From positions 1,710,501 through 1,774,500 of the forward strand of contig NZ_CP016020.1 in NCBI RefSeq assembly GCF_001889165.1: a stretch of 64,000 nt of DNA. The letters run 5' to 3'. Positions 1-64,000 of the stretch are shown here, piece after piece. Numbering within the stretch: the first letter of the stretch is position 1; each line of letters begins with the position of its first letter. Source of the DNA: Bacillus weihaiensis. Lineage in GTDB: Bacteria > Bacillota > Bacilli > Bacillales > Bacillaceae. The notes beneath the pieces are model-generated. The model saw only the letters and a program-made list of their open reading frames with translations. It did not search any database and was not told where the DNA came from. The position numbers and the translations under genes were made by a program.

Positions 1-354
1 GAACCAACCGTCTTAACAAATGTATCTGATGATTGTAAATTATCACGTGAGGAAGCTTTTGCTCCAATTATTATTGTGAATACATTCAAAGAACTAGATG
101 AGGCAATTTCCCGCCTAAACAATTCAAAATATGGACTACAAGCAGGAATATTCACTGATGATATTCATAAAGCATTTAAGGCCGCTAAAAAAATACATGC
201 TGGTGGTATTATGATCAATGATATACCAACATTTAGAGTAGATCATATGCCATATGGTGGGGTAAAAGACAGTGGATTTGGCAGAGAAGGTATAAAATAT
301 GCCGTGAAAGAATTGTCTGAAATGAAATTTATTTGTATTAATCATATAGAATAA
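1..354 (+). CDS. NAD(P)-dependent aldehyde dehydrogenase, C-terminal part (5' end outside window)
   Basis: The reading frame is open from the first base, so this is the last 117 residues of a gene that begins upstream. Visible family features are EEAFAPI, the region normally just after the catalytic Cys segment, NSKYGLQAGIFT, and the C-terminal YGGVKDSGFGREG signature that closes the active site of ALDH-superfamily enzymes. The catalytic Cys and Glu lie outside the window, so substrate cannot be judged; the tail resembles lactaldehyde/succinate-semialdehyde type ALDHs. B. subtilis has the kamA-yodP-T cluster beyond yozE, so this gene may mark a divergence from that order. Family is clear; specificity is unknown. 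Confidence 0.9.
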   Translation, partial: EPTVLTNVSDDCKLSREEAFAPIIIVNTFKELDEAISRLNNSKYGLQAGIFTDDIHKAFKAAKKIHAGGIMINDIPTFRVDHMPYGGVKDSGFGREGIKYAVKELSEMKFICINHIE

Positions 355-427
355 AAATCCGTACGGGTTTCTTTCTTCCCATTAAAAAGCTATAATTAAA
401 AAATCTTGTTTATGGGGGAATATTTGC

Positions 428-655
428 ATGAAATCCTTTTATCATTTTTTAATGAAATTTCGTCATCCAAAACCTAAAGACGAGATTTCACGTTTTGCGA
501 ATGAAGCCTATTTAGACCATAGCTTTCCGAAAAATACCGATGATTACAATGAACTTAGTTCGTATCTTGAAATGAACGGACAATATCTAAAAAGTATGTC
601 CATATTTGATGAAGCTTGGGAGCTATATAATATTGAGATAGTAAAAGGTTTGTAA
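428..655 (+). CDS. yozE: YozE family protein (UPF0346, SAM-like fold)
   Basis: This 75-residue protein is full length for the family and matches B. subtilis YozE closely at the N-terminus (MKSFYHFLMKFRHPKPKD), including the DEISRFANEAYLDHSFPK region and the FDEAWELY tail. The family adopts a sterile-alpha-motif-like helical fold and has no known biochemical role; it is soluble and probably cytoplasmic. A GGGGGA ribosome binding site precedes the ATG, and a strong terminator follows at once, so it is probably monocistronic. Its neighbours YodN and YozD are the same as in B. subtilis. Confidence 0.93.
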   Translation: MKSFYHFLMKFRHPKPKDEISRFANEAYLDHSFPKNTDDYNELSSYLEMNGQYLKSMSIFDEAWELYNIEIVKGL

Positions 656-665
656 AATGATGTGA

Positions 666-697
666 ACGAGAATGTGCAATGGCACTTCTCGTTTTTT
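666..697 (+). terminator. intrinsic terminator after yozE
   Basis: ACGAGAA...GCACTTCTCGT hairpin with a GC-rich middle, followed by six T residues, eleven bases after the yozE stop codon. Confidence 0.8.
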
Positions 698-850
698 AGA
701 TTGCTTAGGAATTGATAAGATGCATCCATCGTAAACGCTTAGACATGCAGCTTCAGCTCCTAGCCCCTCTAGGTCATAAGCCAATTTAGAATGGAAAGCA
801 AAGAACAAAACTTGCCTCTACGATGATTGCCCATTATTGAAACGACATAG
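698..850. repeat. degenerate Bacillus-type intergenic repeat
   Basis: No gene is visible between the yozE terminator and the next start. The stretch containing CAGCTTCAGCTCCTAGCCCC and AGGTCATAAGCCAA resembles a dispersed intergenic repeat recalled from several Bacillus genomes. The beginning (TTGCTTAGGAATTGATAAGATGCA) also resembles the bases after the yozD terminator at 2279, suggesting two decayed copies. Assignment is from memory of the motif, not from an alignment. Confidence 0.35.
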
Positions 851-939
851 ACAGCAAACTTCCATACGCCCATGACGAATCAATTGATCTCGCATATACT
901 ATCGTATCCTCATATCACGACAGAAGGAGTGGAGTATCT

Positions 940-1605
940 GTGAAGCCAAAAAAAAATCAACCAAGGTTTAAAATAGGAGATATTGTCGTGATAACGATGT
1001 ACGGAACTGTTGGTACTATTACAAAAATGCACTTACTTGATCATCAGTTTGTGTACGAAGTAAATCATAGTGATATCCTGTATTATGAAAATACCTTACA
1101 GCTTTATGTGGATTACGAAGGTACCATTATTGATACTGAAAAAGTGAACATAAGTATGCAATTTCAAATAGGTGATATTGTATTAGTGAAGGAGTATGGT
1201 AAATCACTCTTTAAAATAGTTGGGGTTAGAACGGAAATCTGGAGATATGAAGAAGATGGATGGGAAGAAGTAACATATGAACTTACGAGGATGGCTGATG
1301 GTGAATGGCTTGAAGCGGATGAAGATGAAATGAGCCTAATGATAAGCAATCATGAGGCTGAATCTTTTATGCAACAATTCTATCTATCTAAGTTTAGTCA
1401 AACAGATACGATAGATGAGCCAGAAATTTTATTTGACGAACAAGTGCCTTTTAATACCCATATGATAACATCAAATATAGGGATTATTGATGAGTTATTA
1501 GATATATATAATGATTATATGACATTATATCAAATGTTTAATGATCAAGAATATTTAGATATGATGAAACTAGCGATGAAAAGCTTAAAAAGATACAATA
1601 AATAA
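940..1605 (+). CDS. yodN: YodN-like protein of unknown function
   Basis: A 221-residue acidic, soluble protein with no signal peptide or membrane segment. Two similar N-terminal half-units start with RFKIGDIVVI (about residue 9) and QFQIGDIVLV (about residue 74), each a short beta-rich, SH3-like stretch, suggesting an internal duplication. The C-terminal 70 residues are helical and rich in Asp and Tyr. GGAGTGGAG lies upstream of the GTG start. Its place between yozE and yozD, and its length, match B. subtilis YodN; identity rests mainly on this synteny. No function can be assigned. Confidence 0.75.
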   Translation: MKPKKNQPRFKIGDIVVITMYGTVGTITKMHLLDHQFVYEVNHSDILYYENTLQLYVDYEGTIIDTEKVNISMQFQIGDIVLVKEYGKSLFKIVGVRTEIWRYEEDGWEEVTYELTRMADGEWLEADEDEMSLMISNHEAESFMQQFYLSKFSQTDTIDEPEILFDEQVPFNTHMITSNIGIIDELLDIYNDYMTLYQMFNDQEYLDMMKLAMKSLKRYNK

Positions 1606-1610
1606 GCTTA

Positions 1611-1799
1611 TTAAAAACCAGAAGTGAGGATGAAAAGAAGGTAAGGGACGCAAAAAAACAATATGACCACAAATAATCCTTTCATTACTCTATTTAAGAA
1701 TGTATCAAATCCTTCGCCATCTATAAATACAATCCATTTTTCCTTAAATGTTATTTGGCTATATGAATGGTGATCCGTCATTTTTTCGATTTTCATCAT
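1611..1799 (-). CDS. small single-pass membrane protein, hypothetical
   Basis: A 62-residue ORF with a good ribosome binding site (GGAGTGAAAAA before ATGATG). Residues 1-38 are polar and charged, and the C-terminal segment, about residues 39-60 (KGLFVVILFFCVPYLLFILT), is a single hydrophobic helix, giving a tail-anchored topology. It converges on yodN with only five bases between the stop codons. I do not recognise the family. The ribosome binding site and the membrane segment support a real gene; overlap with no other frame also helps. Confidence 0.6.
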   Translation of the reverse strand: MMKIEKMTDHHSYSQITFKEKWIVFIDGEGFDTFLNRVMKGLFVVILFFCVPYLLFILTSGF

Positions 1800-2051
1800 T
1801 TTTTCACTCCTATATCGTAATAGCTTGTCCTCTTACTAAAACTTATATGATGAAACGAAATTTTTTATACTTAATCATTCTAAAAAACTGAGAAATAATA
1901 TGCTCCAATTGGCAGTTACCTAGTGTTTTTTGTCAAAATCCTTCTAAATAACGGAAACCTTTTTTCATAGAATTGTGATGATAAAAAATATAATCTTCCT
2001 AGACATATGTCCACTAGTAAGGACATAAACAATTATAGAGGGGGCGATATT

Positions 2052-2234
2052 GTGAAGGAAATTGAAGTAATTATTGATACAGAGGAAATTGCGGAGTTCT
2101 TTTACAATGAGCTCACAAAAAGAGGGTATGTACCAGCTGAAGATGAGTTAGGTGAGCTGGCTGATATTACATTTGATTACCTTCTGAATAAATGTATCAT
2201 TGATGAGGATATGGACGGAGAAGATTTTGATTAA
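2052..2234 (+). CDS. yozD: YozD family protein
   Basis: A 60-residue acidic protein (KEIEVIIDTEEIAEFFYNEL at the N-terminus, ELADITFDYLLNKC in the middle) matching the small YozD family of unknown function. A longer reading frame starts at 2007, but the GTG at 2052 has AGAGGGGG seven bases upstream and gives the conserved N-terminus, so the shorter form is preferred. It lies next to yodN as in B. subtilis. Probably cytoplasmic. Confidence 0.88.
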   Translation: MKEIEVIIDTEEIAEFFYNELTKRGYVPAEDELGELADITFDYLLNKCIIDEDMDGEDFD

Positions 2235-2248
2235 GAAGTAAATACTTG

Positions 2249-2278
2249 AAGGATGGCACAAAAGTCATCCTTTTTTTC
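2249..2278 (+). terminator. intrinsic terminator after yozD
   Basis: AAGGATG / CATCCTT stem, about 10-nt loop, then seven T residues, 15 bases after the stop codon. Confidence 0.85.
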
Positions 2279-2525
2279 ATTGCTTAGCAAACTATAAAAT
2301 GCACCCGATTGTTGGTATATATGCTTCGCCACCTAAAGTAAGCACCTAGCAACGAATCACAGGCCGTCCTCTTTTAGATTACCTTGATCTAAGGTGACCA
2401 AGGTAGTCAGAGCGTATGGTTTATCTAGTAAAGAGCTTCAAGGTATGCTTTAGCCACAAATGAATAAAAAGTAAGGGGTAAGCTTGATACAATCTAAACT
2501 TTAAAAATTGTGCGAACTGCTGTAC

Positions 2526-3590
2526 TTAAGAAAGTATTGTCTTAGCTTTACTTAACGTGGAAAGTAAAGCTATATCTTTTTTAACGTTCTTTGAAATATC
2601 TCTAAATGTATCCTCTTCCTGGACAAACCATGTTTTCCCTAAATCCCAATGTGAAAACCAATCTTGTTTTTTGAACATAGAATGATGTACATTGTTCCAT
2701 ACTTTGCTTAGTATTGGACTCACATGTTTCGAAGTATGGTGTTTAGATGAGAAAATAGCGGGCCAATAATCCTCTCTAGAGCCTGTATGTTCAACTTTAA
2801 AAGCAAAGGAAATAAATGATTGGATACGATTTTTTGTGAATAGAAGATGGTATAATTGCTTACCGATTTTTATTCTATTTTGCACATCTGAAAAGTCTTT
2901 AATTTCTTTTCCAGCAAGAGAAAATCGACTTAAAAAAGGATATTTTTTATATGGAAATATAACATGTGTAAAACCTAGACGATCCTGTAATAGATAGGAA
3001 AGAGATTGGAGAACCGCTTTTTTTGTGAGATCCAACGACAAAAGGTGCTTTTCAATATATTGTTGTTCATTTGTTATGAGTCCGTATGTCAAAAGCTCGG
3101 AATGTTGATTTAGATAAAAATCCTCCCAAATCGGGATCATAAATTTAGATACATTAAATGCTGGTAGCAGGTGAAATAGTGGAACCTCTTCATTTTTACT
3201 TATTTCATAAAGGAGAAGTTGTGGATAAGCGTCATGAAAAATTAAGAAGTTTGCTCTTTCTAAAAAGTGAAAAAGAATCGTTTTTTGCTCATCTTTTAGC
3301 AGTGGTGTAAGTAATGATCCTTTTAAGTCGGTCATATTATATCCACCGTTTCTAGAGACCATATGAGCTAAAAATGACCAATGAATTTCTTGATGATTGC
3401 TAAAAAATCTCAAGTATGCATTTGTTCTGGTTAAATTATTTCTATTTGCTTGCTTTGTTGTATGTTTTACCATACTAATTACTTGCTTCTCTCTGTCGGT
3501 CAAAACGAGAGGAGTATGATCATTTAGGATACTTTGGATTTTATTAGTAAGTTCAGTGAGGTGGTCTTGTTCTTCTGTTAAAATAGCCAT
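2526..3590 (-). CDS. DUF2515 family protein (YppC-like)
   Basis: About 354 residues. The N-terminal third carries the family block TRTNAYLRFFSNHQEIHWSF followed by LAHMVSRNGGYNMTDLKG, the hallmark of DUF2515 (B. subtilis YppC). There is no signal peptide or clear membrane segment, and the protein is rich in His, Phe and Lys. The frame opens at a GTG at 3599, but the ATG at 3590 has AGGGTGA at good spacing and is chosen. No function is known. B. subtilis keeps yppC elsewhere, so its presence here is one of the breaks in synteny. Confidence 0.8.
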   Translation of the reverse strand: MAILTEEQDHLTELTNKIQSILNDHTPLVLTDREKQVISMVKHTTKQANRNNLTRTNAYLRFFSNHQEIHWSFLAHMVSRNGGYNMTDLKGSLLTPLLKDEQKTILFHFLERANFLIFHDAYPQLLLYEISKNEEVPLFHLLPAFNVSKFMIPIWEDFYLNQHSELLTYGLITNEQQYIEKHLLSLDLTKKAVLQSLSYLLQDRLGFTHVIFPYKKYPFLSRFSLAGKEIKDFSDVQNRIKIGKQLYHLLFTKNRIQSFISFAFKVEHTGSREDYWPAIFSSKHHTSKHVSPILSKVWNNVHHSMFKKQDWFSHWDLGKTWFVQEEDTFRDISKNVKKDIALLSTLSKAKTILS

Positions 3591-4091
3591 GTAAATCACC
3601 CTAATATTTTTTGATAAGAATTGTTCTGTAAAACGTCGATATAGATTTTTTTACAGACATTGGTTTACCGCGGTAAGAAAAGTGAAAAATCTCAAGTACC
3701 GACTTCTTCATAAAGTAATTCTTCTTCGTGCGGCCTGGAAGTTACCTTTACGTCTCCCGCGCCTAGGGTACTCCCTTCGACACGCTGCCTCCGCAAAAGC
3801 CACATATCTTTCTCTCCCATTCACAAAGTATATAAAACATTCACCCTTAACACATTCTCTTTAGAATAGAAATACGTTATTGTACACACGGTCTCATCCT
3901 GGAATGGAAGGATTTTATTTCCTCCTAAATAATAGGTCGTTCAAAGAATCATTTGAATTCGTTTGTTGTAAATACTTTAGTATTCTATGAAATAAGTGAA
4001 ACTTATGTTCAAAATTGTCGTATATATATGTATAGAAATCGAAACTAGATAGCTCATCGGTATCTAATAAGAATGTAAGTGAGGGGAAAAT
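3591..4091. other. non-coding stretch between DUF2515 gene and kinase operon
   Basis: About 500 bases with no convincing gene. An ORF at 3682-3864 lacks a ribosome binding site and has atypical Arg/Leu-rich composition. A more GC-rich patch near 3725-3800 (CCCGCGCCTAGGGTACTCCC) stands out from the AT-rich surroundings and may be a decayed repeat. The promoter for the downstream operon presumably lies in the last 150 bases, but no clear consensus was found. Confidence 0.4.
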
Positions 4092-4280
4092 ATGATCAAA
4101 AAAATACTGAAATCCATTCTTTCATCGAGTAAGCCTACACAACATCGACGTTCCTATAGTTCAAGTGATGTTAATCATCGTAAGTATGGAAAGCCATATC
4201 ACCCTTCAAGATATGGGCACCAATATTATAAGAAGAAACACAAATCAAGTAGTAGATTCTCGCGTTCCTACAGTAGTTAA
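4092..4280 (+). CDS. small basic Ser/Tyr/His-rich protein upstream of kinase
   Basis: A 62-residue, very basic protein: a short amphipathic start (MIKKILKSILSSS), then a low-complexity tract of Ser, Tyr, His, Lys and Arg with little hydrophobic content and ending RFSRSYSS. GAGGGGAAAAT gives a strong ribosome binding site. The stop codon overlaps the next ATG by one base (TAATG), so translation is coupled to the kinase. I do not recognise the family. The many serines next to a Ser/Thr kinase suggest, as inference only, a substrate or adaptor. Confidence 0.7.
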   Translation: MIKKILKSILSSSKPTQHRRSYSSSDVNHRKYGKPYHPSRYGHQYYKKKHKSSSRFSRSYSS

Positions 4281-5092
4281 TGAGAGGATTATGTAAAAAA
4301 ATTGTCCAAATAACAGAACGCCCATTGAAGGATGGCACCATTATTAATGGGCGTTTTACCATATGTAGATGGTTAGGAAAAGGAAGTTTTGGCTTTACAT
4401 ATATAGTGAAAGAGCACAGCTCGGAGAACTTGTATGTATTGAAACAATTACGAAAATATAAGATGATGGTCCCGCGGTCTGATCATCACTCATTACAACG
4501 TGAAGGGAACATTTTGAAGGAGCTTGATCATGAAGCCTTTCCTACTATAATTGATGAGTTTACCTATAACAATAAACACTTCTTAGTAATGGAGTTAATT
4601 CATGGGAAAACCTATGAAGAGATCATTTTTGCTGATGAGATAAAATTTTCTGAAATTGATTCATTTAAAGAGCTACTGAAAATACTTTTTCACATTAAAT
4701 ACCTTCATGATAAGGAATATGTTCACAGAGACTTAAGAATACCAAATATTATAAAAAGAGAAAATCATGTATTTATTATTGATTTTGGTCTTGCAAGAAA
4801 AATTAGTGAGTATGACGAGGATTTAGATAAAGCATCTGAGGACAAGAAACTATTTAGAGAAGTCTCGTTTAAAAGCGATTTCTATGCTTTAGGACATTTT
4901 TTACTATTTTTACTTTATTCCTCCTATGAACCTACTTCAAATAAAAAGCGAACATGGGAAGAAGAACTAAACATATCAGTAGATGGGGCAAGGATTATAC
5001 GCAAATTACTTCAAATAGAGCCTCCATATGAATATATCGATGAAGTGATTAGATCAGTTGAAACATACATAAAAGCTAATGAGGTGCTTTAG
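4280..5092 (+). CDS. Ser/Thr protein kinase (YbdM-like, kinase domain only)
   Basis: A 270-residue eukaryotic-type kinase domain without a membrane segment or extracellular module. Visible motifs: Gly-rich loop GKGSFG (33-38), the VLKQL lysine (Lys55), catalytic loop VHRDLRIPN (His149-Asn156) and DFGLAR (168-173). All catalytic residues are present, so it is probably active. The activation loop is short and the C-lobe ends early, as in small soluble Bacillus kinases such as YbdM. The start has no ribosome binding site of its own and overlaps the upstream stop codon; the stop is followed directly by spo0M, implying a three-gene operon. Confidence 0.9.
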   Translation: MRGLCKKIVQITERPLKDGTIINGRFTICRWLGKGSFGFTYIVKEHSSENLYVLKQLRKYKMMVPRSDHHSLQREGNILKELDHEAFPTIIDEFTYNNKHFLVMELIHGKTYEEIIFADEIKFSEIDSFKELLKILFHIKYLHDKEYVHRDLRIPNIIKRENHVFIIDFGLARKISEYDEDLDKASEDKKLFREVSFKSDFYALGHFLLFLLYSSYEPTSNKKRTWEEELNISVDGARIIRKLLQIEPPYEYIDEVIRSVETYIKANEVL

Positions 5093-5863
5093 ATGTCACT
5101 ATTTAATAAAATTTTAGCGAGTATAGGGATAGGTTCAGTTAAGGTTGATACAAAGCTATCAGATAGCATGATTAGGATAGGTGAAGATGTAGAAGGAATT
5201 GTAGAAGTAATTGGTGGTAATGTAGATCAGGCTATTGAAGAAATTTATTTAACAGTAAATACAAATTTTGAAAAAGAAGAAGATGACCGAGTGATTCATA
5301 AACAAGCCGTTATAGCCACAGTGAAATTAAACGAGCCGTTTGTCATGATGCCAGGTGAAACAAAAACCATTCCGTTTAAGTTTCAGCTTCCAATTGACAC
5401 ACCGATATCAGCTGGCTCCTCAAAAGTTTGGATTCAAACCGGGATTGATATAAGAGGTTCGCTCGATCCGTCAGATCGGGATATTGTAACTGTTCTCCCG
5501 CATCCTTATATGGAAGAGATAGTAGAAGTACTTACTGAATTAGGCTTTAAACAAAGAAAAGTGAAAAATGAGGCAGCCTCCTATAAACTTCGTAGAAGGT
5601 TACCATTTATTCAAGAGTTTGAATTTATTCCTGTCTCAGGAGAGTACGTGGGGGATTTTGACGAAATTGAAGTTGTTTTTTTCCCAGTAAACAATACGAA
5701 ACTAGAAGTTGTCTTAGAAGTTGACCGAAGAGCAAAAGGGATTGCTGGCTTTTTATCAGAAGCTTTAGATATGGATGAATCTATTTTAAAACTTACCATA
5801 TCTGAATCTGACATCCCTTACCTAAAGCAAATATTTGCAAAGATATTGGATAATCATAGATAA
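5093..5863 (+). CDS. spo0M: Sporulation-control protein Spo0M
   Basis: 256 residues, the length of B. subtilis Spo0M. It begins SLFNKILASIGIGSVKVDT and has the arrestin-like beta-sandwich features of the SpoOM family, including the PHPYMEEIVEVLTELGF region and the FGFI-type C-terminal half. Spo0M affects entry into sporulation and cell division in B. subtilis; the mechanism is not settled. The ATG follows the kinase stop codon directly, with GAGGTG upstream, so the genes are co-transcribed. A strong terminator follows. The kinase linkage is unlike the B. subtilis locus. Confidence 0.95.
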   Translation: MSLFNKILASIGIGSVKVDTKLSDSMIRIGEDVEGIVEVIGGNVDQAIEEIYLTVNTNFEKEEDDRVIHKQAVIATVKLNEPFVMMPGETKTIPFKFQLPIDTPISAGSSKVWIQTGIDIRGSLDPSDRDIVTVLPHPYMEEIVEVLTELGFKQRKVKNEAASYKLRRRLPFIQEFEFIPVSGEYVGDFDEIEVVFFPVNNTKLEVVLEVDRRAKGIAGFLSEALDMDESILKLTISESDIPYLKQIFAKILDNHR

Positions 5864-5872
5864 ATAGGCCTT

Positions 5873-5909
5873 AGAGAGAAGAATTTACTTTGATCTTCTC
5901 TCTTTTTTA
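5873..5909 (+). terminator. intrinsic terminator after spo0M
   Basis: Perfect 10-bp stem AGAGAGAAGA / TCTTCTCTCT, 11-nt loop, then a T run; ends the peptide-kinase-spo0M operon. Confidence 0.9.
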
Positions 5910-6221
5910 CTTAGTAAGATCTAAGAGTCATTACTCGTCCATAAGGAGCTCTGTTGATATTTAATAAAAAGGAAAAAACGTCTATAATAAACATGAAGAT
6001 CGTAGGTTCTACAAACTTAAAATGACGCAAAGAGAATCATTATGAGGGTGTCATTTATTATAAGGGAACGCATGATCTATTAACAATGCGGAAAAGGTAC
6101 GTAAAGAGTTTTGTGAAAAAATGAAAAGAAAAGATATGAAAGTACCTATTAGTACATAAAATTATTTTAAATAAAACTAATTTAGTGTATGTTTTGTATG
6201 TAAACTTGAGGGAGAATGGAA

Positions 6222-7391
6222 ATGGAAGAAAAAACGTATAGTAGTCTGGTAAGTAGAGTGGATAAATCAAAGAAGAAAAAGAGGCGTTTGAAGAAATCGG
6301 TTAACCGTCTTTTGTCATTTGTTCTATTTCTTATCATCTTGGGATTAACTCCCTTGCTAATCAATATAACAAAAGAATCAGTTTCTACTAGTAGTAGTCA
6401 CCCTTCAAAAGAAGTAACTTTAGTAGATAAGACAAACCCAATAGTAAAAGACAGTTTGACGACAACGATTAAAGTGAGTGCAGCAGGTGATTTTACATTA
6501 GGGAGAGATGAGAGCTATCCATTTGAAGGATCATTTGATGAAGAAGCAATGAATAATGGTTATGGTTACTTTGTAGAAGGGATAGAAAAGCTATTTAAAG
6601 AGGATGATTTTACGTCTGTAAATTTGGAAACAACGCTGACTACCGCTACTGAAAAGGCGGAAAAAACATTTCGTTTTAAAGGAGATCCTTCTTATGCTCA
6701 AATTCTAAATATGGCAGGTATTGATGCTGTTAATTTAGCAAATAATCATATGTTTGATTATTTACAAGAAGGCTATGAAGATACTAAGCATGCATTGAAA
6801 TTACAACAGATCGGCTATTTTGGTTATGAAAATACTTATATGACAACAGTGAAAGGTATAAAAATTGGAGCACTTGGGTATGAAGGTTGGCAAGATAGTG
6901 AAGAACTTAGGAGAAAGATAAAAGGCGAGATGAATAGTTTAAGAGAACAAGGTGCTCAAATCGTCATCATCCATTTTCATTGGGGGGAAGAAAAACAATA
7001 TGTACCCAATGAAAGTCAAAAATCGCTTGCAAGGTTCTCAGTTGATCATGGAGCAGATTTAATTATAGGACACCATCCACATGTCATTCAGGGAATTGAA
7101 GAGTATAAAGAGAAGTTTATTGTGTATAGCTTAGGAAACTTTATGTTTGGAGGGAACAAGAATCCTACTGATAAGGATACATTTGTTTTTCAACAAACGT
7201 TTTATATAGAGAATGGGTATTTAACAAATAAGAAAGACATTAATGTATTGCCTTTCTCAATATCATCAGTTACTCATCGAAATAACTATCAACCAGTACC
7301 TTTAGTTGATCAAGAAAATGAACGAGTAAAAAATAAAATCATTCAATATTCTAACCATATTGATGGTGCAAGTTGGGTTGCTTATGAGTGA
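6222..7391 (+). CDS. CapA family protein (calcineurin-like metallophosphatase fold)
   Basis: About 389 residues with one N-terminal membrane anchor (about residues 28-48, after a Lys/Arg-rich cytoplasmic tail), so the catalytic domain faces the cell surface. The CapA domain is marked by AAGDFTLGRD, NLETTLTT, DAVNLANNHMFDY, IIHFHWGEE and IIGHHPHVIQG, the metal-binding Asp/Asn/His set of this metallophosphatase-like family. Relatives include PgsA/CapA of poly-gamma-glutamate synthesis, but no pgsBC genes are nearby, so a capsule role is not supported. The ATG at 6222 is chosen over 6216 because the GGGAG site is too close to the first. Apparently monocistronic. Confidence 0.88.
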   Translation: MEEKTYSSLVSRVDKSKKKKRRLKKSVNRLLSFVLFLIILGLTPLLINITKESVSTSSSHPSKEVTLVDKTNPIVKDSLTTTIKVSAAGDFTLGRDESYPFEGSFDEEAMNNGYGYFVEGIEKLFKEDDFTSVNLETTLTTATEKAEKTFRFKGDPSYAQILNMAGIDAVNLANNHMFDYLQEGYEDTKHALKLQQIGYFGYENTYMTTVKGIKIGALGYEGWQDSEELRRKIKGEMNSLREQGAQIVIIHFHWGEEKQYVPNESQKSLARFSVDHGADLIIGHHPHVIQGIEEYKEKFIVYSLGNFMFGGNKNPTDKDTFVFQQTFYIENGYLTNKKDINVLPFSISSVTHRNNYQPVPLVDQENERVKNKIIQYSNHIDGASWVAYE

Positions 7392-7438
7392 AGAATAGTA
7401 AAGCCATATGAAATTCCATACTTTTTCTACAATTGAAC

Positions 7439-7480
7439 AGATAGCAAGGAATAAGTTTGATTTTATCCCTTGCTATCTTA
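7439..7480. terminator. bidirectional terminator between capA-like gene and dat
   Basis: AGATAGCAAGG / CCTTGCTATCT inverted repeat between convergent genes, with AT-rich flanks on both sides. Confidence 0.75.
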
Positions 7481-7483
7481 TTA

Positions 7484-8353
7484 TTAATCGAATGATTTAG
7501 ATAGATTCCCGCATTGCTTTTCAATTTCAGAAGTAAAAAGTTGTTGTAATTGACGTGTGAGAGTACCAGGATCACCGTTTCCAATTCTTTGCTTGTTAAT
7601 TTGGATAACTGGCATAACCTCTGTAGTAGTTCCTGTTAGAAATACCTCATCGGCTTTCACCATGTCTTCGATTGTAAATGGTTTTTCTTCTACAACAAAC
7701 CCCGTTTTTTTACAAATCGATAAAAGAACTTGTCTTGTAATTCCATTTAAGATGTAATGATTAGCAGGATGCGTATACAATACCTGATTTTTAATCATCC
7801 ATACGTTCGAAGAACTTCCTTCAGTTACTATTGTACCTCTATGTTGAATAGCCTCAAAGCTATTAGAATCAACAGCTTCTTGTTTAGCAAGAATATTTGG
7901 CAGCAGGTTTAGACTTTTAATATCACAACGTAGCCAGCGAATGTCTTCTACTGTAATGGTAGTAACGCCTGACTTCATTGGAACTATTGGTAATGCAAGC
8001 TCTTTAGTGTAAGCAATATAAACTGGTTCACAAGGAGGTGATGGAAAAGCGTGATTTCTTTTTGAAACTCCTCTTGTTAGTTGGAGGTAAACGATTCCCG
8101 TTGATAAAGATGTAGTATGAATTAGCTCATTTATTTTTTCTTGCATTTCACCTACTTGATAAGGAACGTTAATTTTAATCTCATTTGCACTTTTTATGAA
8201 TCTTTTTAGGTGTTCTTCCGCAGTAAATAATTTTCCGTTGTACACTCTAATGACCTCGTATACACCATCACCAAATTGATAGCCTCGATCCTCCAGGTCA
8301 ATGTTTATTGAATCTCTTTCGAAAATTGAATTATTATAAATTATCATATCCAT
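7484..8353 (-). CDS. dat: D-amino acid (D-alanine) aminotransferase
   Basis: A class IV PLP aminotransferase of about 289 residues. Visible features: DLEDRGYQFGDGVYEVIRVYNG at the N-terminus (split here: DRGYQFGDGVYEV is the diagnostic part), the PLP-lysine region DIKSLNLLPNILAKQEA, and GTIVTEGSSSNVWM and FLTGTTTEVMPV near the phosphate-binding loops. The R-x-H signature expected of D-amino acid transaminases is present as QHRGT. It makes D-Glu and D-Ala for the cell wall from D-Ala/2-oxoglutarate or pyruvate. The ATG at 8353 has GAGGGAG at the right spacing; the upstream in-frame ATG is too close to it. Confidence 0.93.
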   Translation of the reverse strand: MDMIIYNNSIFERDSINIDLEDRGYQFGDGVYEVIRVYNGKLFTAEEHLKRFIKSANEIKINVPYQVGEMQEKINELIHTTSLSTGIVYLQLTRGVSKRNHAFPSPPCEPVYIAYTKELALPIVPMKSGVTTITVEDIRWLRCDIKSLNLLPNILAKQEAVDSNSFEAIQHRGTIVTEGSSSNVWMIKNQVLYTHPANHYILNGITRQVLLSICKKTGFVVEEKPFTIEDMVKADEVFLTGTTTEVMPVIQINKQRIGNGDPGTLTRQLQQLFTSEIEKQCGNLSKSFD

Positions 8354-9077
8354 ATACATGCTCCCTCAAAAAAGAATATGTATATTTTATCACAAATTAT
8401 CAAATAATTTTATTCTATGGAATCAATTTCATAAATGCCTATTTAAGATACTTATATCTACAGACTTTTAGCTATTTATAAAATGTCGGGTCTAGTTGAA
8501 TTCCGTTCCAGTTGCTCGCTTTTTGCGTGGCGAAAAGGTGAGCCCCATTTTAAGTCATTTTCGTTTAAAGAACGTATTTATAAGCAATAATCTTTTTGAA
8601 AATAGTCAGTGTGTAAATCTTAAGCAGTTTGCTGTTGATATAACATAGCATGGATACGATCTACCAAAAGCCGCAATCAAGAAAGAATTTACTACATGAA
8701 ATCCATACAATCATTCTAGTAGCCAAGGAGTAAAACATAGCAATAAATTAGCTTTTTGGAAACGTGATTTCTTCATCACTACAGAGGGTATTGGATGACA
8801 ATCGATAGTTAAAAAATAGCTTAAAATCGTTGGGAGCTTCTACATCATATACTTCATATAGTTCCATTAGTTTTAGTAATTGAAATTTTAATTATTGAAA
8901 ATGGTTTGCTCTTACAATCTCTTCCTTTAGTAGTGAGTTTAATCCATTTCTTATGTTATTGGTTACGTATATGTGCATGGCATCATACTAAGTGCTATGA
9001 ATTCCTTTTAGTAATAGGAGGTGAAGGTTTTGTAGGTATGTGAAGGTTTTTCCTAATAATACTTACAAAACAACAGA
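8354..9077. other. long intergenic region with repeat remnant
   Basis: About 720 bases without a supportable gene. At 8494-8555 TTCCGTTCCAGTTGCTCGCT followed by GGCGAAAAGGTGAGCCC resembles a decayed copy of the repeat class also seen at 15030 and 54533. The rest is AT-rich with multiple stops in all frames. Near the end, a strong AGGAGGTGA at 9017-9025 is followed by stop codons rather than a gene. Confidence 0.4.
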
Positions 9078-10382
9078 TTGACAATAACGATAAATATAGT
9101 CCTAATTATCATTCTTATTGCGTTGACAGGTTTTTTTGTCGCTACAGAATTTGCTATCGTAAAAGTAAGATCTTCAAAAATTGAGCAGTTTATAGTAGAG
9201 GAAAGAAAGGGAGCCCTTGCAGCAAAGAAAGTTGTATCACACCTAGATGAATATCTATCAGCTTGTCAACTTGGAATAACCGTTACTGCATTAGGATTGG
9301 GGTGGTTAGGTGAACCAACTGTTGAAAAAATTATTCATCCCTTATTTGAGACATTTCAATTGAATGAATCACTTTCGCATCTTTTAACATTTGGATTGGC
9401 TTTTGCTATAGTTACGTTTTTGCATGTTGTTATTGGAGAGCTGGCACCAAAAACAATTGCGATTCAGAAAGCGGAATTGATTACCTTAACTTTTGCCATG
9501 CCTATCATGTGGTTTTACAAAATAATGTATCCTTTCATCTGGTTTTTAAATGGATCTGCAAGGCTATTCGTTCGACTTTTTGGTATTAAAACAGCTTCTG
9601 ACCATGAAATTGCCCATTCAGAGGAAGAATTGAGAATTTTATTATCTGAAAGCTTTGAAAGTGGAGAAATTAACCAAAATGAGTTAGATTATGTAAATAA
9701 TATATTTGAATTTGATGAAAGAATTGCAAAAGAAGTAATGGTTCCTAGAACGGAAATTGTTAGTTTGTCGTTAGAAAATTCCTTTGATGAAGTATTGGAA
9801 ATTATTGCTGCTGAAAAGTACACAAGGTATCCTGTTGTCGTTAATGGTGATAGAGACCATATTATAGGATTTATTAATATTAAAGAGCTGTTAACTCGTG
9901 TTGTCATAACGAAGGAAATTACTAATCATAATATACTCGAACCTTTTATTAATCCAGTAATAAGAGTAATTGAGACCATGGCCATTCATGAATTGTTAGT
10001 TAAAATGCAAAAAGAACGTACACATATTGCTATTTTAATTGATGAGTATGGAGGAACCTCAGGTCTTGTGACAGTTGAAGATATTTTAGAAGAAATTGTT
10101 GGTGAAATTCAAGACGAGTTCGATGAAGATGAAATTCCCGAAATACAAAAGACCGGTGAAAATAGATATATAATAGATGCGAAAATGCTGATCCACGATG
10201 TGAATCAATTACTAGGTACGGACTTAGAGGAACAAGAAATTGATACCATTGGTGGCTGGTTTTTGACACGTAATTTTGAAGCTGAAAAGGGCTCAGAAGT
10301 GGAGTCGGCTGGCTATTTATTTAAAGTTCACGATAGTAGAGGGCGCCAAATTTCATACCTTGAAGTGAAGAAAGTCGAATGA
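9078..10382 (+). CDS. CNNM/CorC-type transporter, HlyC/CorC family
   Basis: 434 residues. The N-terminal DUF21 (CNNM) domain has about four membrane helices, with the conserved [14 protein letters not shown] and [14 protein letters not shown] blocks; it is followed by two CBS domains (about 205-330, with [11 protein letters not shown] and [20 protein letters not shown]) and a C-terminal CorC_HlyC domain ending in the [10 protein letters not shown] region. Relatives include B. subtilis YhdP and MpfA; the family is linked to magnesium export. The chosen TTG gives the family's usual N-terminus but has no Shine-Dalgarno site; every upstream codon in frame runs into stops. Confidence 0.9.
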
Positions 10383-10424
10383 ACAAGTATGTTGATGACT
10401 TCGTTCTCTAAGAGATCTTTTCGC

Positions 10425-10452
10425 TTAACAAACCGTCTGAATAAGGTATAAT
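10425..10452 (+). promoter_or_regulatory. sigma-A-like promoter of the YebC-type gene
   Basis: TTAACA (10425-10430), 16-bp spacer, TATAAT (10447-10452). Transcription would start near 10459 and leave a leader of about 150 nt that contains an AAGAGAACG...CGTATTCTCTCTT inverted repeat (about 10525-10560). Confidence 0.55.
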
Positions 10453-10613
10453 AGGAAAGAACGTATGCGAATTAGTCTCAGTGCTTTGTGTAAAGGACCT
10501 TGATAGGGAAATTTTATTTAGATAAGAGAACGATTGATACATACACGTATTCTCTCTTAAGTAAAGTTAAGCAAAAGTACTGAGCGAGACAATGTTGAAA
10601 GTGAGTGTTCATG

Positions 10614-11330
10614 ATGGGGCGTAAGTGGAATAATATTAAAGAAAAGAAAGCGTCAAAGGATGCTAATACAAGTCGTATCTATGCGAAATTTGGTCGAGAA
10701 ATATATGTTGTTGCCAGACAGGGAGAACCAGATCCAGAAGCTAACCAAGCATTAAAGGTAGTTCTGGAAAGAGCTAAAACCTATAATGTACCAAAAACAA
10801 TTATAGATCGTGCTATTGAAAAAGCTAAAGGCGGTTCAGAGGAAAATTACGATGAACTTCGCTATGAAGGGTTTGGACCAAATGGGTCAATGGTTATCGT
10901 TGATGCATTAACTAATAATGTAAACCGTACTGCTTCAGATGTACGTGCTGCTTTTGGAAAAAATGGTGGGAATATGGGTGTGAGTGGATCTGTTTCTTAC
11001 ATGTTTGATGCAACTGCAGTAATTGGTATCGAAGGTAAAACTGCTGATGATGTATTAGAAATACTTATGGAAGCAGATGTTGATGCTCGTGATATTCTTG
11101 AGGAAGAAGATTCAGTTATCGTTTATGGAGAACCAGATCAATTCCATGCAATTCAAGAAGCGTTTAAACAAGCTGGAATAACAGAATTTACAATTGCTGA
11201 ACTAACAATGTTAGCTCAAAATGATGTTTCATTACCAGAAGATACAGCTCTACAATTTGAAAAACTAATTGATGCTCTTGAGGATTTAGAGGATGTTAGA
11301 CAGGTTTATCATAATGTGGAGCTCGTTTGA
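10614..11330 (+). CDS. YebC/PmpR (TACO1) family protein, YeeI-like
   Basis: About 238 residues. It begins [20 protein letters not shown], then the YARFGREIY-type block, the [21 protein letters not shown] motif (shown in part: [14 protein letters not shown]) and a C-terminal alpha/beta domain, as in the YebC family. Members bind DNA in some species and, more recently, act in translation at difficult proline-containing stretches. The shorter N-terminus without the AGHSKW start resembles the YeeI branch. The ATG at 10614 gives the conserved start, although the reading frame opens at 10605. A strong terminator follows. Confidence 0.92.
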
Positions 11331-11331
11331 A

Positions 11332-11366
11332 AAATAAGTAGCCAAATGGCTACTTATTTTTTTCTA
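11332..11366 (+). terminator. intrinsic terminator after YebC-type gene
   Basis: Perfect 12-bp stem AAATAAGTAGCC / GGCTACTTATTT with a 4-nt loop and T run. Confidence 0.92.
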
Positions 11367-11481
11367 TTAGACACTATAAAACTGAGGTTAAATTTAAGAT
11401 ATTGTAGAACTTCAAATTACTAGCAACGAAAAGTGTCTGCTTTAATTGAAAACATAGGTGAACCTAAACATAAGACAACTA

Positions 11482-11976
11482 TTAAATATAATCAAAGACA
11501 GTGAGGTAAAATAAACAAAATAGGATTGAGAGAAATAGTGCAGTCAATTTACGCGTGTGGTGTAACCTAACCATTGGAAACATGGTTATAACAAATAGAG
11601 CAGACCACCAAATAGTCCAGCCATTGGAATAAATAATATCACCAGTTTGTCTACAAATCACTTCACCTATAATAAATAAGACACTCCATACCGCATAATA
11701 TAAAATCTTCTTCATGCGTTTTTTAGGATAATTTGATAAAAACAAAAAAGCAACAAATGGATTAATCAATAAATTATGTATGAAGTGTATATTCATAATT
11801 GATAAAAAGTTTGTTTTTTGAAAATCCCATAAATGAAAATGGCTATGAGCAATATATTCGTATACGAATGTAGATAAAGCAATGTAAAGCATTGAAGGAT
11901 AATAGTTCTCCCAATTCTTCCAATCACCTTTAAAAATGGATAATAATAAAACTAAAGCACCATAAAATATATGCAT
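11482..11976 (-). CDS. CBO0543-like integral membrane protein
   Basis: A 164-residue polytopic membrane protein with about five hydrophobic helices. It has an Asn/Trp-rich loop (KGDWKNWENYYPSMLYI), a YEYIAHSHFHLWDF stretch and an HFIHNLLINPFVAF segment that recur in the CBO0543 family of Firmicute membrane proteins. No function is known. The reading frame opens at a TTG, but the ATG at 11976 has GGGAG nine bases upstream and is chosen. It stands alone on its strand. Confidence 0.75.
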   Translation of the reverse strand: MHIFYGALVLLLSIFKGDWKNWENYYPSMLYIALSTFVYEYIAHSHFHLWDFQKTNFLSIMNIHFIHNLLINPFVAFLFLSNYPKKRMKKILYYAVWSVLFIIGEVICRQTGDIIYSNGWTIWWSALFVITMFPMVRLHHTRKLTALFLSILFCLFYLTVFDYI

Positions 11977-12191
11977 AAAATCTTCTCCCAATTAAAGCTT
12001 ACTTTTAGTATTTCAATTTTTTTACAAATGATACCATATAAAGTAAGGGTTTTTTTGTTACTGTATATAAGTTTAATGTGGATATGTTTTACTAGAACCT
12101 AGCACTTTTTGTAAACCTTTTATTAGAACTAAAATTGTCTTTACATTCTCGTTACGTTAAGGATTATAGTAAAAAGATAGGAGGTGATAAT

Positions 12192-12953
12192 GTGGAATAT
12201 ACAGTAAAAAAACTAGGTGAACTTGCTGGGATTAGTGCAAGAACATTGCGTTACTATGATGAAATAAATCTCTTAAAGCCTAAGCTAATTAATACGTCAG
12301 GTTACAGGGTGTATGGAGAAGTAGAAGTAAACAAACTACAACAAATCTTATTTTATCGGGAGTTGGGAGTATCTTTAGAAACCATTAATGAAATTCTCCA
12401 CTCTCCTAAATTTAATGAACTAAAGGCCTTAAAAGCTCACCAAAAAAAACTTCTTGAGAAAAAAAGGGAGTTAGATCTTTTGCTAAGAAACGTAGAAAAA
12501 ACAATTTCAGTAAAGGAGGGGAGCGGAACAATGACAGACAAAGAGAAATTTGAAGGATTAAAAAGAAAAAAAGTAGTAGAAAATGAAGAGAAGTTTGGAA
12601 GAGAAATAAGAGGGAAATATGGAGATGAAGCCGTTGATTCTTCTAACAAGAGGTTTATGGACTTAACGAAAGAAGACTATGATACAGCGATTGAGTTAGA
12701 AAAGGTATTGAAGGATACCTTGAAGAAGGCGATGGAAATTGGTGATCCTTCCAATGAATTAGCTCAACAAGCTGCTAAGCTTCATAAGAGGTGGATTTGT
12801 TATTATTGGGACAATTATACAGTGGAAGCACATGCAGGTTTAGCGAAAATGTACGTTGAAGATGAACGCTTTACTGATTATTATGACCAAGAAGTTTCAG
12901 GAACTGCCGCATTTTTAAGAGATGCTATTTTGATCTACACAGATCAGAATTAA
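12192..12953 (+). CDS. MerR-family regulator with TipAS drug-binding domain (Mta-like)
   Basis: 253 residues. Residues 1-70 form a MerR winged helix (YTVKKLGELAGISARTLRYYD and GYRVYGEVEVNKLQQILF regions), residues 75-115 a coiled coil, and the rest a TipAS-type ligand-binding domain with WICYYWDNYT and AGLAKMYVEDERF. The layout and length match B. subtilis Mta, an activator of multidrug transporter genes that responds to bulky compounds. The GTG at 12192 has AGGAGGTGATA upstream; the frame opens earlier at 12135 without a site. No transporter lies next to it, so its targets are unknown. Confidence 0.88.
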   Translation: MEYTVKKLGELAGISARTLRYYDEINLLKPKLINTSGYRVYGEVEVNKLQQILFYRELGVSLETINEILHSPKFNELKALKAHQKKLLEKKRELDLLLRNVEKTISVKEGSGTMTDKEKFEGLKRKKVVENEEKFGREIRGKYGDEAVDSSNKRFMDLTKEDYDTAIELEKVLKDTLKKAMEIGDPSNELAQQAAKLHKRWICYYWDNYTVEAHAGLAKMYVEDERFTDYYDQEVSGTAAFLRDAILIYTDQN

Positions 12954-13152
12954 ACACGTTTGTATAGGTTGTTGTGGTTACTTGCTTACTAAATTGTAAC
13001 AGTAGATGATGAAGGGAAAGAAAATCAAAACATTCTGATACCCATCATTCCAACTATCACGATTTTATCACGTTATTTAGGGCATATTTTTTTCTTCTTG
13101 ACTTACACTAATAGATGTTATGGTTAATGAGGATAAGGAGGTAAATGAAATT

Positions 13153-13284
13153 ATGTCAAAGAAGAAGCAAATATCTGAAGTCGATCAAAAAGAATTAGTA
13201 AATGATAAGGCTGAAAAATTAAAAGCGAATAACTATGAAAATGAACATATAAGAAATACAACTGCAAATAGCAATAATCGATAA
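13153..13284 (+). CDS. small Lys/Asn-rich protein, possible minor spore protein
   Basis: A 43-residue ORF (begins MSKKKQISEVDQKELVNDKA, ends NTTANSNNR) with AGGAGGT upstream. It is hydrophilic, basic and free of Cys, Trp and long hydrophobic segments, which resembles minor small acid-soluble spore proteins. It is followed by its own hairpin with T run at 13329-13366. I cannot name the family; the ribosome binding site, terminator and the similar gene at 13486 support it. Confidence 0.6.
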   Translation: MSKKKQISEVDQKELVNDKAEKLKANNYENEHIRNTTANSNNR

Positions 13285-13328
13285 AACGGGAAAAAGTCAT
13301 ATTTTTACTTACAATCTATACCTGAACT

Positions 13329-13366
13329 AAAAGCGTGAATTCGTTCGTGGATTTGCGCTTTTTATC
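13329..13366 (+). terminator. terminator after small ORF
   Basis: AAAAGCG...CGCTTTT inverted repeat with a loop of about 20 nt and T run. Confidence 0.6.
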
Positions 13367-13485
13367 CATTTTTCTCACGATACTATAAACCAATCTTAAC
13401 CCTAAAAGCTATACAATAAAAAAAGAATCATTTTGTTGGTAAAGTAAAATAATAACGAGGAGTTTAAAGAAAAGGAGGAGAAATT

Positions 13486-13626
13486 ATGTCCAAAAAACAT
13501 CATAATAGTCCTGAGCAAAAAGCGAAAATGGCACATGAACATAATACGGAATTTGGAGAGGAGTATGGGGTGAAGAAAAAGCCCGCTCCAGGCCATAGAG
13601 AACAGAAAAAACATAAAAAAGTATAA
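13486..13626 (+). CDS. small basic protein, possible minor spore protein
   Basis: A 46-residue ORF (MSKKHHNSPEQKAKMAHEHN at the start, then FGEEYGVKKKPAPGHREQKK) with a strong AGGAGGAG site. It is hydrophilic and rich in Lys, His and Glu, with the composition of minor SASP-type proteins. It belongs to a set of similar tiny genes here (13153, and 15433 and 15585 on the other strand). A 120-bp repeat whose inverted ends could act as a terminator follows 24 bases later. Function not recognised. Confidence 0.62.
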   Translation: MSKKHHNSPEQKAKMAHEHNTEFGEEYGVKKKPAPGHREQKKHKKV

Positions 13627-13650
13627 TTAAGATGACAAAAATCTTTGCTT

Positions 13651-13770
13651 GAGGCTGGGACAAAACAAAGAGCCAGGCACCCTCGAATACAATCTATTGT
13701 GTACACTAGATAAATCAGTGCGTACATATAGTCGTTACGATAAGGTGCCAGGCACTTCTGTCCCAGCCTC
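13651..13770 (+). repeat. 120-bp dispersed element, copy A
   Basis: Bounded by GAGGCTGGGAC and GTCCCAGCCTC inverted ends, with inner AGCCAGGCAC / GTGCCAGGCAC blocks and a conserved AT-rich core (CAATCTATTGT, GCGTACATATAG). Other copies lie at 24470-24589 (opposite orientation) and 31462-31582. A run of six T residues follows, so the paired ends could also terminate transcription. Confidence 0.9.
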
Positions 13771-14028
13771 TTTTTTATTGTTGAGCATACATAAAATAAG
13801 AAATTGTTACATTCAGATACATAGCTAAACATTTTATAAGTCCTAATACTGATTTCAACGGCTGGTCAACTTTTTATGATAAACGTAGAGAGTAGTATCA
13901 ATTGTTGAGAATAAAAGTAAATCGTCCCCTTGCTAGACCATTTTTAATTCACATTCGTTTTTGTCAGTGGAAATTCGCTATATAAAGCTATAGATAAGAG
14001 CAATCTACCAAAGAGAGGAGAAAGAATA

Positions 14029-14643
14029 GTGATTGCCATCATTCTAATTCTAGTGATCGTCTTCATTGGATGTGCAGTAATGTATCCTATTCCCTTTTTT
14101 TATGAATGGGACGTAAAGACGACGTTATTTTTCGAAGATCATCGTACTCCTTTTTTAACAGAGTTCTTTTTGTTTATTACGGATTTAGGTTCAATTAAAT
14201 ATATTCTCCCGATATGTATCATTTTTACGATATTTTTTCTTTATAAAAGGATGGTTATTGAAGCTACATTACTTATGATTATGTTTTTTAGTGTTCGATA
14301 TTTAAATATATTGTTAAAGAATATATTTGTTAGAAATCGACCCAACTTTGATGCTGTTTATGAAGCAGTACATTATAGCTTTCCGAGCGGTCACGCTATG
14401 AATTCAATTGCCACATATGGTTTCCTATTTATCCTTCTTACATTGTCCATAAATGTAAGTAGAGCATGGAGAGGATTAAGCATTGTGATAGTTTGCATTT
14501 TTATTGGCCTAATTGGGATGAGTAGAATTTATCTTGGAGTTCATTACGTAACAGATATTGTAGCAGGGTTTTGTGCTGGAGGGATATGGTTACTCATATT
14601 TCAAGCCGTATCAAGAAAAATTCCTTCTTTTCGACAAAAATAG
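14029..14643 (+). CDS. yodM: PAP2-family membrane phosphatase (YodM-like)
   Basis: 204 residues with five or six membrane helices. The three phosphatase motifs are complete: KNIFVRNRP (C1), FPSGHAM (C2, catalytic His) and SRIYLGVHYVTD (C3, nucleophile-assisting His and Asp). The family dephosphorylates lipid phosphates such as undecaprenyl pyrophosphate or phosphatidylglycerol phosphate at the outer membrane face. The GTG start has GAGAGGAG eight bases upstream. The downstream neighbour is yodL, as in B. subtilis, which supports YodM; the exact lipid substrate is not evident. Confidence 0.9.
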   Translation: MIAIILILVIVFIGCAVMYPIPFFYEWDVKTTLFFEDHRTPFLTEFFLFITDLGSIKYILPICIIFTIFFLYKRMVIEATLLMIMFFSVRYLNILLKNIFVRNRPNFDAVYEAVHYSFPSGHAMNSIATYGFLFILLTLSINVSRAWRGLSIVIVCIFIGLIGMSRIYLGVHYVTDIVAGFCAGGIWLLIFQAVSRKIPSFRQK

Positions 14644-14714
14644 AATGAATTAGATAAAGGGATTTCGTTGTTATTTCTTTAATAAGTAAAGAAAAGCTAA
14701 TAGGGGGATATCCA

Positions 14715-15026
14715 TTGGTTTATTCTTTACTTAATAAAAGCAGAACCTATACATTTGATATTACTGTATTCCAAACACCTTTTTATGGATCAACAAGAGG
14801 TTATAAGGAAGTGTACCGGTTAGATGTGGAAGGGAACTCTCATGAGATAGTCATTCAAAAAGTATTTCGAATGTTTAATGTGGTTGACTGTATTCCCAAT
14901 GATTATAAAGGTCGTTTCATGAGTACAGGGGATATTCTGTTAATCGATCAAGGTAGGCATGGACAATATTACTATAAGCTTACATCAGGTGGTTGGGAAA
15001 AAATTAATAGAATACAGGTAAAGTGA
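14715..15026 (+). CDS. yodL: YodL-domain protein
   Basis: 103 residues, starting at TTG with AGGGGG upstream. The family pattern is visible: an N-terminal TFDITVFQTPFYGSTRGYKE, then VDCIPNDYKGRFMSTGDILLI and a C-terminal GGWEKINRIQV. B. subtilis YodL, when expressed, affects cell width through the actin-like MreB. The gene order yodM-yodL-deoD is conserved. No membrane segment is present. A dispersed repeat begins four bases after the stop codon. Confidence 0.85.
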   Translation: MVYSLLNKSRTYTFDITVFQTPFYGSTRGYKEVYRLDVEGNSHEIVIQKVFRMFNVVDCIPNDYKGRFMSTGDILLIDQGRHGQYYYKLTSGGWEKINRIQVK

Positions 15027-15029
15027 GTG

Positions 15030-15415
15030 AGGTTGGGTCAAAACTCAATCATTTTATTAAAAGACGAACGATTATCGTATGACACGTTGTTCCTTATTAA
15101 TATGTTGTGATGGAAGAACAAGTACGTTCCATTCCGCTTCATCCACTTGCTTTCCGCGGGGAAAATGAACTGCTTTTCCTAGGGAGGAGGCTTCAGCCTC
15201 CTCGCGGCTACGCCTGTGGGGTCTCACCCTTTCCTCTACCTCCCGCCGGAGTCAAGTGTCTTTTTGCTCCATTACACTAGCGATTAACAATCGTATTCAT
15301 AAACAATACATGTAGTGAAAAAGAATAAAACCCGAACGATAGGGGGGATTTTCATTGAAAAATCACCTGATCGTTCGGGTTTCTCATTAACTAAAAACAC
15401 TTACGTCCCAGCCTC
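15030..15415 (+). repeat. 386-bp dispersed element, copy D
   Basis: Starts GAGGTTGGGTC and ends GTCCCAGCCTC, so it shares its ends with the 120-bp elements. The inside is different: a GC-rich block with CACTTGCTTTCCGCGGGG and CTCCTCGCGGCTACGCC, then a large hairpin CCCGAACGAT / ATCGTTCGGG near the right end. A near-identical copy lies at 54533-54919. No ORF with a ribosome binding site is present. Confidence 0.9.
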
Positions 15416-15432
15416 ATAGTTGTTATAGCCTT

Positions 15433-15573
15433 TTATTGATTGTGCCCAGGCCCATTTTTTCTTTTGGCTGATTGATGTTCTTTGCTATGAGCCGTTTCTT
15501 CAGCAATTAAGACATCTTGAGGTATATGATTGTTCTTTTTTGGCGTATTACGATTTCTATGTTTTTTTCCCAT
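15433..15573 (-). CDS. small basic protein, possible minor spore protein
   Basis: A 46-residue ORF (MGKKHRNRNTPKKNNHIPQD at the start, GPGHNQ at the end) with AAGGAG upstream. Hydrophilic, rich in Lys, His and Asn; it ends similarly to the protein at 13486 (AxGH motif). It and the neighbouring ORF at 15585 run in tandem, 12 bases or fewer apart. The composition suggests a minor spore-core protein, but no family is recognised. Confidence 0.6.
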   Translation of the reverse strand: MGKKHRNRNTPKKNNHIPQDVLIAEETAHSKEHQSAKRKNGPGHNQ

Positions 15574-15584
15574 CATATCTCTCC

Positions 15585-15728
15585 TTAAATTTCGTTAGAT
15601 TTATTTGTCGTATGCGTTTTTTGCTTTCGAGGCTTTTTAGACTCATGAGGCATTGTACCATTTCTCGAGCCTGGATTCGTTTCATTAGCATATTCTACAG
15701 CTTGTTCAAGTTTTTTCTTCATTATCAT
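15585..15728 (-). CDS. small basic protein, possible minor spore protein
   Basis: A 47-residue ORF beginning MIMKKKLEQAVEYANETNPG with AAGGAGGAG upstream. It has a short amphipathic helix followed by a Lys/Thr/Ser-rich polar tail. Probably co-transcribed with the ORF at 15433. The true start may be the third codon (15722). Not recognised by family; a spore location is inferred from size and composition. Confidence 0.55.
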   Translation of the reverse strand: MIMKKKLEQAVEYANETNPGSRNGTMPHESKKPRKQKTHTTNKSNEI

Positions 15729-15917
15729 GACTCCTCCTTTTTTCATGTACAAGCTTATTTTCTTCAGATGACTAGTAATTTAACACTGTAAAAAAATACT
15801 TAGGAGGATTTATTGGTTTAATGGATAAACTAGGTGAGAAGAAGAAATATTTCAAGAAGGTTTAATTTATGATATAGTAAATTGACTCTTTTCGATTATA
15901 TTTAGGAGGTTTATCAT

Positions 15918-16625
15918 ATGAGTGTACATATTGGTGCGAAAGAGAATCAAATTGCAGAAACTGTGCTTTTACCAGGGGATCCGTTACGAGCGAAATACAT
16001 CGCAGAGACATTTTTAGAAGATGTTATTTGTTACAATGAAGTTCGAGGAATGTTAGGGTTCACAGGAACTTATAAAGGGGAAAGAATTTCGGTACAAGGG
16101 ACAGGAATGGGGGTTCCTTCTATATCCATTTACATAAACGAATTAATGAATAGCTATAATGTTCAGCAATTAATCAGAGTAGGTACTTGTGGAGCGATAC
16201 AAAAGGATGTGAAAGTAAGAGACGTTATCTTGGCGATGAGCGCCTCTACTGACTCACAAATGAATCGTTTAACTTTCGGTGGTGTTGATTATGCACCAAC
16301 AGCTAATTTTGAATTGTTGAAAAAAGCATATGATACAGGAATTGAACAGGGGCTAAATTTAAAGGTGGGGAATATTTTTACTGCTGACATGTTCTATAAC
16401 GATAATGCTGAGCTCGAGAAGTGGGCACAATATGGAATATTAGCAATTGAAATGGAATCCTCAGCTCTATACACACTTGCAGCAAAATATGGTCGTAAAG
16501 CACTATCAGTATTAACTGTGAGTGATCATATCTTAACTGGAGAAGAAACAACTTCCGAAGAAAGACAGACTACATTTAACGATATGATTGTAGTTGCTTT
16601 AGATGCTGCAATTAAAAAAGCATAA
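15918..16625 (+). CDS. deoD: Purine nucleoside phosphorylase DeoD
   Basis: 235 residues, the normal length for trimeric/hexameric DeoD enzymes. Conserved features: [19 protein letters not shown], the phosphate-binding [18 protein letters not shown] (MEMESS-type substrate Glu) and SVLTVSDH with the catalytic Asp. It cleaves purine (deoxy)ribonucleosides with phosphate in salvage. AGGAGGTTTATCAT precedes the ATG and a terminator follows. The neighbours yodL and yodJ are as in B. subtilis. Confidence 0.97.
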
Positions 16626-16650
16626 AAATGCGCATGACGTATTTTGTTAA

Positions 16651-16688
16651 AAAAAGATGACTCTTACCCCTTGAGTCATCTTTTTTTA
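16651..16688 (+). terminator. intrinsic terminator after deoD
   Basis: AAAAAGATGACTC / GAGTCATCTTTTT stem with a 9-nt loop and T run. Confidence 0.92.
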
Positions 16689-16866
16689 TCGTAAGAGTGC
16701 ATATTTCTAATTAATCGAAACTCACTGTATTCACAATTTGTCGAATACATTTAGTTTGAAGTGTAGGGAAAAAGGTAAAACTGTATATGGTATTATATCT
16801 TCATATCATTGCTAGTCCAATTAGTGATAAAATAGAATTTGTATCTATTTTAGTAAGGGTGATAAA

Positions 16867-17715
16867 ATGTCATATTATGTAAAGGTTAGTTTTTTATGTG
16901 CTATAGTTATTAGTTTATCAGCATGTGATAATGTTTCATTGCCAAATGGACTCTCATTAAAACATCATAATCAAGATAGCCAACAGGAGATTCACGAAAA
17001 TGATTTAGAGACAACTCTAGAAGAAAATCATATGGAGACGGAGCATGCTGAAGTTGAGATTGATCCTGAGTTTCTATTAGAGTCTGAATACTTTAACCGC
17101 GTACAACCAGTTGATAACCTTAATATTATAGAAAATCCTACGAATGTTTTAGCGATGGTAAATAAAGATTACTCTCTGCCAAGCACCTATAAACCTGAAG
17201 ATTTAGTTATTCCTAATGTTGAATTTTCTTTTGGGGAAGCAGAGGTTGAGAAAAGATATTTAAGGGAAGAAGCTGCTCATGCATTAGAGGAACTTTTTTC
17301 CCTAGCTAAAAAAGATCAAATAGAATTGTTCGCTGTATCTGGCTATCGGTCTTACTCAAGACAACAAGGTATTTTTAATAGTGAAAAAGAAGCAAAAGGG
17401 GAAGTTGAAGCCATGCAGGCAGTTGCCTTAGCTGGTCAAAGTGAACATCAGACGGGATTGGCGATGGATGTTACTAGTCGTAGTGTTAACCTTGAAATTA
17501 CTGAAGAATTTGGTCAGACTGAAGAGGGAATGTGGGTGGAAGAAAATGCCCATCTAGCGGGATTTATTGTTCGTTATCCTAAAGGAAAAGAAGAAATAAC
17601 GGGCTATCAGTATGAACCGTGGCATTTACGGTATGTTGGTAAAGAGAAAGCAACAACGATGTTTGAACATCAATTGACCTTAGAAGAATATTTTAATAGA
17701 GTAAAGAAAATATAG
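16867..17715 (+). CDS. yodJ: D,D-/L,D-carboxypeptidase lipoprotein, VanY family (YodJ-like)
   Basis: 282 residues. An N-terminal lipoprotein signal ends in the lipobox LSAC (Cys20), so the mature protein is tethered to the outer face of the membrane. An acidic linker precedes the peptidase M15 (VanY) domain, which shows SGYRSYSRQQ, the zinc ligands in SEHQTGLAMDVT, and EPWHLRYVG. It trims terminal D-Ala residues from peptidoglycan stem peptides. The adjacent deoD matches B. subtilis yodJ. The next gene (mug) starts 15 bases later. Confidence 0.92.
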   Translation: MSYYVKVSFLCAIVISLSACDNVSLPNGLSLKHHNQDSQQEIHENDLETTLEENHMETEHAEVEIDPEFLLESEYFNRVQPVDNLNIIENPTNVLAMVNKDYSLPSTYKPEDLVIPNVEFSFGEAEVEKRYLREEAAHALEELFSLAKKDQIELFAVSGYRSYSRQQGIFNSEKEAKGEVEAMQAVALAGQSEHQTGLAMDVTSRSVNLEITEEFGQTEEGMWVEENAHLAGFIVRYPKGKEEITGYQYEPWHLRYVGKEKATTMFEHQLTLEEYFNRVKKI

Positions 17716-17730
17716 TAGGAGTTTTATTGG

Positions 17731-18234
17731 ATGAAGAACATGGATCTACTTAAAGAAGATCTTAACATTTTGTTTATTGGTTATAATCCTAGCCTTGATT
17801 CAGGAAGACTAGGACATCATTATGCAAATAAAACAAATCGTTTCTGGAAATTACTTTATGAATCTGGAATAACAGAAAGATTATATTCACCAGAAGAGGA
17901 TTTTCTTTTATTAGAACAAGGTTTGGGTTTTACGAACATTGTTTCTAGACCTACTAAAGCGGCTGAGGATATCACGAAGGAAGAATACATCGAAGGAAGA
18001 AAACAACTTATTGAGAAAGTCAGTAAATATAAACCTAAAATTGCTTTTTTTGTAGGTAAGGGTGTTTATTTACACTATAGTAAGCGGAAAAAAGCAGCTT
18101 GGGGATATCAAGAAATAAGCATTGTACCTGGAGTCACGGACTTCGTAGCACCTTCCTCAAGTGGTCTTGTAAGATTAAAAAAAGAAGAATTGCTGTCCAT
18201 TTATTCACAAGTAAAAGATATAGAAAATAAGTAA
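17731..18234 (+). CDS. mug: Mismatch-specific uracil/thymine-DNA glycosylase (Mug family)
   Basis: 167 residues. The catalytic motif FIGYNPSL (with the Asn of the G-x-N-P motif) is near residue 17, followed by HHYANKTNRFWKLL and LGFTNIVSRPT; the second motif, PSSSGLV (normally PNPSG), lies near residue 140. Mug/TDG enzymes remove uracil, thymine or ethenocytosine from G mismatches. The gene is 15 bases after yodJ and probably shares its transcript; this pairing differs from B. subtilis. Family is clear, the base preference is not. Confidence 0.88.
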   Translation: MKNMDLLKEDLNILFIGYNPSLDSGRLGHHYANKTNRFWKLLYESGITERLYSPEEDFLLLEQGLGFTNIVSRPTKAAEDITKEEYIEGRKQLIEKVSKYKPKIAFFVGKGVYLHYSKRKKAAWGYQEISIVPGVTDFVAPSSSGLVRLKKEELLSIYSQVKDIENK

Positions 18235-18260
18235 AAGGGAGAAATATTTCTCCCTTTTAT
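18233..18260. terminator. bidirectional terminator, mug / yodI-like
   Basis: Perfect palindrome AAAAGGGAGAAAT / ATTTCTCCCTTTT between convergent genes. Confidence 0.88.
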
Positions 18261-18264
18261 CTAA

Positions 18265-18519
18265 TTACCAGAAAAATAGACCGCCTAAAACAAGTCCTGT
18301 GATAAAGCCTAATCCAATTCCATAAGGTGCTCCGTATCCATATCCATAACCATAATATCCATAACCATACCCTCCACCTCTTTGAATTAGAGGTTGAATA
18401 TAAACTTTATCCTGTGTAACTCGACAGATTTTCCCTACATGATTACGTCCATGACGATCGGAAATACGGACAACTTTACCGTTGTATTTACAACAAAGCT
18501 GATAATAATGGTGTGACAT
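18265..18519 (-). CDS. yodI: Gly/Tyr-rich YodI-like protein, probable spore coat component
   Basis: 84 residues. The N-terminal half is a small beta domain (YNGKVVRISDRHGRNHVGKI, TQDKVYIQPL), followed by a repeated GYGYGYYGYG tract and a hydrophobic C-terminal tail (ITGLVLGGLFF). Size, position beside yodH and ctpA, and composition fit B. subtilis YodI, which is a sporulation gene. Tyr-rich tails are typical of cross-linked coat proteins. AGGAGGAGC precedes the ATG. The coat location is inference. Confidence 0.72.
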   Translation of the reverse strand: MSHHYYQLCCKYNGKVVRISDRHGRNHVGKICRVTQDKVYIQPLIQRGGGYGYGYYGYGYGYGAPYGIGLGFITGLVLGGLFFW

Positions 18520-18608
18520 GATAGCTCCTCCCTTCCCTTTACTCCTGATAGTTTATGTGAAGGTGTAAGAAAGGATTGTACGACTAACCTATCTATAAGA
18601 TTTCTTTT

Positions 18609-19310
18609 TTAAGATTTGTTTAAAATAAATACACGATACGATAATTTGTGTTTATACTCTTCTGATATTCGTTCGTGATCAGAAAGAACATTGAATGTTT
18701 CCTTAGGAATGTTTTCAGATAGAGAAAACTCAGTGATAGGCTCATTCTCAAAAGTGAAATCTTGAGGGGAAAGGATGGATTTCACTCTGAATTGATGTGT
18801 GAGGAACTTCTGAATCCATTCTCCTTCAGAAAGAATCGATGAAAAATGATAGAAGGAGGTTAATTTCTTCTTTTCATTTTTTGATAACTCTCCGATTTGG
18901 ATGAGTTCAATTGCGATAAGCAGACCGTCTTTAGTAAGAACTCTTCTTATCTCGGGTAATGTTTTTGCCAATGAGGTAAAAGATAAAACAGATTCACACA
19001 ACACACAATCAAAGGTTTCACTTTCAAATGTAGTTTTTTCGAGATTCTGAATGAAAAAGGGAACAGATAAGTTAGTTGATTTATTTCTCTTTAAGGCATG
19101 CTCAATCATTATAGGATTTTGATCAATACCAGTAACATTATAACCAAGCATGAATAGATAGTTAGCTGTTTGGCCAGTACCACAACCAGCATCAAGAATG
19201 TGAGAGGATATCGGAAGTCCTTCATGTTCTACAATTGACTTTGTCAGCGAAAGACCTCCAGGGTGTGCACCACCAATCCCTAAATACGAAAGCATCTCAA
19301 TATAATTCAC
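18609..19310 (-). CDS. yodH: Class I SAM-dependent methyltransferase (YodH-like)
   Basis: 233 residues from the GTG at 19310, which has GGAGGTGCTAGA upstream; a longer frame to 19373 would overlap the preceding gene. The Rossmann fold shows motif I LDAGCGTGQTA, motif post-I NVTGIDQNP, and motif II DCVLCESVLSF. The substrate cannot be told from sequence. Gene order (yodH-yodI) and length agree with B. subtilis YodH. It lies 53 bases after the small gene at 19364-19636 and may be co-transcribed with it. Confidence 0.82.
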   Translation of the reverse strand: MNYIEMLSYLGIGGAHPGGLSLTKSIVEHEGLPISSHILDAGCGTGQTANYLFMLGYNVTGIDQNPIMIEHALKRNKSTNLSVPFFIQNLEKTTFESETFDCVLCESVLSFTSLAKTLPEIRRVLTKDGLLIAIELIQIGELSKNEKKKLTSFYHFSSILSEGEWIQKFLTHQFRVKSILSPQDFTFENEPITEFSLSENIPKETFNVLSDHERISEEYKHKLSYRVFILNKS

Positions 19311-19363
19311 TCTAGCACCTCCAATACTCAACTTCATCTTATGAGAGAATTGAGAGCGTGTGC

Positions 19364-19636
19364 TTATATACATGTGAAGAGTTTGTAATCATTAAATAAT
19401 TTAGTTAATTTTGGATTAATGATTAAATATATTTCAGCTTTATAAATAGCCTGTAAAGATTCTTTCTCGTGAAAGTGTCGTACAAATTGATTTACTTGTT
19501 GATCTATATAATGAATAATTTGATTTTTATAGTAGAGACTTCGGTTTTGAACTTTACTGTCCACTTCTTTTATGAGTGACATAGCAAAATTTATCATATG
19601 AAAGTTTTGTTTGCCGATATAATCTTTTAGTTGCAT
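19364..19636 (-). CDS. hypothetical 90-residue protein upstream of yodH
   Basis: The ATG has an excellent AGGAGGG site. The protein is soluble and helical (KDYIGKQNFHMINFAMSLIK, then a Gln/Tyr-rich middle and an Ile/Leu-rich end) with one Cys next to the C-terminus. I do not recognise the family. Two palindromic sequences built on TTACAGTAA lie just upstream (19653-19695), suggesting regulated expression with yodH. Confidence 0.65.
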   Translation of the reverse strand: MQLKDYIGKQNFHMINFAMSLIKEVDSKVQNRSLYYKNQIIHYIDQQVNQFVRHFHEKESLQAIYKAEIYLIINPKLTKLFNDYKLFTCI

Positions 19637-19652
19637 AATAATCCCTCCTGCA

Positions 19653-19695
19653 TTTACATTACTGTAATAAACTTTACATTAATTTCACAGTAAAG
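19653..19695 (-). promoter_or_regulatory. candidate operator upstream of the 90-residue gene and yodH
   Basis: ATTACTGTAAT (19658-19668) is a perfect palindrome around one base, followed by TTTACA and TTTCACAGTAAA. Two related half-site pairs within 45 bases, directly before the ribosome binding site, suggest repressor binding. The regulator is unknown. Confidence 0.35.
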
Positions 19696-20061
19696 TATCG
19701 TCGTTTTTGTCGAAATACAAAATTGACCCCATATTCTTATTCTAAGCTGTTATAACAGTATTTATAGTTGGAGAAATGTCTATTATTCAAAAAATAGGCA
19801 GAAGAATAATGTCGAAATATTGTTATTATTACAATATGCAAGTGTTTACATTTTGTTGAAGGGAGGTTTCGTCCAATTGTCTCTAACCTTTACAAATAAA
19901 AATAATATTTTAAATGTAAAGGTTAGACCATGTATAAATTGAACCAATGCTAAGAACATAATGAAAGCTATAGATAACTTATTTACATTAATTGGGTACC
20001 TCCCCAGAATCTCGAATGTTTTAGTTACCACACTAAAAACAAAGATTGGAGGATGACCCCA

Positions 20062-20690
20062 ATGTCAATTATACGACAAGAAAGTCTATTTAACCTGCAA
20101 GATTCAGTTCAGCGTCTTAAGAATGATATGATGTTTCGTCTTGATTGTGGATTCCTGGTTTCTGACAACATTCCATTTAAAGCATCTTACTCACGAATGT
20201 TTACTCAACTAAGTGAATCATATGTTCCCTGAGTGTGTACAAGAAACTATTCTTCTACAAGCTATATCTGAAGGATTTGTTTCAAGATGATACCGTTGCG
20301 ATTGATCCCACTCATATTGAAGCAAGAGTTCGAGCTACAGTGAAAGAAAAGCAACCAAAAGCTAAAACGAAAAAACGCGGACGTAAATCAAAAGAAGAAC
20401 GTGAAAAGGGGCTTCAAGAAAAGTCTGAAAAGGAAGCAAGCCTCCTAATTTATGAAAAGTCGATAGAAGCACAATTAGATGTTTCTCTTGATGATTTACG
20501 CTGTTATATTGCCTCAGCTCGAAGCTTCTAAAAATGAAAAAAGATTTATAAGCAGAGAACGGCTGTTGAATGAGTTATTGCCTATTTAAAAGAATATTTC
20601 CAGTTGAAACAACTTTGTTATCGAACAGGAAAGCGAACGGAAGTACAATGATGAAATTGATCCATTTTTATAAATTGAAAAACTCATATT
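20062..20690 (+). pseudogene. decayed IS1182-family transposase
   Basis: Three fragments of one transposase remain. The first (from 20062) reads MSIIRQESLFNLQD, then jumps by internal deletion to RLKNDMMFRLDCGFLVSDN and stops at 20230. The second, in another frame (20235-20531), has IDPTHIEARVRA and KKRGRKSKEEREK with a truncated C-terminus. The third (about 20560-20690) retains AYLKEYFQLKQLCYRTGKRT after a stop. About half of the usual protein is missing. A perfect 13-bp inverted repeat at 19882-19927 (TCTAACCTTTACA) lies upstream and may be part of the element's end. Not functional. Confidence 0.88.
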
Positions 20691-20692
20691 TA

Positions 20693-20721
20693 TTGACGAT
20701 TTGAAGCAGCTTAGACATAAT
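20693..20721 (+). promoter_or_regulatory. sigma-A-like promoter of ctpA
   Basis: TTGACG (20693-20698), 17-bp spacer, CATAAT (20716-20721), about 30 bases before the start codon. It sits at the edge of the transposase remnant. Confidence 0.55.
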
Positions 20722-20753
20722 AAGGACATACATAAAGGTGGTGCAAATGTTCA

Positions 20754-22142
20754 GTGAAGTATAGCAAATTAGTTATTGCAGTCATTATTACTGCGATTAT
20801 CTCATCTGGAATTACATTCAATTTAGTTCAACAAAGGGAAACAATTGCGTTAAATGATGAAGATCCATTTTCTAAATTAAAATCCACGTATAGTATCTTA
20901 GAGAAAAATTATTATAAAGAAATTGACCAAGAAACATTAGTAGAAGGTGCTATTAAAGGAATGGTTGATTCTTTGGATGACCCGTATTCAGTTTATATGG
21001 ACGTTGAAGAAGCAAAAAGCTTTAATGAAAATGTTTCCTCATCCTTTGAAGGAATAGGGGCTGAAATACAGGAAAATAACGGTCAAATCATTGTTGTTTC
21101 CCCAATTAAAGGTTCACCTGCTGAAGAGGTAGGATTAAAACCTAAGGATGTAATCCTAAAAGTGGATGACCAATCGATTGATGGTTATTCTGTTACAGAA
21201 GCTGTTATGTTAATTAGAGGAGAAAAAGGCTCAAAAGTTAATCTTGTCATTAATCGAGCAGGTGTAGGTGAACTTGATTTTTCTATTGTAAGAGATACCA
21301 TCCCAATAGAAACTGTCTATTCTGAAGTGATCGAAAAAAATATTGGGAAGATTCAAATTACTAAATTTTCAGAAACAACTGGTGAAGAGCTAACAAATGC
21401 GTTGAATGAGCTGCGAAAGAAGGAAGTTTCAGGATTAGTAATTGATTTAAGACAAAATCCTGGTGGACTTTTAAACCAAGCAATCGGAATGTCTGATTTA
21501 TTCTTGGAAAAAGGAAAAAATATTCTTCAGGTAGAAAATAATTTAGGGGAAAAAGAAGTTTATAATGATGAAAACGACCTTGTTCTTGACCTCCCAATTA
21601 CAGTTCTAATTGATGAAGGTACAGCAAGTGCTGGTGAAATTATGGCAGCAGCATTGAACCAGTCAGCTGGAATCCCATTAGTAGGGGCAACGACGTTCGG
21701 TAAGGGAACGGTTCAAACGGCTAAATCCTTTGATGATCAAAGCTCTGTGAAATATACGACGGCAAAATGGTTGACTCCTGATGGATCTTGGATTCATGAA
21801 AAGGGTATTGAACCAACTGTTAAAGTAGAATTACCTGAATATGCTAATTTGCCGTTTATTAACCCCGATAATGTTCTTAAACAGGGTGATACAAATACGG
21901 AAGTAGATTCAGCGCAAAAAATGCTTAGTGCACTAGGATACAGTGATATACCTTTAAATGGAACGTTTGACGAAACTACTGAAGAAGTAGTTAAACAATT
22001 TCAAAAAGATGAAGAACTACCAGTAGATGGTCAAATTACAAAACAAACGACCATTACATTAATACAAAGAATTCAAGAAAAGCTAAAAGAAAATGATACA
22101 CAGTTAAAAAAGGCGATTGAAGTGCTAAAAGAAGGCATGTAA
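20754..22142 (+). CDS. ctpA: Carboxy-terminal processing protease CtpA (S41)
   Basis: 462 residues, as in B. subtilis CtpA (466). An N-terminal membrane anchor (about 5-22) places the enzyme outside. Then come a PDZ domain (about 95-175) with SPIKGSPAEEVGL, the S41 protease core with the catalytic Ser in EGTASAGEIMAA (Ser292) and Lys in FGKGTV (Lys317), and a C-terminal peptidoglycan-binding domain (about 385-450). The GTG start has AGGTGG rather far upstream. Downstream is a terminator shared with the convergent nitroreductase gene. Confidence 0.95.
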   Translation: MKYSKLVIAVIITAIISSGITFNLVQQRETIALNDEDPFSKLKSTYSILEKNYYKEIDQETLVEGAIKGMVDSLDDPYSVYMDVEEAKSFNENVSSSFEGIGAEIQENNGQIIVVSPIKGSPAEEVGLKPKDVILKVDDQSIDGYSVTEAVMLIRGEKGSKVNLVINRAGVGELDFSIVRDTIPIETVYSEVIEKNIGKIQITKFSETTGEELTNALNELRKKEVSGLVIDLRQNPGGLLNQAIGMSDLFLEKGKNILQVENNLGEKEVYNDENDLVLDLPITVLIDEGTASAGEIMAAALNQSAGIPLVGATTFGKGTVQTAKSFDDQSSVKYTTAKWLTPDGSWIHEKGIEPTVKVELPEYANLPFINPDNVLKQGDTNTEVDSAQKMLSALGYSDIPLNGTFDETTEEVVKQFQKDEELPVDGQITKQTTITLIQRIQEKLKENDTQLKKAIEVLKEGM

Positions 22143-22168
22143 ATAAAATAGGCCATTTACCATTAAGT

Positions 22169-22228
22169 AAAAAACCCGCACTATCCCATAAAACTCTTAA
22201 TAGGAGTTTTAAATAGTACGGGTTTTTG
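22169..22228. terminator. terminator after ctpA
   Basis: Long imperfect stem: AAAAACCCG ... ACTAT and ATAAAACTC / GGAGTTTT, closing with CGGGTTTTT. It suits both ctpA and the convergent gene. Confidence 0.85.
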
Positions 22229-22270
22229 CTTCTTTTTTTTTTATATATACCTAAACGATTTACTTTTAGT

Positions 22271-22894
22271 TTATAGCCATGTAGAGACTTTATCTAAACT
22301 TAATCGGTTACTCTTATGTGCTGGTTTAACAGCTTTCCCAATTGTTATTAACATAACTGGTACATACCGATCTTCAATTTGAAATTCTTTACTAAACTGG
22401 TCTTTGTTGAAACCACCAATTGCACACGTATCAAATCCCATTGCTTTGGCAGCTATCATGAATTGCATTGCTGCCAATGAAGAGTTAGAAAACGCAGCAT
22501 CTCTTGCAAATGTATTGTCCGTATATGCTCCGCTAATTTGTTTAGATAGATTTTCCTGAATTTCAGCTGTCATATAGCCAGCCTCTACTAATGGAGAATA
22601 GACAGCTTCTGTATTCTTATCTGCTTCAAGATCACCAAGAATAGCAATAACTGCAGAAGACTCTATAATTTGACTTTGGTTATAGGCAACAGGAAGTAAT
22701 TTTTGCTTAGATTCTTCACTATGAAATACGGTAAAATGCCAGTGTTGAAGGTTCCAGGCTGAAGGTGCTTGGGTTGTATATGAAAGGATTTCAGATAATT
22801 CTTCTTTTGAGATTTTCACACTAGGATCATAATTTCTTATTGATGTGCGTTCTTTCAATACTGTCATCATGTCTTCGGTGTAAGTAGTACTCAT
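22271..22894 (-). CDS. yodC: Nitroreductase family FMN oxidoreductase (YodC-like)
   Basis: 207 residues of the nitroreductase fold: FMN-binding ERTSIRNYDPS near residue 14, the TQAPSAWNLQHWHF block, and MGFDTCAIGGFN near the C-terminal FMN site. Such enzymes reduce quinones and nitro compounds with NAD(P)H. It is divergent from the YodB-type regulator, exactly as yodC/yodB in B. subtilis, where YodC belongs to the quinone/diamide response. AGGAGGAATTATTTAAA precedes the ATG. Confidence 0.9.
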   Translation of the reverse strand: MSTTYTEDMMTVLKERTSIRNYDPSVKISKEELSEILSYTTQAPSAWNLQHWHFTVFHSEESKQKLLPVAYNQSQIIESSAVIAILGDLEADKNTEAVYSPLVEAGYMTAEIQENLSKQISGAYTDNTFARDAAFSNSSLAAMQFMIAAKAMGFDTCAIGGFNKDQFSKEFQIEDRYVPVMLITIGKAVKPAHKSNRLSLDKVSTWL

Positions 22895-22947
22895 TTTAAA
22901 TAATTCCTCCTAAATATTTGTCAAACTAACCTGTATGATTTATACTA

Positions 22948-22966
22948 AAAGTAATAAACTTACTTT
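22948..22966. promoter_or_regulatory. candidate YodB operator between yodC and yodB
   Basis: Perfect inverted repeat AAAGTAA-TAAAC-TTACTTT in the divergent intergenic region, well placed to control both genes. Compare with the palindromic YodB sites of B. subtilis. Confidence 0.5.
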
Positions 22967-23044
22967 TTGTTAGTTGTTATCTAAGAACATACTAATAGAT
23001 ATGGTACAATGAGTCAAGAGATATGATATTAAGGAGTGATCACA

Positions 23045-23377
23045 GTGAAAATCAATCTTTGTCCCAAAATGGAATCAGCATTTAGACTTTTAGGTAAGCG
23101 ATGGATTGGGATTATCATTCATGTGTTATTAGACGGACCAAAACGATTTAAAGATTTATCAGAGATCATTCCTAGTATTAGTCAAAAGATGTTATCTGAA
23201 AGGCTAAAAGAACTGGAAAATGAAGGGTTGCTAGAACGAATTGTAATTGATGACACACCTGTAAAAGTAATTTATCAATTAACAAACAAAGGAGAGAGTC
23301 TAGAACCAGTTATGAAGGAAGTAGGAAAATGGGCAGATCAGTTTTGCTTACCTAGTGAGGAGAATGAAAATGCCTAG
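23045..23377 (+). CDS. yodB: HxlR/MarR-type redox-sensing repressor YodB
   Basis: 110 residues starting at the GTG with AAGGAG eight bases upstream. The N-terminal LCPKMESAFRLLGKRW places the conserved redox Cys at residue 5 (Cys6 in B. subtilis YodB), followed by the winged helix ISQKMLSERLKELENEG. A second Cys occurs near the end (QFCLPS), as in YodB. The protein represses yodC and related genes until quinones or disulfide stress oxidise it. Its stop codon overlaps the start of the next gene. Confidence 0.92.
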   Translation: MKINLCPKMESAFRLLGKRWIGIIIHVLLDGPKRFKDLSEIIPSISQKMLSERLKELENEGLLERIVIDDTPVKVIYQLTNKGESLEPVMKEVGKWADQFCLPSEENENA

Positions 23378-24104
23378 AACAGTTGTTGTAACAGGTGGAG
23401 CAAATGGAATAGGGAAAGAACTTTCAATTCAATATGCTCATAAAGGGTATAATGTGATCATTGCAGATATTGATGTCCAGGGGTTCGAAAAGATAAAGAC
23501 GGATGTTGATGAAGAACGAGTTTGTTTCATAAAAACAGATGTCTCAAAAATAAGCGATATAGAAAAGATGTTGAAATACGCTGTCTCTAAATTTGATTCA
23601 TTGGATATTCTCATAAATAATGCAGGGATATCAACATGGAAATCCCCATATGAATTGACGGTAGATGAGTGGGATGATGTGATACATACCAATTTAAGAA
23701 GTGTAATGTTCGCTTCAAGAGAAGCTGCAAAAATAATGAGAAAGAGTAAGTCGGGTGGAAAAATTATAAATATAGCTTCTACAAGAGCTACCATGTCAGA
23801 ACCAAATTCAGAAGCATATGCAGCAACTAAAGGTGGCATCCTAGCTCTCACACATGCTCTTGCAGCTTCCTTTAGTGAAGATAAGATTCAGGTTAACGCT
23901 ATTTCCCCAGGTTGGATAGAAACAGGTAGCTATGATCAATTACGCAAAAAAGACCATGATCAACATTTATCAAAAAGGGTAGGTAAGCCTTCAGATATAG
24001 CAAAAGCATGCTTTTACCTTTCTGATGAAGACAATGATTTTGTAACTGGGACAAATATCGTTGTCGACGGAGGAATGACACGAAAAATGATTTATGAGGA
24101 ATAA
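23370..24104 (+). CDS. Short-chain dehydrogenase/reductase
   Basis: 244 residues from ATG 23370, eight bases before the end of yodB, with GAGGAG upstream. Classical SDR features: cofactor motif TGGANGIGKE (10-20), ILINNAGIS, the catalytic Ser in INIASTRA and the YAATK pair (Tyr/Lys), and NAISPGWIETG. The acidic residue after beta-2 (ADIDVQG) favours NAD(H). The substrate is unknown. Overlap with yodB suggests it belongs to the same electrophile-response transcript; B. subtilis has no such gene there. Confidence 0.9.
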   Translation: MPRTVVVTGGANGIGKELSIQYAHKGYNVIIADIDVQGFEKIKTDVDEERVCFIKTDVSKISDIEKMLKYAVSKFDSLDILINNAGISTWKSPYELTVDEWDDVIHTNLRSVMFASREAAKIMRKSKSGGKIINIASTRATMSEPNSEAYAATKGGILALTHALAASFSEDKIQVNAISPGWIETGSYDQLRKKDHDQHLSKRVGKPSDIAKACFYLSDEDNDFVTGTNIVVDGGMTRKMIYEE

Positions 24105-24212
24105 ACCCAATAATTTCTACATGAATTACCTAGAATATAGGTATAAGCCCAAGCACTCCTCATCTTAAATGAATACTTAATAGTGTACGTAATAAATGAG
24201 GAGGTTAAATGT

Positions 24213-24434
24213 ATGAGACCTTATATGAGAAATGATTATCGTAGGCCCTACCCGGGAAGATTCTTTTTCGGTGGTCCTTTTATCGGTGGATTACTAGGTG
24301 GACTAGTAGGAAGTGCAGTTTTTAGACCAAGACCTTACTATCCATATGGCGGGTACCCTCCATATGGTGGATATCCACCATATGGATACGCACCTTATGG
24401 ATATAACCCTTACGGTGGTGGCTACCGTAATTAA
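24213..24434 (+). CDS. Gly/Tyr/Pro-rich coat-like protein
   Basis: 73 residues from an ATG with GAGGAGG upstream (the frame opens earlier at 24183). Arg/Tyr-rich start (MRPYMRNDYRRPYPG), a hydrophobic Gly-rich stretch (PFIGGLLGGLVGSAVF), then tandem PYGGYPP-type repeats. This resembles small spore coat or exosporium proteins of Bacillus. No catalytic features. Spore location is inferred from composition only. Confidence 0.65.
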   Translation: MRPYMRNDYRRPYPGRFFFGGPFIGGLLGGLVGSAVFRPRPYYPYGGYPPYGGYPPYGYAPYGYNPYGGGYRN

Positions 24435-24469
24435 TTCATGAATTCGTGACAAGATTATAATAGGCTAAA

Positions 24470-24589
24470 GAGGCTGGGACAGAAGTGCCTGGCACCTTAT
24501 CGTAACGACTATATGTACGCACTGATTTATCTAGTGCACACAATAGATTGTATCGGAGGGTGCCTGGCTCTTTGTTTTGTCCCAGCCGC
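24470..24589 (-). repeat. 120-bp dispersed element, copy B
   Basis: Same element as 13651-13770 in opposite orientation: outer ends GAGGCTGGGAC and GTCCCAGCCGC, with the GTGCCTGGCAC block and conserved core. It lies between convergent genes, where it may also end transcription. Confidence 0.9.
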
Positions 24590-24613
24590 TTGCTTTTTAT
24601 TAAAATAAAGACA

Positions 24614-25078
24614 TTATTCATTTGTCCGTTCATTTATCTGTATTTCAGATGTAGAGTATTGCTTTAATTTCAAGAATTGAATTTCGATGTGATCTCGGCC
24701 GGAAGATGCTTTAGCGCCTTTCTTCTTAACTGGCGAAGGTAGCATATATTCCGATTTTTCATGTTTCTTAGGGAAATTTTCAATAATCAGTTTGTAATTA
24801 GTATGATGGAGCTTTAATTCCTCCACGGTTTCGAACTTAGGTATGCGTACATAAACATAATCTTCGGTTTCAAAGATCGTTGGGTTTACCTTTTGATGAT
24901 CATCATTTGGAGGGTTAAGGATATGACCTTGGAAGGGAAAACCCTTTGAGAAATCATCACCAAATACCGATGACATCACATGTTGGATGTACGATTCGAC
25001 TTCTTGAGGCTGCATTTTGTTTACCTTCTTCGTAAAACCAAACTGATCAAATGGAAATTGTTTACTCCACTGGTCCAT
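24614..25078 (-). CDS. Hsp20-like protein, possible spore germination protein GerT relative
   Basis: About 154 residues. The N-terminal part has DQWSKQFPFDQFGFTKKVNK and MQPQEVESYIQHVMSSVFG, then a beta-rich region like an alpha-crystallin domain (FETEDYVYVRIPKF, HHTNYKLIIENFP). The C-terminal third lacks a clear I-x-I motif except EIQI near the end. The layout is reminiscent of the small-heat-shock-like GerT/CotP proteins of spores, but this is a weak match. The ATG at 25078 is preferred to the GTG at 25087, which falls in the ribosome binding site. Confidence 0.65.
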   Translation of the reverse strand: MDQWSKQFPFDQFGFTKKVNKMQPQEVESYIQHVMSSVFGDDFSKGFPFQGHILNPPNDDHQKVNPTIFETEDYVYVRIPKFETVEELKLHHTNYKLIIENFPKKHEKSEYMLPSPVKKKGAKASSGRDHIEIQFLKLKQYSTSEIQINERTNE

Positions 25079-25214
25079 TAAGTTCACTTCCTTTCGCTCC
25101 TAATTATTATATGCACCTAAAAAAGAAAGGGTTAGCGATAATGCATTTAGGTTGTAGGAAAACGAACCTTATGTTTATAATGGTGGTTAGGTAAGGTAAC
25201 TGAAAGAGGGGAAT

Positions 25215-26159
25215 ATGTTGAATAATAAAGAAAATAGTACCTATAAGAAAGGTATTTTATACACCGCTTCTTCGTATTTCCTATGGGGAATTCTCCCTCT
25301 TTATTGGAAATTAATTGGAAATGTAGCATCTGAAGAAATTCTAGCTCATCGAATATTTTGGTCTTTCATTTTTATGATCGTTATCCTAACAACTACTAGA
25401 GAAATCCTTAACATAAGAGTTGTTACCACTGAACTGTTGAAAAAACCAAAATTACTCCTTATGTTAATCATATCGTCAGTACTTATAAGTATTAATTGGT
25501 TTGTTTATATTTGGGCTGTGAACCATAATCAAATGATTGAGGCGAGCTTAGGATATTACATAAATCCTTTAATTAGTGTCCTTTTAGGACTAGTTTTCTT
25601 TAAAGAAAAAATAAATTTATTACAAAAAATCTCATTTATTATTGCAGCTTTAGGTGTCATCTATATGACCACCCGATATGGGGAAATACCATTAATCGCC
25701 ATAACATTAGCTGTTAGCTTTGGTTTATATGGACTAACGAAAAAAATAACAAAGTTAAGCTCAGCGATGGGTTTAACGCTTGAGACTCTGATGGTTACGC
25801 CGATAGCTATTTTTTATTTAGTATATTTAGGGCAAACTGGAAATATGGAATTTATGAATTTTAACCTTGAAACTAACTTGCTATTAATAGGTGCAGGTGC
25901 AGCAACTGCTATTCCATTATTGTTATTTGCAACTGGTGCACAGAAAATCCCTCTATACATGGTAGGAATTCTCCAATATATCGCACCAACTATTACACTG
26001 ATGATCGGGATTGTTATTTACAGCGAACCGTTTACTACTACTGAAGTAGTGACATTTTCATGTATTTGGAGTGCTTTGTTTTTATTTACCATGTCACATT
26101 CAAAGTTATATAAAAAAATAGAGCTTAAACATACTAAACGTAAGTCAATAGAGTTTTAA
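25215..26159 (+). CDS. yojE: EamA/RarD family transporter (YojE-like)
   Basis: 314 residues with about ten membrane helices and no soluble domain. The RarD signature is clear: YFLWGILPLYWKL near the start, EILAHRIFWSF, and LGYYINPLISVLLG and LQYIAPT at the two half-repeats. Substrates of this branch of the drug/metabolite transporter superfamily are mostly unknown. AGAGGGGAAT precedes the ATG. The next genes yojF and bshB2 follow as in B. subtilis. Confidence 0.9.
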   Translation: MLNNKENSTYKKGILYTASSYFLWGILPLYWKLIGNVASEEILAHRIFWSFIFMIVILTTTREILNIRVVTTELLKKPKLLLMLIISSVLISINWFVYIWAVNHNQMIEASLGYYINPLISVLLGLVFFKEKINLLQKISFIIAALGVIYMTTRYGEIPLIAITLAVSFGLYGLTKKITKLSSAMGLTLETLMVTPIAIFYLVYLGQTGNMEFMNFNLETNLLLIGAGAATAIPLLLFATGAQKIPLYMVGILQYIAPTITLMIGIVIYSEPFTTTEVVTFSCIWSALFLFTMSHSKLYKKIELKHTKRKSIEF

Positions 26160-26181
26160 TGATCGTGAAGGGGTATATTGA

Positions 26182-26442
26182 ATGAATGTAAATGAACTTC
26201 TTGAAGCCTATCGGACATTATGGAATAACAGAATGTTACCTGTTGAACAATCAGAATACCAAACATTAGAAGCGGCAATAAAAAAAGAACTACTTGATGA
26301 AATGACACATCCGAGAGTAAGGAAAAGTAAGGAAGAAAAATTAGAACTGTCTATTAAGAGAATAGAGGAATCAAGTCTTCCTAAAGAAACGAAGGAAGCA
26401 TTATGTAAACTACATGTTCATATAAAAGAAAAAGTAACATAG
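26182..26442 (+). CDS. hypothetical 86-residue helical protein
   Basis: The ATG has GAAGGGG upstream and starts 22 bases after the transporter gene, probably in the same transcript. The protein is soluble, highly charged and almost entirely helical (NVNELLEAYRTLWNNRMLPV, then a Lys/Glu-rich coiled-coil-like half). I do not recognise it; no equivalent comes to mind in the B. subtilis yojE-yojF interval. Confidence 0.65.
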   Translation: MNVNELLEAYRTLWNNRMLPVEQSEYQTLEAAIKKELLDEMTHPRVRKSKEEKLELSIKRIEESSLPKETKEALCKLHVHIKEKVT

Positions 26443-26637
26443 ATGATTGTTGCTTTATTTTTGAAATCTAGAACTTTATTATGACAGATTGTTTAGTGTG
26501 AAAGGATCTTTCCTAAAGATGGGTGACCAAGAATTATCCGCCCTAAAGGAGACTACTAGAGATGTCCATACAAGCATATGGCGTAAAGTAAACAATATTT
26601 CACACTGTTTATTGAATGAAAAAGGAGCGGGTCATTA

Positions 26638-26988
26638 ATGAAACCAATTATAAAAGATGACGTACAAGCTTATTTAGATCAATTTTTACAAAAAGATGTA
26701 TATGTCCATTTAGAAACAACTACTGGTTCATACTCAGCCCATAAAGATGAAAAAAACATGACAGTTGTGGCCTTCATTCGAAATACAAAGCTAAACTACC
26801 ATCAAGCTAAAATTACAGGATTTGGACCATTTCGAGTCGGGTTGAAGCTTGAAGAAGGATGGCTCTATGCAGAAGGTTTAACCGATTGGATCTTTAACAG
26901 TGATGGTCAGCTATTAATGGCAGGTCATAATTCAGAGGGACAATTAGCTATTGCCTTACAAATTAGCGAAAAACCATTTACTAATTAA
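26638..26988 (+). CDS. yojF: YojF family protein (DUF1806)
   Basis: 116 residues, the family length. Conserved blocks: LQKDVYVHLETTTGSYSAH, AFIRNTKLNY, GPFRVGLKLEEGWLYAEGLT. It is always linked to bshB2, as here (17 bases apart), so a role in or around bacillithiol metabolism is likely, but its biochemical function is unknown. AAGGAGCGGG precedes the start. Confidence 0.92.
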   Translation: MKPIIKDDVQAYLDQFLQKDVYVHLETTTGSYSAHKDEKNMTVVAFIRNTKLNYHQAKITGFGPFRVGLKLEEGWLYAEGLTDWIFNSDGQLLMAGHNSEGQLAIALQISEKPFTN

Positions 26989-27005
26989 TAAACCTGAGGA
27001 GACTT

Positions 27006-27677
27006 ATGATGAGAGAACATATTCTAGTTATCTTGCCACATCCTGATGATGAGGCGTTTGGTGTTGCTGGTCTAATAGCTAAGAAACGTAAAGCTGGTGT
27101 TCCCGTTACCTATGCTTGTGGAACATTAGGTGAAATGGGAAGAAATATGGGAAATCCATTGTTTGCGAATAGAGAAACTCTGCCACAAATTCGCAAGAAA
27201 GAATTACAAGATGCATGTAAGGCTATGGATATACAGGATTTACGTATGCTTGGATTAAGGGATAAAACACTTGAATTTGAAGATGAAGAGAAATTAGCAG
27301 ATATTATGGAAAATATCATTGATGAAGTTAATCCTACTCTTGTTGTTACATTTTATCCAGGTCATGGCGTGCATCCTGATCATGATGCTTGCGGGGCTGC
27401 AGTTATCAAAGCGTTAGGGCGTAAACCAATTGAAAGTCGACCGGTTACTTATTGTATGGCAATTACAAATAATCGCTTTGATGTTATTGGTCAACCGGAT
27501 GTCACGATAGACATAAGGGATGTAGTAACTGTGAAATTTAATGCTTTACGAGCACATCTTTCACAAACTGGTGGTATGTTAAAACAGATTGAAGAAAAAC
27601 TAGTGAATAATGATCCAGAAATAGCTCCTTGGTTTGAGAGAGAAGTATTTTGGACGTATAAATGGAATAGTCAGTAG
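27006..27677 (+). CDS. bshB2: Bacillithiol biosynthesis deacetylase BshB2
   Basis: 223 residues of the LmbE/PIG-L deacetylase family. Zinc ligands are visible in HPDDEAFG (about 12-19) and HPDHDACG; the GTLGEMGRNMG loop is also typical. BshB2 removes the acetyl group from GlcNAc-malate, the second step of bacillithiol synthesis. yojF directly upstream supports BshB2 rather than BshB1. GAGGAG lies before the ATG. A very strong palindromic terminator follows. Confidence 0.94.
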   Translation: MMREHILVILPHPDDEAFGVAGLIAKKRKAGVPVTYACGTLGEMGRNMGNPLFANRETLPQIRKKELQDACKAMDIQDLRMLGLRDKTLEFEDEEKLADIMENIIDEVNPTLVVTFYPGHGVHPDHDACGAAVIKALGRKPIESRPVTYCMAITNNRFDVIGQPDVTIDIRDVVTVKFNALRAHLSQTGGMLKQIEEKLVNNDPEIAPWFEREVFWTYKWNSQ

Positions 27678-27694
27678 CTTTAATGCTACGGAGA

Positions 27695-27753
27695 TTATTC
27701 TCTAAAAAAGGCTAATGCTCATATTTTGAGCATTAGCCTTTTTTAGAGAATAA
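27695..27753. terminator. bidirectional terminator with perfect 26-bp stem
   Basis: TTATTCTCTAAAAAAGGCTA... pairs perfectly over 26 bp with its complement around a 7-nt loop (atatttt). It has A and T runs on the two sides and lies between convergent bshB2 and yojI. Confidence 0.92.
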
Positions 27754-27849
27754 GATTTAACTAATTTTAAGGAATATGAGAATAACCAGATCTAACTAGT
27801 TCTCATTCCTGGTTCTAATACCTAACAAGATAAAAAGATCTTATTGAAA

Positions 27850-29220
27850 TTACGTGTTTAAGTATAACGCAAACTCTTTTTCCTTTCTTTTTTGGATAAT
27901 CGCTAGTCGAGAGGATAAGCCCACTGCACCAGCAGCTAAACCAGAAATGAGACCAATCCAATAACCAAATGCATCTAAAGGTGTATAGGAGGCCAATAAA
28001 TATCCAACAGGTAATCCGATTACCCAATATGATACAAGTGCCATCACAAATGTAACATTTACATCTTTATAGCCTCGAAGTGCACCTTGAATAGGGGCTG
28101 CAATAGCATCAGAAAGCTGGAAGAAGATAGCGTATATTAAAAAGTCCTGTGTTAACCTTAGTACAGCAGAGTCTGAAGTGTAAATTGATGCTACTTCAGG
28201 TCTAAAGAAATAAATGAGAGCAGCTGATAAAGTTGATAGAACGACTGCCATGCCTATCCCTAAATAGCTATATTGTTTAGCCTCATTTATTCGTTTAGCC
28301 CCAACTTCATGACCGACAACAATGGTTAGAGCCATCGAAATACTTAAAGGAATCATGTATAAAAATGATGCGAAGTTAATGGCAGCTTGATGTGATGCAA
28401 TTGTAACCGTATTATATTGACTCATTAACAGTGTGACTGCAGCAAAAATACTAGTTTCGAAAAAGATAGACAATCCAATAGGAACACCAATTTTTAAAAT
28501 CTCGCCCCAAGCTTTAAAAGAAATAGAGAAGAATGTATGGAATATCTTATATTCACGAAATGGCTGTTGTTTTATTGTAATGAGTATAGTAATAAGAGCT
28601 ATGCACCAATAGGTTAAAGAGGAAGCTACTCCCGCACCTATACCTCCGAGCTGTGGCACTCCAAATTTACCGAAAATAAATATGTAATTAAGTAAGAAAT
28701 TTATTGGTAAAGAGGTCAAGGTGATAAACATCGTGACTCTTGTATAGCCTAAAGCATCGATAAAACATCGTAGAACGGAATAAATGAATAAAGGTATGAT
28801 TCCAAATGATAAGGCAATTAAATACCCTTTAGCAATACGGATAACATTTTCCTCTAATCCCATATTTGTAAGGATGGGGTTTAATGTAAAAACGCCAATG
28901 AGAACAATGAACAGAGAAATAACAATACTTACATACAAACCTTGAATAACCATGTACGGAACATCTTTGTTTTTTCTTGCTCCAATTAATTGGGCTACTA
29001 TTGGCGTGATCGAGAGTAGAATCCCGCTTAAACCGGTATAAACGGGTACCCATAAACTAGAACCTATTGCAACACCGGCTAAGTCATCACGATGAACTCT
29101 CCCAGACATCGTAGTGTCAAAGAAATTCATGGAAAACAAACCAAGCTGAGTGACTAAAATTGGGAACAAAATGCTAGAAAAATAAATGATTTTTTCACGC
29201 TTTGTTACGGATTCTTTCAT
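27850..29220 (-). CDS. yojI: MATE family efflux transporter (YojI-like)
   Basis: About 456 residues with twelve membrane helices and the two-half MATE architecture; visible blocks are FFDTTMSGRVHRDDLAGVAIGSS (split; DTTMSGRV is the core), PIVAQLIGARK in half one and IVVGHEVGAKRINEAK in half two. MATE pumps export cationic compounds using sodium or proton gradients. The ATG at 29220 has GAGG nine bases upstream; the frame opens at 29235. The next upstream gene on this strand is a 39-residue membrane peptide. Confidence 0.92.
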   Translation of the reverse strand: MKESVTKREKIIYFSSILFPILVTQLGLFSMNFFDTTMSGRVHRDDLAGVAIGSSLWVPVYTGLSGILLSITPIVAQLIGARKNKDVPYMVIQGLYVSIVISLFIVLIGVFTLNPILTNMGLEENVIRIAKGYLIALSFGIIPLFIYSVLRCFIDALGYTRVTMFITLTSLPINFLLNYIFIFGKFGVPQLGGIGAGVASSLTYWCIALITILITIKQQPFREYKIFHTFFSISFKAWGEILKIGVPIGLSIFFETSIFAAVTLLMSQYNTVTIASHQAAINFASFLYMIPLSISMALTIVVGHEVGAKRINEAKQYSYLGIGMAVVLSTLSAALIYFFRPEVASIYTSDSAVLRLTQDFLIYAIFFQLSDAIAAPIQGALRGYKDVNVTFVMALVSYWVIGLPVGYLLASYTPLDAFGYWIGLISGLAAGAVGLSSRLAIIQKRKEKEFALYLNT

Positions 29221-29281
29221 ATTATACATCCTCATTTCTAATAACTGACTAGAGAATTATAACATGATTTAAAATGGAGTG

Positions 29282-29401
29282 TTATTTTTGTTCATCCGTG
29301 GATTTTTTTGATTCCCCCTTAAACATTTGCCAATAAAAGAAACCAAGTGATATAACTCCTAGAATACTAAAAATATATTGAATAATCTTATGTGATATCA
29401 T
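29282..29401 (-). CDS. 39-residue single-pass membrane peptide
   Basis: A short ORF with GGGAGG before the ATG. It reads MISHKIIQYIFSILGVISLG onward into FFYWQMFKG and a Lys/Ser/Glu-rich tail: one transmembrane helix with a charged C-terminus. It lies 60 bases upstream of yojI on the same strand and could be translated from the same mRNA. Family unknown. Confidence 0.55.
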   Translation of the reverse strand: MISHKIIQYIFSILGVISLGFFYWQMFKGESKKSTDEQK

Positions 29402-29544
29402 TGTCAAAACCTCCCTTCATAGTATGGTGAATTTATGGAAAGAATACTCAAGAATTTATAAAAGATTTTTACTAAATGTGGTGTACTAATTATATAGACA
29501 ACAATGAAATGACTGAATCCTACTAAAGAAAAGGAGAGCAAATT

Positions 29545-30165
29545 GTGAATCCTCAGCCTACATTCCTTACGATTAAGAATCATATTTCCTATCATCTAGA
29601 TCAGATGATTCAAGAGGTAGAAACAATGAAAAAGTCGATTGGTGAGCGGGAATACTGCTTATTATGTGAATTAGGTCAAATAAGGGAAAGATTTGATGAG
29701 GTCCAATCTTCAGCATCTTACTTTTATTTACAAGCCTATATCTCATCATACACGAGCAGTTATCTTGAATTAGCAAAAGCAATACAAAATATGTCTAAGC
29801 AAAGACATGGTGCACTTATAGCGATTGAAAGAGAGGATAAAGTCGAGCCAAAACTTCAAGGAGGAGTTACAATCAATGCTGATTTATCTAATCGTCTAAT
29901 TGAAAGTATCTTTTATCCAGGAAATCCACTTCATGACGGGGCAGTTTATGTGAAAGGTGAACATATCCTATCGGCTGGGAATATTTTACCGTTAACAAGT
30001 AAAGCTTTCCCGAAGGAAAAAGTAGGGACGAGACACCGCGCTGCAATAGGTCTTTCAGAAATGTCCGATGCCTTAATTTTAGTTGTATCCGAAGAAACAG
30101 GAAAAATGTCTTTCGCATTAGATGGTACATTATATCCAATTGTTTCATCTGAATCTAAAGGATAA
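29545..30165 (+). CDS. cdaS: Diadenylate cyclase CdaS (sporulation type)
   Basis: 206 residues: an N-terminal pair of helices (about 1-80), which in CdaS is autoinhibitory, and a DAC domain with HDGAVYV (Asp131-Gly132-Ala133) and GTRHRAAIG (Arg163-His164-Arg165), the two catalytic motifs. It makes c-di-AMP from two ATP; CdaS is the forespore enzyme needed for efficient germination in B. subtilis (YojJ). GTG start with AAGGAG upstream; neighbours agree with yojI-yojJ order. Confidence 0.94.
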   Translation: MNPQPTFLTIKNHISYHLDQMIQEVETMKKSIGEREYCLLCELGQIRERFDEVQSSASYFYLQAYISSYTSSYLELAKAIQNMSKQRHGALIAIEREDKVEPKLQGGVTINADLSNRLIESIFYPGNPLHDGAVYVKGEHILSAGNILPLTSKAFPKEKVGTRHRAAIGLSEMSDALILVVSEETGKMSFALDGTLYPIVSSESKG

Positions 30166-30246
30166 CTTGATTAATATTTCGTATAGCGAAATATTGTTCT
30201 GGGTGGTATAGTTAAAGGACAGATTAGATTGGAAGAAGATGAAAAT

Positions 30247-31452
30247 ATGTGGAAAAATAAAAATGTTTGGATTCTGTTAACTGGAGAATTTATTGCAGGT
30301 CTTGGTTTGTGGATGGGGATTATAGGTAATTTGGAGTTTATGCAAGAGCATATACCTTCTGATTTTATGAAGTCAATAGTCCTTTTTCTAGGCTTATTAG
30401 CTGGAGTATTTGTAGGGCCCTTAGCAGGGAAAGTAATTGACTCCTACTCAAAGAAAAAAGTATTAATTTACTCAGGTATAGGACGTACGTTAAGTGTCAT
30501 TTTTATGTTCTTAGCCTTATATTTTGAGTCGATTACGTTTATGATTGTGTTTATGATAGTCATTCAAATAAGCGCGGCATTTTATTTCCCAGCCATCCAA
30601 GCTGTTATTCCATTAATTGTAGAAGATCAAGACCTTATACAAATGAATGGAGTACATATGAATGTCGCCACATTAGCAAGGGTCTTGGGGACGGCGTTAG
30701 CAGGTGTACTTTTAGTTGTAATGAACATTAGCTTCCTATATATTGGTTCAATGGTTGCTTATATATTTATTCTTATAACGACCTATTCATTAAAGTTTGA
30801 TGAAGCGGTGTCTACGACTAGAGGTAACAAAAAGAATAGTAGCTTTAAAGAAATCATTCCTATTCTTAGAGAAACACCAATAGTACTTACAGCATTAATT
30901 TTAACTATTATTCCATTATTATTTATTGGTGGCTTTAATTTAATGGTTATTAATATTAGTGAATTGCAAGGAGATCCATCAATTAAAGGACTTCTATATA
31001 CAGTAGAAGGACTATCTTTTATGATAGGAGCCTTTTTTGTAAAACGAATCACTCATTATTTCAAACCAATTAACCTAATGTTTGCCTTTGCCTTTGTTAT
31101 ATCAATAGCACATCTTTCCCTCTTCTTTAGTGATAGCAAAATGATGTCATTATTCTCTTTTGGTTTATTTGGTCTTGGAGTAGGTTGTTTCTTTCCGATT
31201 GCAGCAACAATTTTTCAAACTAAAATAGACAAACAATTCCATGGAAGATTCTTTTCATTTAGAAATATGCTGGATAGAGTGATGTTTCAAGTGGTTCTAT
31301 TAAGTACAGGACTGTTATTAGATACAATTGGGATAAGATATATGGTTATTGTTTTTGGAGTATTCTCATTAGCGTCTGTAATTTATTTTGTGCTAAGACA
31401 TTATCGTCAAACACCACATAAACATAATGTGGTTGAAAAAGACGTAATTTAA
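30247..31452 (+). CDS. MFS transporter
   Basis: About 401 residues with twelve membrane helices. The loop 2-3 motif is present as GPLAGKVIDSYSKKKVL, and a central charged loop separates the halves. It resembles macrolide- or enterobactin-type exporters of the MFS, but no substrate can be assigned. The ATG at 30247 (MWKNKNVWIL) is preferred because GAAGAAGATG precedes it; the frame opens at 30229. A 121-bp repeat starts ten bases after the stop codon. Confidence 0.85.
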   Translation: MWKNKNVWILLTGEFIAGLGLWMGIIGNLEFMQEHIPSDFMKSIVLFLGLLAGVFVGPLAGKVIDSYSKKKVLIYSGIGRTLSVIFMFLALYFESITFMIVFMIVIQISAAFYFPAIQAVIPLIVEDQDLIQMNGVHMNVATLARVLGTALAGVLLVVMNISFLYIGSMVAYIFILITTYSLKFDEAVSTTRGNKKNSSFKEIIPILRETPIVLTALILTIIPLLFIGGFNLMVINISELQGDPSIKGLLYTVEGLSFMIGAFFVKRITHYFKPINLMFAFAFVISIAHLSLFFSDSKMMSLFSFGLFGLGVGCFFPIAATIFQTKIDKQFHGRFFSFRNMLDRVMFQVVLLSTGLLLDTIGIRYMVIVFGVFSLASVIYFVLRHYRQTPHKHNVVEKDVI

Positions 31453-31461
31453 GAGTGTATA

Positions 31462-31582
31462 GAGGCTGGGTCAAAACAAAGAGCCAGGCAATCTTCGGGT
31501 ACAATCTATTGTGAGCACTAGGTAAATAAGTGCGTACATATAGTTGTAACGATAAGGTGCCAGGCGCTTCTGTCCCAGTCTC
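31462..31582 (+). repeat. 120-bp dispersed element, copy C
   Basis: Ends GAGGCTGGGTC and GTCCCAGTCTC; inner blocks AGCCAGGCA and GTGCCAGGCGC; core CAATCTATTGT and GCGTACATATAG. Slightly more diverged than copies A and B. Confidence 0.88.
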
Positions 31583-31737
31583 TTTGTATGTAGCTATTAA
31601 GTACAGGTTTTCAATAGGTTTTCGGTATGTAGTGTAAGAGCTTAGGCCATCAAAGTAGCCTAAGCTTTTATCTGTCAAGATAGAAAAGGGTAAAAAGCTT
31701 GTACTCAATTTATTTACTAGATCGAGGTATCATATAC

Positions 31738-31881
31738 TTGTTGTCAATGGCTAGTTTGCTACCTACTTGCATTTTCTATGCTTTATCATTTTCATATGAT
31801 AGAAGGTGGAATAAGTTAGTAGAATATGTTTCTTTTTACCTATTTTTAGCTATTTATGAGATTTTATTCATTATTTTGTAG
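31738..31881 (+). CDS. possible small membrane peptide
   Basis: A TTG with GAGGT about nine bases upstream, or the ATG at 31747, would give 44-47 residues with two hydrophobic stretches (LLPTCIFYALSF and FYLFLAIYEILFIIL) around RRWNK. Nothing else supports it: no family is recognised and the start is weak. The rest of 31583-32071 shows no gene; the cwlS promoter must lie there. Confidence 0.3.
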   Translation: MLSMASLLPTCIFYALSFSYDRRWNKLVEYVSFYLFLAIYEILFIIL

Positions 31882-32071
31882 TTTTATGTTTCAGAATCTA
31901 TTAAAATGATAATAGTTCATGTAAGGTTAATAGTAAAATGTAACTAGTTCCTCATTACTGATTTCCTTCACACGAATACTACTCACCGATTGTGATCAAC
32001 AGATCATTACATTTCTATGCACAATAAAATACTATTTTTGTTTTTTTATACATTAGGAGGTACTGGCTTTC

Positions 32072-33142
32072 ATGAAACATAAAATTTTTGGCTTAACCGC
32101 TACAGCTGTAGTTGGTTCTTCACTTTTTACTACTGCTGCTCTAGCAGATAGTATAAAGGTTGAGAGTGGGGACACACTTTGGAGCTTATCGAAGGAACAT
32201 AATACGACTGTATCTTTGTTAAAAAGTACAAATAGCTTATCGTCTGACTTCTTAAGGATCGGACAGGTACTAGAATTGCCAGGGGCATCAAACTCTAAAG
32301 CAGCAAATGTAGGTACATCAACTCCTACAAAAACGACAACTGTTATAACATCTAAAAAAGATGTTAAATATGTAGTGAAATCAGGTGACTCATTATGGGT
32401 AATAGCTAGGGCCCATAATACGTCAGTAAGCGAGTTGAAAAAGTTAAATAAATTGAATAGTGACTTAATTAGAGTTGGACAAACGTTAATCGTTAAGCAA
32501 GAAAGTGTTACAACTACTAAACCTGTAACAACTACTAATGAAAAAGATAGTTCGACTACAACAACAACTTCTAATACTGCACAGACAACTTCATCCTATA
32601 AAGTTCAGGCGGGAGATTCACTTTGGAAAATAGCAAATAAGTTTAATGTCACGATTGCAGAGCTTAAAGTAGAAAATAATCTTAAATCAGATGTTATTAA
32701 GGTTGGTCAAGTAATAAAGATGCCTGGGCAAATAACGGGGAATACATCTGAAAGTAAAACAAATGTTCAAACGAATACATCAAGTAAAGTAGAAACGATG
32801 ATCTCAGAAGCTAAGAAGCTGATAGGGACACCATATGTTTGGGCTGGTAATACGCCTAGTGGATTTGATTGTAGCGGTTATATCTATTATGTTCTAAATA
32901 AAGTCACATCTGTTTCTCGCTTAAGTACTGCGGGATATTGGGATATTATGAAATCAGTTAGTACGCCTTCTGTTGGAGACTTTGTATTTTTCACAACTTA
33001 TAAGGCGGGTCCTTCTCACATGGGAATTTATTTAGGAAATAATGAGTTTATCCATGCTAGTAGCTCTGGGGTAACAATTTCAAGTCTACAATCATCGTAT
33101 TGGAAAGAAAGATATTTAGGCGCACGACAATATGTAAAATAA
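32072..33142 (+). CDS. cwlS: Peptidoglycan D,L-endopeptidase CwlS-like (LysM x3, NlpC/P60)
   Basis: 356 residues. A signal peptide ends near AALADS (residue 26). Three LysM domains follow (about 28-70, 100-143, 175-218), each with the GDSLW or GDTLW start, separated by Ser/Thr-rich linkers, then an NlpC/P60 domain (about 240-356) with catalytic Cys in SGFDCSGYIY and His in PSHMGIYLG. It cleaves the D-Glu-meso-DAP bond in stem peptides, typically at septa. B. subtilis CwlS (YojL) has four LysM repeats, so one fewer here. Location between cdaS and yojN matches. Confidence 0.92.
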   Translation: MKHKIFGLTATAVVGSSLFTTAALADSIKVESGDTLWSLSKEHNTTVSLLKSTNSLSSDFLRIGQVLELPGASNSKAANVGTSTPTKTTTVITSKKDVKYVVKSGDSLWVIARAHNTSVSELKKLNKLNSDLIRVGQTLIVKQESVTTTKPVTTTNEKDSSTTTTTSNTAQTTSSYKVQAGDSLWKIANKFNVTIAELKVENNLKSDVIKVGQVIKMPGQITGNTSESKTNVQTNTSSKVETMISEAKKLIGTPYVWAGNTPSGFDCSGYIYYVLNKVTSVSRLSTAGYWDIMKSVSTPSVGDFVFFTTYKAGPSHMGIYLGNNEFIHASSSGVTISSLQSSYWKERYLGARQYVK

Positions 33143-33147
33143 AGAAC

Positions 33148-33176
33148 ATCAGGGACCCTAAATGGGTTCTTTTTTG
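33148..33176 (+). terminator. terminator after cwlS
   Basis: GGACCC / GGGTTC stem with a 5-nt loop followed by TTTTTT. Confidence 0.75.
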
Positions 33177-33625
33177 TTGTTTAAAAAACTAAAAAACTAA
33201 AAAATATAGATTGTGGTCAGCACTTCGACATCTAGCTCCAGTGTCTAGTCTTATTCAATTTTCCCCTTTGATTTTACATGTCTATAACCCTACTGTGTAA
33301 AACTAAGGTTTTTGCCAACTTGGTAATTGCCTTAGTTTTATTAACTATATATAGCCACCTAACAGCTACTTATTGGCCTGAAAAACACCTTTTTTTCAGT
33401 AGGTTACCAAACTATTTCCCTCGATGGAAAGTTTAAAACATTATTAAATGAGAATATACAGTGAAATTGAATGGAATCTTTGAATAGATGCCTTTTTTTT
33501 AGTATACTCGAGATTGGCAAAATGAGAATTGATATCTATTTATTATGAATTCATTCATATGTTAATAAAAAGAGCATAATGAAGATTTTTAGAACAAATT
33601 TGTAATGTAGAAAGAAGGATTATAG
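33177..33625. other. non-coding region before yojN
   Basis: No gene is visible. It holds a second hairpin with AAAACTAAGG / CCTTAGTTTT at 33299-33338, not next to any stop codon, and a CACTTCGACATCTAGCTCCAG tract that may be a repeat remnant. Composition is AT-rich and the yojN promoter is not clear. Confidence 0.45.
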
Positions 33626-34507
33626 ATGAATGATGTATTAGAATTGTTACCGATCGAGATAAGAACAAGAATTAAAGAAAGAGCAACAAGATATCTTCAA
33701 GAAGATCATATGTTAATTGGAAAAGGAGGTTATACTCCTTCAGAGCAGTCTATTTTAGAGGATGCATTGGTTGCTTTAGCTCTTGGTAAGAACGTTCTCT
33801 TAAAAGGGCCTACCGGTTCAGGAAAAACAAAATTAGCTGAGACATTATCACATTTATTTAGTCAGCCAATGCACAGTATTAACTGCTCGGTGGACTTAGA
33901 TGCTGAAGCTTTATTAGGCTTTAAAACAATATCAACTGACAATGAAATTACGTCTATCGAATTTGTTTCGGGTCCAGTTGTTAATGCCATGAAAAAGGGT
34001 CACTTCTTATATATAGATGAAATTAATATGGCAAAACCGGAAACACTTCCGATACTAAATGGAGTGTTAGATTACCGTAGAATGATTACCAATCCTTTTA
34101 CAGGTGAAGTCATTAAGGCAGATAAGGATTTTACTGTTATTGCAGCAATAAACGAGGGGTATGTAGGAACAGTACCATTAAATGAAGCGTTAAAAAATCG
34201 CTTTGTTGTGATTGAAGTCCCATATATACAAGGCGAAGAGTTAAAATCGGTATTATTGGATCAATCTCAGTTAAATGATGAGAAATTAGTGACCACATTT
34301 ACTACATTATCTGGAGATCTTCTAGCTCTTGTTCAAAATGGTCAAATTTCTGAAGAGGCAGCTTCTATTCGAGCGCTAATTGATACATGTGATTTAGCAT
34401 GCTATTTACCTCCTAAACGAGCAATTGAACGAGCGATCGTAGATAAATTAGAGGATGAAAGAGAAAAAGCAGCAATAAGAAACATAGCAGAAACGCTTTT
34501 TGAATGA
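33626..34507 (+). CDS. yojN: MoxR/NorQ-type AAA+ ATPase (YojN-like)
   Basis: 293 residues. Walker [10 protein letters not shown] (61-69), Walker [11 protein letters not shown] (126-135), sensor [20 protein letters not shown] (part: NEALKNRF is the arginine-finger region). MoxR-type ATPases work with a von Willebrand A partner to remodel or activate metalloenzymes; the partner is encoded next. The start has AGAAGGATTATAG upstream. Identity with YojN is supported by the yojO-odhA neighbours. The client protein is unknown. Confidence 0.92.
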
Positions 34508-34517
34508 GGGTGTTACT

Positions 34518-36437
34518 TTGAGATTTATTAAATTTAATGATCAGCAGGTAGACTCCTTTCTATTTATGGAGTTATCAGATTTAGCAAAGGGTTTGACAAA
34601 AGATGCTGATATTGAGGTTGATTACAGTGTTCTTTCCTATTTAGATCCAATAGAACGTAAAATTTTTATGAGTCATTTCTGGGATCATCGTGAAAAAAAT
34701 GAGACAAGCGATGCACTGAAGAGTGATATTTATTTAAGGAGTTTAGGCAACTTTTTCTATACAGATTATAGGGAAATAGACGTTTTTCTTAAGAAAATAC
34801 AAGAATACAAGTTAAAAGGTTTAGCAAAACAGCTATGTATGCTTTTTGAAGATATCCGCTTAGAGGATCTTTGTAAAGAGCAAAGACCTGGTACTAAAAA
34901 GGCATTTGGGGTAAGAAGGCAACTTTATCGAAAGCATTTTAAGAGTCAATTAGTTATCCATCAAGAAAGAAGCTTGCTAACAGATGCACTCTTTAATTAT
35001 CTTTATTTGAAAATTACTGCTGACTCCTTAACTGAAGACTTACCTGTTTTACATGAAAATTTAGAAAGAGCACTCCCGTTTATTGAAACGAAACTTTTTT
35101 CCATATACGACGCGACTTCAACAAAAGATATCATAAACATTGTATTAGACTTGTTAGAAGTGTTAGAAGAAATTTTAGAAAAAGATATGTTAAATACCTA
35201 TTTCTATCTTCCTGAACTTTCATATGGAGAGTTTAAGGGGGATAGCCTCTTTGATGAAATGAAAAGAAAATCTAAGTTGAAAAATAGTGATGAGTTAAAG
35301 GATGCAAAAACTGGAGAAGAAGATGTTCATGAAGACAAGCTCCCGACCTATCATCGTGAGACAAGTAAACCAACACAGAGTTTCTTACAATTTGATTTAG
35401 AACAGGGAACGAACACGTCACTTATTGGAGAAGGAACTGTTCGAGAAGGTGAAGATACTGATCAAGCACTTGCTATAGTTCAAGGAACTTCAAAAAAAGC
35501 AGAAAAAAATGATTATTCAAAGCTTGAAGCATTAGAAAATAAAAGTGAAGAGCGATCTGCTTCAGGTGAAAATGTATATGGGAAAGAGAATAAGTATGCC
35601 ATACCCATATTTAAAGAAGCGGAAACCCCTAAAGCATTCGATGTTGAAGAGTATAAATTGATGAAAAAACAAATTTCACTCTACCAAAATAAGCTAAAAC
35701 TAATGATTCAGAAAACATTAGAGCATAAAAGAACGATGCCTAGATCAGACCTTCATATTGGTCGACTAAATAAGAAATTACTCAGATTATTAACGGATAA
35801 TAATCCTAAATTATTCTATAAGAAACAAGAGAAATCAAAGGAAATGGATGCTGTATTCTCATTATTAGTTGATTGTTCTGCGTCTATGTTTGATAAGATG
35901 GAACAAACTAAATTAGGGATTACGCTCTTCCATGAAACCCTTAAATCAGTTAGAGTACCACATCAAATTGTTGGGTTTTGGGAAGATACAAATGATGTCA
36001 CGAAAACTAGGCAGCCTAATTATTTTCATACAGTCGTTTCCTATAAAAGCTCTTTACAAACAAGTTCGGGACCAGAAATTATGCAACTTTCACCGGAAGA
36101 GGATAACCGTGATGGATATGCTATTAGACATATGACAAAGCAACTAATGAACCGTACTGAAAAGCAAAAATTTCTTTTAGTTTTTTCAGATGGAGAACCT
36201 GCTGCAACAGGATATGAAAGAAATGGAATAATTGATACACATGAAGCAGTTTTAGAAGCAAGGAAATTGGGAATAGAAGTTATAAATGTTTTTCTTTCTA
36301 CAAGTGAGATTGAAGAAGCAACAAAGAACACGATCCAAAATATATACGGTAAGTATAGTGTGTTTGTTGACAAAATTGAAGAACTTCCAGAACAGCTATT
36401 TCCATTACTAAAAAGATTATTACTTAAAACAATTTAA
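34518..36437 (+). CDS. yojO: VWA-domain protein, NorD/CbbO-like (YojO-like)
   Basis: About 639 residues, soluble. The C-terminal von Willebrand A domain has the MIDAS motif LLVDCSASMFDKM (D-x-S-x-S) and FSDGEPAATGY; the N-terminal 270 residues are helical (with IERKIFMSHFW and LFEDIRLEDLC), followed by a polar linker. It is the expected partner of the adjacent MoxR ATPase. The TTG at 34518 has GAGGG upstream; the TTG at 34500 would overlap yojN. A terminator follows the stop codon. Confidence 0.9.
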   Translation: MRFIKFNDQQVDSFLFMELSDLAKGLTKDADIEVDYSVLSYLDPIERKIFMSHFWDHREKNETSDALKSDIYLRSLGNFFYTDYREIDVFLKKIQEYKLKGLAKQLCMLFEDIRLEDLCKEQRPGTKKAFGVRRQLYRKHFKSQLVIHQERSLLTDALFNYLYLKITADSLTEDLPVLHENLERALPFIETKLFSIYDATSTKDIINIVLDLLEVLEEILEKDMLNTYFYLPELSYGEFKGDSLFDEMKRKSKLKNSDELKDAKTGEEDVHEDKLPTYHRETSKPTQSFLQFDLEQGTNTSLIGEGTVREGEDTDQALAIVQGTSKKAEKNDYSKLEALENKSEERSASGENVYGKENKYAIPIFKEAETPKAFDVEEYKLMKKQISLYQNKLKLMIQKTLEHKRTMPRSDLHIGRLNKKLLRLLTDNNPKLFYKKQEKSKEMDAVFSLLVDCSASMFDKMEQTKLGITLFHETLKSVRVPHQIVGFWEDTNDVTKTRQPNYFHTVVSYKSSLQTSSGPEIMQLSPEEDNRDGYAIRHMTKQLMNRTEKQKFLLVFSDGEPAATGYERNGIIDTHEAVLEARKLGIEVINVFLSTSEIEEATKNTIQNIYGKYSVFVDKIEELPEQLFPLLKRLLLKTI

Positions 36438-36444
36438 GTTTAGG

Positions 36445-36479
36445 AGAGGCTAACAAAAATAGTTGTGAGCCTCTTTTTT
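36445..36479 (+). terminator. terminator after yojO
   Basis: AGAGGCTAACAA / TTGTGAGCCTCT stem with one mismatch and a run of T residues. Confidence 0.85.
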
Positions 36480-36915
36480 AGGATTTCTAGTAATTCAGCT
36501 ACTCATACATATTAGGTCGATACGAAGGGTAATAACAGAGCTTAATAAAAAGAGCTCTAGTATTAAAATTTGAATTAAATTAAATTTACGTTAAAAAATA
36601 AAAATTGTTCTTTTTTACCAAAGAAATTGTAGTATGATATTAGTAAATAAGAGAATAAAGTAGTGAAGGTCATTCTAATTATTCTTACAATTTGCAACCT
36701 ACTGCTTACAGAGAGGAAAAATTAAATTTTTTTTTAATTTTTCAATTAACTGTATTGGAATGTGATGGGACCAATGTTAAAATAGCATTGGAAGCGTTTT
36801 AATTATCATACTACTTCATTCAGAAATACATTAAATATTGTAGGATAATATTTATCCTTCCTAGTATCAGAATGTGTTTTACTGATCACTTAAGAATAGT
36901 TGGGGGTAATGTTAG
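36480..36915 (+). promoter_or_regulatory. odhAB upstream region
   Basis: About 435 bases without a gene. It is very AT-rich with long T tracts near 36726-36745. It contains a candidate CcpA site (36788-36802) listed separately. No unambiguous -35/-10 pair was picked. Confidence 0.45.
36788..36802 (+). promoter_or_regulatory. candidate cre (CcpA) site upstream of odhA
   Basis: TTGGAAGCGTTTTAA fits the WTGNAARCGNWWWCAWW consensus except at the late C position. It is 114 bases before the odhA start. Glucose repression of odhAB is known in B. subtilis. Confidence 0.5.
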
Positions 36916-39756
36916 ATGTCAGAAGGAACAAATAAACGAAATTATCCTTGGGAAAATTTTCATGGACCAAACCTCGGCTATGTTATGGAACAATTTGATT
37001 TATATAAGTCAAATCCTGATTCTGTTGACATAGAACTGAAAGAAATGTTCGACCAATGGGGTTCTCCTTCTATAATATCCAATCAACAAATTGGTACAAC
37101 TGATAATGAAACAATGAATGCTGTTTCTATGAAGAAGGTAGCGGAAGCTGTTAAGCTTGTGACTAACATTAGAAGATATGGTCACTTGAATTCTTCCATT
37201 TACCCGTTTGAAAGTACAGTAGAAAAGAATGAGTTCCTACGATTAGAAGAATATGATTTAACAGAAGAAGACTTAAAACATATCCCTGCTCATCTTTTAT
37301 GTGAAGATGCTCCAGCGTATGTAACAAACGGCTTAGAGGCGTATCAATATTTAAAAGAAGTGTATAAAAGTTCAATAGCATTTGAATTTAGTCATGTACA
37401 TAATTATGAAGAAAAAACATGGCTAGTTAAAATGGTAGAATCCGGAGATATATTTAGACCGGTAACAAATGAAAAAAGAAAAGCGATGTTAAAAAGATTA
37501 ACAGAAGTAGAAGGCTTTGAGCAATATCTTCATAAAACATTTGTAGGACAAAAGCGATTTTCGATTGAAGGATTAGATATGCTTGTTCCTATCCTAGATG
37601 AATTGATTTCAAAAGCGGTAGATGCAGGTTCTAATACGATTAATATCGGAATGGCTCACCGTGGGAGATTAAATGTTTTAGCTCATGTTTTAGGCAAGCC
37701 ATATGAAATTATCTTTTCTGAATTCCAACATGCACCTAACAAAGAGTTAGTTCCTTCTGAGGGATCCATAGGAATTAATTATGGGTGGAGTGGTGACGTA
37801 AAATATCATTTAGGTGCAAACAAGCAGATCACAGAAGAAAGTAAAGTCCAAGCTAAGGTTACTTTAGCTAATAATCCTAGTCATTTAGAATTTATTGATC
37901 CGATTGTTGAAGGCTATACACGTGCTGCACAGGAAGTTCGAACAGAAAAGGGATATCCTAAGCTAAATGTCAATGAAGCAATGGCGATCTTAATACATGG
38001 TGATGCCGCATTCCCAGGTGAAGGAATTGTTGCAGAAACATTAAATTTAAATAAACTAACAGGATATCAAACTGGAGGTACGATTCATATTATTGCGAAT
38101 AATATGATCGGATTTACAACTGAAAGTAGAGATTCAAGGTCGACTAAGTATGCGAGCGATTTAGCTAAAGGGTATGAAATTCCAATCATCCATGTGAACG
38201 CAGATGATCCAGAAGCTTGTATCGCAGCAGTATACATTGCGATGGAATATCGTAAAAAGTTCAAAAGCGATTTTCTTATTGATTTAATCGGTTATCGACG
38301 TTTTGGTCATAATGAAATGGATGAACCTGCTATGACTCAACCAAAACTTTACGAGAAAATAAGAAAACATCCAACAGTTCGTCAATTATACGGTAAGCAA
38401 TTAGAAAATGAAGGCGTTATTAAGTCAGAAGAAATTGAAAATATTAATAATGAAGTACAGACTGCATTTGAAACGGCTTATCAGAAAGTACCTAAGAAAA
38501 AAGATAGTGTCTCTCACGAAATAAAGTTACCGAAATTTGTTAATAATGGCTTACCTGAATTAAAAACAGCTATTCCAAAAGATAGAATCTTAGAATTAAA
38601 CAATGAGTTAGTCACCTGGCCAGAAAACTTCTCTGTATTTTCAAAACTTCAGAGAATCCTTGAAAGACGTGCAAAAGCATTGTCAGAAGAAGGGAAAGTA
38701 GAGTGGGCATTAGGAGAAGCTTTAGCATTTGCTTCCATCTTAGAAGATGGTACGCCAATTAGAATAACGGGACAAGATTCTCAGCGCGGTACATTCGCAC
38801 AAAGACACATTGTTCTTCACGATGTTGAAAATGGAAATACTTATTCACCTTTACATCGTTTAAAAGATGCTAAAGCCTCATTTGCAGTTCATAATAGTCC
38901 ACTGTCTGAAGGATCAGTCATTGGATTTGAATATGGATACAATGTTTTTGCACCTGAAACATTAGTTTTATGGGAAGCGCAATACGGTGACTTTGCAAAT
39001 GCTGCTCAAGTATTCTTCGATCAATTCATCGCAGCAGGTCGAGCAAAATGGGGTCAAAAATCTGGATTAGTTATGCTTTTACCGCATGGCTTTGAAGGTC
39101 AAGGTCCTGAACATTCAAGTGGAAGACTTGAGAGATTTCTACAATTAGCCGCAGAAGATAGTTGGCAAGTAGCGAACTTAACAAGTGCGTCACAATACTT
39201 CCATATATTAAGACGTCAGGCGGACTTACTAAAACGAGAAGAAGTAAGACCTTTAGTTATTATGACACCGAAGAGTTTACTAAGAAATCCACTTACAGTT
39301 TCAACTATTAATGAGTTAACTGAAGGAGAATTCAAGCCTATAGTTGAACAGCCAGGACTAGGTAACTCTCCTGAAAAAGTAAAACGATTAGTATTATGCA
39401 GTGGTAAGGTATCTATTGATTTAGCGGATAAAATTAGTTCAATGAATGAAGACCTTGATTGGGTTCATGTCTTAAGAGTAGAAGAGCTTTATCCATTCCC
39501 GAAAAAAATCATTTCTTCTATCCTTTCTAAGTTAACTTCATTAGAAGAGATTGTTTGGGTACAAGAGGAGCCTCAAAATATGGGGGCATGGACATTTATT
39601 GATTCTAAACTAAGAGAAATTACTCCTGAGGGTGTTCCAGTAACCTATATTGGAAGAAGAAGAAGACAAAGTCCTGCTGAGGGAGATCCAAATATCCACA
39701 AAAAAGATCAAGAACGAATCTTAACAGAAGCTTTAACGTGGAATAACGAAAAGTAA
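36916..39756 (+). CDS. odhA: 2-oxoglutarate dehydrogenase E1 component
   Basis: 946 residues, full length. E1 features: [19 protein letters not shown] (in part [11 protein letters not shown]), thiamine diphosphate motif [10 protein letters not shown] with NNMIGFTT, the [18 protein letters not shown] stretch, and the C-terminal transketolase-like half with [12 protein letters not shown] and [15 protein letters not shown]. It decarboxylates 2-oxoglutarate and passes succinyl to lipoylated OdhB in the TCA cycle. The next gene is odhB, 120 bases downstream. Confidence 0.98.
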
Positions 39757-39878
39757 TCACTTTTGACCAATTAAAATTACATTGAAAAAACGGGACTTGG
39801 GTTATTCATATTGTTTGGACTATGTAATAAACATATAGAATACATGTAATAATCCAAGTGCTCAAGGGGGAAACCAAC

Positions 39879-41129
39879 ATGGCTGAAATTAAAGTACCAG
39901 AACTAGCAGAATCTATTACTGAAGGAACAATTGCACAATGGCTTAAGAACCCAGGTGACAAAGTCGAAAAAGGTGAATATCTCCTAGAAGTTGAAACTGA
40001 TAAGGTAAATGTTGAATTAACAGCTGAATTTTCAGGTGTTTTAAAGGAGCTTTATAAAGAGTCTGGTGATACAGTGCAAGTTGGAGAAACAATTGGGGTA
40101 ATTGACGAAAGTGGCCAGACTTCAAACTCAGAGTCTACGGTAACAGAAGAAGAAAAGGCTGAAGAAAGTAAGCCTGAAGCAAAAGAAGAAGCAGCAACTC
40201 AAGAAGAGAAAAAACAAAGAACAATTGCTTCTCCTGCAGCAAGAAAACTAGCACGTGAGCGAGGAATTGATTTAGAAAAGGTTCAAACAGTTGACCCACT
40301 AGGTCGAGTTCGTAAGCAAGATGTTGAAGCACATAATGATGAACAAGCGTCTCAGCCTTCAGCATCGAAATCATCACAACCATCAGCACCACCAAAATCT
40401 GTACCTCAAGTACAGGAAGATCCAAATAAGCCAGTAGAACGAGTGAAGATGTCAAGACGTAGACAAACTATTGCTAATCGCTTAGTTGAGGTTCAACAAA
40501 CTGCAGCAATGCTAACAACCTTCAATGAAGTAGATATGACGGCTGTTATGGAAGTAAGAAAGCGTCGTAAAGATAAATTCTATGATCAGCATGATGTTCG
40601 TTTAGGATTTATGTCTTTCTTTACGAAAGCTGTAGTAGCTGCATTAAAACAGTATCCACTATTGAACGCGGAAATACAAGGAAACGAAATCCTTATGAAA
40701 AAATTCTATGATATTGGAATTGCAGTGTCCGCTCCTGAAGGATTAGTCGTACCTGTAGTTCGTGATGCAGACCGTTTAAATTTCGCAGGAATTGAAGGCG
40801 AAATTATGAACCTTGCGACAAAAGCAAGAGATAATAAATTAAGTTTAAGTGACCTTCAGGGAGGTACATTTACCATTACTAATGGTGGTGTATTTGGATC
40901 ATTACTTTCAACACCAATCTTAAATGGTCCTCAAGTTGGTATTTTAGGAATGCATAAAATTCAACTTCGTCCAGTTGCTATTGATGAAGAAAGAATGGAA
41001 AATAGACCGATGATGTATATTGCATTATCTTATGATCATAGAATTGTTGATGGGAAAGAAGCAGTTAGCTTCTTAGCAACGGTAAAAGCCTTGTTAGAAG
41101 ATCCTGAATCACTGCTTTTAGAGGGTTAA
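39879..41129 (+). CDS. odhB: 2-oxoglutarate dehydrogenase E2 (dihydrolipoyl succinyltransferase)
   Basis: 416 residues from the ATG with AGGGGGAAACCAAC upstream (frame opens at 39858). Domains: lipoyl domain (about 1-78) with [14 protein letters not shown] (lipoyl Lys), an Ala/Pro/Glu-rich hinge, a peripheral subunit-binding domain ([17 protein letters not shown]), and the catalytic domain ending in [13 protein letters not shown] with the catalytic His and Asp. Together with OdhA and the shared E3 it forms the 2-oxoglutarate dehydrogenase complex. Confidence 0.98.
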
Positions 41130-41163
41130 TCATTTCAAAAAGAGAATGAAAAAATGTGGAATG

Positions 41164-41197
41164 TAAAAGGGTGATAACAATTGTTATCACCCTTTTA
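41164..41197 (+). terminator. terminator after odhB
   Basis: Perfect 34-base palindrome (17-bp half TAAAAGGGTGATAACAA) with a T run. Confidence 0.92.
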
Positions 41198-41434
41198 CTA
41201 TTTTAGGCAAATATATAGGAGCTATTCCATGTTTTGCTAACATTGACGCGACGCGATTTTAGAATCCCCTTTTTTGTAGACCTGATCATTTCAATATACA
41301 AACTTTTTTTAAAATTCCAATTTAAAATTTCATCTTAATTTGTTACAATAAAAACTTATATGGAATGGATGTTAAATGGGTTGATTCAAAATCATTTCTT
41401 AGCATTCTATTAAATAAGTATTAGAGGTGGTTTT

Positions 41435-42787
41435 GTGAGTAATAAAGCTGATCAATGGTCTTCAAAATTAGCCTTTATTCTTGCTGCAGCAGGTTCTGCA
41501 ATTGGATTAGGAGCTATCTGGAAGTTTCCATATGTGGCGGGAACAAGCGGTGGAGGTGTATTTTTCCTCATTTTTATTTTGTTTACAGTTCTTGTGGGGT
41601 TACCTCTCCTTTTAGGCGAATTTATAATAGGCAGGAGTACTCAAAAAGATGCTATTCAATCATACAAACAGATTGCTCCCAATTCTTCCTGGCACCTTAT
41701 AGGAAGATTAGGTATTGTAACTTGCTTTATTTTGCTTTCCTTTTATAGTGTAGTAGGCGGATGGATTCTTATTTATATTTATAAAGGGGTAACTGGTGAA
41801 TTAAGTGGTTTAAATGAACAACAATATGGAGAATTATTTGGTTCAAGTATATCAAATGCACCTCTAGTAATTGGGTCACAGCTATTATTTTTATTAATAA
41901 CTATTTATGTTGTTTCAAAAGGAGTATCAAAAGGGATTGAAAGAGCAAGTAGAATCATGATGCCAGCATTATTTATCCTTTTTATTCTTTTAATTATTCG
42001 ATCTATATCACTTGAAGGATCGATGGAAGGTGTCATCTTTTTCCTCAAGCCTGATTTTGCTAAGGTCACATCAGAGACTATTCTCTATGCAATGGGACAG
42101 TCATTTTTTGCTTTAAGTGTTGGTGTTTCAGTAATGGTTACCTATAGCTCTTACTTATCAAAAAATGAAAATCTTCCCCAATCGGCAATTTCAATTGTAT
42201 CGTTAAATTTATTTGTAGCTTTATTAGCGGGGTTAGCCATCTTTCCTGCTGTATTTTCTTTTGGTTTAGCGCCAGACGCAGGGCCTGTCCTTCTTTTTAA
42301 TGTACTACCAACTGTTTTCAATCAAATGCCTATGGGAATAGTCTTTTTAATGGCTTTCCTACTACTATTCTTATTTGCAACATTGACCTCTGCTTTTTCC
42401 ATGCTTGAGATTATTATAGCACCGTTAGCTAAAGGTGATGTGATAAGAAGAAGAAGGTTTTCTTGGATAATCGGATTAAGTATTTTTATAGTTGGAGTTC
42501 CATCAGCCCTTTCATTTGGTGTCCTAGATTCCGTACAAATATTTGGGGAGACCATTTTTGATGCGGCAGATTTCTTAGTTAGTAATATATTAATGCCACT
42601 TGGGGCACTTCTCATTTCTATTTTTGTTCCAATGAAACTCAGCAAAGAAAAGCTGTTTGAGGAATTAGCATTAGGTTCAAAACTTAGTAATAAAATCTTT
42701 ATCTCTTGGTATTTCCTATTAAAATATATAGCTCCAATAGTAATTATCTTTGTCTTCTTGGATGCATTAGGATTGTTTAAAAATTAA
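41435..42787 (+). CDS. yocR: Sodium-dependent transporter, NSS family (YocR-like)
   Basis: 450 residues and eleven or twelve membrane helices. The first helix has [20 protein letters not shown], then [16 protein letters not shown], the sodium and substrate site of neurotransmitter:sodium symporters. Substrates are probably amino acids or related solutes. The GTG start has GAGGTGG upstream. Its location between odhB and sodF matches B. subtilis yocR; yocS is absent here. Confidence 0.92.
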
Positions 42788-42828
42788 GAAAAGGCGTTCA
42801 AATATTTGAGTTTGAACGCCTTTTCTGC
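42787..42828. terminator. bidirectional terminator, yocR / sodF
   Basis: Perfect 16-bp stem AGAAAAGGCGTTCAAA / TTTGAACGCCTTTTCT with an 8-nt loop between convergent genes. Confidence 0.92.
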
Positions 42829-42864
42829 CTTTGAAGAATGAGTTTTCTGAGCTAGAAAAATTTA

Positions 42865-43770
42865 TTAGAATGGTTGCCATTTTAATTGTTGTGCTTCTTG
42901 AAACCTTCTTTCAACCTCTTTCCAGTTCACAATATTCCACCAATTATCGATATATTTCTTCCTTTCATTTTTATATTGTAAGTAATAAGCATGTTCCCAT
43001 ACGTCTAAAACTAATAGTGGAACAACATCCCACTGACTTAGGTTTTGATGCTTTTCTGCTTGGAGTATTTCTAGTCTTCTTGAACGAGGAGACCATACTA
43101 AAATTGTCCAACCCACCGCTTCAACATTATGTGCAGCTGCTGAAAAATGGGTCTTGAATTTTTCAAAACTACCAAATGTATCGATAATTTCCCTCAATAC
43201 GATTCCTTTTGGACTCTTTTCACTAGTAGGACTCATAATACTCCAGAAAATGGTGTGTAAGTAATGCCCAGCTCCATGAAAGGCTGCTTCTCGTTCCCAG
43301 TGTTTGATAAGGTCGTATTGATTATGATCTCTAGCTTTTTGCATTTCTATTTCGGCCTTATTCAGACCGTCTACATAACTTTGATGATGTTTATCATGAT
43401 GAAGTCTCATTATTTCTCGATCAATATAAGGTTCTAATGCATCATACTCATATGGAAGAGGGGGTAGTGTGTGTTTACCAATCGGAACAGTAGTTGAGCG
43501 TTGTGACATAAGGGAAGTGTTGTCTTCTATAGATTTATTCTGAAAATAGGATTCTAAGCGATGATATAATTCACTTGCACGTTGTGAGAGCACCTTATTA
43601 TCAATCTCTTTTTCTTGAAGAATAGCTTCTTTAAGATTTATTACCTCATGTTTCCACTCATTTAGGTCTCTTAAATCGTGATTATGTAGGAGTGTCTCTA
43701 AAGAGAGTTCGTAACTATCAAGAATTTCCTCACACCAATTTAAGATTTGTTTTTGAAAATCTACTGTCAC
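42865..43770 (-). CDS. sodF: Fe/Mn superoxide dismutase with N-terminal extension (SodF-like)
   Basis: 301 residues, about 95 more than a standard SOD. Residues 1-95 are a helical, charged extension of the type seen in B. subtilis SodF. The SOD domain begins at LPPLPYEYDALEPYID; metal ligands are in MRLHHDKHHQSYV, AFHGAGHYLHTIFW and LDVWEHAYYLQY (Asp and His). The expected Gln/Gly metal-specificity region reads HNVEAVGWTILVW. Starts at GTG with GGAGGG upstream. It follows sqhC by 53 bases, the same operon as in B. subtilis. Confidence 0.93.
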   Translation of the reverse strand: MTVDFQKQILNWCEEILDSYELSLETLLHNHDLRDLNEWKHEVINLKEAILQEKEIDNKVLSQRASELYHRLESYFQNKSIEDNTSLMSQRSTTVPIGKHTLPPLPYEYDALEPYIDREIMRLHHDKHHQSYVDGLNKAEIEMQKARDHNQYDLIKHWEREAAFHGAGHYLHTIFWSIMSPTSEKSPKGIVLREIIDTFGSFEKFKTHFSAAAHNVEAVGWTILVWSPRSRRLEILQAEKHQNLSQWDVVPLLVLDVWEHAYYLQYKNERKKYIDNWWNIVNWKEVERRFQEAQQLKWQPF

Positions 43771-43823
43771 CTTAATCCCTCCTAAAATAAAATCATTAGT
43801 AACTATATGCAGTAGGATTATTG

Positions 43824-45726
43824 TTATTGATATAATTTTTTTAAATAATGGGAAAACGTGAGTAACGGGTAGATGTGATTGTAACTATGATAAGTAATAT
43901 AGAATTGTCCCGGTAAACCAATTCCAGTTGGGTAATGTAATGCGTGTTGCTTAAAGTTTTTATTTAATAAGTGTGTAATTCCCTTTTTAACAGAGGGAGT
44001 ATCATTTAAGTTGGCTTGTATTAATGCGTCAAGTGCCCACGCTGTTTGTGAAGGTGTACTGAATGTTAGTGGCGTATACTCTTTCCTTTCACAACTTTTA
44101 CAGGATTCTCCCCATCCACCGTTTTCTAATTGAATTTGCTGTAACCATTTTGTAGCTTTTTGGATAACGGGAGAAGTTGCTGGTACACCAACTGCGATTA
44201 ATCCAGTTATTGCTGCCCATGTTCCATATATATAGCACACACCCCATCTACCGTACCAGGAGCCAATTTTTCTCTTGGTTTGCAATTAACCAGTTTACAG
44301 CTGCTTGAATTTGAGGATGTTGGGATGTTAATCCTGCGAAGTTACCTAGGAACTCTAATGTTATTCCAGTTAAATCAGGCGTTGAAGGATCAATAGCAGC
44401 GTCGATTGCGTTTTCTAATGGAAGTAAGGCCAATAGCTTTAAGTCAGTGTTCTTTTCAAAAGCAGCCCATCCACCATCTTGATTTTGCATGGATAATAAA
44501 TAGGTAACACCTCGGTACCAAGCTTCTTGAGATTTTCTATTTGTCATTGCATGTTTAGTCAGAGCTCTTAAAGCTGCTGACGTATCATCATTATCAGGAT
44601 TAAGTGAATTGTTATCAGAAAATCCAAAGCCTCCGGGTTTAGTGGAAGGGTTATGTATAGACCAATCACCATACTTTTTATGTTGTTTTGAAAGAATGTA
44701 CGTAACGGAAGAATGAATCATGTGGTCGTAGGATGTCGTGTTAGCTATGACTCCAGTTACTTCCTGTACTGCATAACTTATAAGTGCTGTATCCCAAACA
44801 GTAGAAGTTGAATTTTCTAAATGAGTTCCATTACAAGTATCATTTAATAAGTTTTTAAGTCCTTTTATAGCATTTTTAATAATAGGAGTATTTCTATGAT
44901 AACCAAGAGAAAGAAGTGCATAGATCATGAATATAGTTGCACTGGCATAGCTATACAAAGTTCCATCATCCTCAATACGCTCTAATAAGCACTTCTCAGC
45001 TCGATAATAACCTAAGCGGTGTAAATAAGATGGCCATTGAACAAGCTTTTTCATTTCATGAGTGAGAGTAGCTCTATTATTGGAATTAGCAGCTAAGTCC
45101 CAATGGTCGATAGAAGCATCTCTAAGGGTATTTCTCTTAAAAGGGTTGATAGGAGTATATTTGGAAGTAATGGAGAATTTTTTATTAGCAGGTATCATCA
45201 TTGAGATGAAGTGAATTCTGGCATATGTACTTAGTTGATAGAAATTAAGTGGAAATGATTGTGGAATTAGGAGAAATGTCATTGGAATATAGAAAAGTGA
45301 AGGCCATGGATATAAACCATTCACCGCAAGAAACCATTTCGTCATAAAATGTGTTTTTGATAAGCCGCCTTTTTTCTCAATATATTGTTTTGCTAGTTGC
45401 ATGTTACGGTTATCTGATGTGTAATATCCAGAATATAATAGGGCGAAGTAAGCTTGAACTGTAGCGGATAAGTTTCCATCGCTTTCATCAGAATATGCTC
45501 TCCATGCACCACTTGGTGTTTGATTAGTAACGATTCTTTTTGTCAATGCTTTAATCATTTCTTCTTCATTTTCAATTGCTAAAGAACGAATAGTTATAAT
45601 CATACATGCATCTGTTAAAAATCCGCCTTCAAAGCAAAAGTGCCAACTACCATCCTGTAACTGATTTTCTTTTAAGAAATTTAGTCTATGAGTAAGTTCA
45701 ATAAGTAGCTTATTGTTATCAACCAT
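43824..45726 (-). pseudogene. sqhC: sqhC, sporulenol/squalene-hopene cyclase with one-base frameshift
   Basis: Two overlapping reading frames (45726-44248 and 44285-43824) together encode a complete terpene cyclase of about 633 residues. The first holds QW repeats and the catalytic Asp-rich motif NPDNDDTSAA; the second resumes at GSWYGRWGVCYIYGTWA. At 44265-44271 one extra base in the AATTTTT run breaks QEKNGSWYGRWG. Bacillus SqhC cyclises tetraprenyl-beta-curcumene to sporulenol, which with SodF protects spores from oxidation. Without a natural frameshifting signal the last quarter is lost. It could equally be a sequencing error, because both halves are well preserved. Confidence 0.88.
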
Positions 45727-45992
45727 CCGCATATCACCTCATACTAACATTATGCTGAAGGACTTCATGTTATGAAAGTGGAAAAAACAGGAATACCTTA
45801 AAAGTCCTTTCTTTACGTAAGAACAACTACCTACTATATATAATGAAAGACGACAAGGTTCAAAAGCAGGAAGGTGGAAGGTTATATTAATTCCATGAAC
45901 TTGGATGAAAATGACTCTCCCAAAAAAACAGAGTGACAATAGGGAATTTTAGGTATATTCTAAATTTATTACGTCATGAAGGAAGGAATGAA

Positions 45993-47216
45993 ATGTTTAA
46001 AGAGAGTAAACAGTTAAATCCAATTACAATCAACATCATTGTAGGGACGTTATTCGGTCGTTTAGCTACGTCAATGTGCCTTCCCTTTCTAGCAATCTAT
46101 TTAACTCAGGTAAAGAATGTCACTCCTGCAACTGCCGGTGCAATTATTGCTAGTAGCTCTTTAGTGGGAATAGGCGCAAGCTTTTATGGAGGATACCTTT
46201 CTGATCGTTTCGGTCGAAAACCTGTTTTATTAGTTTCAATCTTTATTTGGGCTTTAGTTTTTGTGGGCTTTTCATTTGTTGATTCCATTCTTGGTTTTTT
46301 CTTGATGAATTCATTAAATGGGTTGTGCAGAGCTGTATTTGAACCTACATCAAGAGCTATGCTTTCTGATTTAACAGATGAAAAGAATCGTCTTATGATC
46401 TTTAACTTACGGTATACGGCAATTAATGTAGGTGTTACGTTTGGTCCATTAATCGGATTAAAGGTAGGAGCTTCGGGAACGACGGTACCTTTTATATTTG
46501 CCGGTGTTATTTATGTAGTTTACGGATTGGTTCTAAGCTATTTATTATCGAAAAAGAAATTACCTGTTCAATCCATTGTGAAAGAACGAGTTCAGCTAAT
46601 GGATGCTATAATTGTTATAAAGAAGGATAAGGTATTCCTCTTTTCAATCATTGGATTAATTCTGTGTATTACCGGCTATTCTCAGTTTTCATCTACTTTA
46701 CCACAATATTTTTCAAGCTCTGAAGCATTTAAAGAGGGAGTAGAAATATTTTCTTACCTTCTAACCTTAAACGCCATCACTGTTATCGTTCTACAATATC
46801 CTTTAATGAGGGTAGGGAAGAAATATTCTCCGTTACTTTCTATTATTTTAGGAAATCTTGTCATAAGTGTTGGGTTGTTAGGATTTGCTTTATTTACTAC
46901 TTTTCCAATATTAATCATTATGATGGTTATTTTTACAATTGGTGAAATTCTGATGTTTGCTATGACTGATATGCTTATCGATCAACTAGCAAATGAAGAA
47001 ATAAAAGGTACATACTTTGGTGCAATGGGCTTTACCCAGCTCGGAAATGTATTTGGTCCTTGGCTAGGTGGAGTATTACTTGACAGCTTTGGAGCAAATC
47101 AACCGATGGTAGTATTTGGATCACTTGCCATCATTACGTTAATTGGTGTTCCCATTCTTTTATATGTTAAGTTTTTAATGAAGGGGAAGTTGCTATCAAG
47201 TCGAGCTATGGTCTAG
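45993..47216 (+). CDS. MFS transporter, multidrug-resistance type
   Basis: About 407 residues with twelve membrane helices. The loop 2-3 signature is GGYLSDRFGRKPVLL, and a charged mid-loop separates the two six-helix halves; helix 5 has FGPLIGLKVG. The layout is like drug:H+ antiporter-1 proteins such as YttB/MdtH. The ATG at 45993 has GAAGGAAGG upstream; the reading frame opens at 45933 without a site. It replaces dhaS found next to sqhC in B. subtilis. Confidence 0.87.
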   Translation: MFKESKQLNPITINIIVGTLFGRLATSMCLPFLAIYLTQVKNVTPATAGAIIASSSLVGIGASFYGGYLSDRFGRKPVLLVSIFIWALVFVGFSFVDSILGFFLMNSLNGLCRAVFEPTSRAMLSDLTDEKNRLMIFNLRYTAINVGVTFGPLIGLKVGASGTTVPFIFAGVIYVVYGLVLSYLLSKKKLPVQSIVKERVQLMDAIIVIKKDKVFLFSIIGLILCITGYSQFSSTLPQYFSSSEAFKEGVEIFSYLLTLNAITVIVLQYPLMRVGKKYSPLLSIILGNLVISVGLLGFALFTTFPILIIMMVIFTIGEILMFAMTDMLIDQLANEEIKGTYFGAMGFTQLGNVFGPWLGGVLLDSFGANQPMVVFGSLAIITLIGVPILLYVKFLMKGKLLSSRAMV

Positions 47217-47290
47217 CTGCTTTCTAATTCCTCATTGGCTTTTTATTTGATTTTAGTTAAAATATGAATAGAAAAGAAAGGTGGATAAAA

Positions 47291-47497
47291 ATGATACATA
47301 AAACATGGCATAAAACAACACCTGTAAAAAAGGTGAAATGCGTTCATACTAATGCAGCTAAATATATGGTAAACCGTGCATTAAGTGAAGGGAAAGAATA
47401 TGATGTTCAAAACGAAACAGAAGAATTTTATTTTGTAATTGATAACACTGGAAAAGTTGGCGGTTATTATAAGGAATATTTTGAAGCCATTTCTTAA
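47291..47497 (+). CDS. yozC: YozC-like small protein
   Basis: 68 residues from an ATG with AAAGGTGG upstream. Conserved pattern: HKTWHKTTPVKKVKCVHTNA, then KEYDVQNETEEFYFVIDNTG and KVGGYYKEYFE. The single Cys and the C-terminal GGYYKEYFE motif recur in this small Bacillaceae family. Its place beside sqhC supports YozC of B. subtilis. Function unknown. Confidence 0.7.
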   Translation: MIHKTWHKTTPVKKVKCVHTNAAKYMVNRALSEGKEYDVQNETEEFYFVIDNTGKVGGYYKEYFEAIS

Positions 47498-47772
47498 ATG
47501 TCTTCCGATAGAATATACTCCGATTTGACGAAAGTGTTCAGGAATAGAAGAGGAATACCCTTTTCTATTCTTTTTCTAATCTTCGAGGTTATTTCCTCTT
47601 ATCTTCTAATACGCAAAAGTAAACTAATAACGAACTAAAAGACGATCTTCTATTCAAATACAATGACATATTGGGTAGCAAACTTACTAAATTACAGGAA
47701 CTCAGAGTAGTAATTGTTATTTTTGATTGTTTTTATAATTGATAATGATAATATAAGCAAAGGAGGTCCATT

Positions 47773-48306
47773 TTGATTTCAAAAGTGAAAGTAGTTCTTC
47801 ACCCCGTTAGATTAAAGATTGTGCAATCTCTTATTGGAAAAAAAGAGCTAAATGTACAACTATTATCTTCAAAATTACCTGATGTACCTCAAGCTACGTT
47901 ATATAGACACTTAAATAAACTACTAGAAGCAGAAATTATTAAAGTTGTAAAAGAAAATCAAATCAGAGGGACAGTAGAAAAATTTTATAGTTTAGTTGAT
48001 CAGCAAGTGATAAATCAAGATGATCTTCACAAGCTTAGCCGTGACGAGCATCTTCAGTTGTTTCTAACCTTCATGACTCACTTACTAGCAAAGTATGAGA
48101 GTTATTTGAATCAAGAAGAAATTGATTTATTTAAAGATGGAGTAGTCTATAGAGAAGCCATTGCCTACCTGTCAGATGATGAATTTAATGAATTTGTTGA
48201 AGATTTATCCATTATCATGAAGAAAGTAATGGACAAGAAGCCAAGTAATGAAAGAAAAGCAAGACATATTGCAAGTATATTTATACCAGAGTCAAAAGGA
48301 ACATAG
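47773..48306 (+). CDS. HTH transcriptional regulator (ArsR-like N-terminus)
   Basis: 177 residues starting at TTG with AAGGAGGTCC upstream. The N-terminal winged helix has LHPVRLKIVQSLIGK and LPDVPQATLYRHLNKLLEA, followed by a basic wing; the C-terminal half is helical and may dimerise or bind ligand. There is no Cys pair of the metal-sensing type. Near-by genes give no clue to its targets. The region 47500-47760 upstream has no gene. Confidence 0.82.
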   Translation: MISKVKVVLHPVRLKIVQSLIGKKELNVQLLSSKLPDVPQATLYRHLNKLLEAEIIKVVKENQIRGTVEKFYSLVDQQVINQDDLHKLSRDEHLQLFLTFMTHLLAKYESYLNQEEIDLFKDGVVYREAIAYLSDDEFNEFVEDLSIIMKKVMDKKPSNERKARHIASIFIPESKGT

Positions 48307-48415
48307 GAGTAAGCTAAAGTTTACCATTATTTACGACAAAGATTAATGGACTGGAGATACTAAAAAAAGGAATTTTACATTGTCATATATGTTATAAATA
48401 AAGGAGAAAAGATTC

Positions 48416-48922
48416 ATGAGAGAAAATGTTGAGATTAGAGATGCTATAATGGAAGACTTGGATCGGATTGTCGAAATATATAACACGTCAATTCCAGGGC
48501 AGTTAGCAACTGCAGATTTAGAGGAAATAACAGTTGAAAGTAGAATTCCATGGTTTCAAGATCATAATACGCATCATAGACCGTTATGGGTACTTTGCCA
48601 AAACAGTGAAATCGTAGGTTGGTTAAGTTTTCAGTCCTTTTATGGTCGACCAGCTTATAATGCTACCGCTGAAGTGAGCATTTATATTCACCCAGACGTC
48701 CACGGTAAAGGGTATGCAAGGGTCTTACTAGAAAAAGCAATGAATGAGTGTCCGAATCTTAAAATAAAAACTTTATTAGCCTTCGTGTTCGGACATAATA
48801 TTCCTAGTATCTCTTTATTTAAGAAATATGAATTCAATGAATGGGCTCATCTTCCGAAAATTGCGGACATGGATGGTGTTGAAAGAGACTTAATCATTTT
48901 AGGAAAAAGAATCGTTGAATAA
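48416..48922 (+). CDS. GNAT-family N-acetyltransferase (PAT/Pat-like)
   Basis: 168 residues. The acetyl-CoA site is visible as IYIHPDVHGKGYARVLL (Q/R-x-x-G-x-G/A replaced by HGKGYA), preceded by the beta-bulge EVSIYI; the start EIRDAIMEDLDRIVEIYN is typical of phosphinothricin acetyltransferase-like enzymes. The natural acceptor is unknown, probably an amino group of a small molecule. AAAGGAG precedes the ATG. Confidence 0.86.
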   Translation: MRENVEIRDAIMEDLDRIVEIYNTSIPGQLATADLEEITVESRIPWFQDHNTHHRPLWVLCQNSEIVGWLSFQSFYGRPAYNATAEVSIYIHPDVHGKGYARVLLEKAMNECPNLKIKTLLAFVFGHNIPSISLFKKYEFNEWAHLPKIADMDGVERDLIILGKRIVE

Positions 48923-48944
48923 TATAGGTAGAAGAAAAAGGTAG

Positions 48945-48982
48945 TCTTTACAATCTGGGACTCCTTCTTTTTTTTGTTATAG
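48945..48982 (+). terminator. terminator after GNAT gene
   Basis: AAGGTAGTC / GACTCCTT imperfect stem followed by eight T residues. Confidence 0.65.
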
Positions 48983-49220
48983 CTTAAGAAATGACAGAAT
49001 TCATAGTTTTTGGATGAGTACTTCAATTAGGGTTCAGTAGTCAGTTTTCTTTATGGAAAATTCTAGCCCGCGAAACACAGAACGTAAAAAAACTTTGTGC
49101 TGCATTGGGTCATAAACCAATTTATGTAGCAAATGAAATCGTGAATAAAATATACTTTTGTAAACAATACTTTAAACGAGTTAGACCGTTTTAAATGTAG
49201 TAGAGGTAGAGGTGAAGTGA

Positions 49221-50414
49221 TTGAATAACATGCTATTAACACATAACGATTTAGATGGAATAAGCTGTGGGATTCTTGCAAAGACTGCTTTTAAGGAAGA
49301 TGTAGAAGTGCAGTACCACTCAGTAAATAGTTTAGACTATGCTGTAGAAAAGTTTTTACAAATCCACAGTGAGGGAAACTTCGATAGAACGAAATTATAC
49401 ATAACAGATTTATCTGTTCATCAAGAAAATGCAAAAAGATTAAATGAATATGTGAAAAAAGGTGGTCAAGTCATATTAATTGATCATCATAAGTCCGCTT
49501 TACATTTAAATAATTATAGTTGGGCAAGTGTCTCAGTAGAAGAACCGAATGGAGGTTTAGCATCTGCAACCTCGTTATTTTATGAGTATCTTATTAAGTC
49601 TAAAGCGTTAGAATCGAGCAAAATTCTTGATGAATATGTTGAATTAGTTCGTCAATATGATACTTGGGAATGGGAAAAAAATAATAATAGTCAAGCAAAA
49701 CAATTAAATGATTTATTATTTTTACAATCAATAGAGGAATTCGAAGAATCAATATCTAAAAGAATACACGACCAAGAACGTTTCACATTTAGTGACTTCG
49801 AAGTGAAATTGTTAGAAATGGAAGAAAATAAACGAGACCGCTATATTCGAAAAAAGAAACGAGAGACTATACAAGTAAATATCACAGATGCTTGTGTGGG
49901 CGTTGTTTATGCTGAAGCTTACCACTCTGAGCTGGGAAATGAATTAGGTAAAGAATATTCTCATTTGGATGCGATTGTCATCTTAAACATGGGGAATAGA
50001 AAGGTAAGTTTTAGGACGATACACGACGATGTTGATGTGTCAGAAATAGCAGCTACATTTGGCGGAGGAGGTCATGCAAAGGCGGCTGGTTGTTCCTTAA
50101 CAAAGGAAGCATACAAACAATTTGTGGAGAAAACGTTTCTGCTTAAACCATTAAGGGTAGATGCTACTCATAATGAATTAAATCAAAAAACAAATTGTAC
50201 TCACTATCAAAATAATGAAAAAGATCAATTCTTTCTTTATCACTCAGATACAGGAAAATGGATAATTGAAAAAAATCACAAAGAGTTAGAAGACCATTTT
50301 GAAACAAGAGAGCTTGCAGAGAGATTTATTAAGCGGTCTTATTCCGCCAACTTATCAAAAGATGAACATCTTATAAATTATTTGTATGATTCCTATAATA
50401 GAAATAAAATGTAG
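49221..50414 (+). CDS. nrnB: DHH-DHHA1 phosphoesterase, NrnB-like oligoribonuclease
   Basis: 397 residues. DHH-family motifs: THNDLDGISCGILAK near the start (motif I), ITDLSVHQEN (II) and LIDHHKSALHL (the DHH triad), and at the end of the catalytic part a DHHA1 domain with TFGGGGHAKAAGCS (RNA-binding GGGH). It matches the architecture and length of B. subtilis NrnB (YngD), which degrades short RNA oligomers and acts on 3',5'-pAp or cyclic nucleotides. The TTG start has GAGGTGAAGTGA upstream. Confidence 0.87.
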   Translation: MNNMLLTHNDLDGISCGILAKTAFKEDVEVQYHSVNSLDYAVEKFLQIHSEGNFDRTKLYITDLSVHQENAKRLNEYVKKGGQVILIDHHKSALHLNNYSWASVSVEEPNGGLASATSLFYEYLIKSKALESSKILDEYVELVRQYDTWEWEKNNNSQAKQLNDLLFLQSIEEFEESISKRIHDQERFTFSDFEVKLLEMEENKRDRYIRKKKRETIQVNITDACVGVVYAEAYHSELGNELGKEYSHLDAIVILNMGNRKVSFRTIHDDVDVSEIAATFGGGGHAKAAGCSLTKEAYKQFVEKTFLLKPLRVDATHNELNQKTNCTHYQNNEKDQFFLYHSDTGKWIIEKNHKELEDHFETRELAERFIKRSYSANLSKDEHLINYLYDSYNRNKM

Positions 50415-50533
50415 TGAACAAAAAAGAGGGGTGCTGAATGCTGTTTTTAGTATGGAGTAGTACTTCTTTTTTTAAGGTTGTTCTTTGATTGATGGTAACG
50501 GTAAAATGTGATAGAAGCATCCATTCAAAAAAA

Positions 50534-50560
50534 TTCGGTTCCTCTGGAGGAGGAACCGAA
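50534..50560 (-). terminator. terminator for minus-strand genes
   Basis: Perfect 11-bp stem TTCGGTTCCTC / GAGGAACCGAA with a 5-nt loop. The run of A residues at 50528-50533 gives a T tail on the minus strand, downstream of the gene at 50670-50822. Confidence 0.8.
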
Positions 50561-50669
50561 AACCAAAACCCTTCTTTATTCCTTATCGGTATTCTTCGTG
50601 AACTGATGTATATGCTTAAATAGATATAAAAGGTTAAGGAAAGAGCCTCTTTATAAGCTAAAAAACGTG

Positions 50670-50822
50670 TTATGCACTTGTTTCAATTTTCTCCTCTATG
50701 TCTGATTGGTGAACTAGTATCACATCATCAATGAATGAATCTACTTTTTTTAGTTCAACATATCCACTTGAATATGTATAAAACAGTTCATATAGCTCCT
50801 TATTGTAAATGACATACCTCAT
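50670..50822 (-). CDS. hypothetical 50-residue protein
   Basis: A short ORF missed by length filters: MRYVIYNKELYELFYTYSSG onward, ending QSDIEEKIETSA. AATGGTGATTAG lies upstream of the ATG. It is acidic and soluble with several Tyr residues, and is followed by a strong minus-strand terminator. Codon use fits its neighbours. Family not recognised. Confidence 0.55.
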   Translation of the reverse strand: MRYVIYNKELYELFYTYSSGYVELKKVDSFIDDVILVHQSDIEEKIETSA

Positions 50823-50917
50823 TACTAATCACCATTGCCTTTCTTTTAAGTAATCTTTTATTCAATACCCTTTTCTTTTTACATTCAAACTAGTTTTTTA
50901 GGCTTATTTTTTTTAAT

Positions 50918-51364
50918 TTAGTCTACAACTAGATAAGCAACCATTGGAGGAATTGCATGTCCTTGGTGCGTATGTGTATCACAAATAAGACGGTAAGTGC
51001 CTTCCTCTTTAAAATGAAGAGGAATGATTGTCTCTTCTCCTTTTTTCACCACTCCTTTAATGTCGGTTCCTTCTATATAGAATGGATGTTCTTCACCATT
51101 TACGCCATAAATTGATAAGGTAACATTCTCGTCTTTAGGTATTAAAATAGTTCCAGGGTCCCACCGGTAGGCTTCTATCTTTTTCCCATCAGATAATGTG
51201 GATGAAAATTCACCAGTAACCATATTAATGACAAGACGATTGGGTTCTTCTTTGTTCGCACTAAAAGTAGGTAACGACTGATTGTTAACTAAATAAAAAC
51301 TTCCGACCAAAATGACAAATAAACAAATAAGTAACCATTTTCGTTTAATGATAATAAATCGCAT
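50918..51364 (-). CDS. Membrane-anchored cupredoxin-like protein
   Basis: 148 residues. One N-terminal hydrophobic helix (WLLICLFVILVGSFYLV) anchors it with the domain outside. The beta-sandwich part ends in copper-ligand candidates: His in NGEEHPFYIEG, and Cys and His residues with a late Met in CDTHTHQGHAIPPM. This spacing is close to type I/CuA cupredoxins. Start ATG 51364 is chosen because GGGAGGA overlaps the two upstream codons. Role could be electron transfer or copper handling; no partner gene is adjacent. Confidence 0.78.
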   Translation of the reverse strand: MRFIIIKRKWLLICLFVILVGSFYLVNNQSLPTFSANKEEPNRLVINMVTGEFSSTLSDGKKIEAYRWDPGTILIPKDENVTLSIYGVNGEEHPFYIEGTDIKGVVKKGEETIIPLHFKEEGTYRLICDTHTHQGHAIPPMVAYLVVD

Positions 51365-51680
51365 ATTCATTCCTCCCACGAAAACTTGTCTATATGATTA
51401 CTATGTAGGAGATAGAGAAAATAGGTCTAATTAAGGTGAATTTTTTTAATCATTCTAAATTTTTAAGAAAACTACATACTATGATTCTACTTATGCGATA
51501 CATAAACTGACTGAAATTTGTAGATAGGTTAGGAGGGAATTGAAAAAAAAGTTCAGCGAAAAACACTACTAGATCTAAATGTAACCTGATAGTATGCAAA
51601 ATTAGCTATCAGGCTATAAGATAAGCAGAAGGCGACGTTGATTCTAGATCTAGACATTAAAGCAACGTACAAAATAAAAA

Positions 51681-51720
51681 AACGATAGCCAAACTTACAC
51701 TTACTAGTTTGGCTACCGTT
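51681..51720 (-). terminator. terminator of the YflT-like gene
   Basis: AACGATAGCCAAAC / GTTTGGCTACCGTT stem; the A-rich bases at 51670-51681 form the T tail on the minus strand. A further hairpin (CTGATAG / CTATCAG, about 51588-51613) lies beyond. No gene was seen in 51365-51755. Confidence 0.85.
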
Positions 51721-51755
51721 GGTCTAATATGACTGAAAGATAAAAATCTAAATAA

Positions 51756-52100
51756 TTAGGTTAGTTGATATTCTTGTGGGTTCGTTACGATTAATAAAAC
51801 TTTTCCTTCGTCCAGTTTTTCTTCATATAATTCGGCTTCGTTATTTGAAAAACCAATTTCTTCTAATTGATTTCTTAATTCGTCACCTTTCTTACTAAAG
51901 AAATTTCCCACAGCACTACCTACCCCTGTTTCTTCAACACCAATAATGTTAGTGTCAGCTTTATTGGAAATTCTTTCTGTTCTCTCATCATCATGCGTTA
52001 GAACATATACATCTTTAGGTTGTACCCCACTACTTTTTAGATGGTTTATTGCTTGCTCTAGTTTTTCTTCATTTTGAAATTCTTCAACATATGGTTTCAT
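51756..52100 (-). CDS. General stress protein 17M-like (YflT family)
   Basis: 114 residues. The N-terminal VEEFQNEEKLEQAINHLKSS and VYVLTHDDERTERIS blocks define the YflT/GSP-17M domain, followed by a Gly-rich linker (VEETGVGSAVGNFFSKKGDEL) and a helical tail (IGFSNNEAELYEEKLDEGK). The family is part of the sigma-B general stress regulon in B. subtilis; the molecular role is unknown. GGAGGAAGCAAC precedes the ATG. A sigma-B-like promoter is visible upstream. Confidence 0.85.
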   Translation of the reverse strand: MKPYVEEFQNEEKLEQAINHLKSSGVQPKDVYVLTHDDERTERISNKADTNIIGVEETGVGSAVGNFFSKKGDELRNQLEEIGFSNNEAELYEEKLDEGKVLLIVTNPQEYQLT

Positions 52101-52134
52101 TGTTGCTTCCTCCTTTAAGTAAGATAGTATTCTA

Positions 52135-52159
52135 TTACACGAATTAGACAGTTTAAAAC
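52135..52159 (-). promoter_or_regulatory. sigma-B-like promoter of the YflT-like gene
   Basis: On the minus strand GTTTTA (52159-52154), 13-bp spacer, GTGTAA (52140-52135), close to the GTTTAA / GGGTAA consensus, 35-59 bases before the start codon. Confidence 0.5.
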
Positions 52160-52215
52160 ATATAATCTCTTTTTATAACGTTTTTAGTCATTTTTTCCTA
52201 AATTTAGACAAATGT

Positions 52216-52240
52216 GTTTGGATGACAAGAAAGGTGGTAT
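52216..52240 (+). promoter_or_regulatory. sigma-B-like promoter of the KGG-repeat gene
   Basis: GTTTGG (52216-52221), 13-bp spacer, TGGTAT (52235-52240), close to GTTTAA / GGGTAT, 42 bases before the start codon. Confidence 0.5.
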
Positions 52241-52281
52241 AAAAGCCAATGTACAACAAAAAATTGAAGGAGGAATTAATC

Positions 52282-52659
52282 ATGACAAGCGAAAATAACA
52301 AAATTAGTAGAGAAGAAGCAGGCAGAAAAGGCGGAGAAAAAACAGCAAGAGAGCATGATAAGGAATTCTATCAAGAGATTGGCCAAAAGGGCGGAGAAAA
52401 AACAGCAAGAGAGCATGACAAGGAATTTTACCAAGAGATTGGTCAAAAGGGTGGAGAAAAAACAGCAAGAGAGCATGATAAGGAGTACTATCAGGAAATT
52501 GGCCAAAAAGGTGGAGAAAAAACAGCAAGAGAGCACGATAAAGAATTCTATCAAGAGATTGGCCAAAAGGGCGGGGAAAAGACAGCAAGAGAGCATGACA
52601 AGGAATTTTATCAAGAGATCGGTCAGAAGGGCGGACGTCAGTCCAGTTCTAACAATTAA
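52282..52659 (+). CDS. KGG-repeat general stress protein (GsiB-like)
   Basis: 125 residues from the ATG with AAGGAGGAATTAATC upstream (frame opens at 52249). After a short polar start the protein is built from five tandem 20-residue repeats of the type KGGEKTAREHDKEFYQEIGQ, and ends KGGRQSSSNN. Very hydrophilic, no Cys or Trp. KGG proteins such as GsiB behave like plant LEA proteins and are made during glucose or phosphate starvation, heat and osmotic stress, under sigma-B. Strong in-frame periodicity makes long ORFs in the other frames, which are artefacts. Confidence 0.9.
   Translation: MTSENNKISREEAGRKGGEKTAREHDKEFYQEIGQKGGEKTAREHDKEFYQEIGQKGGEKTAREHDKEYYQEIGQKGGEKTAREHDKEFYQEIGQKGGEKTAREHDKEFYQEIGQKGGRQSSSNN
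52321..52634 (+). repeat. five tandem 60-bp repeats within the KGG gene
   Basis: 60-bp units (starting near AAGGCGGAGAAAAAACAGC) follow one another at 52321, 52381, 52441, 52501 and 52561, with a partial sixth. Differences are mostly third-position changes. Confidence 0.95.
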
Positions 52660-52736
52660 TGAGGTAAGTAAGAAGATATCCTGTAAGTTTGTAATTTACT
52701 CTTTCTTTTTAAATAGAAAAATGTTATAGTAATAAA

Positions 52737-52850
52737 GCGATGAGCTGAATTGTGTAAGTCGATAGACATACCTTTATGGTTAAATGTACGATGTGGCGTG
52801 CAGTCTATCGCCTCAATATACGCAAAGGACGTCTTTTAGACGTCCTTTTT
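52737..52850 (+). ncRNA. candidate structured small RNA upstream of the P5C reductase gene
   Basis: The outer stem CGATAGAC (52760-52767) / GTCTATCG (52803-52810) encloses two hairpins, ACC-TTTAT-GGT and TGTAC...GTGCA, giving a multi-branched fold. A strong terminator ends at 52850. TATAGT at 52725-52730 could be a -10 element. No ORF with a ribosome binding site covers it. Not a T-box: the AGGGTGG antiterminator sequence is absent. Confidence 0.45.
52824..52850 (+). terminator. terminator of the candidate small RNA
   Basis: GGACGTC / GACGTCC stem, loop TTTTA, then TTTTT. Confidence 0.85.
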
Positions 52851-52912
52851 ATATGTCATTATTTATAAAAGGCTAAATAACTTTATCAATCCAATACATA
52901 AGGAGCTTTTCA

Positions 52913-53704
52913 ATGAAATCTTCTATTTTATTTATCGGTGCCGGTAGAATGGCAGAGGCTATTATTTCAGGTCTGACAAAGGAAAATAAATTTCAGCAAA
53001 TTTATGTATCAAATAAATCGAGACCAGTAAGATTAAAAGAACTTGCAGACAGTTATCAAGTTGTTCCGACAGAGAATTGGAAAGAGAAGATTGATTCTGT
53101 ACAAGTGATTGTTTTGGCGATGCCACCAAGTGAACATGATTCTATATTGAATGAATTACAGCCCCTAATAACCAATCAATTTGTCGTAACAATTGCTGCT
53201 GGAATTGGACCAACCTATTTAGAAGAACGTCTTCCTAAAGGTACAGCTGTAGGGTGGATTATGCCAAATACAGCAGCAGAAGTTGGCTATTCTATTTCTC
53301 TATTCACATATGGTCAGGTGGTAGTAGAAGAAAATAAGCAGCAAATGAAAAACTTACTGGATGCAATAGGTAAATCACATTATTGTTCAGAAGAGGAAGT
53401 CCATCAATTAACGGCAATTACTGGAAGTGCTCCAGCCTTTTTATATGCATTTACAGAGGCATTAACCACCATGTCTGAAAAATTAGGAGTTCAACATGAG
53501 GTTGCCAGGAAATTAGTGACAGAAATGATTATTGGTTCTTCTGAGATGCTGAAAACAGAGAAAACCGCTAGTGATTTAAGAGAACAAGTAACGACACCAG
53601 GGGGTGCAACTGCTGAGGGATTGAAGGTTTTAAAAGAGGGTAATTTTGAGACACTTATTCATCAGGCAATTATTGCTACAAACAAGAAAGCCAGAGGAGA
53701 ATAG
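52913..53704 (+). CDS. Pyrroline-5-carboxylate reductase (ProC family)
   Basis: 263 residues. NADPH-binding FIGAGRMAEAIISGL at the N-terminus, then IAAGIGPTYLEERLP, the substrate-site block GSAPAFLYAFTEALT and the C-terminal TPGGATAEGLKVL. It converts P5C to proline. Bacillus species have several paralogues (ProG, ProH, ProI), and this sequence does not tell which. GGAGCTTTTC precedes the start codon. A terminator with converging kinase-like gene follows. Confidence 0.93.
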   Translation: MKSSILFIGAGRMAEAIISGLTKENKFQQIYVSNKSRPVRLKELADSYQVVPTENWKEKIDSVQVIVLAMPPSEHDSILNELQPLITNQFVVTIAAGIGPTYLEERLPKGTAVGWIMPNTAAEVGYSISLFTYGQVVVEENKQQMKNLLDAIGKSHYCSEEEVHQLTAITGSAPAFLYAFTEALTTMSEKLGVQHEVARKLVTEMIIGSSEMLKTEKTASDLREQVTTPGGATAEGLKVLKEGNFETLIHQAIIATNKKARGE

Positions 53705-53724
53705 CACCTAAACTTTATTGAAAA

Positions 53725-53762
53725 TTCCCTAATTAAGGAAAAAGGTACTTGATTAGGGAAGG
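53725..53762. terminator. terminator between proC-type gene and kinase-like gene
   Basis: TTCCCTAATTAAG / CTTGATTAGGGAA inverted repeat with about 10-nt loop between convergent genes. Confidence 0.7.
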
Positions 53763-53779
53763 AAAAGTAGTAACCAGTA

Positions 53780-54445
53780 TCATTTTATTGAATTTCTTTC
53801 ATATGCTTGTTGTTTTTTACGAAAACCGCTTATAACTAAATAAAATTGATAGCTTTTTCTTATTCTTTCAATCAAAGTAATAGGAATGGAGAATGGATGT
53901 AACTTATATAAAGGAAAGTATAATAAAGTATAAATTCTTTTAAGATGCCTCCACTTAGGACATTTATAAGGTTTTAAAAAATCAGAAACATCGACTATAT
54001 AACCATGTCCATTTAACATTATGACATTTTTTCCATGAATATCAGTAGGATTTAGACCTTGTTTAGTTGCGTACTTTATAGCATCATCAACATCGCCTAG
54101 AACAGATTTTGGAATAAAGATTCCTTCAATAAATGCTTGGTATAAAGTAACTCCTTCTAGTCTCTCTAGTACTAAATAGCGAGATCCAAATGTATAAAGC
54201 ATAGAGAAGGATTTGTGATAACCTAATTTTTTGTACACCTTCACTTCCTCTTCTATACCTTTTTTGTTTTCTGCATATATCTTAACCACTTTGTTAGGTA
54301 ACGACGGGTGGGTGAAAACTGCGGCAAAATTCCCTCTTCCTATTAACTCCCAACCTCTTGGTATATTCTTTACAACTACAGGATCATAGGGTTCAACACT
54401 AATAATGGAAACTTTATCTATAATTTCTTCTTTAATCCAATCCAT
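53780..54445 (-). CDS. Protein kinase-like (RIO/YrzF-type) protein
   Basis: 221 residues. Kinase-like elements: IGRGNFAAVFTH (Gly loop), VVKIYAE (Lys), LVLERLEG (hinge), PTDIHGKNVIML (catalytic loop with HGKN instead of HRD) and YIVDVSDFL (metal-binding Asp region). The C-terminal lobe is short and hydrophobic. This pattern fits small atypical kinases such as Bacillus YrzF. It may phosphorylate a small molecule or protein; the absence of HRD leaves that open. GAGGTGTAAG precedes the ATG. Confidence 0.8.
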   Translation of the reverse strand: MDWIKEEIIDKVSIISVEPYDPVVVKNIPRGWELIGRGNFAAVFTHPSLPNKVVKIYAENKKGIEEEVKVYKKLGYHKSFSMLYTFGSRYLVLERLEGVTLYQAFIEGIFIPKSVLGDVDDAIKYATKQGLNPTDIHGKNVIMLNGHGYIVDVSDFLKPYKCPKWRHLKRIYTLLYFPLYKLHPFSIPITLIERIRKSYQFYLVISGFRKKQQAYERNSIK

Positions 54446-54532
54446 CTTACACCTCTGATTTAATCCGACAATGGTATATGGTAATTTTAGTAATGATCGT
54501 ATATATTTTCATGTTAATCGTACTAGTTGAAT

Positions 54533-54919
54533 GAGGTTGGGTCAAAACTCAATAACTTTTTTAAAAGACGATCGATTATCGTTTGACACGTTGTTTCTTA
54601 TTAATAAGTTGTGGTGGAAAGACAAGTCCGTTCCATTCCGTTGCATCCACTTGCTTTCCGCGGGGACAAATGAACTGCTTTTTCCTAGGGAGGAAGCTTT
54701 AGCCTCCTCGGCTACGCCTGTGGGGTCTCATCCTTTCCTCTACCTCCCGCTGGAGTCAAGTGTCTTTTGGCTCCATTACACTAGCGATTAATAATCGAAT
54801 GCATAAACAAGAAATGTAGTGTCAAAGAATAAAAACCGAACGATATGGGAGATTTTCATTGGAAAATCACCTGATAGTTCGGGTTTCTCATTAACTAAAA
54901 ACACTTATGTCCCAGCTTC
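54533..54919 (+). repeat. 386-bp dispersed element, copy E
   Basis: Near-identical to 15030-15415: GAGGTTGGGTC start, CTTGCTTTCCGCGGGG, CTCCTCGGCTACGCC and the CCGAACGAT / ATAGTTCGG hairpin region near the right end, closing GTCCCAGCTTC. Predicted peptides in it lack ribosome binding sites. Confidence 0.9.
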
Positions 54920-55557
54920 TTTTTCTAGGGTAACAAATTTTGTTGAAAATCAGATCTTCCTAGGTCGGTCATGGAGCCACGTCGCGTACCTGTCCCCAAA
55001 AACTCCTTTTGACAAACTTTCGACAGGAGTCTCATGCTTTCACTTTAATTAACAAAGTGACATAAATCAATATAAAGCTTAAACATCACCGAAAATTTAA
55101 TTTTACATCAATTGATATAGTACGTAAACGTTTTTTAGATGGGTATTTTCTTAAGCTTTGTTGCTATTTAGTATTCATTTCAAAAAATATAATCATCATT
55201 CATACCTACTACCAGGGTTAGTAAGAAAGAAATGAGATACTCTTCCTTTATAAACAGAAAAATCTTGTAACCAGGGATAAATCATGTGATGTTTTAGGAA
55301 AGTAACAATCTATGCGAAAACAGCCTTTTAGAATGAAAGGAACTAGGATAGGAGAGGTAATCAATATATAATTCTCAATGTTAGAATTGATTGGTATAGC
55401 TATCATCTAGTTTAGATAGATTCATTAAAAATGAAAGGAAGTTAACAGCTGCTTTTATAAAGGGATCTTGATGGAATTGAGGCTAGAGGATTATCTTTCT
55501 CTATTTAGAGCATGTCTTATGATTAAACCGCATTAAAGTTACGTAAACAGCCAAACT
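54920..55557. other. long non-coding stretch
   Basis: No supportable gene in about 640 bases. A more GC-rich patch near 54960-55035 (GGAGCCACGTCGCGTACCTG, then GACAGGAGTCTCATGC) looks like a fragment of another repeat. The remainder is AT-rich with stops in all frames. Confidence 0.45.
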
Positions 55558-55590
55558 AAAAACCCATGCGTATAAGGATCATGGGTTTTT
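55558..55590. terminator. terminator after ydjO
   Basis: AAAAACCCATG / CATGGGTTTTT perfect 11-bp stem, 11-nt loop. Confidence 0.85.
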
Positions 55591-55609
55591 AAAATATGCT
55601 TATATGAAA

Positions 55610-55819
55610 TTATTCCTTTTTAAGATGAACTGCCGAAAAATTTTCAAGCACTGGTAGGGTTTTTTCTTCCTCAACCATGCTATGTCCACAAAGTGGGCAG
55701 TCTGGATTTTCGTCGGATTTAAAGTTATCACGCATCCAACCATTACAGTTCTCAGAACCACAAGCCCATATCTTTAAATTGACTTCTGGTGGTTTTTCAA
55801 CTTGTTGTTGAAATCTCAT
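55610..55819 (-). CDS. ydjO: Cold-inducible YdjO-type zinc-ribbon protein
   Basis: 69 residues. IWACGSENCNGWMRDNF gives one Cys pair and NPDCPLCGHSM the second, a likely zinc ribbon; both flanks are polar. The pattern and length match the YdjO family, whose founding member is cold-induced in B. subtilis. AAGGATGTGTT lies before the ATG. Molecular function unknown. Confidence 0.88.
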   Translation of the reverse strand: MRFQQQVEKPPEVNLKIWACGSENCNGWMRDNFKSDENPDCPLCGHSMVEEEKTLPVLENFSAVHLKKE

Positions 55820-55983
55820 TTAAACACATCCTTCAGTAAGGAGATTTACTACTATATTCATTATACACCTTTTTACTAACAATATGTATAATTGTTAACA
55901 AATTCCTAAAATTCGAGGGTTTTTTTATAGCGAAAAAAGGAAAGTACCACGTAAATATTCTCAATACTTTATCTTAATCGTCT

Positions 55984-56163
55984 TTATATTTCTTTTAGCT
56001 CTGAAATCAAGACCTGTGTTCGTTCCTCGAGTGGTCCTCTTAGATGACAAGTAACCATTTGTTGGTCTTCATGTAACTCATCAATCCAAATAGAACTTCC
56101 ATTATACATAACTTTAATATCTGCAGATGAAGATAAAATTTGTTTAACTCGATTAATATCCAT
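55984..56163 (-). CDS. sspH: Small acid-soluble spore protein H (SspH family)
   Basis: 59 residues from ATG 56163, which has GGAGG eight bases upstream; a longer frame to 56280 has no site. Family pattern: MDINRVKQILSSSADIKVMY, then NGSSIWIDELHEDQQMVTCH and a C-terminal EERTQVLISELKE. SASP-H is a minor spore-core protein made in the forespore under sigma-G. Confidence 0.92.
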   Translation of the reverse strand: MDINRVKQILSSSADIKVMYNGSSIWIDELHEDQQMVTCHLRGPLEERTQVLISELKEI

Positions 56164-56349
56164 GTACATAACCTCCAATAAACGTAAGTGAAATTTGTAA
56201 ATCATAATCATTATATCTTTGACAAAAATCGGTAAAATTATGCATTTTGTATAAAAAGTTATGATTTGTAAACGAAACATGCTACTAAAGAATAGAAATC
56301 AACTCAAAAACAAACCTTATAAATAGAAAAAGAAGGAAAAGGTGGTAAA

Positions 56350-56976
56350 GTGACAATGGATTATAGTCTGATTTGGAAAGCAGTTCTTATTGTATTAGGA
56401 GGAACCATCTTATTAAGAATCGCAGGAAGAAAGTCAATTTCACAAATGACACTTGCTCAAGTTGTCATTATGATTGGATTAGGCTCTTTATTAGTGCAAC
56501 CAATTGTAGGAAAGAATGTATGGAGTACAATAGTAGTTGGCTTAACACTAGTTTTAACATTAGTTTTTGTAGAATATGTTCAAATTAAATCTGATAAAGT
56601 AGAGAAATTCATTTCAGGAAAAGCGAAAACAGTTATTCAGAACGGTCAGTTACAAGAGGATCAATTGAAAAAGTTAAGAATATCAGTTGATTTATTAGAA
56701 ATGAAGCTAAGACAAGCGAATGTTACAAAAATTGAAGACGTTAAATATGCAACACTGGAACCAAATGGACAAATAGGGTTTGAATTGAAGGATCAGAAAA
56801 AACCTGTAACAAAAGAGGATTTAACACTTATCAACCAGGATCTGCAAATGATTAAACAAGCACTACAGCTGCTTCCTACAACTCAATATTCACAAAGTCA
56901 GATCGAACAGCCATCACTTTTCACCGAGGTAAGTAAGAATAAACATCAGGTTGAACCACCTGAATATTTAAAATGA
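56350..56976 (+). CDS. DUF421 (YetF-like) membrane protein
   Basis: 208 residues. Three N-terminal membrane helices (with LRIAGRKSISQMTLAQVVIM, LGSLLVQPIVGKNVW and the TIVVGLTLVLTLVFVEYVQIK helix), then a cytoplasmic domain with GKAKTVIQNGQL and LLEMKLRQANVTKIEDVKYA typical of YetF/YdfS/YrbG. Some family members affect spore germination or membrane homeostasis. GTG 56350 or ATG 56356 could be the start; AAGGTGG favours either. A strong terminator follows. Confidence 0.9.
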   Translation: MTMDYSLIWKAVLIVLGGTILLRIAGRKSISQMTLAQVVIMIGLGSLLVQPIVGKNVWSTIVVGLTLVLTLVFVEYVQIKSDKVEKFISGKAKTVIQNGQLQEDQLKKLRISVDLLEMKLRQANVTKIEDVKYATLEPNGQIGFELKDQKKPVTKEDLTLINQDLQMIKQALQLLPTTQYSQSQIEQPSLFTEVSKNKHQVEPPEYLK

Positions 56977-57026
56977 ATTGCTTAAAACATTTTCGTATGG
57001 ATTTTGGCATCAAGAAAGCTAAATGT

Positions 57027-57077
57027 GGAGTCAATAATAGTCAGTTATATGTGACTGACTGTTATTCACTCCTTTTT
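57027..57077 (+). terminator. terminator after DUF421 gene
   Basis: GGAGT...AATAATAGTCAG / CTGACTGTTATT...ACTCC long stem followed by TTTTTT. The stretch 57078-57324 shows no gene. Confidence 0.85.
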
Positions 57078-57324
57078 TGGGTAAACCGTTTCTTATAGCT
57101 AATACTTTTCTTTTATATTAATAGTCTATTAACCTACACAAAAGTAAATGACTCCTTTTGAATTAAAATGTATGCGTTTACATAATAGACTCTATGATCA
57201 AAATATCACTTTTCCATTTTTGTCTATCACCTTAGAAAAACAAAATCATAAGTTGTAAATGTACTAAAAACTATGAGTGAAAAAAGCTCATAGAATAATC
57301 CTGTATAAAAGGAGGTGCAGAGAT

Positions 57325-57888
57325 TTGGTTCAAAAGAAAGGGGATTGGAAAAAAGAATTTGAAGAAGCGGAAAAACTCCATAACAAAGCAATAAAAGGAG
57401 ATAAAGAAGCAGCTAAGAAGGCCTATACTATTTTAAAACAAATCAAGCAAGTTTCTCTAAATGATTCTAAAGTAGAAGCATTATATGGAAGTTCTTCTGC
57501 ACTTGTTGCTAGAGACCAGATGGATTTGATTGAGAAAACGAATTTAGCTAAAAGAGGTTTGAAGTCTTTAGATAAAGCTGTGGCAACAGAACCCAAAAAC
57601 ATAGATTTTCGAATTTTAAGAGGGAATGTTGCTTTCCGTTTACCTGAAATGTATTTTAAGCGAACCAAAACAGCTATTGAAGATTTTGAATTTCTGATTA
57701 AAGAATATGAGTCGAAAAAAACAAACTTGAATAGTGAACAGTATTATGAGTTCTTACTAAATCTTGGAACTTCCTACAATACACTTGGTAAAAGTAATGA
57801 GGCCGAAAAGGTTTGGAATAAATTAGTGAAAATGAATCCTAGCTTTAAACCAATCATTGAAAATGTGAAACGAAATGGGGGTGAGTAA
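57325..57888 (+). CDS. TPR-like module protein, one unit (first gene of novel operon)
   Basis: 187 residues from a TTG with AAAGGAGGTGCAGAGA upstream; an earlier frame start at 57277 has no site. One helical unit: EFEEAEKLHNKAIKGDKEAA, ALYGSSSALVARDQ, GLKSLDKAV, then FRILRGNVAFRLPEMYFKR, AIEDFEFLI and a TPR-like end LGTSYNTLGKSNEAEKVW. The same unit occurs three times in the next gene. Soluble, no signal peptide. Its close spacing (one base to the next start) suggests translational coupling. The function is unknown; helical repeats suggest scaffolding or protein binding. Confidence 0.82.
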   Translation: MVQKKGDWKKEFEEAEKLHNKAIKGDKEAAKKAYTILKQIKQVSLNDSKVEALYGSSSALVARDQMDLIEKTNLAKRGLKSLDKAVATEPKNIDFRILRGNVAFRLPEMYFKRTKTAIEDFEFLIKEYESKKTNLNSEQYYEFLLNLGTSYNTLGKSNEAEKVWNKLVKMNPSFKPIIENVKRNGGE

Positions 57889-57889
57889 T

Positions 57890-59803
57890 GTGAGTATGAA
57901 GAAACGAGAAAAACTATTGGCTACCTTAGCTAAACGTAATCCTTATATCAATAATGCTATTTTACAAAGTGAATCACGTTCTAAGAGAAAAACAAAAGGA
58001 AAAGAAGAAAATATAGACACAAGAGTAAAAGAACAAGATACGAAATCTATGAAGAAAGCAAAAGTGGATGTAACCAATAAAAGTCTAGAAAAGGTAGGAA
58101 AAGAAGAAAAAGGTAGTCAATCACTACAATTAATTGAAGCAATTAAAGACCATGATGCTGGAATAAAAGGCGATAAAATTGCAGTGAAAAAAGCTTATAC
58201 GATGTTGAAAAAGCTTTATTCCGAACAAAAAGCAAACTTAGAAATCCGAGCTTACCTAGGTAGTGCTGCAACTTTATTAGGAAGAGATGCGCATAGTGTA
58301 ACAGACAAAATGAAGTATGCATTAGAGGGATTAAAGCATTTAGATGAAGTAGTAGAAAAAAAATCGGATTTTTTCTTAGCTAGATTTCTAAGAGGGCATG
58401 TAGCATACCGATTACCAGATATGTATTTTCAAAGAATGACTACAGCAATTGAAGATTTCACCTATATAGTAAATGAATATGACCAGAACGCTAAGCTGTT
58501 AACCGAGGAAGAATATGTAGAAATCTTAAAAAACTTGGTTGATTTGTTTAAACGTACTAACGATCTTGAGAAATCATCGTTTTATCAAGAAAAATTAAAG
58601 CAACTCAAAAAAGCAACTCAACCTTTGGTAGCTATAGCTAATGATGAAAAACAAGAAAAACAGTATCAAGGCTCTGATCTAGAAAATGAGGGAATGAACG
58701 AGGAAGCAAGTGAGTTTTATGAAAGGGCATTAAAAGGTACTTCCGAAGATGTTAAAAAAGCTATTTCATTCTTTGAAGTATTTGTTCTGACAAATTCAGC
58801 TCCTGAAGTCGAAATGTATTTAATAGACTTGCAATCCATGCAAGCAAGAGACTCAATTAACACGTATGAAATGTTCGGTTCAGCAATTAAATCAATGAAG
58901 GCAATGGATAGTCTAATTCAAGAGCACCCTGAGAATCTTGAATTGAAAATCATTCGAGCAAGACATAGCTTACGTCTTCCAGAATTATTTTTCCGTCGAG
59001 CGGCAATTGCAATGAGAGATATCGAATCACTTTTAAAAGATGAGGGATTCCTAAAGCAAAAAGGCGATGAAACAAAATATCAACTGATGTATGAATTGGG
59101 TCTTGCGTATGAAATGTTAGATATGACTGAAGAGGCATTAGGTGCATGGAATCAACTAAGCAAGTTACGACCAGGTTCTTATTGGCAGGCAAAAATAGAT
59201 GAAAAGAAAGATGTTTATTCATATAAGGAAATCGATTTAAGAACTTTAACAGTTGCAACACCTGAAAAACTGTATGAAAAAGCGAAAGAAATGCACAAAT
59301 ATGGAGCAAAAGGCAGCAAAGTAGCAGCGAGACAAAGTCTCAAGGCATGGGAAAAAGCAAAAGAGGCTAACCCAGAGTGTGAAATTGCAGCAACGTACTA
59401 TGCAGCATCTGTTGCTTTACAAGGAAGGTTCGCAAGTGATCCACAAGATATGTTCAAAGATACGATTCAAGGTTTAAAACTATTAAAAACTTGCATCACA
59501 ACTGATAATCCTGAGTTGAAATTTTTAAGAGGAATGATTTATTCTGCTATGCCAGAAGGATTTTTCCACACGAGTGATAAAGCAATGAAGGATTTAAAAT
59601 CTGTTAAAGCAGCGTATGAACAAGAAGGAGAAAATTGTTCTATCACGAGGGAACAATACCTACAACTTCTTTACGAGCTAGGACTTTTGTATCAAAGAAA
59701 TAGTTTTCATGATAAAGCAGAAAAAACATGGAAGCAGCTACTAAAAGAAGAACCTAATTCTCCTTATGCTATGCGATTAGAAAGTATGGATTTAACAGAT
59801 TAA
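57890..59803 (+). CDS. TPR-like module protein, three units
   Basis: 637 residues. The first 80 residues are a Lys/Glu-rich, disordered leader. Three units follow at about 85-245, 275-435 and 462-630, each with a helical GDK-VKKAY type start, a RD-containing loop (LLGRDAHS, MQARDSIN, LQGRFASD), an FLRGHVAYRLPDMYFQR type motif (variants RARHSLRLPELFFRR and LRGMIYSAMPEGFF), AIEDF, and a final TPR with WKQLLKEEP. The units are paralogous to the upstream gene. GTG start with GGTGAG upstream. Cytoplasmic; function unknown. Confidence 0.82.
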   Translation: MSMKKREKLLATLAKRNPYINNAILQSESRSKRKTKGKEENIDTRVKEQDTKSMKKAKVDVTNKSLEKVGKEEKGSQSLQLIEAIKDHDAGIKGDKIAVKKAYTMLKKLYSEQKANLEIRAYLGSAATLLGRDAHSVTDKMKYALEGLKHLDEVVEKKSDFFLARFLRGHVAYRLPDMYFQRMTTAIEDFTYIVNEYDQNAKLLTEEEYVEILKNLVDLFKRTNDLEKSSFYQEKLKQLKKATQPLVAIANDEKQEKQYQGSDLENEGMNEEASEFYERALKGTSEDVKKAISFFEVFVLTNSAPEVEMYLIDLQSMQARDSINTYEMFGSAIKSMKAMDSLIQEHPENLELKIIRARHSLRLPELFFRRAAIAMRDIESLLKDEGFLKQKGDETKYQLMYELGLAYEMLDMTEEALGAWNQLSKLRPGSYWQAKIDEKKDVYSYKEIDLRTLTVATPEKLYEKAKEMHKYGAKGSKVAARQSLKAWEKAKEANPECEIAATYYAASVALQGRFASDPQDMFKDTIQGLKLLKTCITTDNPELKFLRGMIYSAMPEGFFHTSDKAMKDLKSVKAAYEQEGENCSITREQYLQLLYELGLLYQRNSFHDKAEKTWKQLLKEEPNSPYAMRLESMDLTD

Positions 59804-59825
59804 AACGTGAAACAGAGGTGAAACA

Positions 59826-60578
59826 ATGATTATCGATGCACATGCACACTTATCAAATACCGATTATGGCGATACATCGACCTATCTTAAATTATTGAAA
59901 GAAGCTGGGATTGATCAAGGTGTTGCAGTACCAGGAGCAATGCTTGATGTACGTAAAATGACAGATTATATCACGGGTCGTGCAAAGCCGGAAAAACCCA
60001 TCCCTGATAATAAATATGTTGAAAATGCCTTTAAGGCAAATAGCAATATTCACGGATTTATTTGTATTAATCCCCATGATAAAGATGTTGAGCAGCAACT
60101 TTTAAAAGCAAAGAGAGCTGGGTTTAAAGGGTTAAAGCTATCACCTATGTCCCATCAATTTTCGTTCTCTTCAAAAGGAATAGCAGCATTGGCTTCACTT
60201 TGCGGGGAATATGGGTTTCCTTTTTACACTCATGTTGTATATAGCCCAGGAGCTTCAACAGCTAAGCTTGTTCAATTAGCCAAGCAAAATCCTAAAACAA
60301 ATTTTATTATCGGTCATATGGGGTTTGGACCCGCCGATCAAGAAGCGTTAGAAGCGGCAAAAACAATGAATAATTTCTTTTTGGAAACATCAACTGGAAA
60401 TTTCTTGCATATACAAGAGTCAGTAAAAAAAGCTGGTAGCTCAAAAGTAATCTTTGGTTCTGAATACCCGTTGTCACATCCTGCTATTGAATTAGAAAAA
60501 ATTATGAAGCTAGAAATCTCTGATCGTGAACGGGAAGATGTTCTTAGTACCAATATTAAAAATCTATTATCTATTTAA
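59826..60578 (+). CDS. Amidohydrolase-2 family metal-dependent enzyme
   Basis: 250 residues, TIM-barrel amidohydrolase. The first metal site is IIDAHAHLS (H-x-H at about 5-7), later ligands are in FYTHVV and IIGHMGFG, and the late acidic position reads FGSEYPLSHP (Glu in place of the usual Asp). GLKLSP is near the barrel lysine position. Relatives include ACMSD-type decarboxylases and lactonases. In this operon a decarboxylase or hydrolase acting on the aldolase/DHQS product is plausible but unproved. AGAGGTGAAACA precedes the ATG; 22 bases from the previous stop. Confidence 0.86.
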   Translation: MIIDAHAHLSNTDYGDTSTYLKLLKEAGIDQGVAVPGAMLDVRKMTDYITGRAKPEKPIPDNKYVENAFKANSNIHGFICINPHDKDVEQQLLKAKRAGFKGLKLSPMSHQFSFSSKGIAALASLCGEYGFPFYTHVVYSPGASTAKLVQLAKQNPKTNFIIGHMGFGPADQEALEAAKTMNNFFLETSTGNFLHIQESVKKAGSSKVIFGSEYPLSHPAIELEKIMKLEISDREREDVLSTNIKNLLSI

Positions 60579-60592
60579 TCACTTGTTATTTC

Positions 60593-60640
60593 AAGACCTT
60601 TATATAATGTATTTAAGCATGTCTATTTAAGGTCTTTTAA
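60593..60640 (+). terminator. possible internal attenuator
   Basis: AAGACCTT / AAGGTCTT with a long loop and a short T run between the amidohydrolase and the DHQS-II-like gene; it may lower downstream expression. Confidence 0.4.
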
Positions 60641-60697
60641 TATAAATGCTTTTTAAAATAATATAAAAACTAATAGGTTGGAAGGAGCTAGAAATTT

Positions 60698-61804
60698 ATG
60701 CAACAGAAAGAAAGGCAAGTATGGTATGACGGAAGAGGAGTTTCAGTAGAGAACATGGATGTGTGGGAATTAATTAATCATTCTCCAATTGATAAGGTAT
60801 TAGTTTCTTTACAACAACGTAAAGAAGGATATTTCCCCCAAAAAATGACTTTTATCACAGAGGTAAACAATGTAAATGAATTAGAGAATGTGCCTGAAGA
60901 GGATGTTGTCTTTTCAGATAGTGAAGAAATTTTAGCAGAAGCTAAAAAGCGAGGTCACCAGACTTGTATTTTCTATTCCGTTGATAATAGAGAAATGCTT
61001 GAGCGTTGTTCAAGAGAAGCTGCTGAATACAATTTTGCAGCTGTGGATTTTGATCTACCAACGAATATTCCGCTTGAATTAATTATTGCAAGATTAGAAG
61101 AGAGCAACACAATCTTATTACGTGCTGTTAATACGGCAATTGATACTGAGATTGCATATGGAACATTAGAAAAAGGTAGTGACGGGGTATTGTTCGCAAC
61201 AAAAAATGTAGATGAGGTTAAACGTTTAACTGAATTTATGTCGAAGCAAGCTCTTCCAAATTTAGATCTCCAACCTATGGTAGTAACAGAAGTTGTGCAT
61301 GCAGGTATGGGAGTTCGTGCATGTGTTGATACCACTGGCATTATGAAGCAAGACGAAGGAATGATTATCGGGTCTACTTCTGGTGGAGGAGTATTTGTTT
61401 GCTCGGAAACTCACTATTTACCATATATGAATTTAAGACCTTTCCGTGTTAATGCTGGTGCTGTACATTCTTATGTGTGGCAGCCTGAGGATGCTGCAGA
61501 ATATTTAAGTGATTTAAAAGCAGGAGATAAAGTACTATGTGTGAACACAAAAGGAGAAACGCGTGTTCTAACGGTTGGTCGTATTAAAACAGAGGTTAGA
61601 CCAATGTTATTAATTAAAGGGAAAGTTGGAGAGCGTGAACTAAATGTAATCGTACAAGATGACTGGCATATCCGTATCATGAGTGCCGATGGAAAACCAC
61701 GTAATGCTTCTACAATCCGTCCTGGAGATGAGTTATTAGCTTATACTTGTGAACCTGGTAGACACGTAGGAGTTAAAGTAAGCGAAACAATCATCGAGAG
61801 ATAA
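60698..61804 (+). CDS. 3-dehydroquinate synthase II / GriH-like cyclase
   Basis: 368 residues, the length of archaeal AroB' and of 3-amino-4-hydroxybenzoate synthase GriH. Family blocks: VWYDGRG at the N-terminus, VSLQQRKEGYFP, GVLFATKNVDEVKRL, GVRACVDTTGIMKQDEGM, GSTSGGGVFVCSETHYLPY and RPFRVNAGAVHSYVW. In archaea it converts an amino-deoxy-heptulosonate to dehydroquinate with loss of ammonia; GriH instead aromatises a related C7 amino sugar phosphate. It is unrelated to standard AroB, and its aldolase partner is the next gene. Start has GGAAGGAGCTAG upstream. Confidence 0.9.
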   Translation: MQQKERQVWYDGRGVSVENMDVWELINHSPIDKVLVSLQQRKEGYFPQKMTFITEVNNVNELENVPEEDVVFSDSEEILAEAKKRGHQTCIFYSVDNREMLERCSREAAEYNFAAVDFDLPTNIPLELIIARLEESNTILLRAVNTAIDTEIAYGTLEKGSDGVLFATKNVDEVKRLTEFMSKQALPNLDLQPMVVTEVVHAGMGVRACVDTTGIMKQDEGMIIGSTSGGGVFVCSETHYLPYMNLRPFRVNAGAVHSYVWQPEDAAEYLSDLKAGDKVLCVNTKGETRVLTVGRIKTEVRPMLLIKGKVGERELNVIVQDDWHIRIMSADGKPRNASTIRPGDELLAYTCEPGRHVGVKVSETIIER

Positions 61805-61820
61805 AATAGGAGGAGTTACC

Positions 61821-62582
61821 ATGTCGGGGAAAGATATTCGTCTTAAGAAGCTATACCACCATTCCGATAATCTATTAATTGTTCCGATGGATCATGGAAT
61901 TACTATTGGACCTGTTACAGGTTTGGCAGAAATCAATCATACTGTGAATGCTGTGTTTGATGGTGGAGCAGATGCTGTTGTTGTTCACAAAGGACTTGTT
62001 CGCTATTTGACCGATTCCATTGGATCAAATAAAGGAGAATTAATCATCCATTTATCGGCTTCGACTGCTTTAGCACCAGAAACACAATCAACACGTAAAG
62101 AGGTTGTATCTTCGGTTGAACATTCAATCCGACTTGGTGCTACTGCCATATCTACACATGTTAATTTAGGCTCGCCATTTGAAGCAGATCAAATTAGAGA
62201 TGTAGGACTTATAGCTGAAGAATGTGATAAATGGGGATTACCTCTTCTTGCAATGATGTATGTCCGCGATGGCTCAAAACAGCATGAATTTGATCCTGAA
62301 AGAATTCGACATGCAGCAAGAGTAGCAGAAGAACTTGGTGCAGATATCGTAAAAGTAAATTATAGTGGCTCTGAAGAAACCTTTAAGCAAGTTGTCTCTG
62401 GAGTGAAGATTCCTGTATTAATCGCAGGAGGAGAGCGATTAAATTCTACTAATGATATCTTGTCTATGATTGAGGATGCAGTAAATGCAGGTGCCAAAGG
62501 AATTTCAATTGGAAGAAATATTTTCCAAGATGAAAACCCAGGAAAGTTATGTGCAAGTATTAGGTCTATATTAGACCGTTAA
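61821..62582 (+). CDS. Class I aldolase, ADH synthase / GriI-like
   Basis: 253 residues of the DhnA/LsrF class I aldolase family. Visible: IVPMDHGITIGPV, VVVHKGLVRYL, IIHLSASTAL, VNLGSPFEADQIRDVG, the Schiff-base lysine region DIVKVNYSGS, and PVLIAGGERLNSTNDI. Archaeal ADH synthase joins aspartate semialdehyde to a ketose phosphate; GriI joins it to dihydroxyacetone phosphate. The pairing with the type II synthase supports one of these reactions. AGGAGGAGTTACC precedes the ATG, 17 bases after the previous stop. Confidence 0.9.
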   Translation: MSGKDIRLKKLYHHSDNLLIVPMDHGITIGPVTGLAEINHTVNAVFDGGADAVVVHKGLVRYLTDSIGSNKGELIIHLSASTALAPETQSTRKEVVSSVEHSIRLGATAISTHVNLGSPFEADQIRDVGLIAEECDKWGLPLLAMMYVRDGSKQHEFDPERIRHAARVAEELGADIVKVNYSGSEETFKQVVSGVKIPVLIAGGERLNSTNDILSMIEDAVNAGAKGISIGRNIFQDENPGKLCASIRSILDR

Positions 62583-62594
62583 TGAGGTGATAAG

Positions 62595-62783
62595 GTGGAT
62601 AATAATAAACTAAACGAAGCTGTAGGAAGCTTAAGTCAAAGAATTAAAGAGTTAAAAGCGAATGGAGCTTCAAGTGAAGAAATTCAAGCTGCAGTCTTTG
62701 AAATGATCGACAGTTTAGGAATCAATATCCCTCTAGATAAAATCTCTGAGAAGATGAAAGGGTTGGATAAATCAAATGGATAA
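62595..62783 (+). CDS. small helical peptide 1 of the operon
   Basis: 62 residues, GTG start with GAGGTGATAAG upstream. It is paralogous to the next gene: an AVGSLSQRI helix, a SSEEIQAAVFEMIDSLGI helix and a short NIP motif, then a Lys-rich extension. No signal peptide, Cys or membrane segment. It may be a small adaptor, carrier or precursor peptide. The second peptide gene starts inside its stop region. Confidence 0.72.
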   Translation: MDNNKLNEAVGSLSQRIKELKANGASSEEIQAAVFEMIDSLGINIPLDKISEKMKGLDKSNG

Positions 62784-62916
62784 GAAAGAGGTTAAACTGG
62801 CTGTTGCAACTTTAAGAGAACAAATTAGCACAGCACTAGATGGTGAAAATCAAGCGGAAGATATTAAAGAAGCAGTTTATAACATGCTAAAATCCTTTAA
62901 TATTCAAATGCCATAA
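62776..62916 (+). CDS. small helical peptide 2 of the operon
   Basis: 46 residues (starts MDKKEVKLAVATLREQISTA, ends MLKSFNIQMP). Its ATG overlaps the previous stop codon by eight bases, so translation is coupled. Its AEDIKEAVYNMLKSFNIQMP tail aligns with SEEIQAAVFEMIDSLGINIP of peptide 1. Acidic and soluble. No family recognised. It is the last gene of the operon. Confidence 0.72.
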   Translation: MDKKEVKLAVATLREQISTALDGENQAEDIKEAVYNMLKSFNIQMP

Positions 62917-62951
62917 TTACCAAGAGAGAGATTAAATTATTCAATCTCTCA

Positions 62952-63001
62952 GACTGTAGGCAAACTCGGGTAAACTCGGGCTTGCTTACAGTCTTTTTTA
63001 T
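62952..63001 (+). terminator. terminator of the aldolase/peptide operon
   Basis: GACTGTAGGCAA / TTGCTTACAGTC stem with a loop holding the direct repeat AAACTCGGGT twice, then TTTTTT. Another hairpin, GAGAGATT / AATCTCTC, precedes it at 62924-62950. Confidence 0.85.
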
Positions 63002-63175
63002 TTTGATCTGCTTTTTTTCAAATAAGTATTTATGAAATTGATTCAGATGATCATTTTAACCATTGTACCTTTTTACTTTCTTTTTAACACGTACCTTATA
63101 AAAGCTATGTATGTTTTTTTTTTGTAAAAGCAATACTAGTGTTGGTATGAAAACATTACTTATTTAGGAGTGAAC

Positions 63176-63802
63176 ATGATGATGAAAAAATTATTTATCT
63201 TTACCCTTCTTTTTCTATTACTTACACCAGTTGTTTCTCACGGGCAAATTAAAACGTTTAAAGAACCACCATTCGAATTTTATAAAGTTTCAAAAGGTGA
63301 CACGTTTTGGTACATAGCTCAACGCTACGGTTTAGACTATAAAAGGTTAATGGAGCTTAATCCATCTATTGAACCAAGAAATATGCATGTAGGTGAAGTG
63401 ATTCGTTTAAAACCTTCAGCTGAAAGTGTAAGCACTTTCCAAGAGCAAGTGGTTCAGCTGGTTAATCAGGAAAGAGCTAAAGCTGGATTAAACCCACTCA
63501 CTCATCGAGCAGATGTGAAAAATGTTGCTCAGAAAAAAGCAGAGGACTTGATCAATTCTAATTATTTTTCACATACAAGTCCAAATTATGGATCTCCGTT
63601 TGATATGTTGAAGACTTTTGGTATTAGTTATTCTTATGCAGGTGAGAACATTGCAAAAGGGCAAAAAACTCCGCAAGAAGTAATGAATGCTTGGATGAAT
63701 TCTTCAGGTCATCGTGCAAACATCTTAAAACCTGAATTCGATTCAATTGGAGTAGGGTTTTATCATGGAGCTTGGGTTCAGATGTTCATTAAAGGTAGAT
63801 AA
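63176..63802 (+). CDS. Secreted LysM-CAP (SCP) domain protein
   Basis: About 208 residues. A signal peptide (about 1-24, ending near VSHGQ) is followed by one LysM domain (about 36-80: YKVSKGDTFWYIAQRYGL) and a CAP/SCP domain (about 88-208) with VNQERAKAGLNPL, YFSHTSPNYGSPFDML, YAGENIAKGQ and GHRANILKPEF. Bacillus relatives (YkwD, and SafA-like LysM proteins) sit in the wall or spore cortex. TAGGAG lies before the ATG cluster; ATG 63176 is taken as start. Role unknown. Confidence 0.88.
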   Translation: MMMKKLFIFTLLFLLLTPVVSHGQIKTFKEPPFEFYKVSKGDTFWYIAQRYGLDYKRLMELNPSIEPRNMHVGEVIRLKPSAESVSTFQEQVVQLVNQERAKAGLNPLTHRADVKNVAQKKAEDLINSNYFSHTSPNYGSPFDMLKTFGISYSYAGENIAKGQKTPQEVMNAWMNSSGHRANILKPEFDSIGVGFYHGAWVQMFIKGR

Positions 63803-63853
63803 AGCAGATTGATCTAAAGCTACATCCATACCAAATTTTCATTCAAGTTACAG

Positions 63854-63888
63854 GACCGAGGCCGACTTATTAGGTAAGCCTCGGTCTT
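63854..63888. terminator. terminator between the LysM-CAP gene and the convergent gene
   Basis: Perfect 9-bp stem GACCGAGGC / GCCTCGGTC with a 15-nt loop and T-rich end. Confidence 0.85.
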
Positions 63889-63893
63889 ATTAA

Positions 63894-64000
63894 TTAGTCT
63901 CGTTCATTCATAACATCTCTACCTGTTGCTCCCACTGACATATCTGTATCTTTTCTAGTATTACTACTATCATCTTCTTTATAGGATTGATGGGTTGAAC
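63894..64000 (-). CDS. partial hydrophilic ORF, C-terminal end only
   Basis: Open to the right edge of the window; 34 residues are visible, ending KDTDMSVGATGRDVMNERD. Very polar, with no hydrophobic stretch. It lies convergent to the LysM-CAP gene and shares its terminator. A small spore or stress protein is possible, but too little is visible. Confidence 0.5.
   Translation of the reverse strand, partial: STHQSYKEDDSSNTRKDTDMSVGATGRDVMNERD

Follow-up and report, generated by a model that had tools for sequence, protein, structure and literature searches.

A putative closoxazole-type benzoxazole operon of Metabacillus with TPR proteins, an unlinked ligase pair and sigma-K-like promoters

The seven-gene operon described here lies in a 64,000-nt stretch of the Bacillus weihaiensis chromosome (the window) and, judged from its sequence, appears to be the Metabacillus form of the clx benzoxazole pathway, a pathway kind that is already known. 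We propose a two-locus closoxazole-type pathway with sigma-K-type promoters, a mother-cell product and a TPR scaffold, and give this explanation as a whole a probability of roughly 0.6. Comparison between genomes is the basis for the enzyme families, gene linkage, ligase pair and promoter footprint; the substrates, product, timing, location and the roles of the TPR proteins and peptides are what we infer. The aldolase and DHQS-II protein would convert aspartate semialdehyde and DHAP into 3-amino-4-hydroxybenzoate (3,4-AHBA), two distant PaaK-like AMP ligases would adenylate and then join two or three aryl acids, and the amidohydrolase would close the benzoxazole ring. The product would most likely come from the mother cell late in sporulation, with the spore surface or its surroundings as its destination. 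The TPR proteins (four module copies in all) would most likely be a scaffold for the enzymes or for a poorly soluble product, and the small peptides would be accessory.

Layout and conservation of the operon

As the first-pass annotation had described, the window carries a one-strand operon of seven overlapping or close-set genes, with all seven ORFs open and on the + strand. They encode TPRa (57325..57888; 187 aa, a single TPR-like module, with a TTG start preceded by AAAGGAGG); TPRb (57875..59803; 642 aa, with a basic N-terminal tail); an amidohydrolase of putative condensing type (ClxD kind; 59826..60578, Amidohydro_2 E-value: 4.3e-24); a DHQS-II family protein, likely a 3,4-AHBA synthase (ClxB/GriH kind; 60698..61804, Pfam DHQS E-value: 3.9e-100); a 2-amino-3,7-dideoxy-hept-6-ulosonate synthase-type aldolase (ClxE/GriI kind; 61821..62582, above the TIGR01949 cut-off); pepA (62595..62783; a 62-aa peptide with a GTG start); and pepB (62776..62916; a 46-aa peptide related to pepA). 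In gene order, the junctions are an overlap of 14 bases, gaps of 22, 119, 16 and 12 and an overlap of 8. The single strong terminator claimed for the operon end was also recovered, at 62951..63000 (+ strand), as a 13-pair stem with an inner 6-pair hairpin followed by a T tail (MFE -36.3 kcal/mol, z = -8.2 computed on an 89-nt stretch); a simple pattern scan of the window did not report it. A degenerate operon is disfavoured because every window gene is conserved and has an open frame, and the genome encodes a ligase pair at another site.

Thirteen of 20 same-genus genomes contain the operon with its gene order kept, and these copies together with the window genome (G000) are the 14 Metabacillus operons counted below. 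A CAP gene is found downstream in 13/13 of the same-genus copies and YetF upstream in 11/13 (partial in one of the 11; not found in L030 and L031). The relatives scan gave at least 16 clear relatives, and the Bacillota sample comprises 22 genomes in which the amidohydrolase homologue was strong. Some records entered both amidohydrolase samples: L066, L067 and L074 derive from three of the 22 phylum genomes, and G075 and G000 were drawn in both.

Within this sampling, the TPR proteins are a conserved partner of the pathway, one that is new here. TPRb matches TPR_2, TPR_14 and TPR_6 above the Pfam cut-offs and contains three copies of the TPRa module by BLAST and HMM; in G007 it is split over two frames. 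The Pfam TPR matches of TPRa itself fall slightly below the cut-offs, and its AlphaFold2 model is all-helical (mean pLDDT 92), with MamA and consensus TPRs as the nearest folds by Foldseek. Linkage of the TPR genes, set as a check beforehand, held, with a TPR gene adjoining the amidohydrolase gene in 20/22 sampled Bacillota genomes. In the order sample the two co-occur with p=7e-8, with p=4e-6 when the window genome is left out and with p=0.015 when two further profile-source genomes are also removed. In two myxobacteria, Paenibacillus solani, Anaerobacterium and a Spirochaetes MAG, the examined stretch encodes pathway enzymes but no member of the TPR family; the chemistry therefore does not require the TPR proteins. 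The accessible part of the open-access literature on tetratricopeptide, benzoxazole and gene cluster concerned Streptomyces genomics only.

The small, helical-looking peptides, also new here, recur less widely than the TPR proteins. pepA is present in 14/14 Metabacillus operons, with homologues in Rossellomorea, Brevibacillus and Syntrophomonas, and pepB in 9/14 (8/13 besides the window genome); the two share 30% identity (alignment A3). The predicted linkage of the peptides stood in part, as HMM searches found them in 8/22 sampled Bacillota genomes (some matches being weak). Four of the 22 loci (L211, L213, L218 and L222) stop at contig ends, so that absence of the DHQS-II or peptide genes there means little. 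A carrier role, also suggested by the first-pass annotation, was rejected because no Ser or Cys that could be an attachment residue is invariant across the 17 rows of alignment A3.

The second locus and the promoter footprint

Two PaaK-like AMP ligase genes flank the amidohydrolase gene, sitting before and after it, in 10/13 same-genus operons and complete the ClxA-E kinds. In-operon ligases are missing from the window genome and three other same-genus operons; in all four of these genomes, a ligase pair is found 120-145 kb from the operon (G000:C1:1895211-1897679 in the window genome, about 120 kb away).

A candidate sigma-K-type operon promoter lies at 57224..57257 (+ strand; CTATCAC-N16-CATAAGTTGTA). 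Its footprint, CTATCAC-N16-CATAAnnTGTA, was found upstream of 14/14 Metabacillus operons, where it belongs to the blocks that stay invariant in 14/14 genomes, and the form CTATCAC-N16/17-CATA is common to the operon and the ligase locus (4/4 ligase loci), a correspondence that is likewise new here. The pattern CTATCACN{15,17}CATA, which was chosen after the footprint had been seen, has a single match in the window where 0.05 would be expected. Two of the six footprint sites in the 4.36 Mb genome are those of the operon and the ligase pair, and the remaining four have no recognised spore gene downstream.

The sigma-K consensus is AC-N16/17-CATAnnnTA, and dpaA is under sigma-K control. Full matches to this consensus are found at the ligase locus (4/4) and before gerPA of the window genome, the operon promoter has all of it bar the last A of the -10 element in 14/14 cases, and the near match upstream of dpaA likewise misses only the last A. 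According to the accessible part of PMC517825, gerPA is a sigma-K gene in B. subtilis and sigma-K promoter elements are 14-16 nt apart. These comparisons suggest that the footprint fits sigma-K and resembles the gerPA promoter of this genome; sigma-E may be an alternative factor. A second sigma-K-like match (57270..57297, + strand) occurs in the window genome only and is weaker evidence because none was found in the remaining 13 upstream regions. Among the gerPA-family genes of the same genome, L146 has no match and L144 a partial one only, and at the ligase locus the Coat_F and lyase-like genes have no sigma-K match before them. At 27 loci outside the main Metabacillus operon, a full match precedes 6/42 operon starts, four of the six falling in one genome (3/27 per locus, rough p 0.026). 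Most sampled Clostridial clusters have no sigma-K motif and hence give no support.

The ligase locus is neighboured by Coat_F genes and a SASP-like gene, the operon by a spore_YkwD gene and a SASP-like gene, and in Rossellomorea weak GerPA/GerPC matches are found nearby (SASP-like, ABC exporter, DAHP synthase and racemase-like are names read from ORF translations, without family searches). An all-against-all comparison of flanking ORFs at 38 loci gave no recurring Clostridial spore-gene neighbours among the matches listed; the Clostridial flanking families among these are mainly transporter-like and unrelated, and thus provide no support for a spore link. Sporulation-gene presence was rejected as a test because it is not discriminating (SpoIVA in 21/22 amidohydrolase-positive genomes versus 335/398 overall, p=0.11). 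No open-access paper was found that combines benzoxazole, sporulation and spore coat, and the accessible part of that on 3-amino-4-hydroxybenz and sporulation dealt with actinomycetes and laccases.

The occurrence of one kind of sigma-K-like promoter at both loci is the reason for predicting mother-cell synthesis late in sporulation, and this common on-switch suggests that the compound is made during spore building. More tentatively, and at less than even odds, the product could be a benzoxazole-type spore component of Metabacillus and other endospore formers, synthesized under sigma-K in the mother cell on a TPR-plus-peptide scaffold and placed in the coat. As part of the same tentative reading, it might, for example, screen out UV, act as a cross-linker or modulate germination.

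Alternative explanations

The competing explanation that survives best, although we consider it unlikely, is that the operon makes an ordinary secreted metabolite of closoxazole type (an antibiotic, signal or metal binder) and that the likeness to sigma-K arose by chance or stems from another form of stationary-phase control. Such a role would suit the pathway kind, which is itself well supported, and the lack of the sigma-K motif in most sampled Clostridial clusters. ORF reading also places ABC-2-like exporter genes in divergent clusters of the genus and, among the matches listed, ABC transporter genes near several Clostridial clusters. However, secretion would leave unexplained a footprint that is invariant in 14/14 operons and common to an unlinked ligase pair, as well as the spore-type genes adjoining both loci; moreover, the window operon has no exporter, and synteny in 13/20 same-genus genomes is unlike a sporadic cluster.

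Whether the distant ligases belong to the pathway bears on a second alternative, which we judge improbable: the operon would have lost its ligases and would yield 3,4-AHBA alone or a TPR-bound derivative, the distant pair serving another pathway. Four operons do lack ligases, and the distant pair has diverged, PaaK2 being 49-51% identical to the in-operon Metabacillus ligases. In the tree, however, the distant ligases form one clade (100/100 for PaaK2, 97/100 for PaaK1) that neighbours the in-operon Metabacillus and G414 ligases (91/82), and the pair accompanies the common footprint in all four genomes without in-operon ligases. Furthermore, the amidohydrolase, which would need a ligated substrate, has stayed 81-82% identical across the ligase-free operons. 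Its residues H6, H8, H136, H164 and E213 are invariant in the seven-row alignment A1 and align opposite the 3cjp pattern HxH, H, H, D. Amidohydro_2 is a broad family and the protein's 14 PDB matches include no entry labelled as a benzoxazole enzyme; the ClxD-kind assignment is made from family and partner genes. The best PDB matches of PaaK2 are 9s3l, AjiA1 (E-value: 7e-66) and NatL2 (E-value: 5e-63). 9s3l is probably ClxA, as its entry and chain count matches the two entries and eight chains given for ClxA structures in the accessible part of PMC12519233.

For the two-locus pathway, the first step depends on the aldolase and DHQS-II pair. The aldolase matches the Pfam DeoC/LacD aldolase family (E-value: 4.1e-56), TIGR01949 ADH synthase (308 bits, cut-off 299) and MJ0400 (2qjg; E-value: 4.6e-72), its Y147 and K178 aligning with Y153 and K184, which we take to be the catalytic residues; the aldolase of G019 is split over two frames. 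The DHQS-II protein scores 291 bits with the NCBIfam DHQS-II subfamily model, below its curated cut-off, and 230 bits with the BagC/FevH AHBA synthase model (cut-off 750), and a PDB search with it gave no match. For the pair, the BagB/FevI model gave 223 bits (cut-off 500). The first-pass annotation was right that the pair is dispensable for shikimate, since AroB is encoded elsewhere in the genome (G000:C1:1588907; 396 bits, cut-off 305). Its proposed aminohydroxybenzoate product is the best reading because, in relatives, the pair adjoins the kinds of enzyme that build benzoxazoles from 3,4-AHBA; we infer AHBA rather than dehydroquinate, which could in principle be the product of the DHQS-II protein. 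An archaeal-style dehydroquinate route into the shikimate pathway in place of AroB, for which both protein families are named and which would agree with the higher DHQS-II subfamily score (291 versus 230 bits), is very improbable because AroB is already present, the relatives' genes accompany AMP ligases and an amidohydrolase, and no DHQS-II model reached its curated cut-off. No open-access paper was found that joins 3-amino-4-hydroxybenzoate, Bacillus and dehydroquinate synthase.

Comparison with known systems

Benzoxazole pathways have few known producers and are discussed mostly as bioactive-compound chemistry in the accessible part of PMC12118335. If this one is genus-wide, timed to sporulation and equipped with its own scaffold, a benzoxazole pathway gains a physiological role and the make-up of the spore gains a small aromatic molecule. 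The TPR family would then be a handle for further such clusters in Bacillota, and a two-locus pathway with a common promoter would be easily missed by cluster searches based on neighbourhood only.

MamA and other TPR scaffolds are the nearest folds to TPRa, but have only the repeat fold in common with it (Foldseek E-values of at least 1.3e-3, TM about 0.6). The actinomycete proteins GriH/GriI, BagB/BagC and FevH/FevI share both families with the window pair, which nevertheless falls far below the cut-offs of the BagC/FevH and BagB/FevI models; GriH and GriI are the counterparts of the DHQS-II protein and aldolase in actinomycete 3,4-AHBA synthesis. NatL2 and AjiA1 are structures matched by PaaK2, but NatL2 differs in coupling 3-hydroxyanthranilate (PMC12118335, accessible part).

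The closest system is the closoxazole pathway, encoded by clxA-E in Clostridium cavendishii and pfxA-E in Pyxidicoccus fallax, whose enzymes are described in the same part of PMC12118335 as an ADH-synthase-like aldolase, a DHQS-II-like 3,4-AHBA synthase, two PaaK-like AMP ligases and a condensing amidohydrolase. All five kinds appear to be common to the Metabacillus system, the amidohydrolase as a putative ClxD kind, and the expectation of undescribed chemistry was therefore not borne out, as the enzyme set is that of this published pathway; the likeness is one of enzyme kind, extended to a direct match by 9s3l alone, if that entry is ClxA. As for differences, the Metabacillus operon includes TPR proteins and small peptides, the ligase genes lie outside it in four genomes, that of the window among them, and its promoter looks sporulation-type.

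The operon and its conserved partners

The operon (57325-62916, + strand) has the seven genes, common strand, spacing and terminator described in the first-pass annotation. The first two genes (TPRa and TPRb) encode TPR repeats and are followed by genes for an Amidohydro_2 protein, a 3-dehydroquinate synthase II (DHQS-II) and an aldolase of the ADH-synthase type, the latter above the curated cut-off (Pfam, NCBIfam). The last two genes (pepA and pepB) encode short peptides, for which no Pfam or NCBIfam family scored above cut-off. Amidohydrolase residues H6, H8, H136, H164 and E213 are kept in 7/7 aligned members and line up with the HxH, H, H, D pattern of 3cjp. Aldolase residues Y147 and K178 are also kept, opposite Y153 and K184 of MJ0400, positions that we take to be catalytic. 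AroB is encoded elsewhere in the 4.36-Mb genome. A BsrF sRNA (Rfam RF01411, 100 bits) lies at 52737-52847 (+) of the window.

The DHQS-II protein was found at 89-92% identity in 13 of 20 same-genus genomes and at 41% in one further genome. The same LysM-CAP gene lies 3' of all 13 same-genus operons, and a YetF-like gene lies upstream of 11 (partial in one of these). In the sequence records, the aldolase gene of G019 (L023:10126-10889) and the TPRb gene of G007 (L021:10478-12039) are each split across two reading frames. Second, divergent clusters with all five enzyme kinds occur in M. malikii, G009 and G013 (loci L032, L034 and L035); based on ORF readings, these also carry ABC-exporter-like genes, short TPR-like proteins (one fused to a racemase-like domain) and another gene of the acyl-adenylating type.

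A TPR module profile built from Metabacillus proteins was run against the neighbourhoods. Among the matches listed, the TPR family precedes the ligase and amidohydrolase genes in 10 of 16 clear named amidohydrolase relatives (weakly matched in M. malikii) and is missing from the stretches of Archangium, Sorangium, Paenibacillus solani, Anaerobacterium and a Spirochaetes MAG. Of 398 evenly drawn Bacillota genomes, 22 gave an amidohydrolase match of E 2e-99 or better, with the next matches dropping to 3e-38, and the TPR family adjoins the amidohydrolase in 20 of these, window included (exceptions: G075 and G607). In an even draw of the order (397 genomes), the amidohydrolase was present in five, the TPR family in six and both in four (Fisher p = 7e-8, rising to 4e-6 when the window genome is left out and to 0.015 when the two genomes feeding the profiles are dropped as well). 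G093 and G137 carry TPR genes without the amidohydrolase. Judged by gene linkage, these counts and this co-occurrence indicate that the TPR proteins are a usual partner among Bacillota. The suggestion that both TPR and peptide genes stay linked to the enzymes held for the former and in part for the latter; at E 1e-3 the peptide profile had matches, some of them weak, in 8 of the 22 genomes with the amidohydrolase. The predicted structure of TPRa (pLDDT 92) is a helical array of the TPR type whose nearest folds, all with modest scores, are MamA and consensus TPRs; the TPR proteins may serve as a scaffold. The window genome encodes another TPR pair of this family (152 and 635 aa) at L233:7773-10336 (G000:C1 about 2521770-2524340); no pathway enzymes were found in the 19.5-kb stretch that holds it.

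A separate ligase locus

In 10 of 13 same-genus operons, the amidohydrolase gene is flanked by two genes for PaaK-kind AMP ligases (PaaK1 and PaaK2). Both are absent from the operon in the window genome, G001, G004 and G012, and in 4/4 of these genomes a ligase pair lies 120-145 kb away. Upstream of the pair, the four loci carry a 159- to 207-aa gene and two short genes, which at the window genome's locus match Coat_F (E 9e-6 for the 62-aa and 8.5e-16 for the 84-aa product); downstream is a SASP-like gene (ORF reading), 95% alike across the four loci. By alignment, the 159- to 207-aa gene is similar to genes of L034 and L059, which gave weak matches (E 0.014 and 0.005) to a chorismate pyruvate-lyase family. 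Because these matches are below cut-off and the copy in the window genome matches nothing in Pfam, we regard supply of 4-hydroxybenzoate by this gene as a possibility only.

The separate ligases of the four genomes form one clade in the trees of PaaK2 (29 proteins; 100/100) and PaaK1 (17 proteins; 97/100), and in the PaaK2 tree this clade adjoins the in-operon ligases of Metabacillus and G414 (91/82). This points to one relocation or replacement rather than four. Two myxobacterial ligases (L070 and L071) branch within the Bacillota PaaK2 ligases; this placement suggests that the pathway has moved between phyla, with TPR genes absent at the myxobacterial loci.

A shared candidate promoter of the sporulation type

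CTATCAC-N16-CATAAnnTGTA lies upstream of 14/14 Metabacillus operons and is one of few invariant blocks there; CTATCAC, 16 or 17 bases and CATAnnnTA precede PaaK1 at 4/4 separate ligase loci. No such match precedes the lyase-like and Coat_F genes at these loci. The pattern CTATCACN{15,17}CATANNNT, set after the footprint had been seen, has six sites in the whole window genome (one for the reversed control pattern); two are those of the operon and ligase locus, and none of the remaining four is upstream of a recognisable spore gene.

Promoters were also matched to the sigma-K consensus. In the window genome, the match is full upstream of gerPA and one gerPA-family gene, partial upstream of gerPA-family gene L144 and dpaA, and absent upstream of gerPA-family gene L146. 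Full matches precede 6 of 42 operon starts at 27 other loci, compared with 1.6% of random windows (p = 5e-5); Syntrophomonas accounts for four of the six, and counted per locus the figure is 3/27 (rough p 0.026). Another lies upstream of the gene leading the G014 TPR genes. In B. subtilis, gerPA is a member of the sigma-K regulon, and sigma-K promoter elements are 14-16 nt apart (PMC517825). Sigma-E could instead be the controlling factor.

The gene 3' of the operon matches the spore_YkwD model above cut-off (176 vs 171), followed just past the window end by a SASP-like gene (ORF reading). In Rossellomorea, genes downstream of the operon match GerPA and GerPC weakly, with scores below cut-off. 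SpoIVA is present in 21 of 22 amidohydrolase-positive genomes (the exception, G656, is 75% complete); this is non-discriminating, because it is also found in 335/398 sampled Bacillota genomes overall (p = 0.11). It is regulation and neighbouring genes that suggest a spore-made benzoxazole.

Comparison with closoxazole biosynthesis

In closoxazole biosynthesis, aspartate semialdehyde and DHAP yield 3,4-AHBA, two units are ligated, ring closure to the benzoxazole is carried out by an amidohydrolase, and a third unit is attached by a second ligase (PMC12118335); ClxA also joins 4-hydroxybenzoate to esters (PMC12519233). By comparison, the aldolase is of the ClxE kind, DHQS-II corresponds to ClxB, the two PaaK-like ligases to ClxA/ClxC and the amidohydrolase to ClxD. 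PaaK2 (of a relative and of the window genome) has 9s3l, which is probably ClxA, AjiA1 and NatL2 as its best PDB matches, while PaaK1 is closer to classical PaaK. Based on these enzyme kinds, the PaaK2 matches, the kept amidohydrolase and aldolase residues and the presence of AroB elsewhere, we interpret the operon as belonging to a closoxazole-type pathway with a predicted benzoxazole product. The whole explanation, a two-locus pathway of this type with a sigma-K-like promoter and proposed mother-cell synthesis, is given a probability of about 0.6, graded slightly lower because the co-occurrence p weakens without profile members.

Clusters at L059:9984-17110 (G014) and L234:3675-10195 (G093) contain TPR genes, at least two AMP ligases, a DAHP-synthase-like gene and a lyase-like gene, with no DHQS-II, aldolase or amidohydrolase match within these stretches; they are possibly a sister pathway using another aryl acid. 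Branched-chain-type or NitT/TauT-like ABC transporter genes (ORF reading) lie near Clostridial clusters L074, L215, L221 and L223, and L218, L220, L224 and L226, perhaps for aromatic acid uptake or release.

The pathway kind is already known; as far as searches of the open-access literature go, the Metabacillus form, with its conserved TPR partner, split layout and shared sporulation-type promoter, is new.
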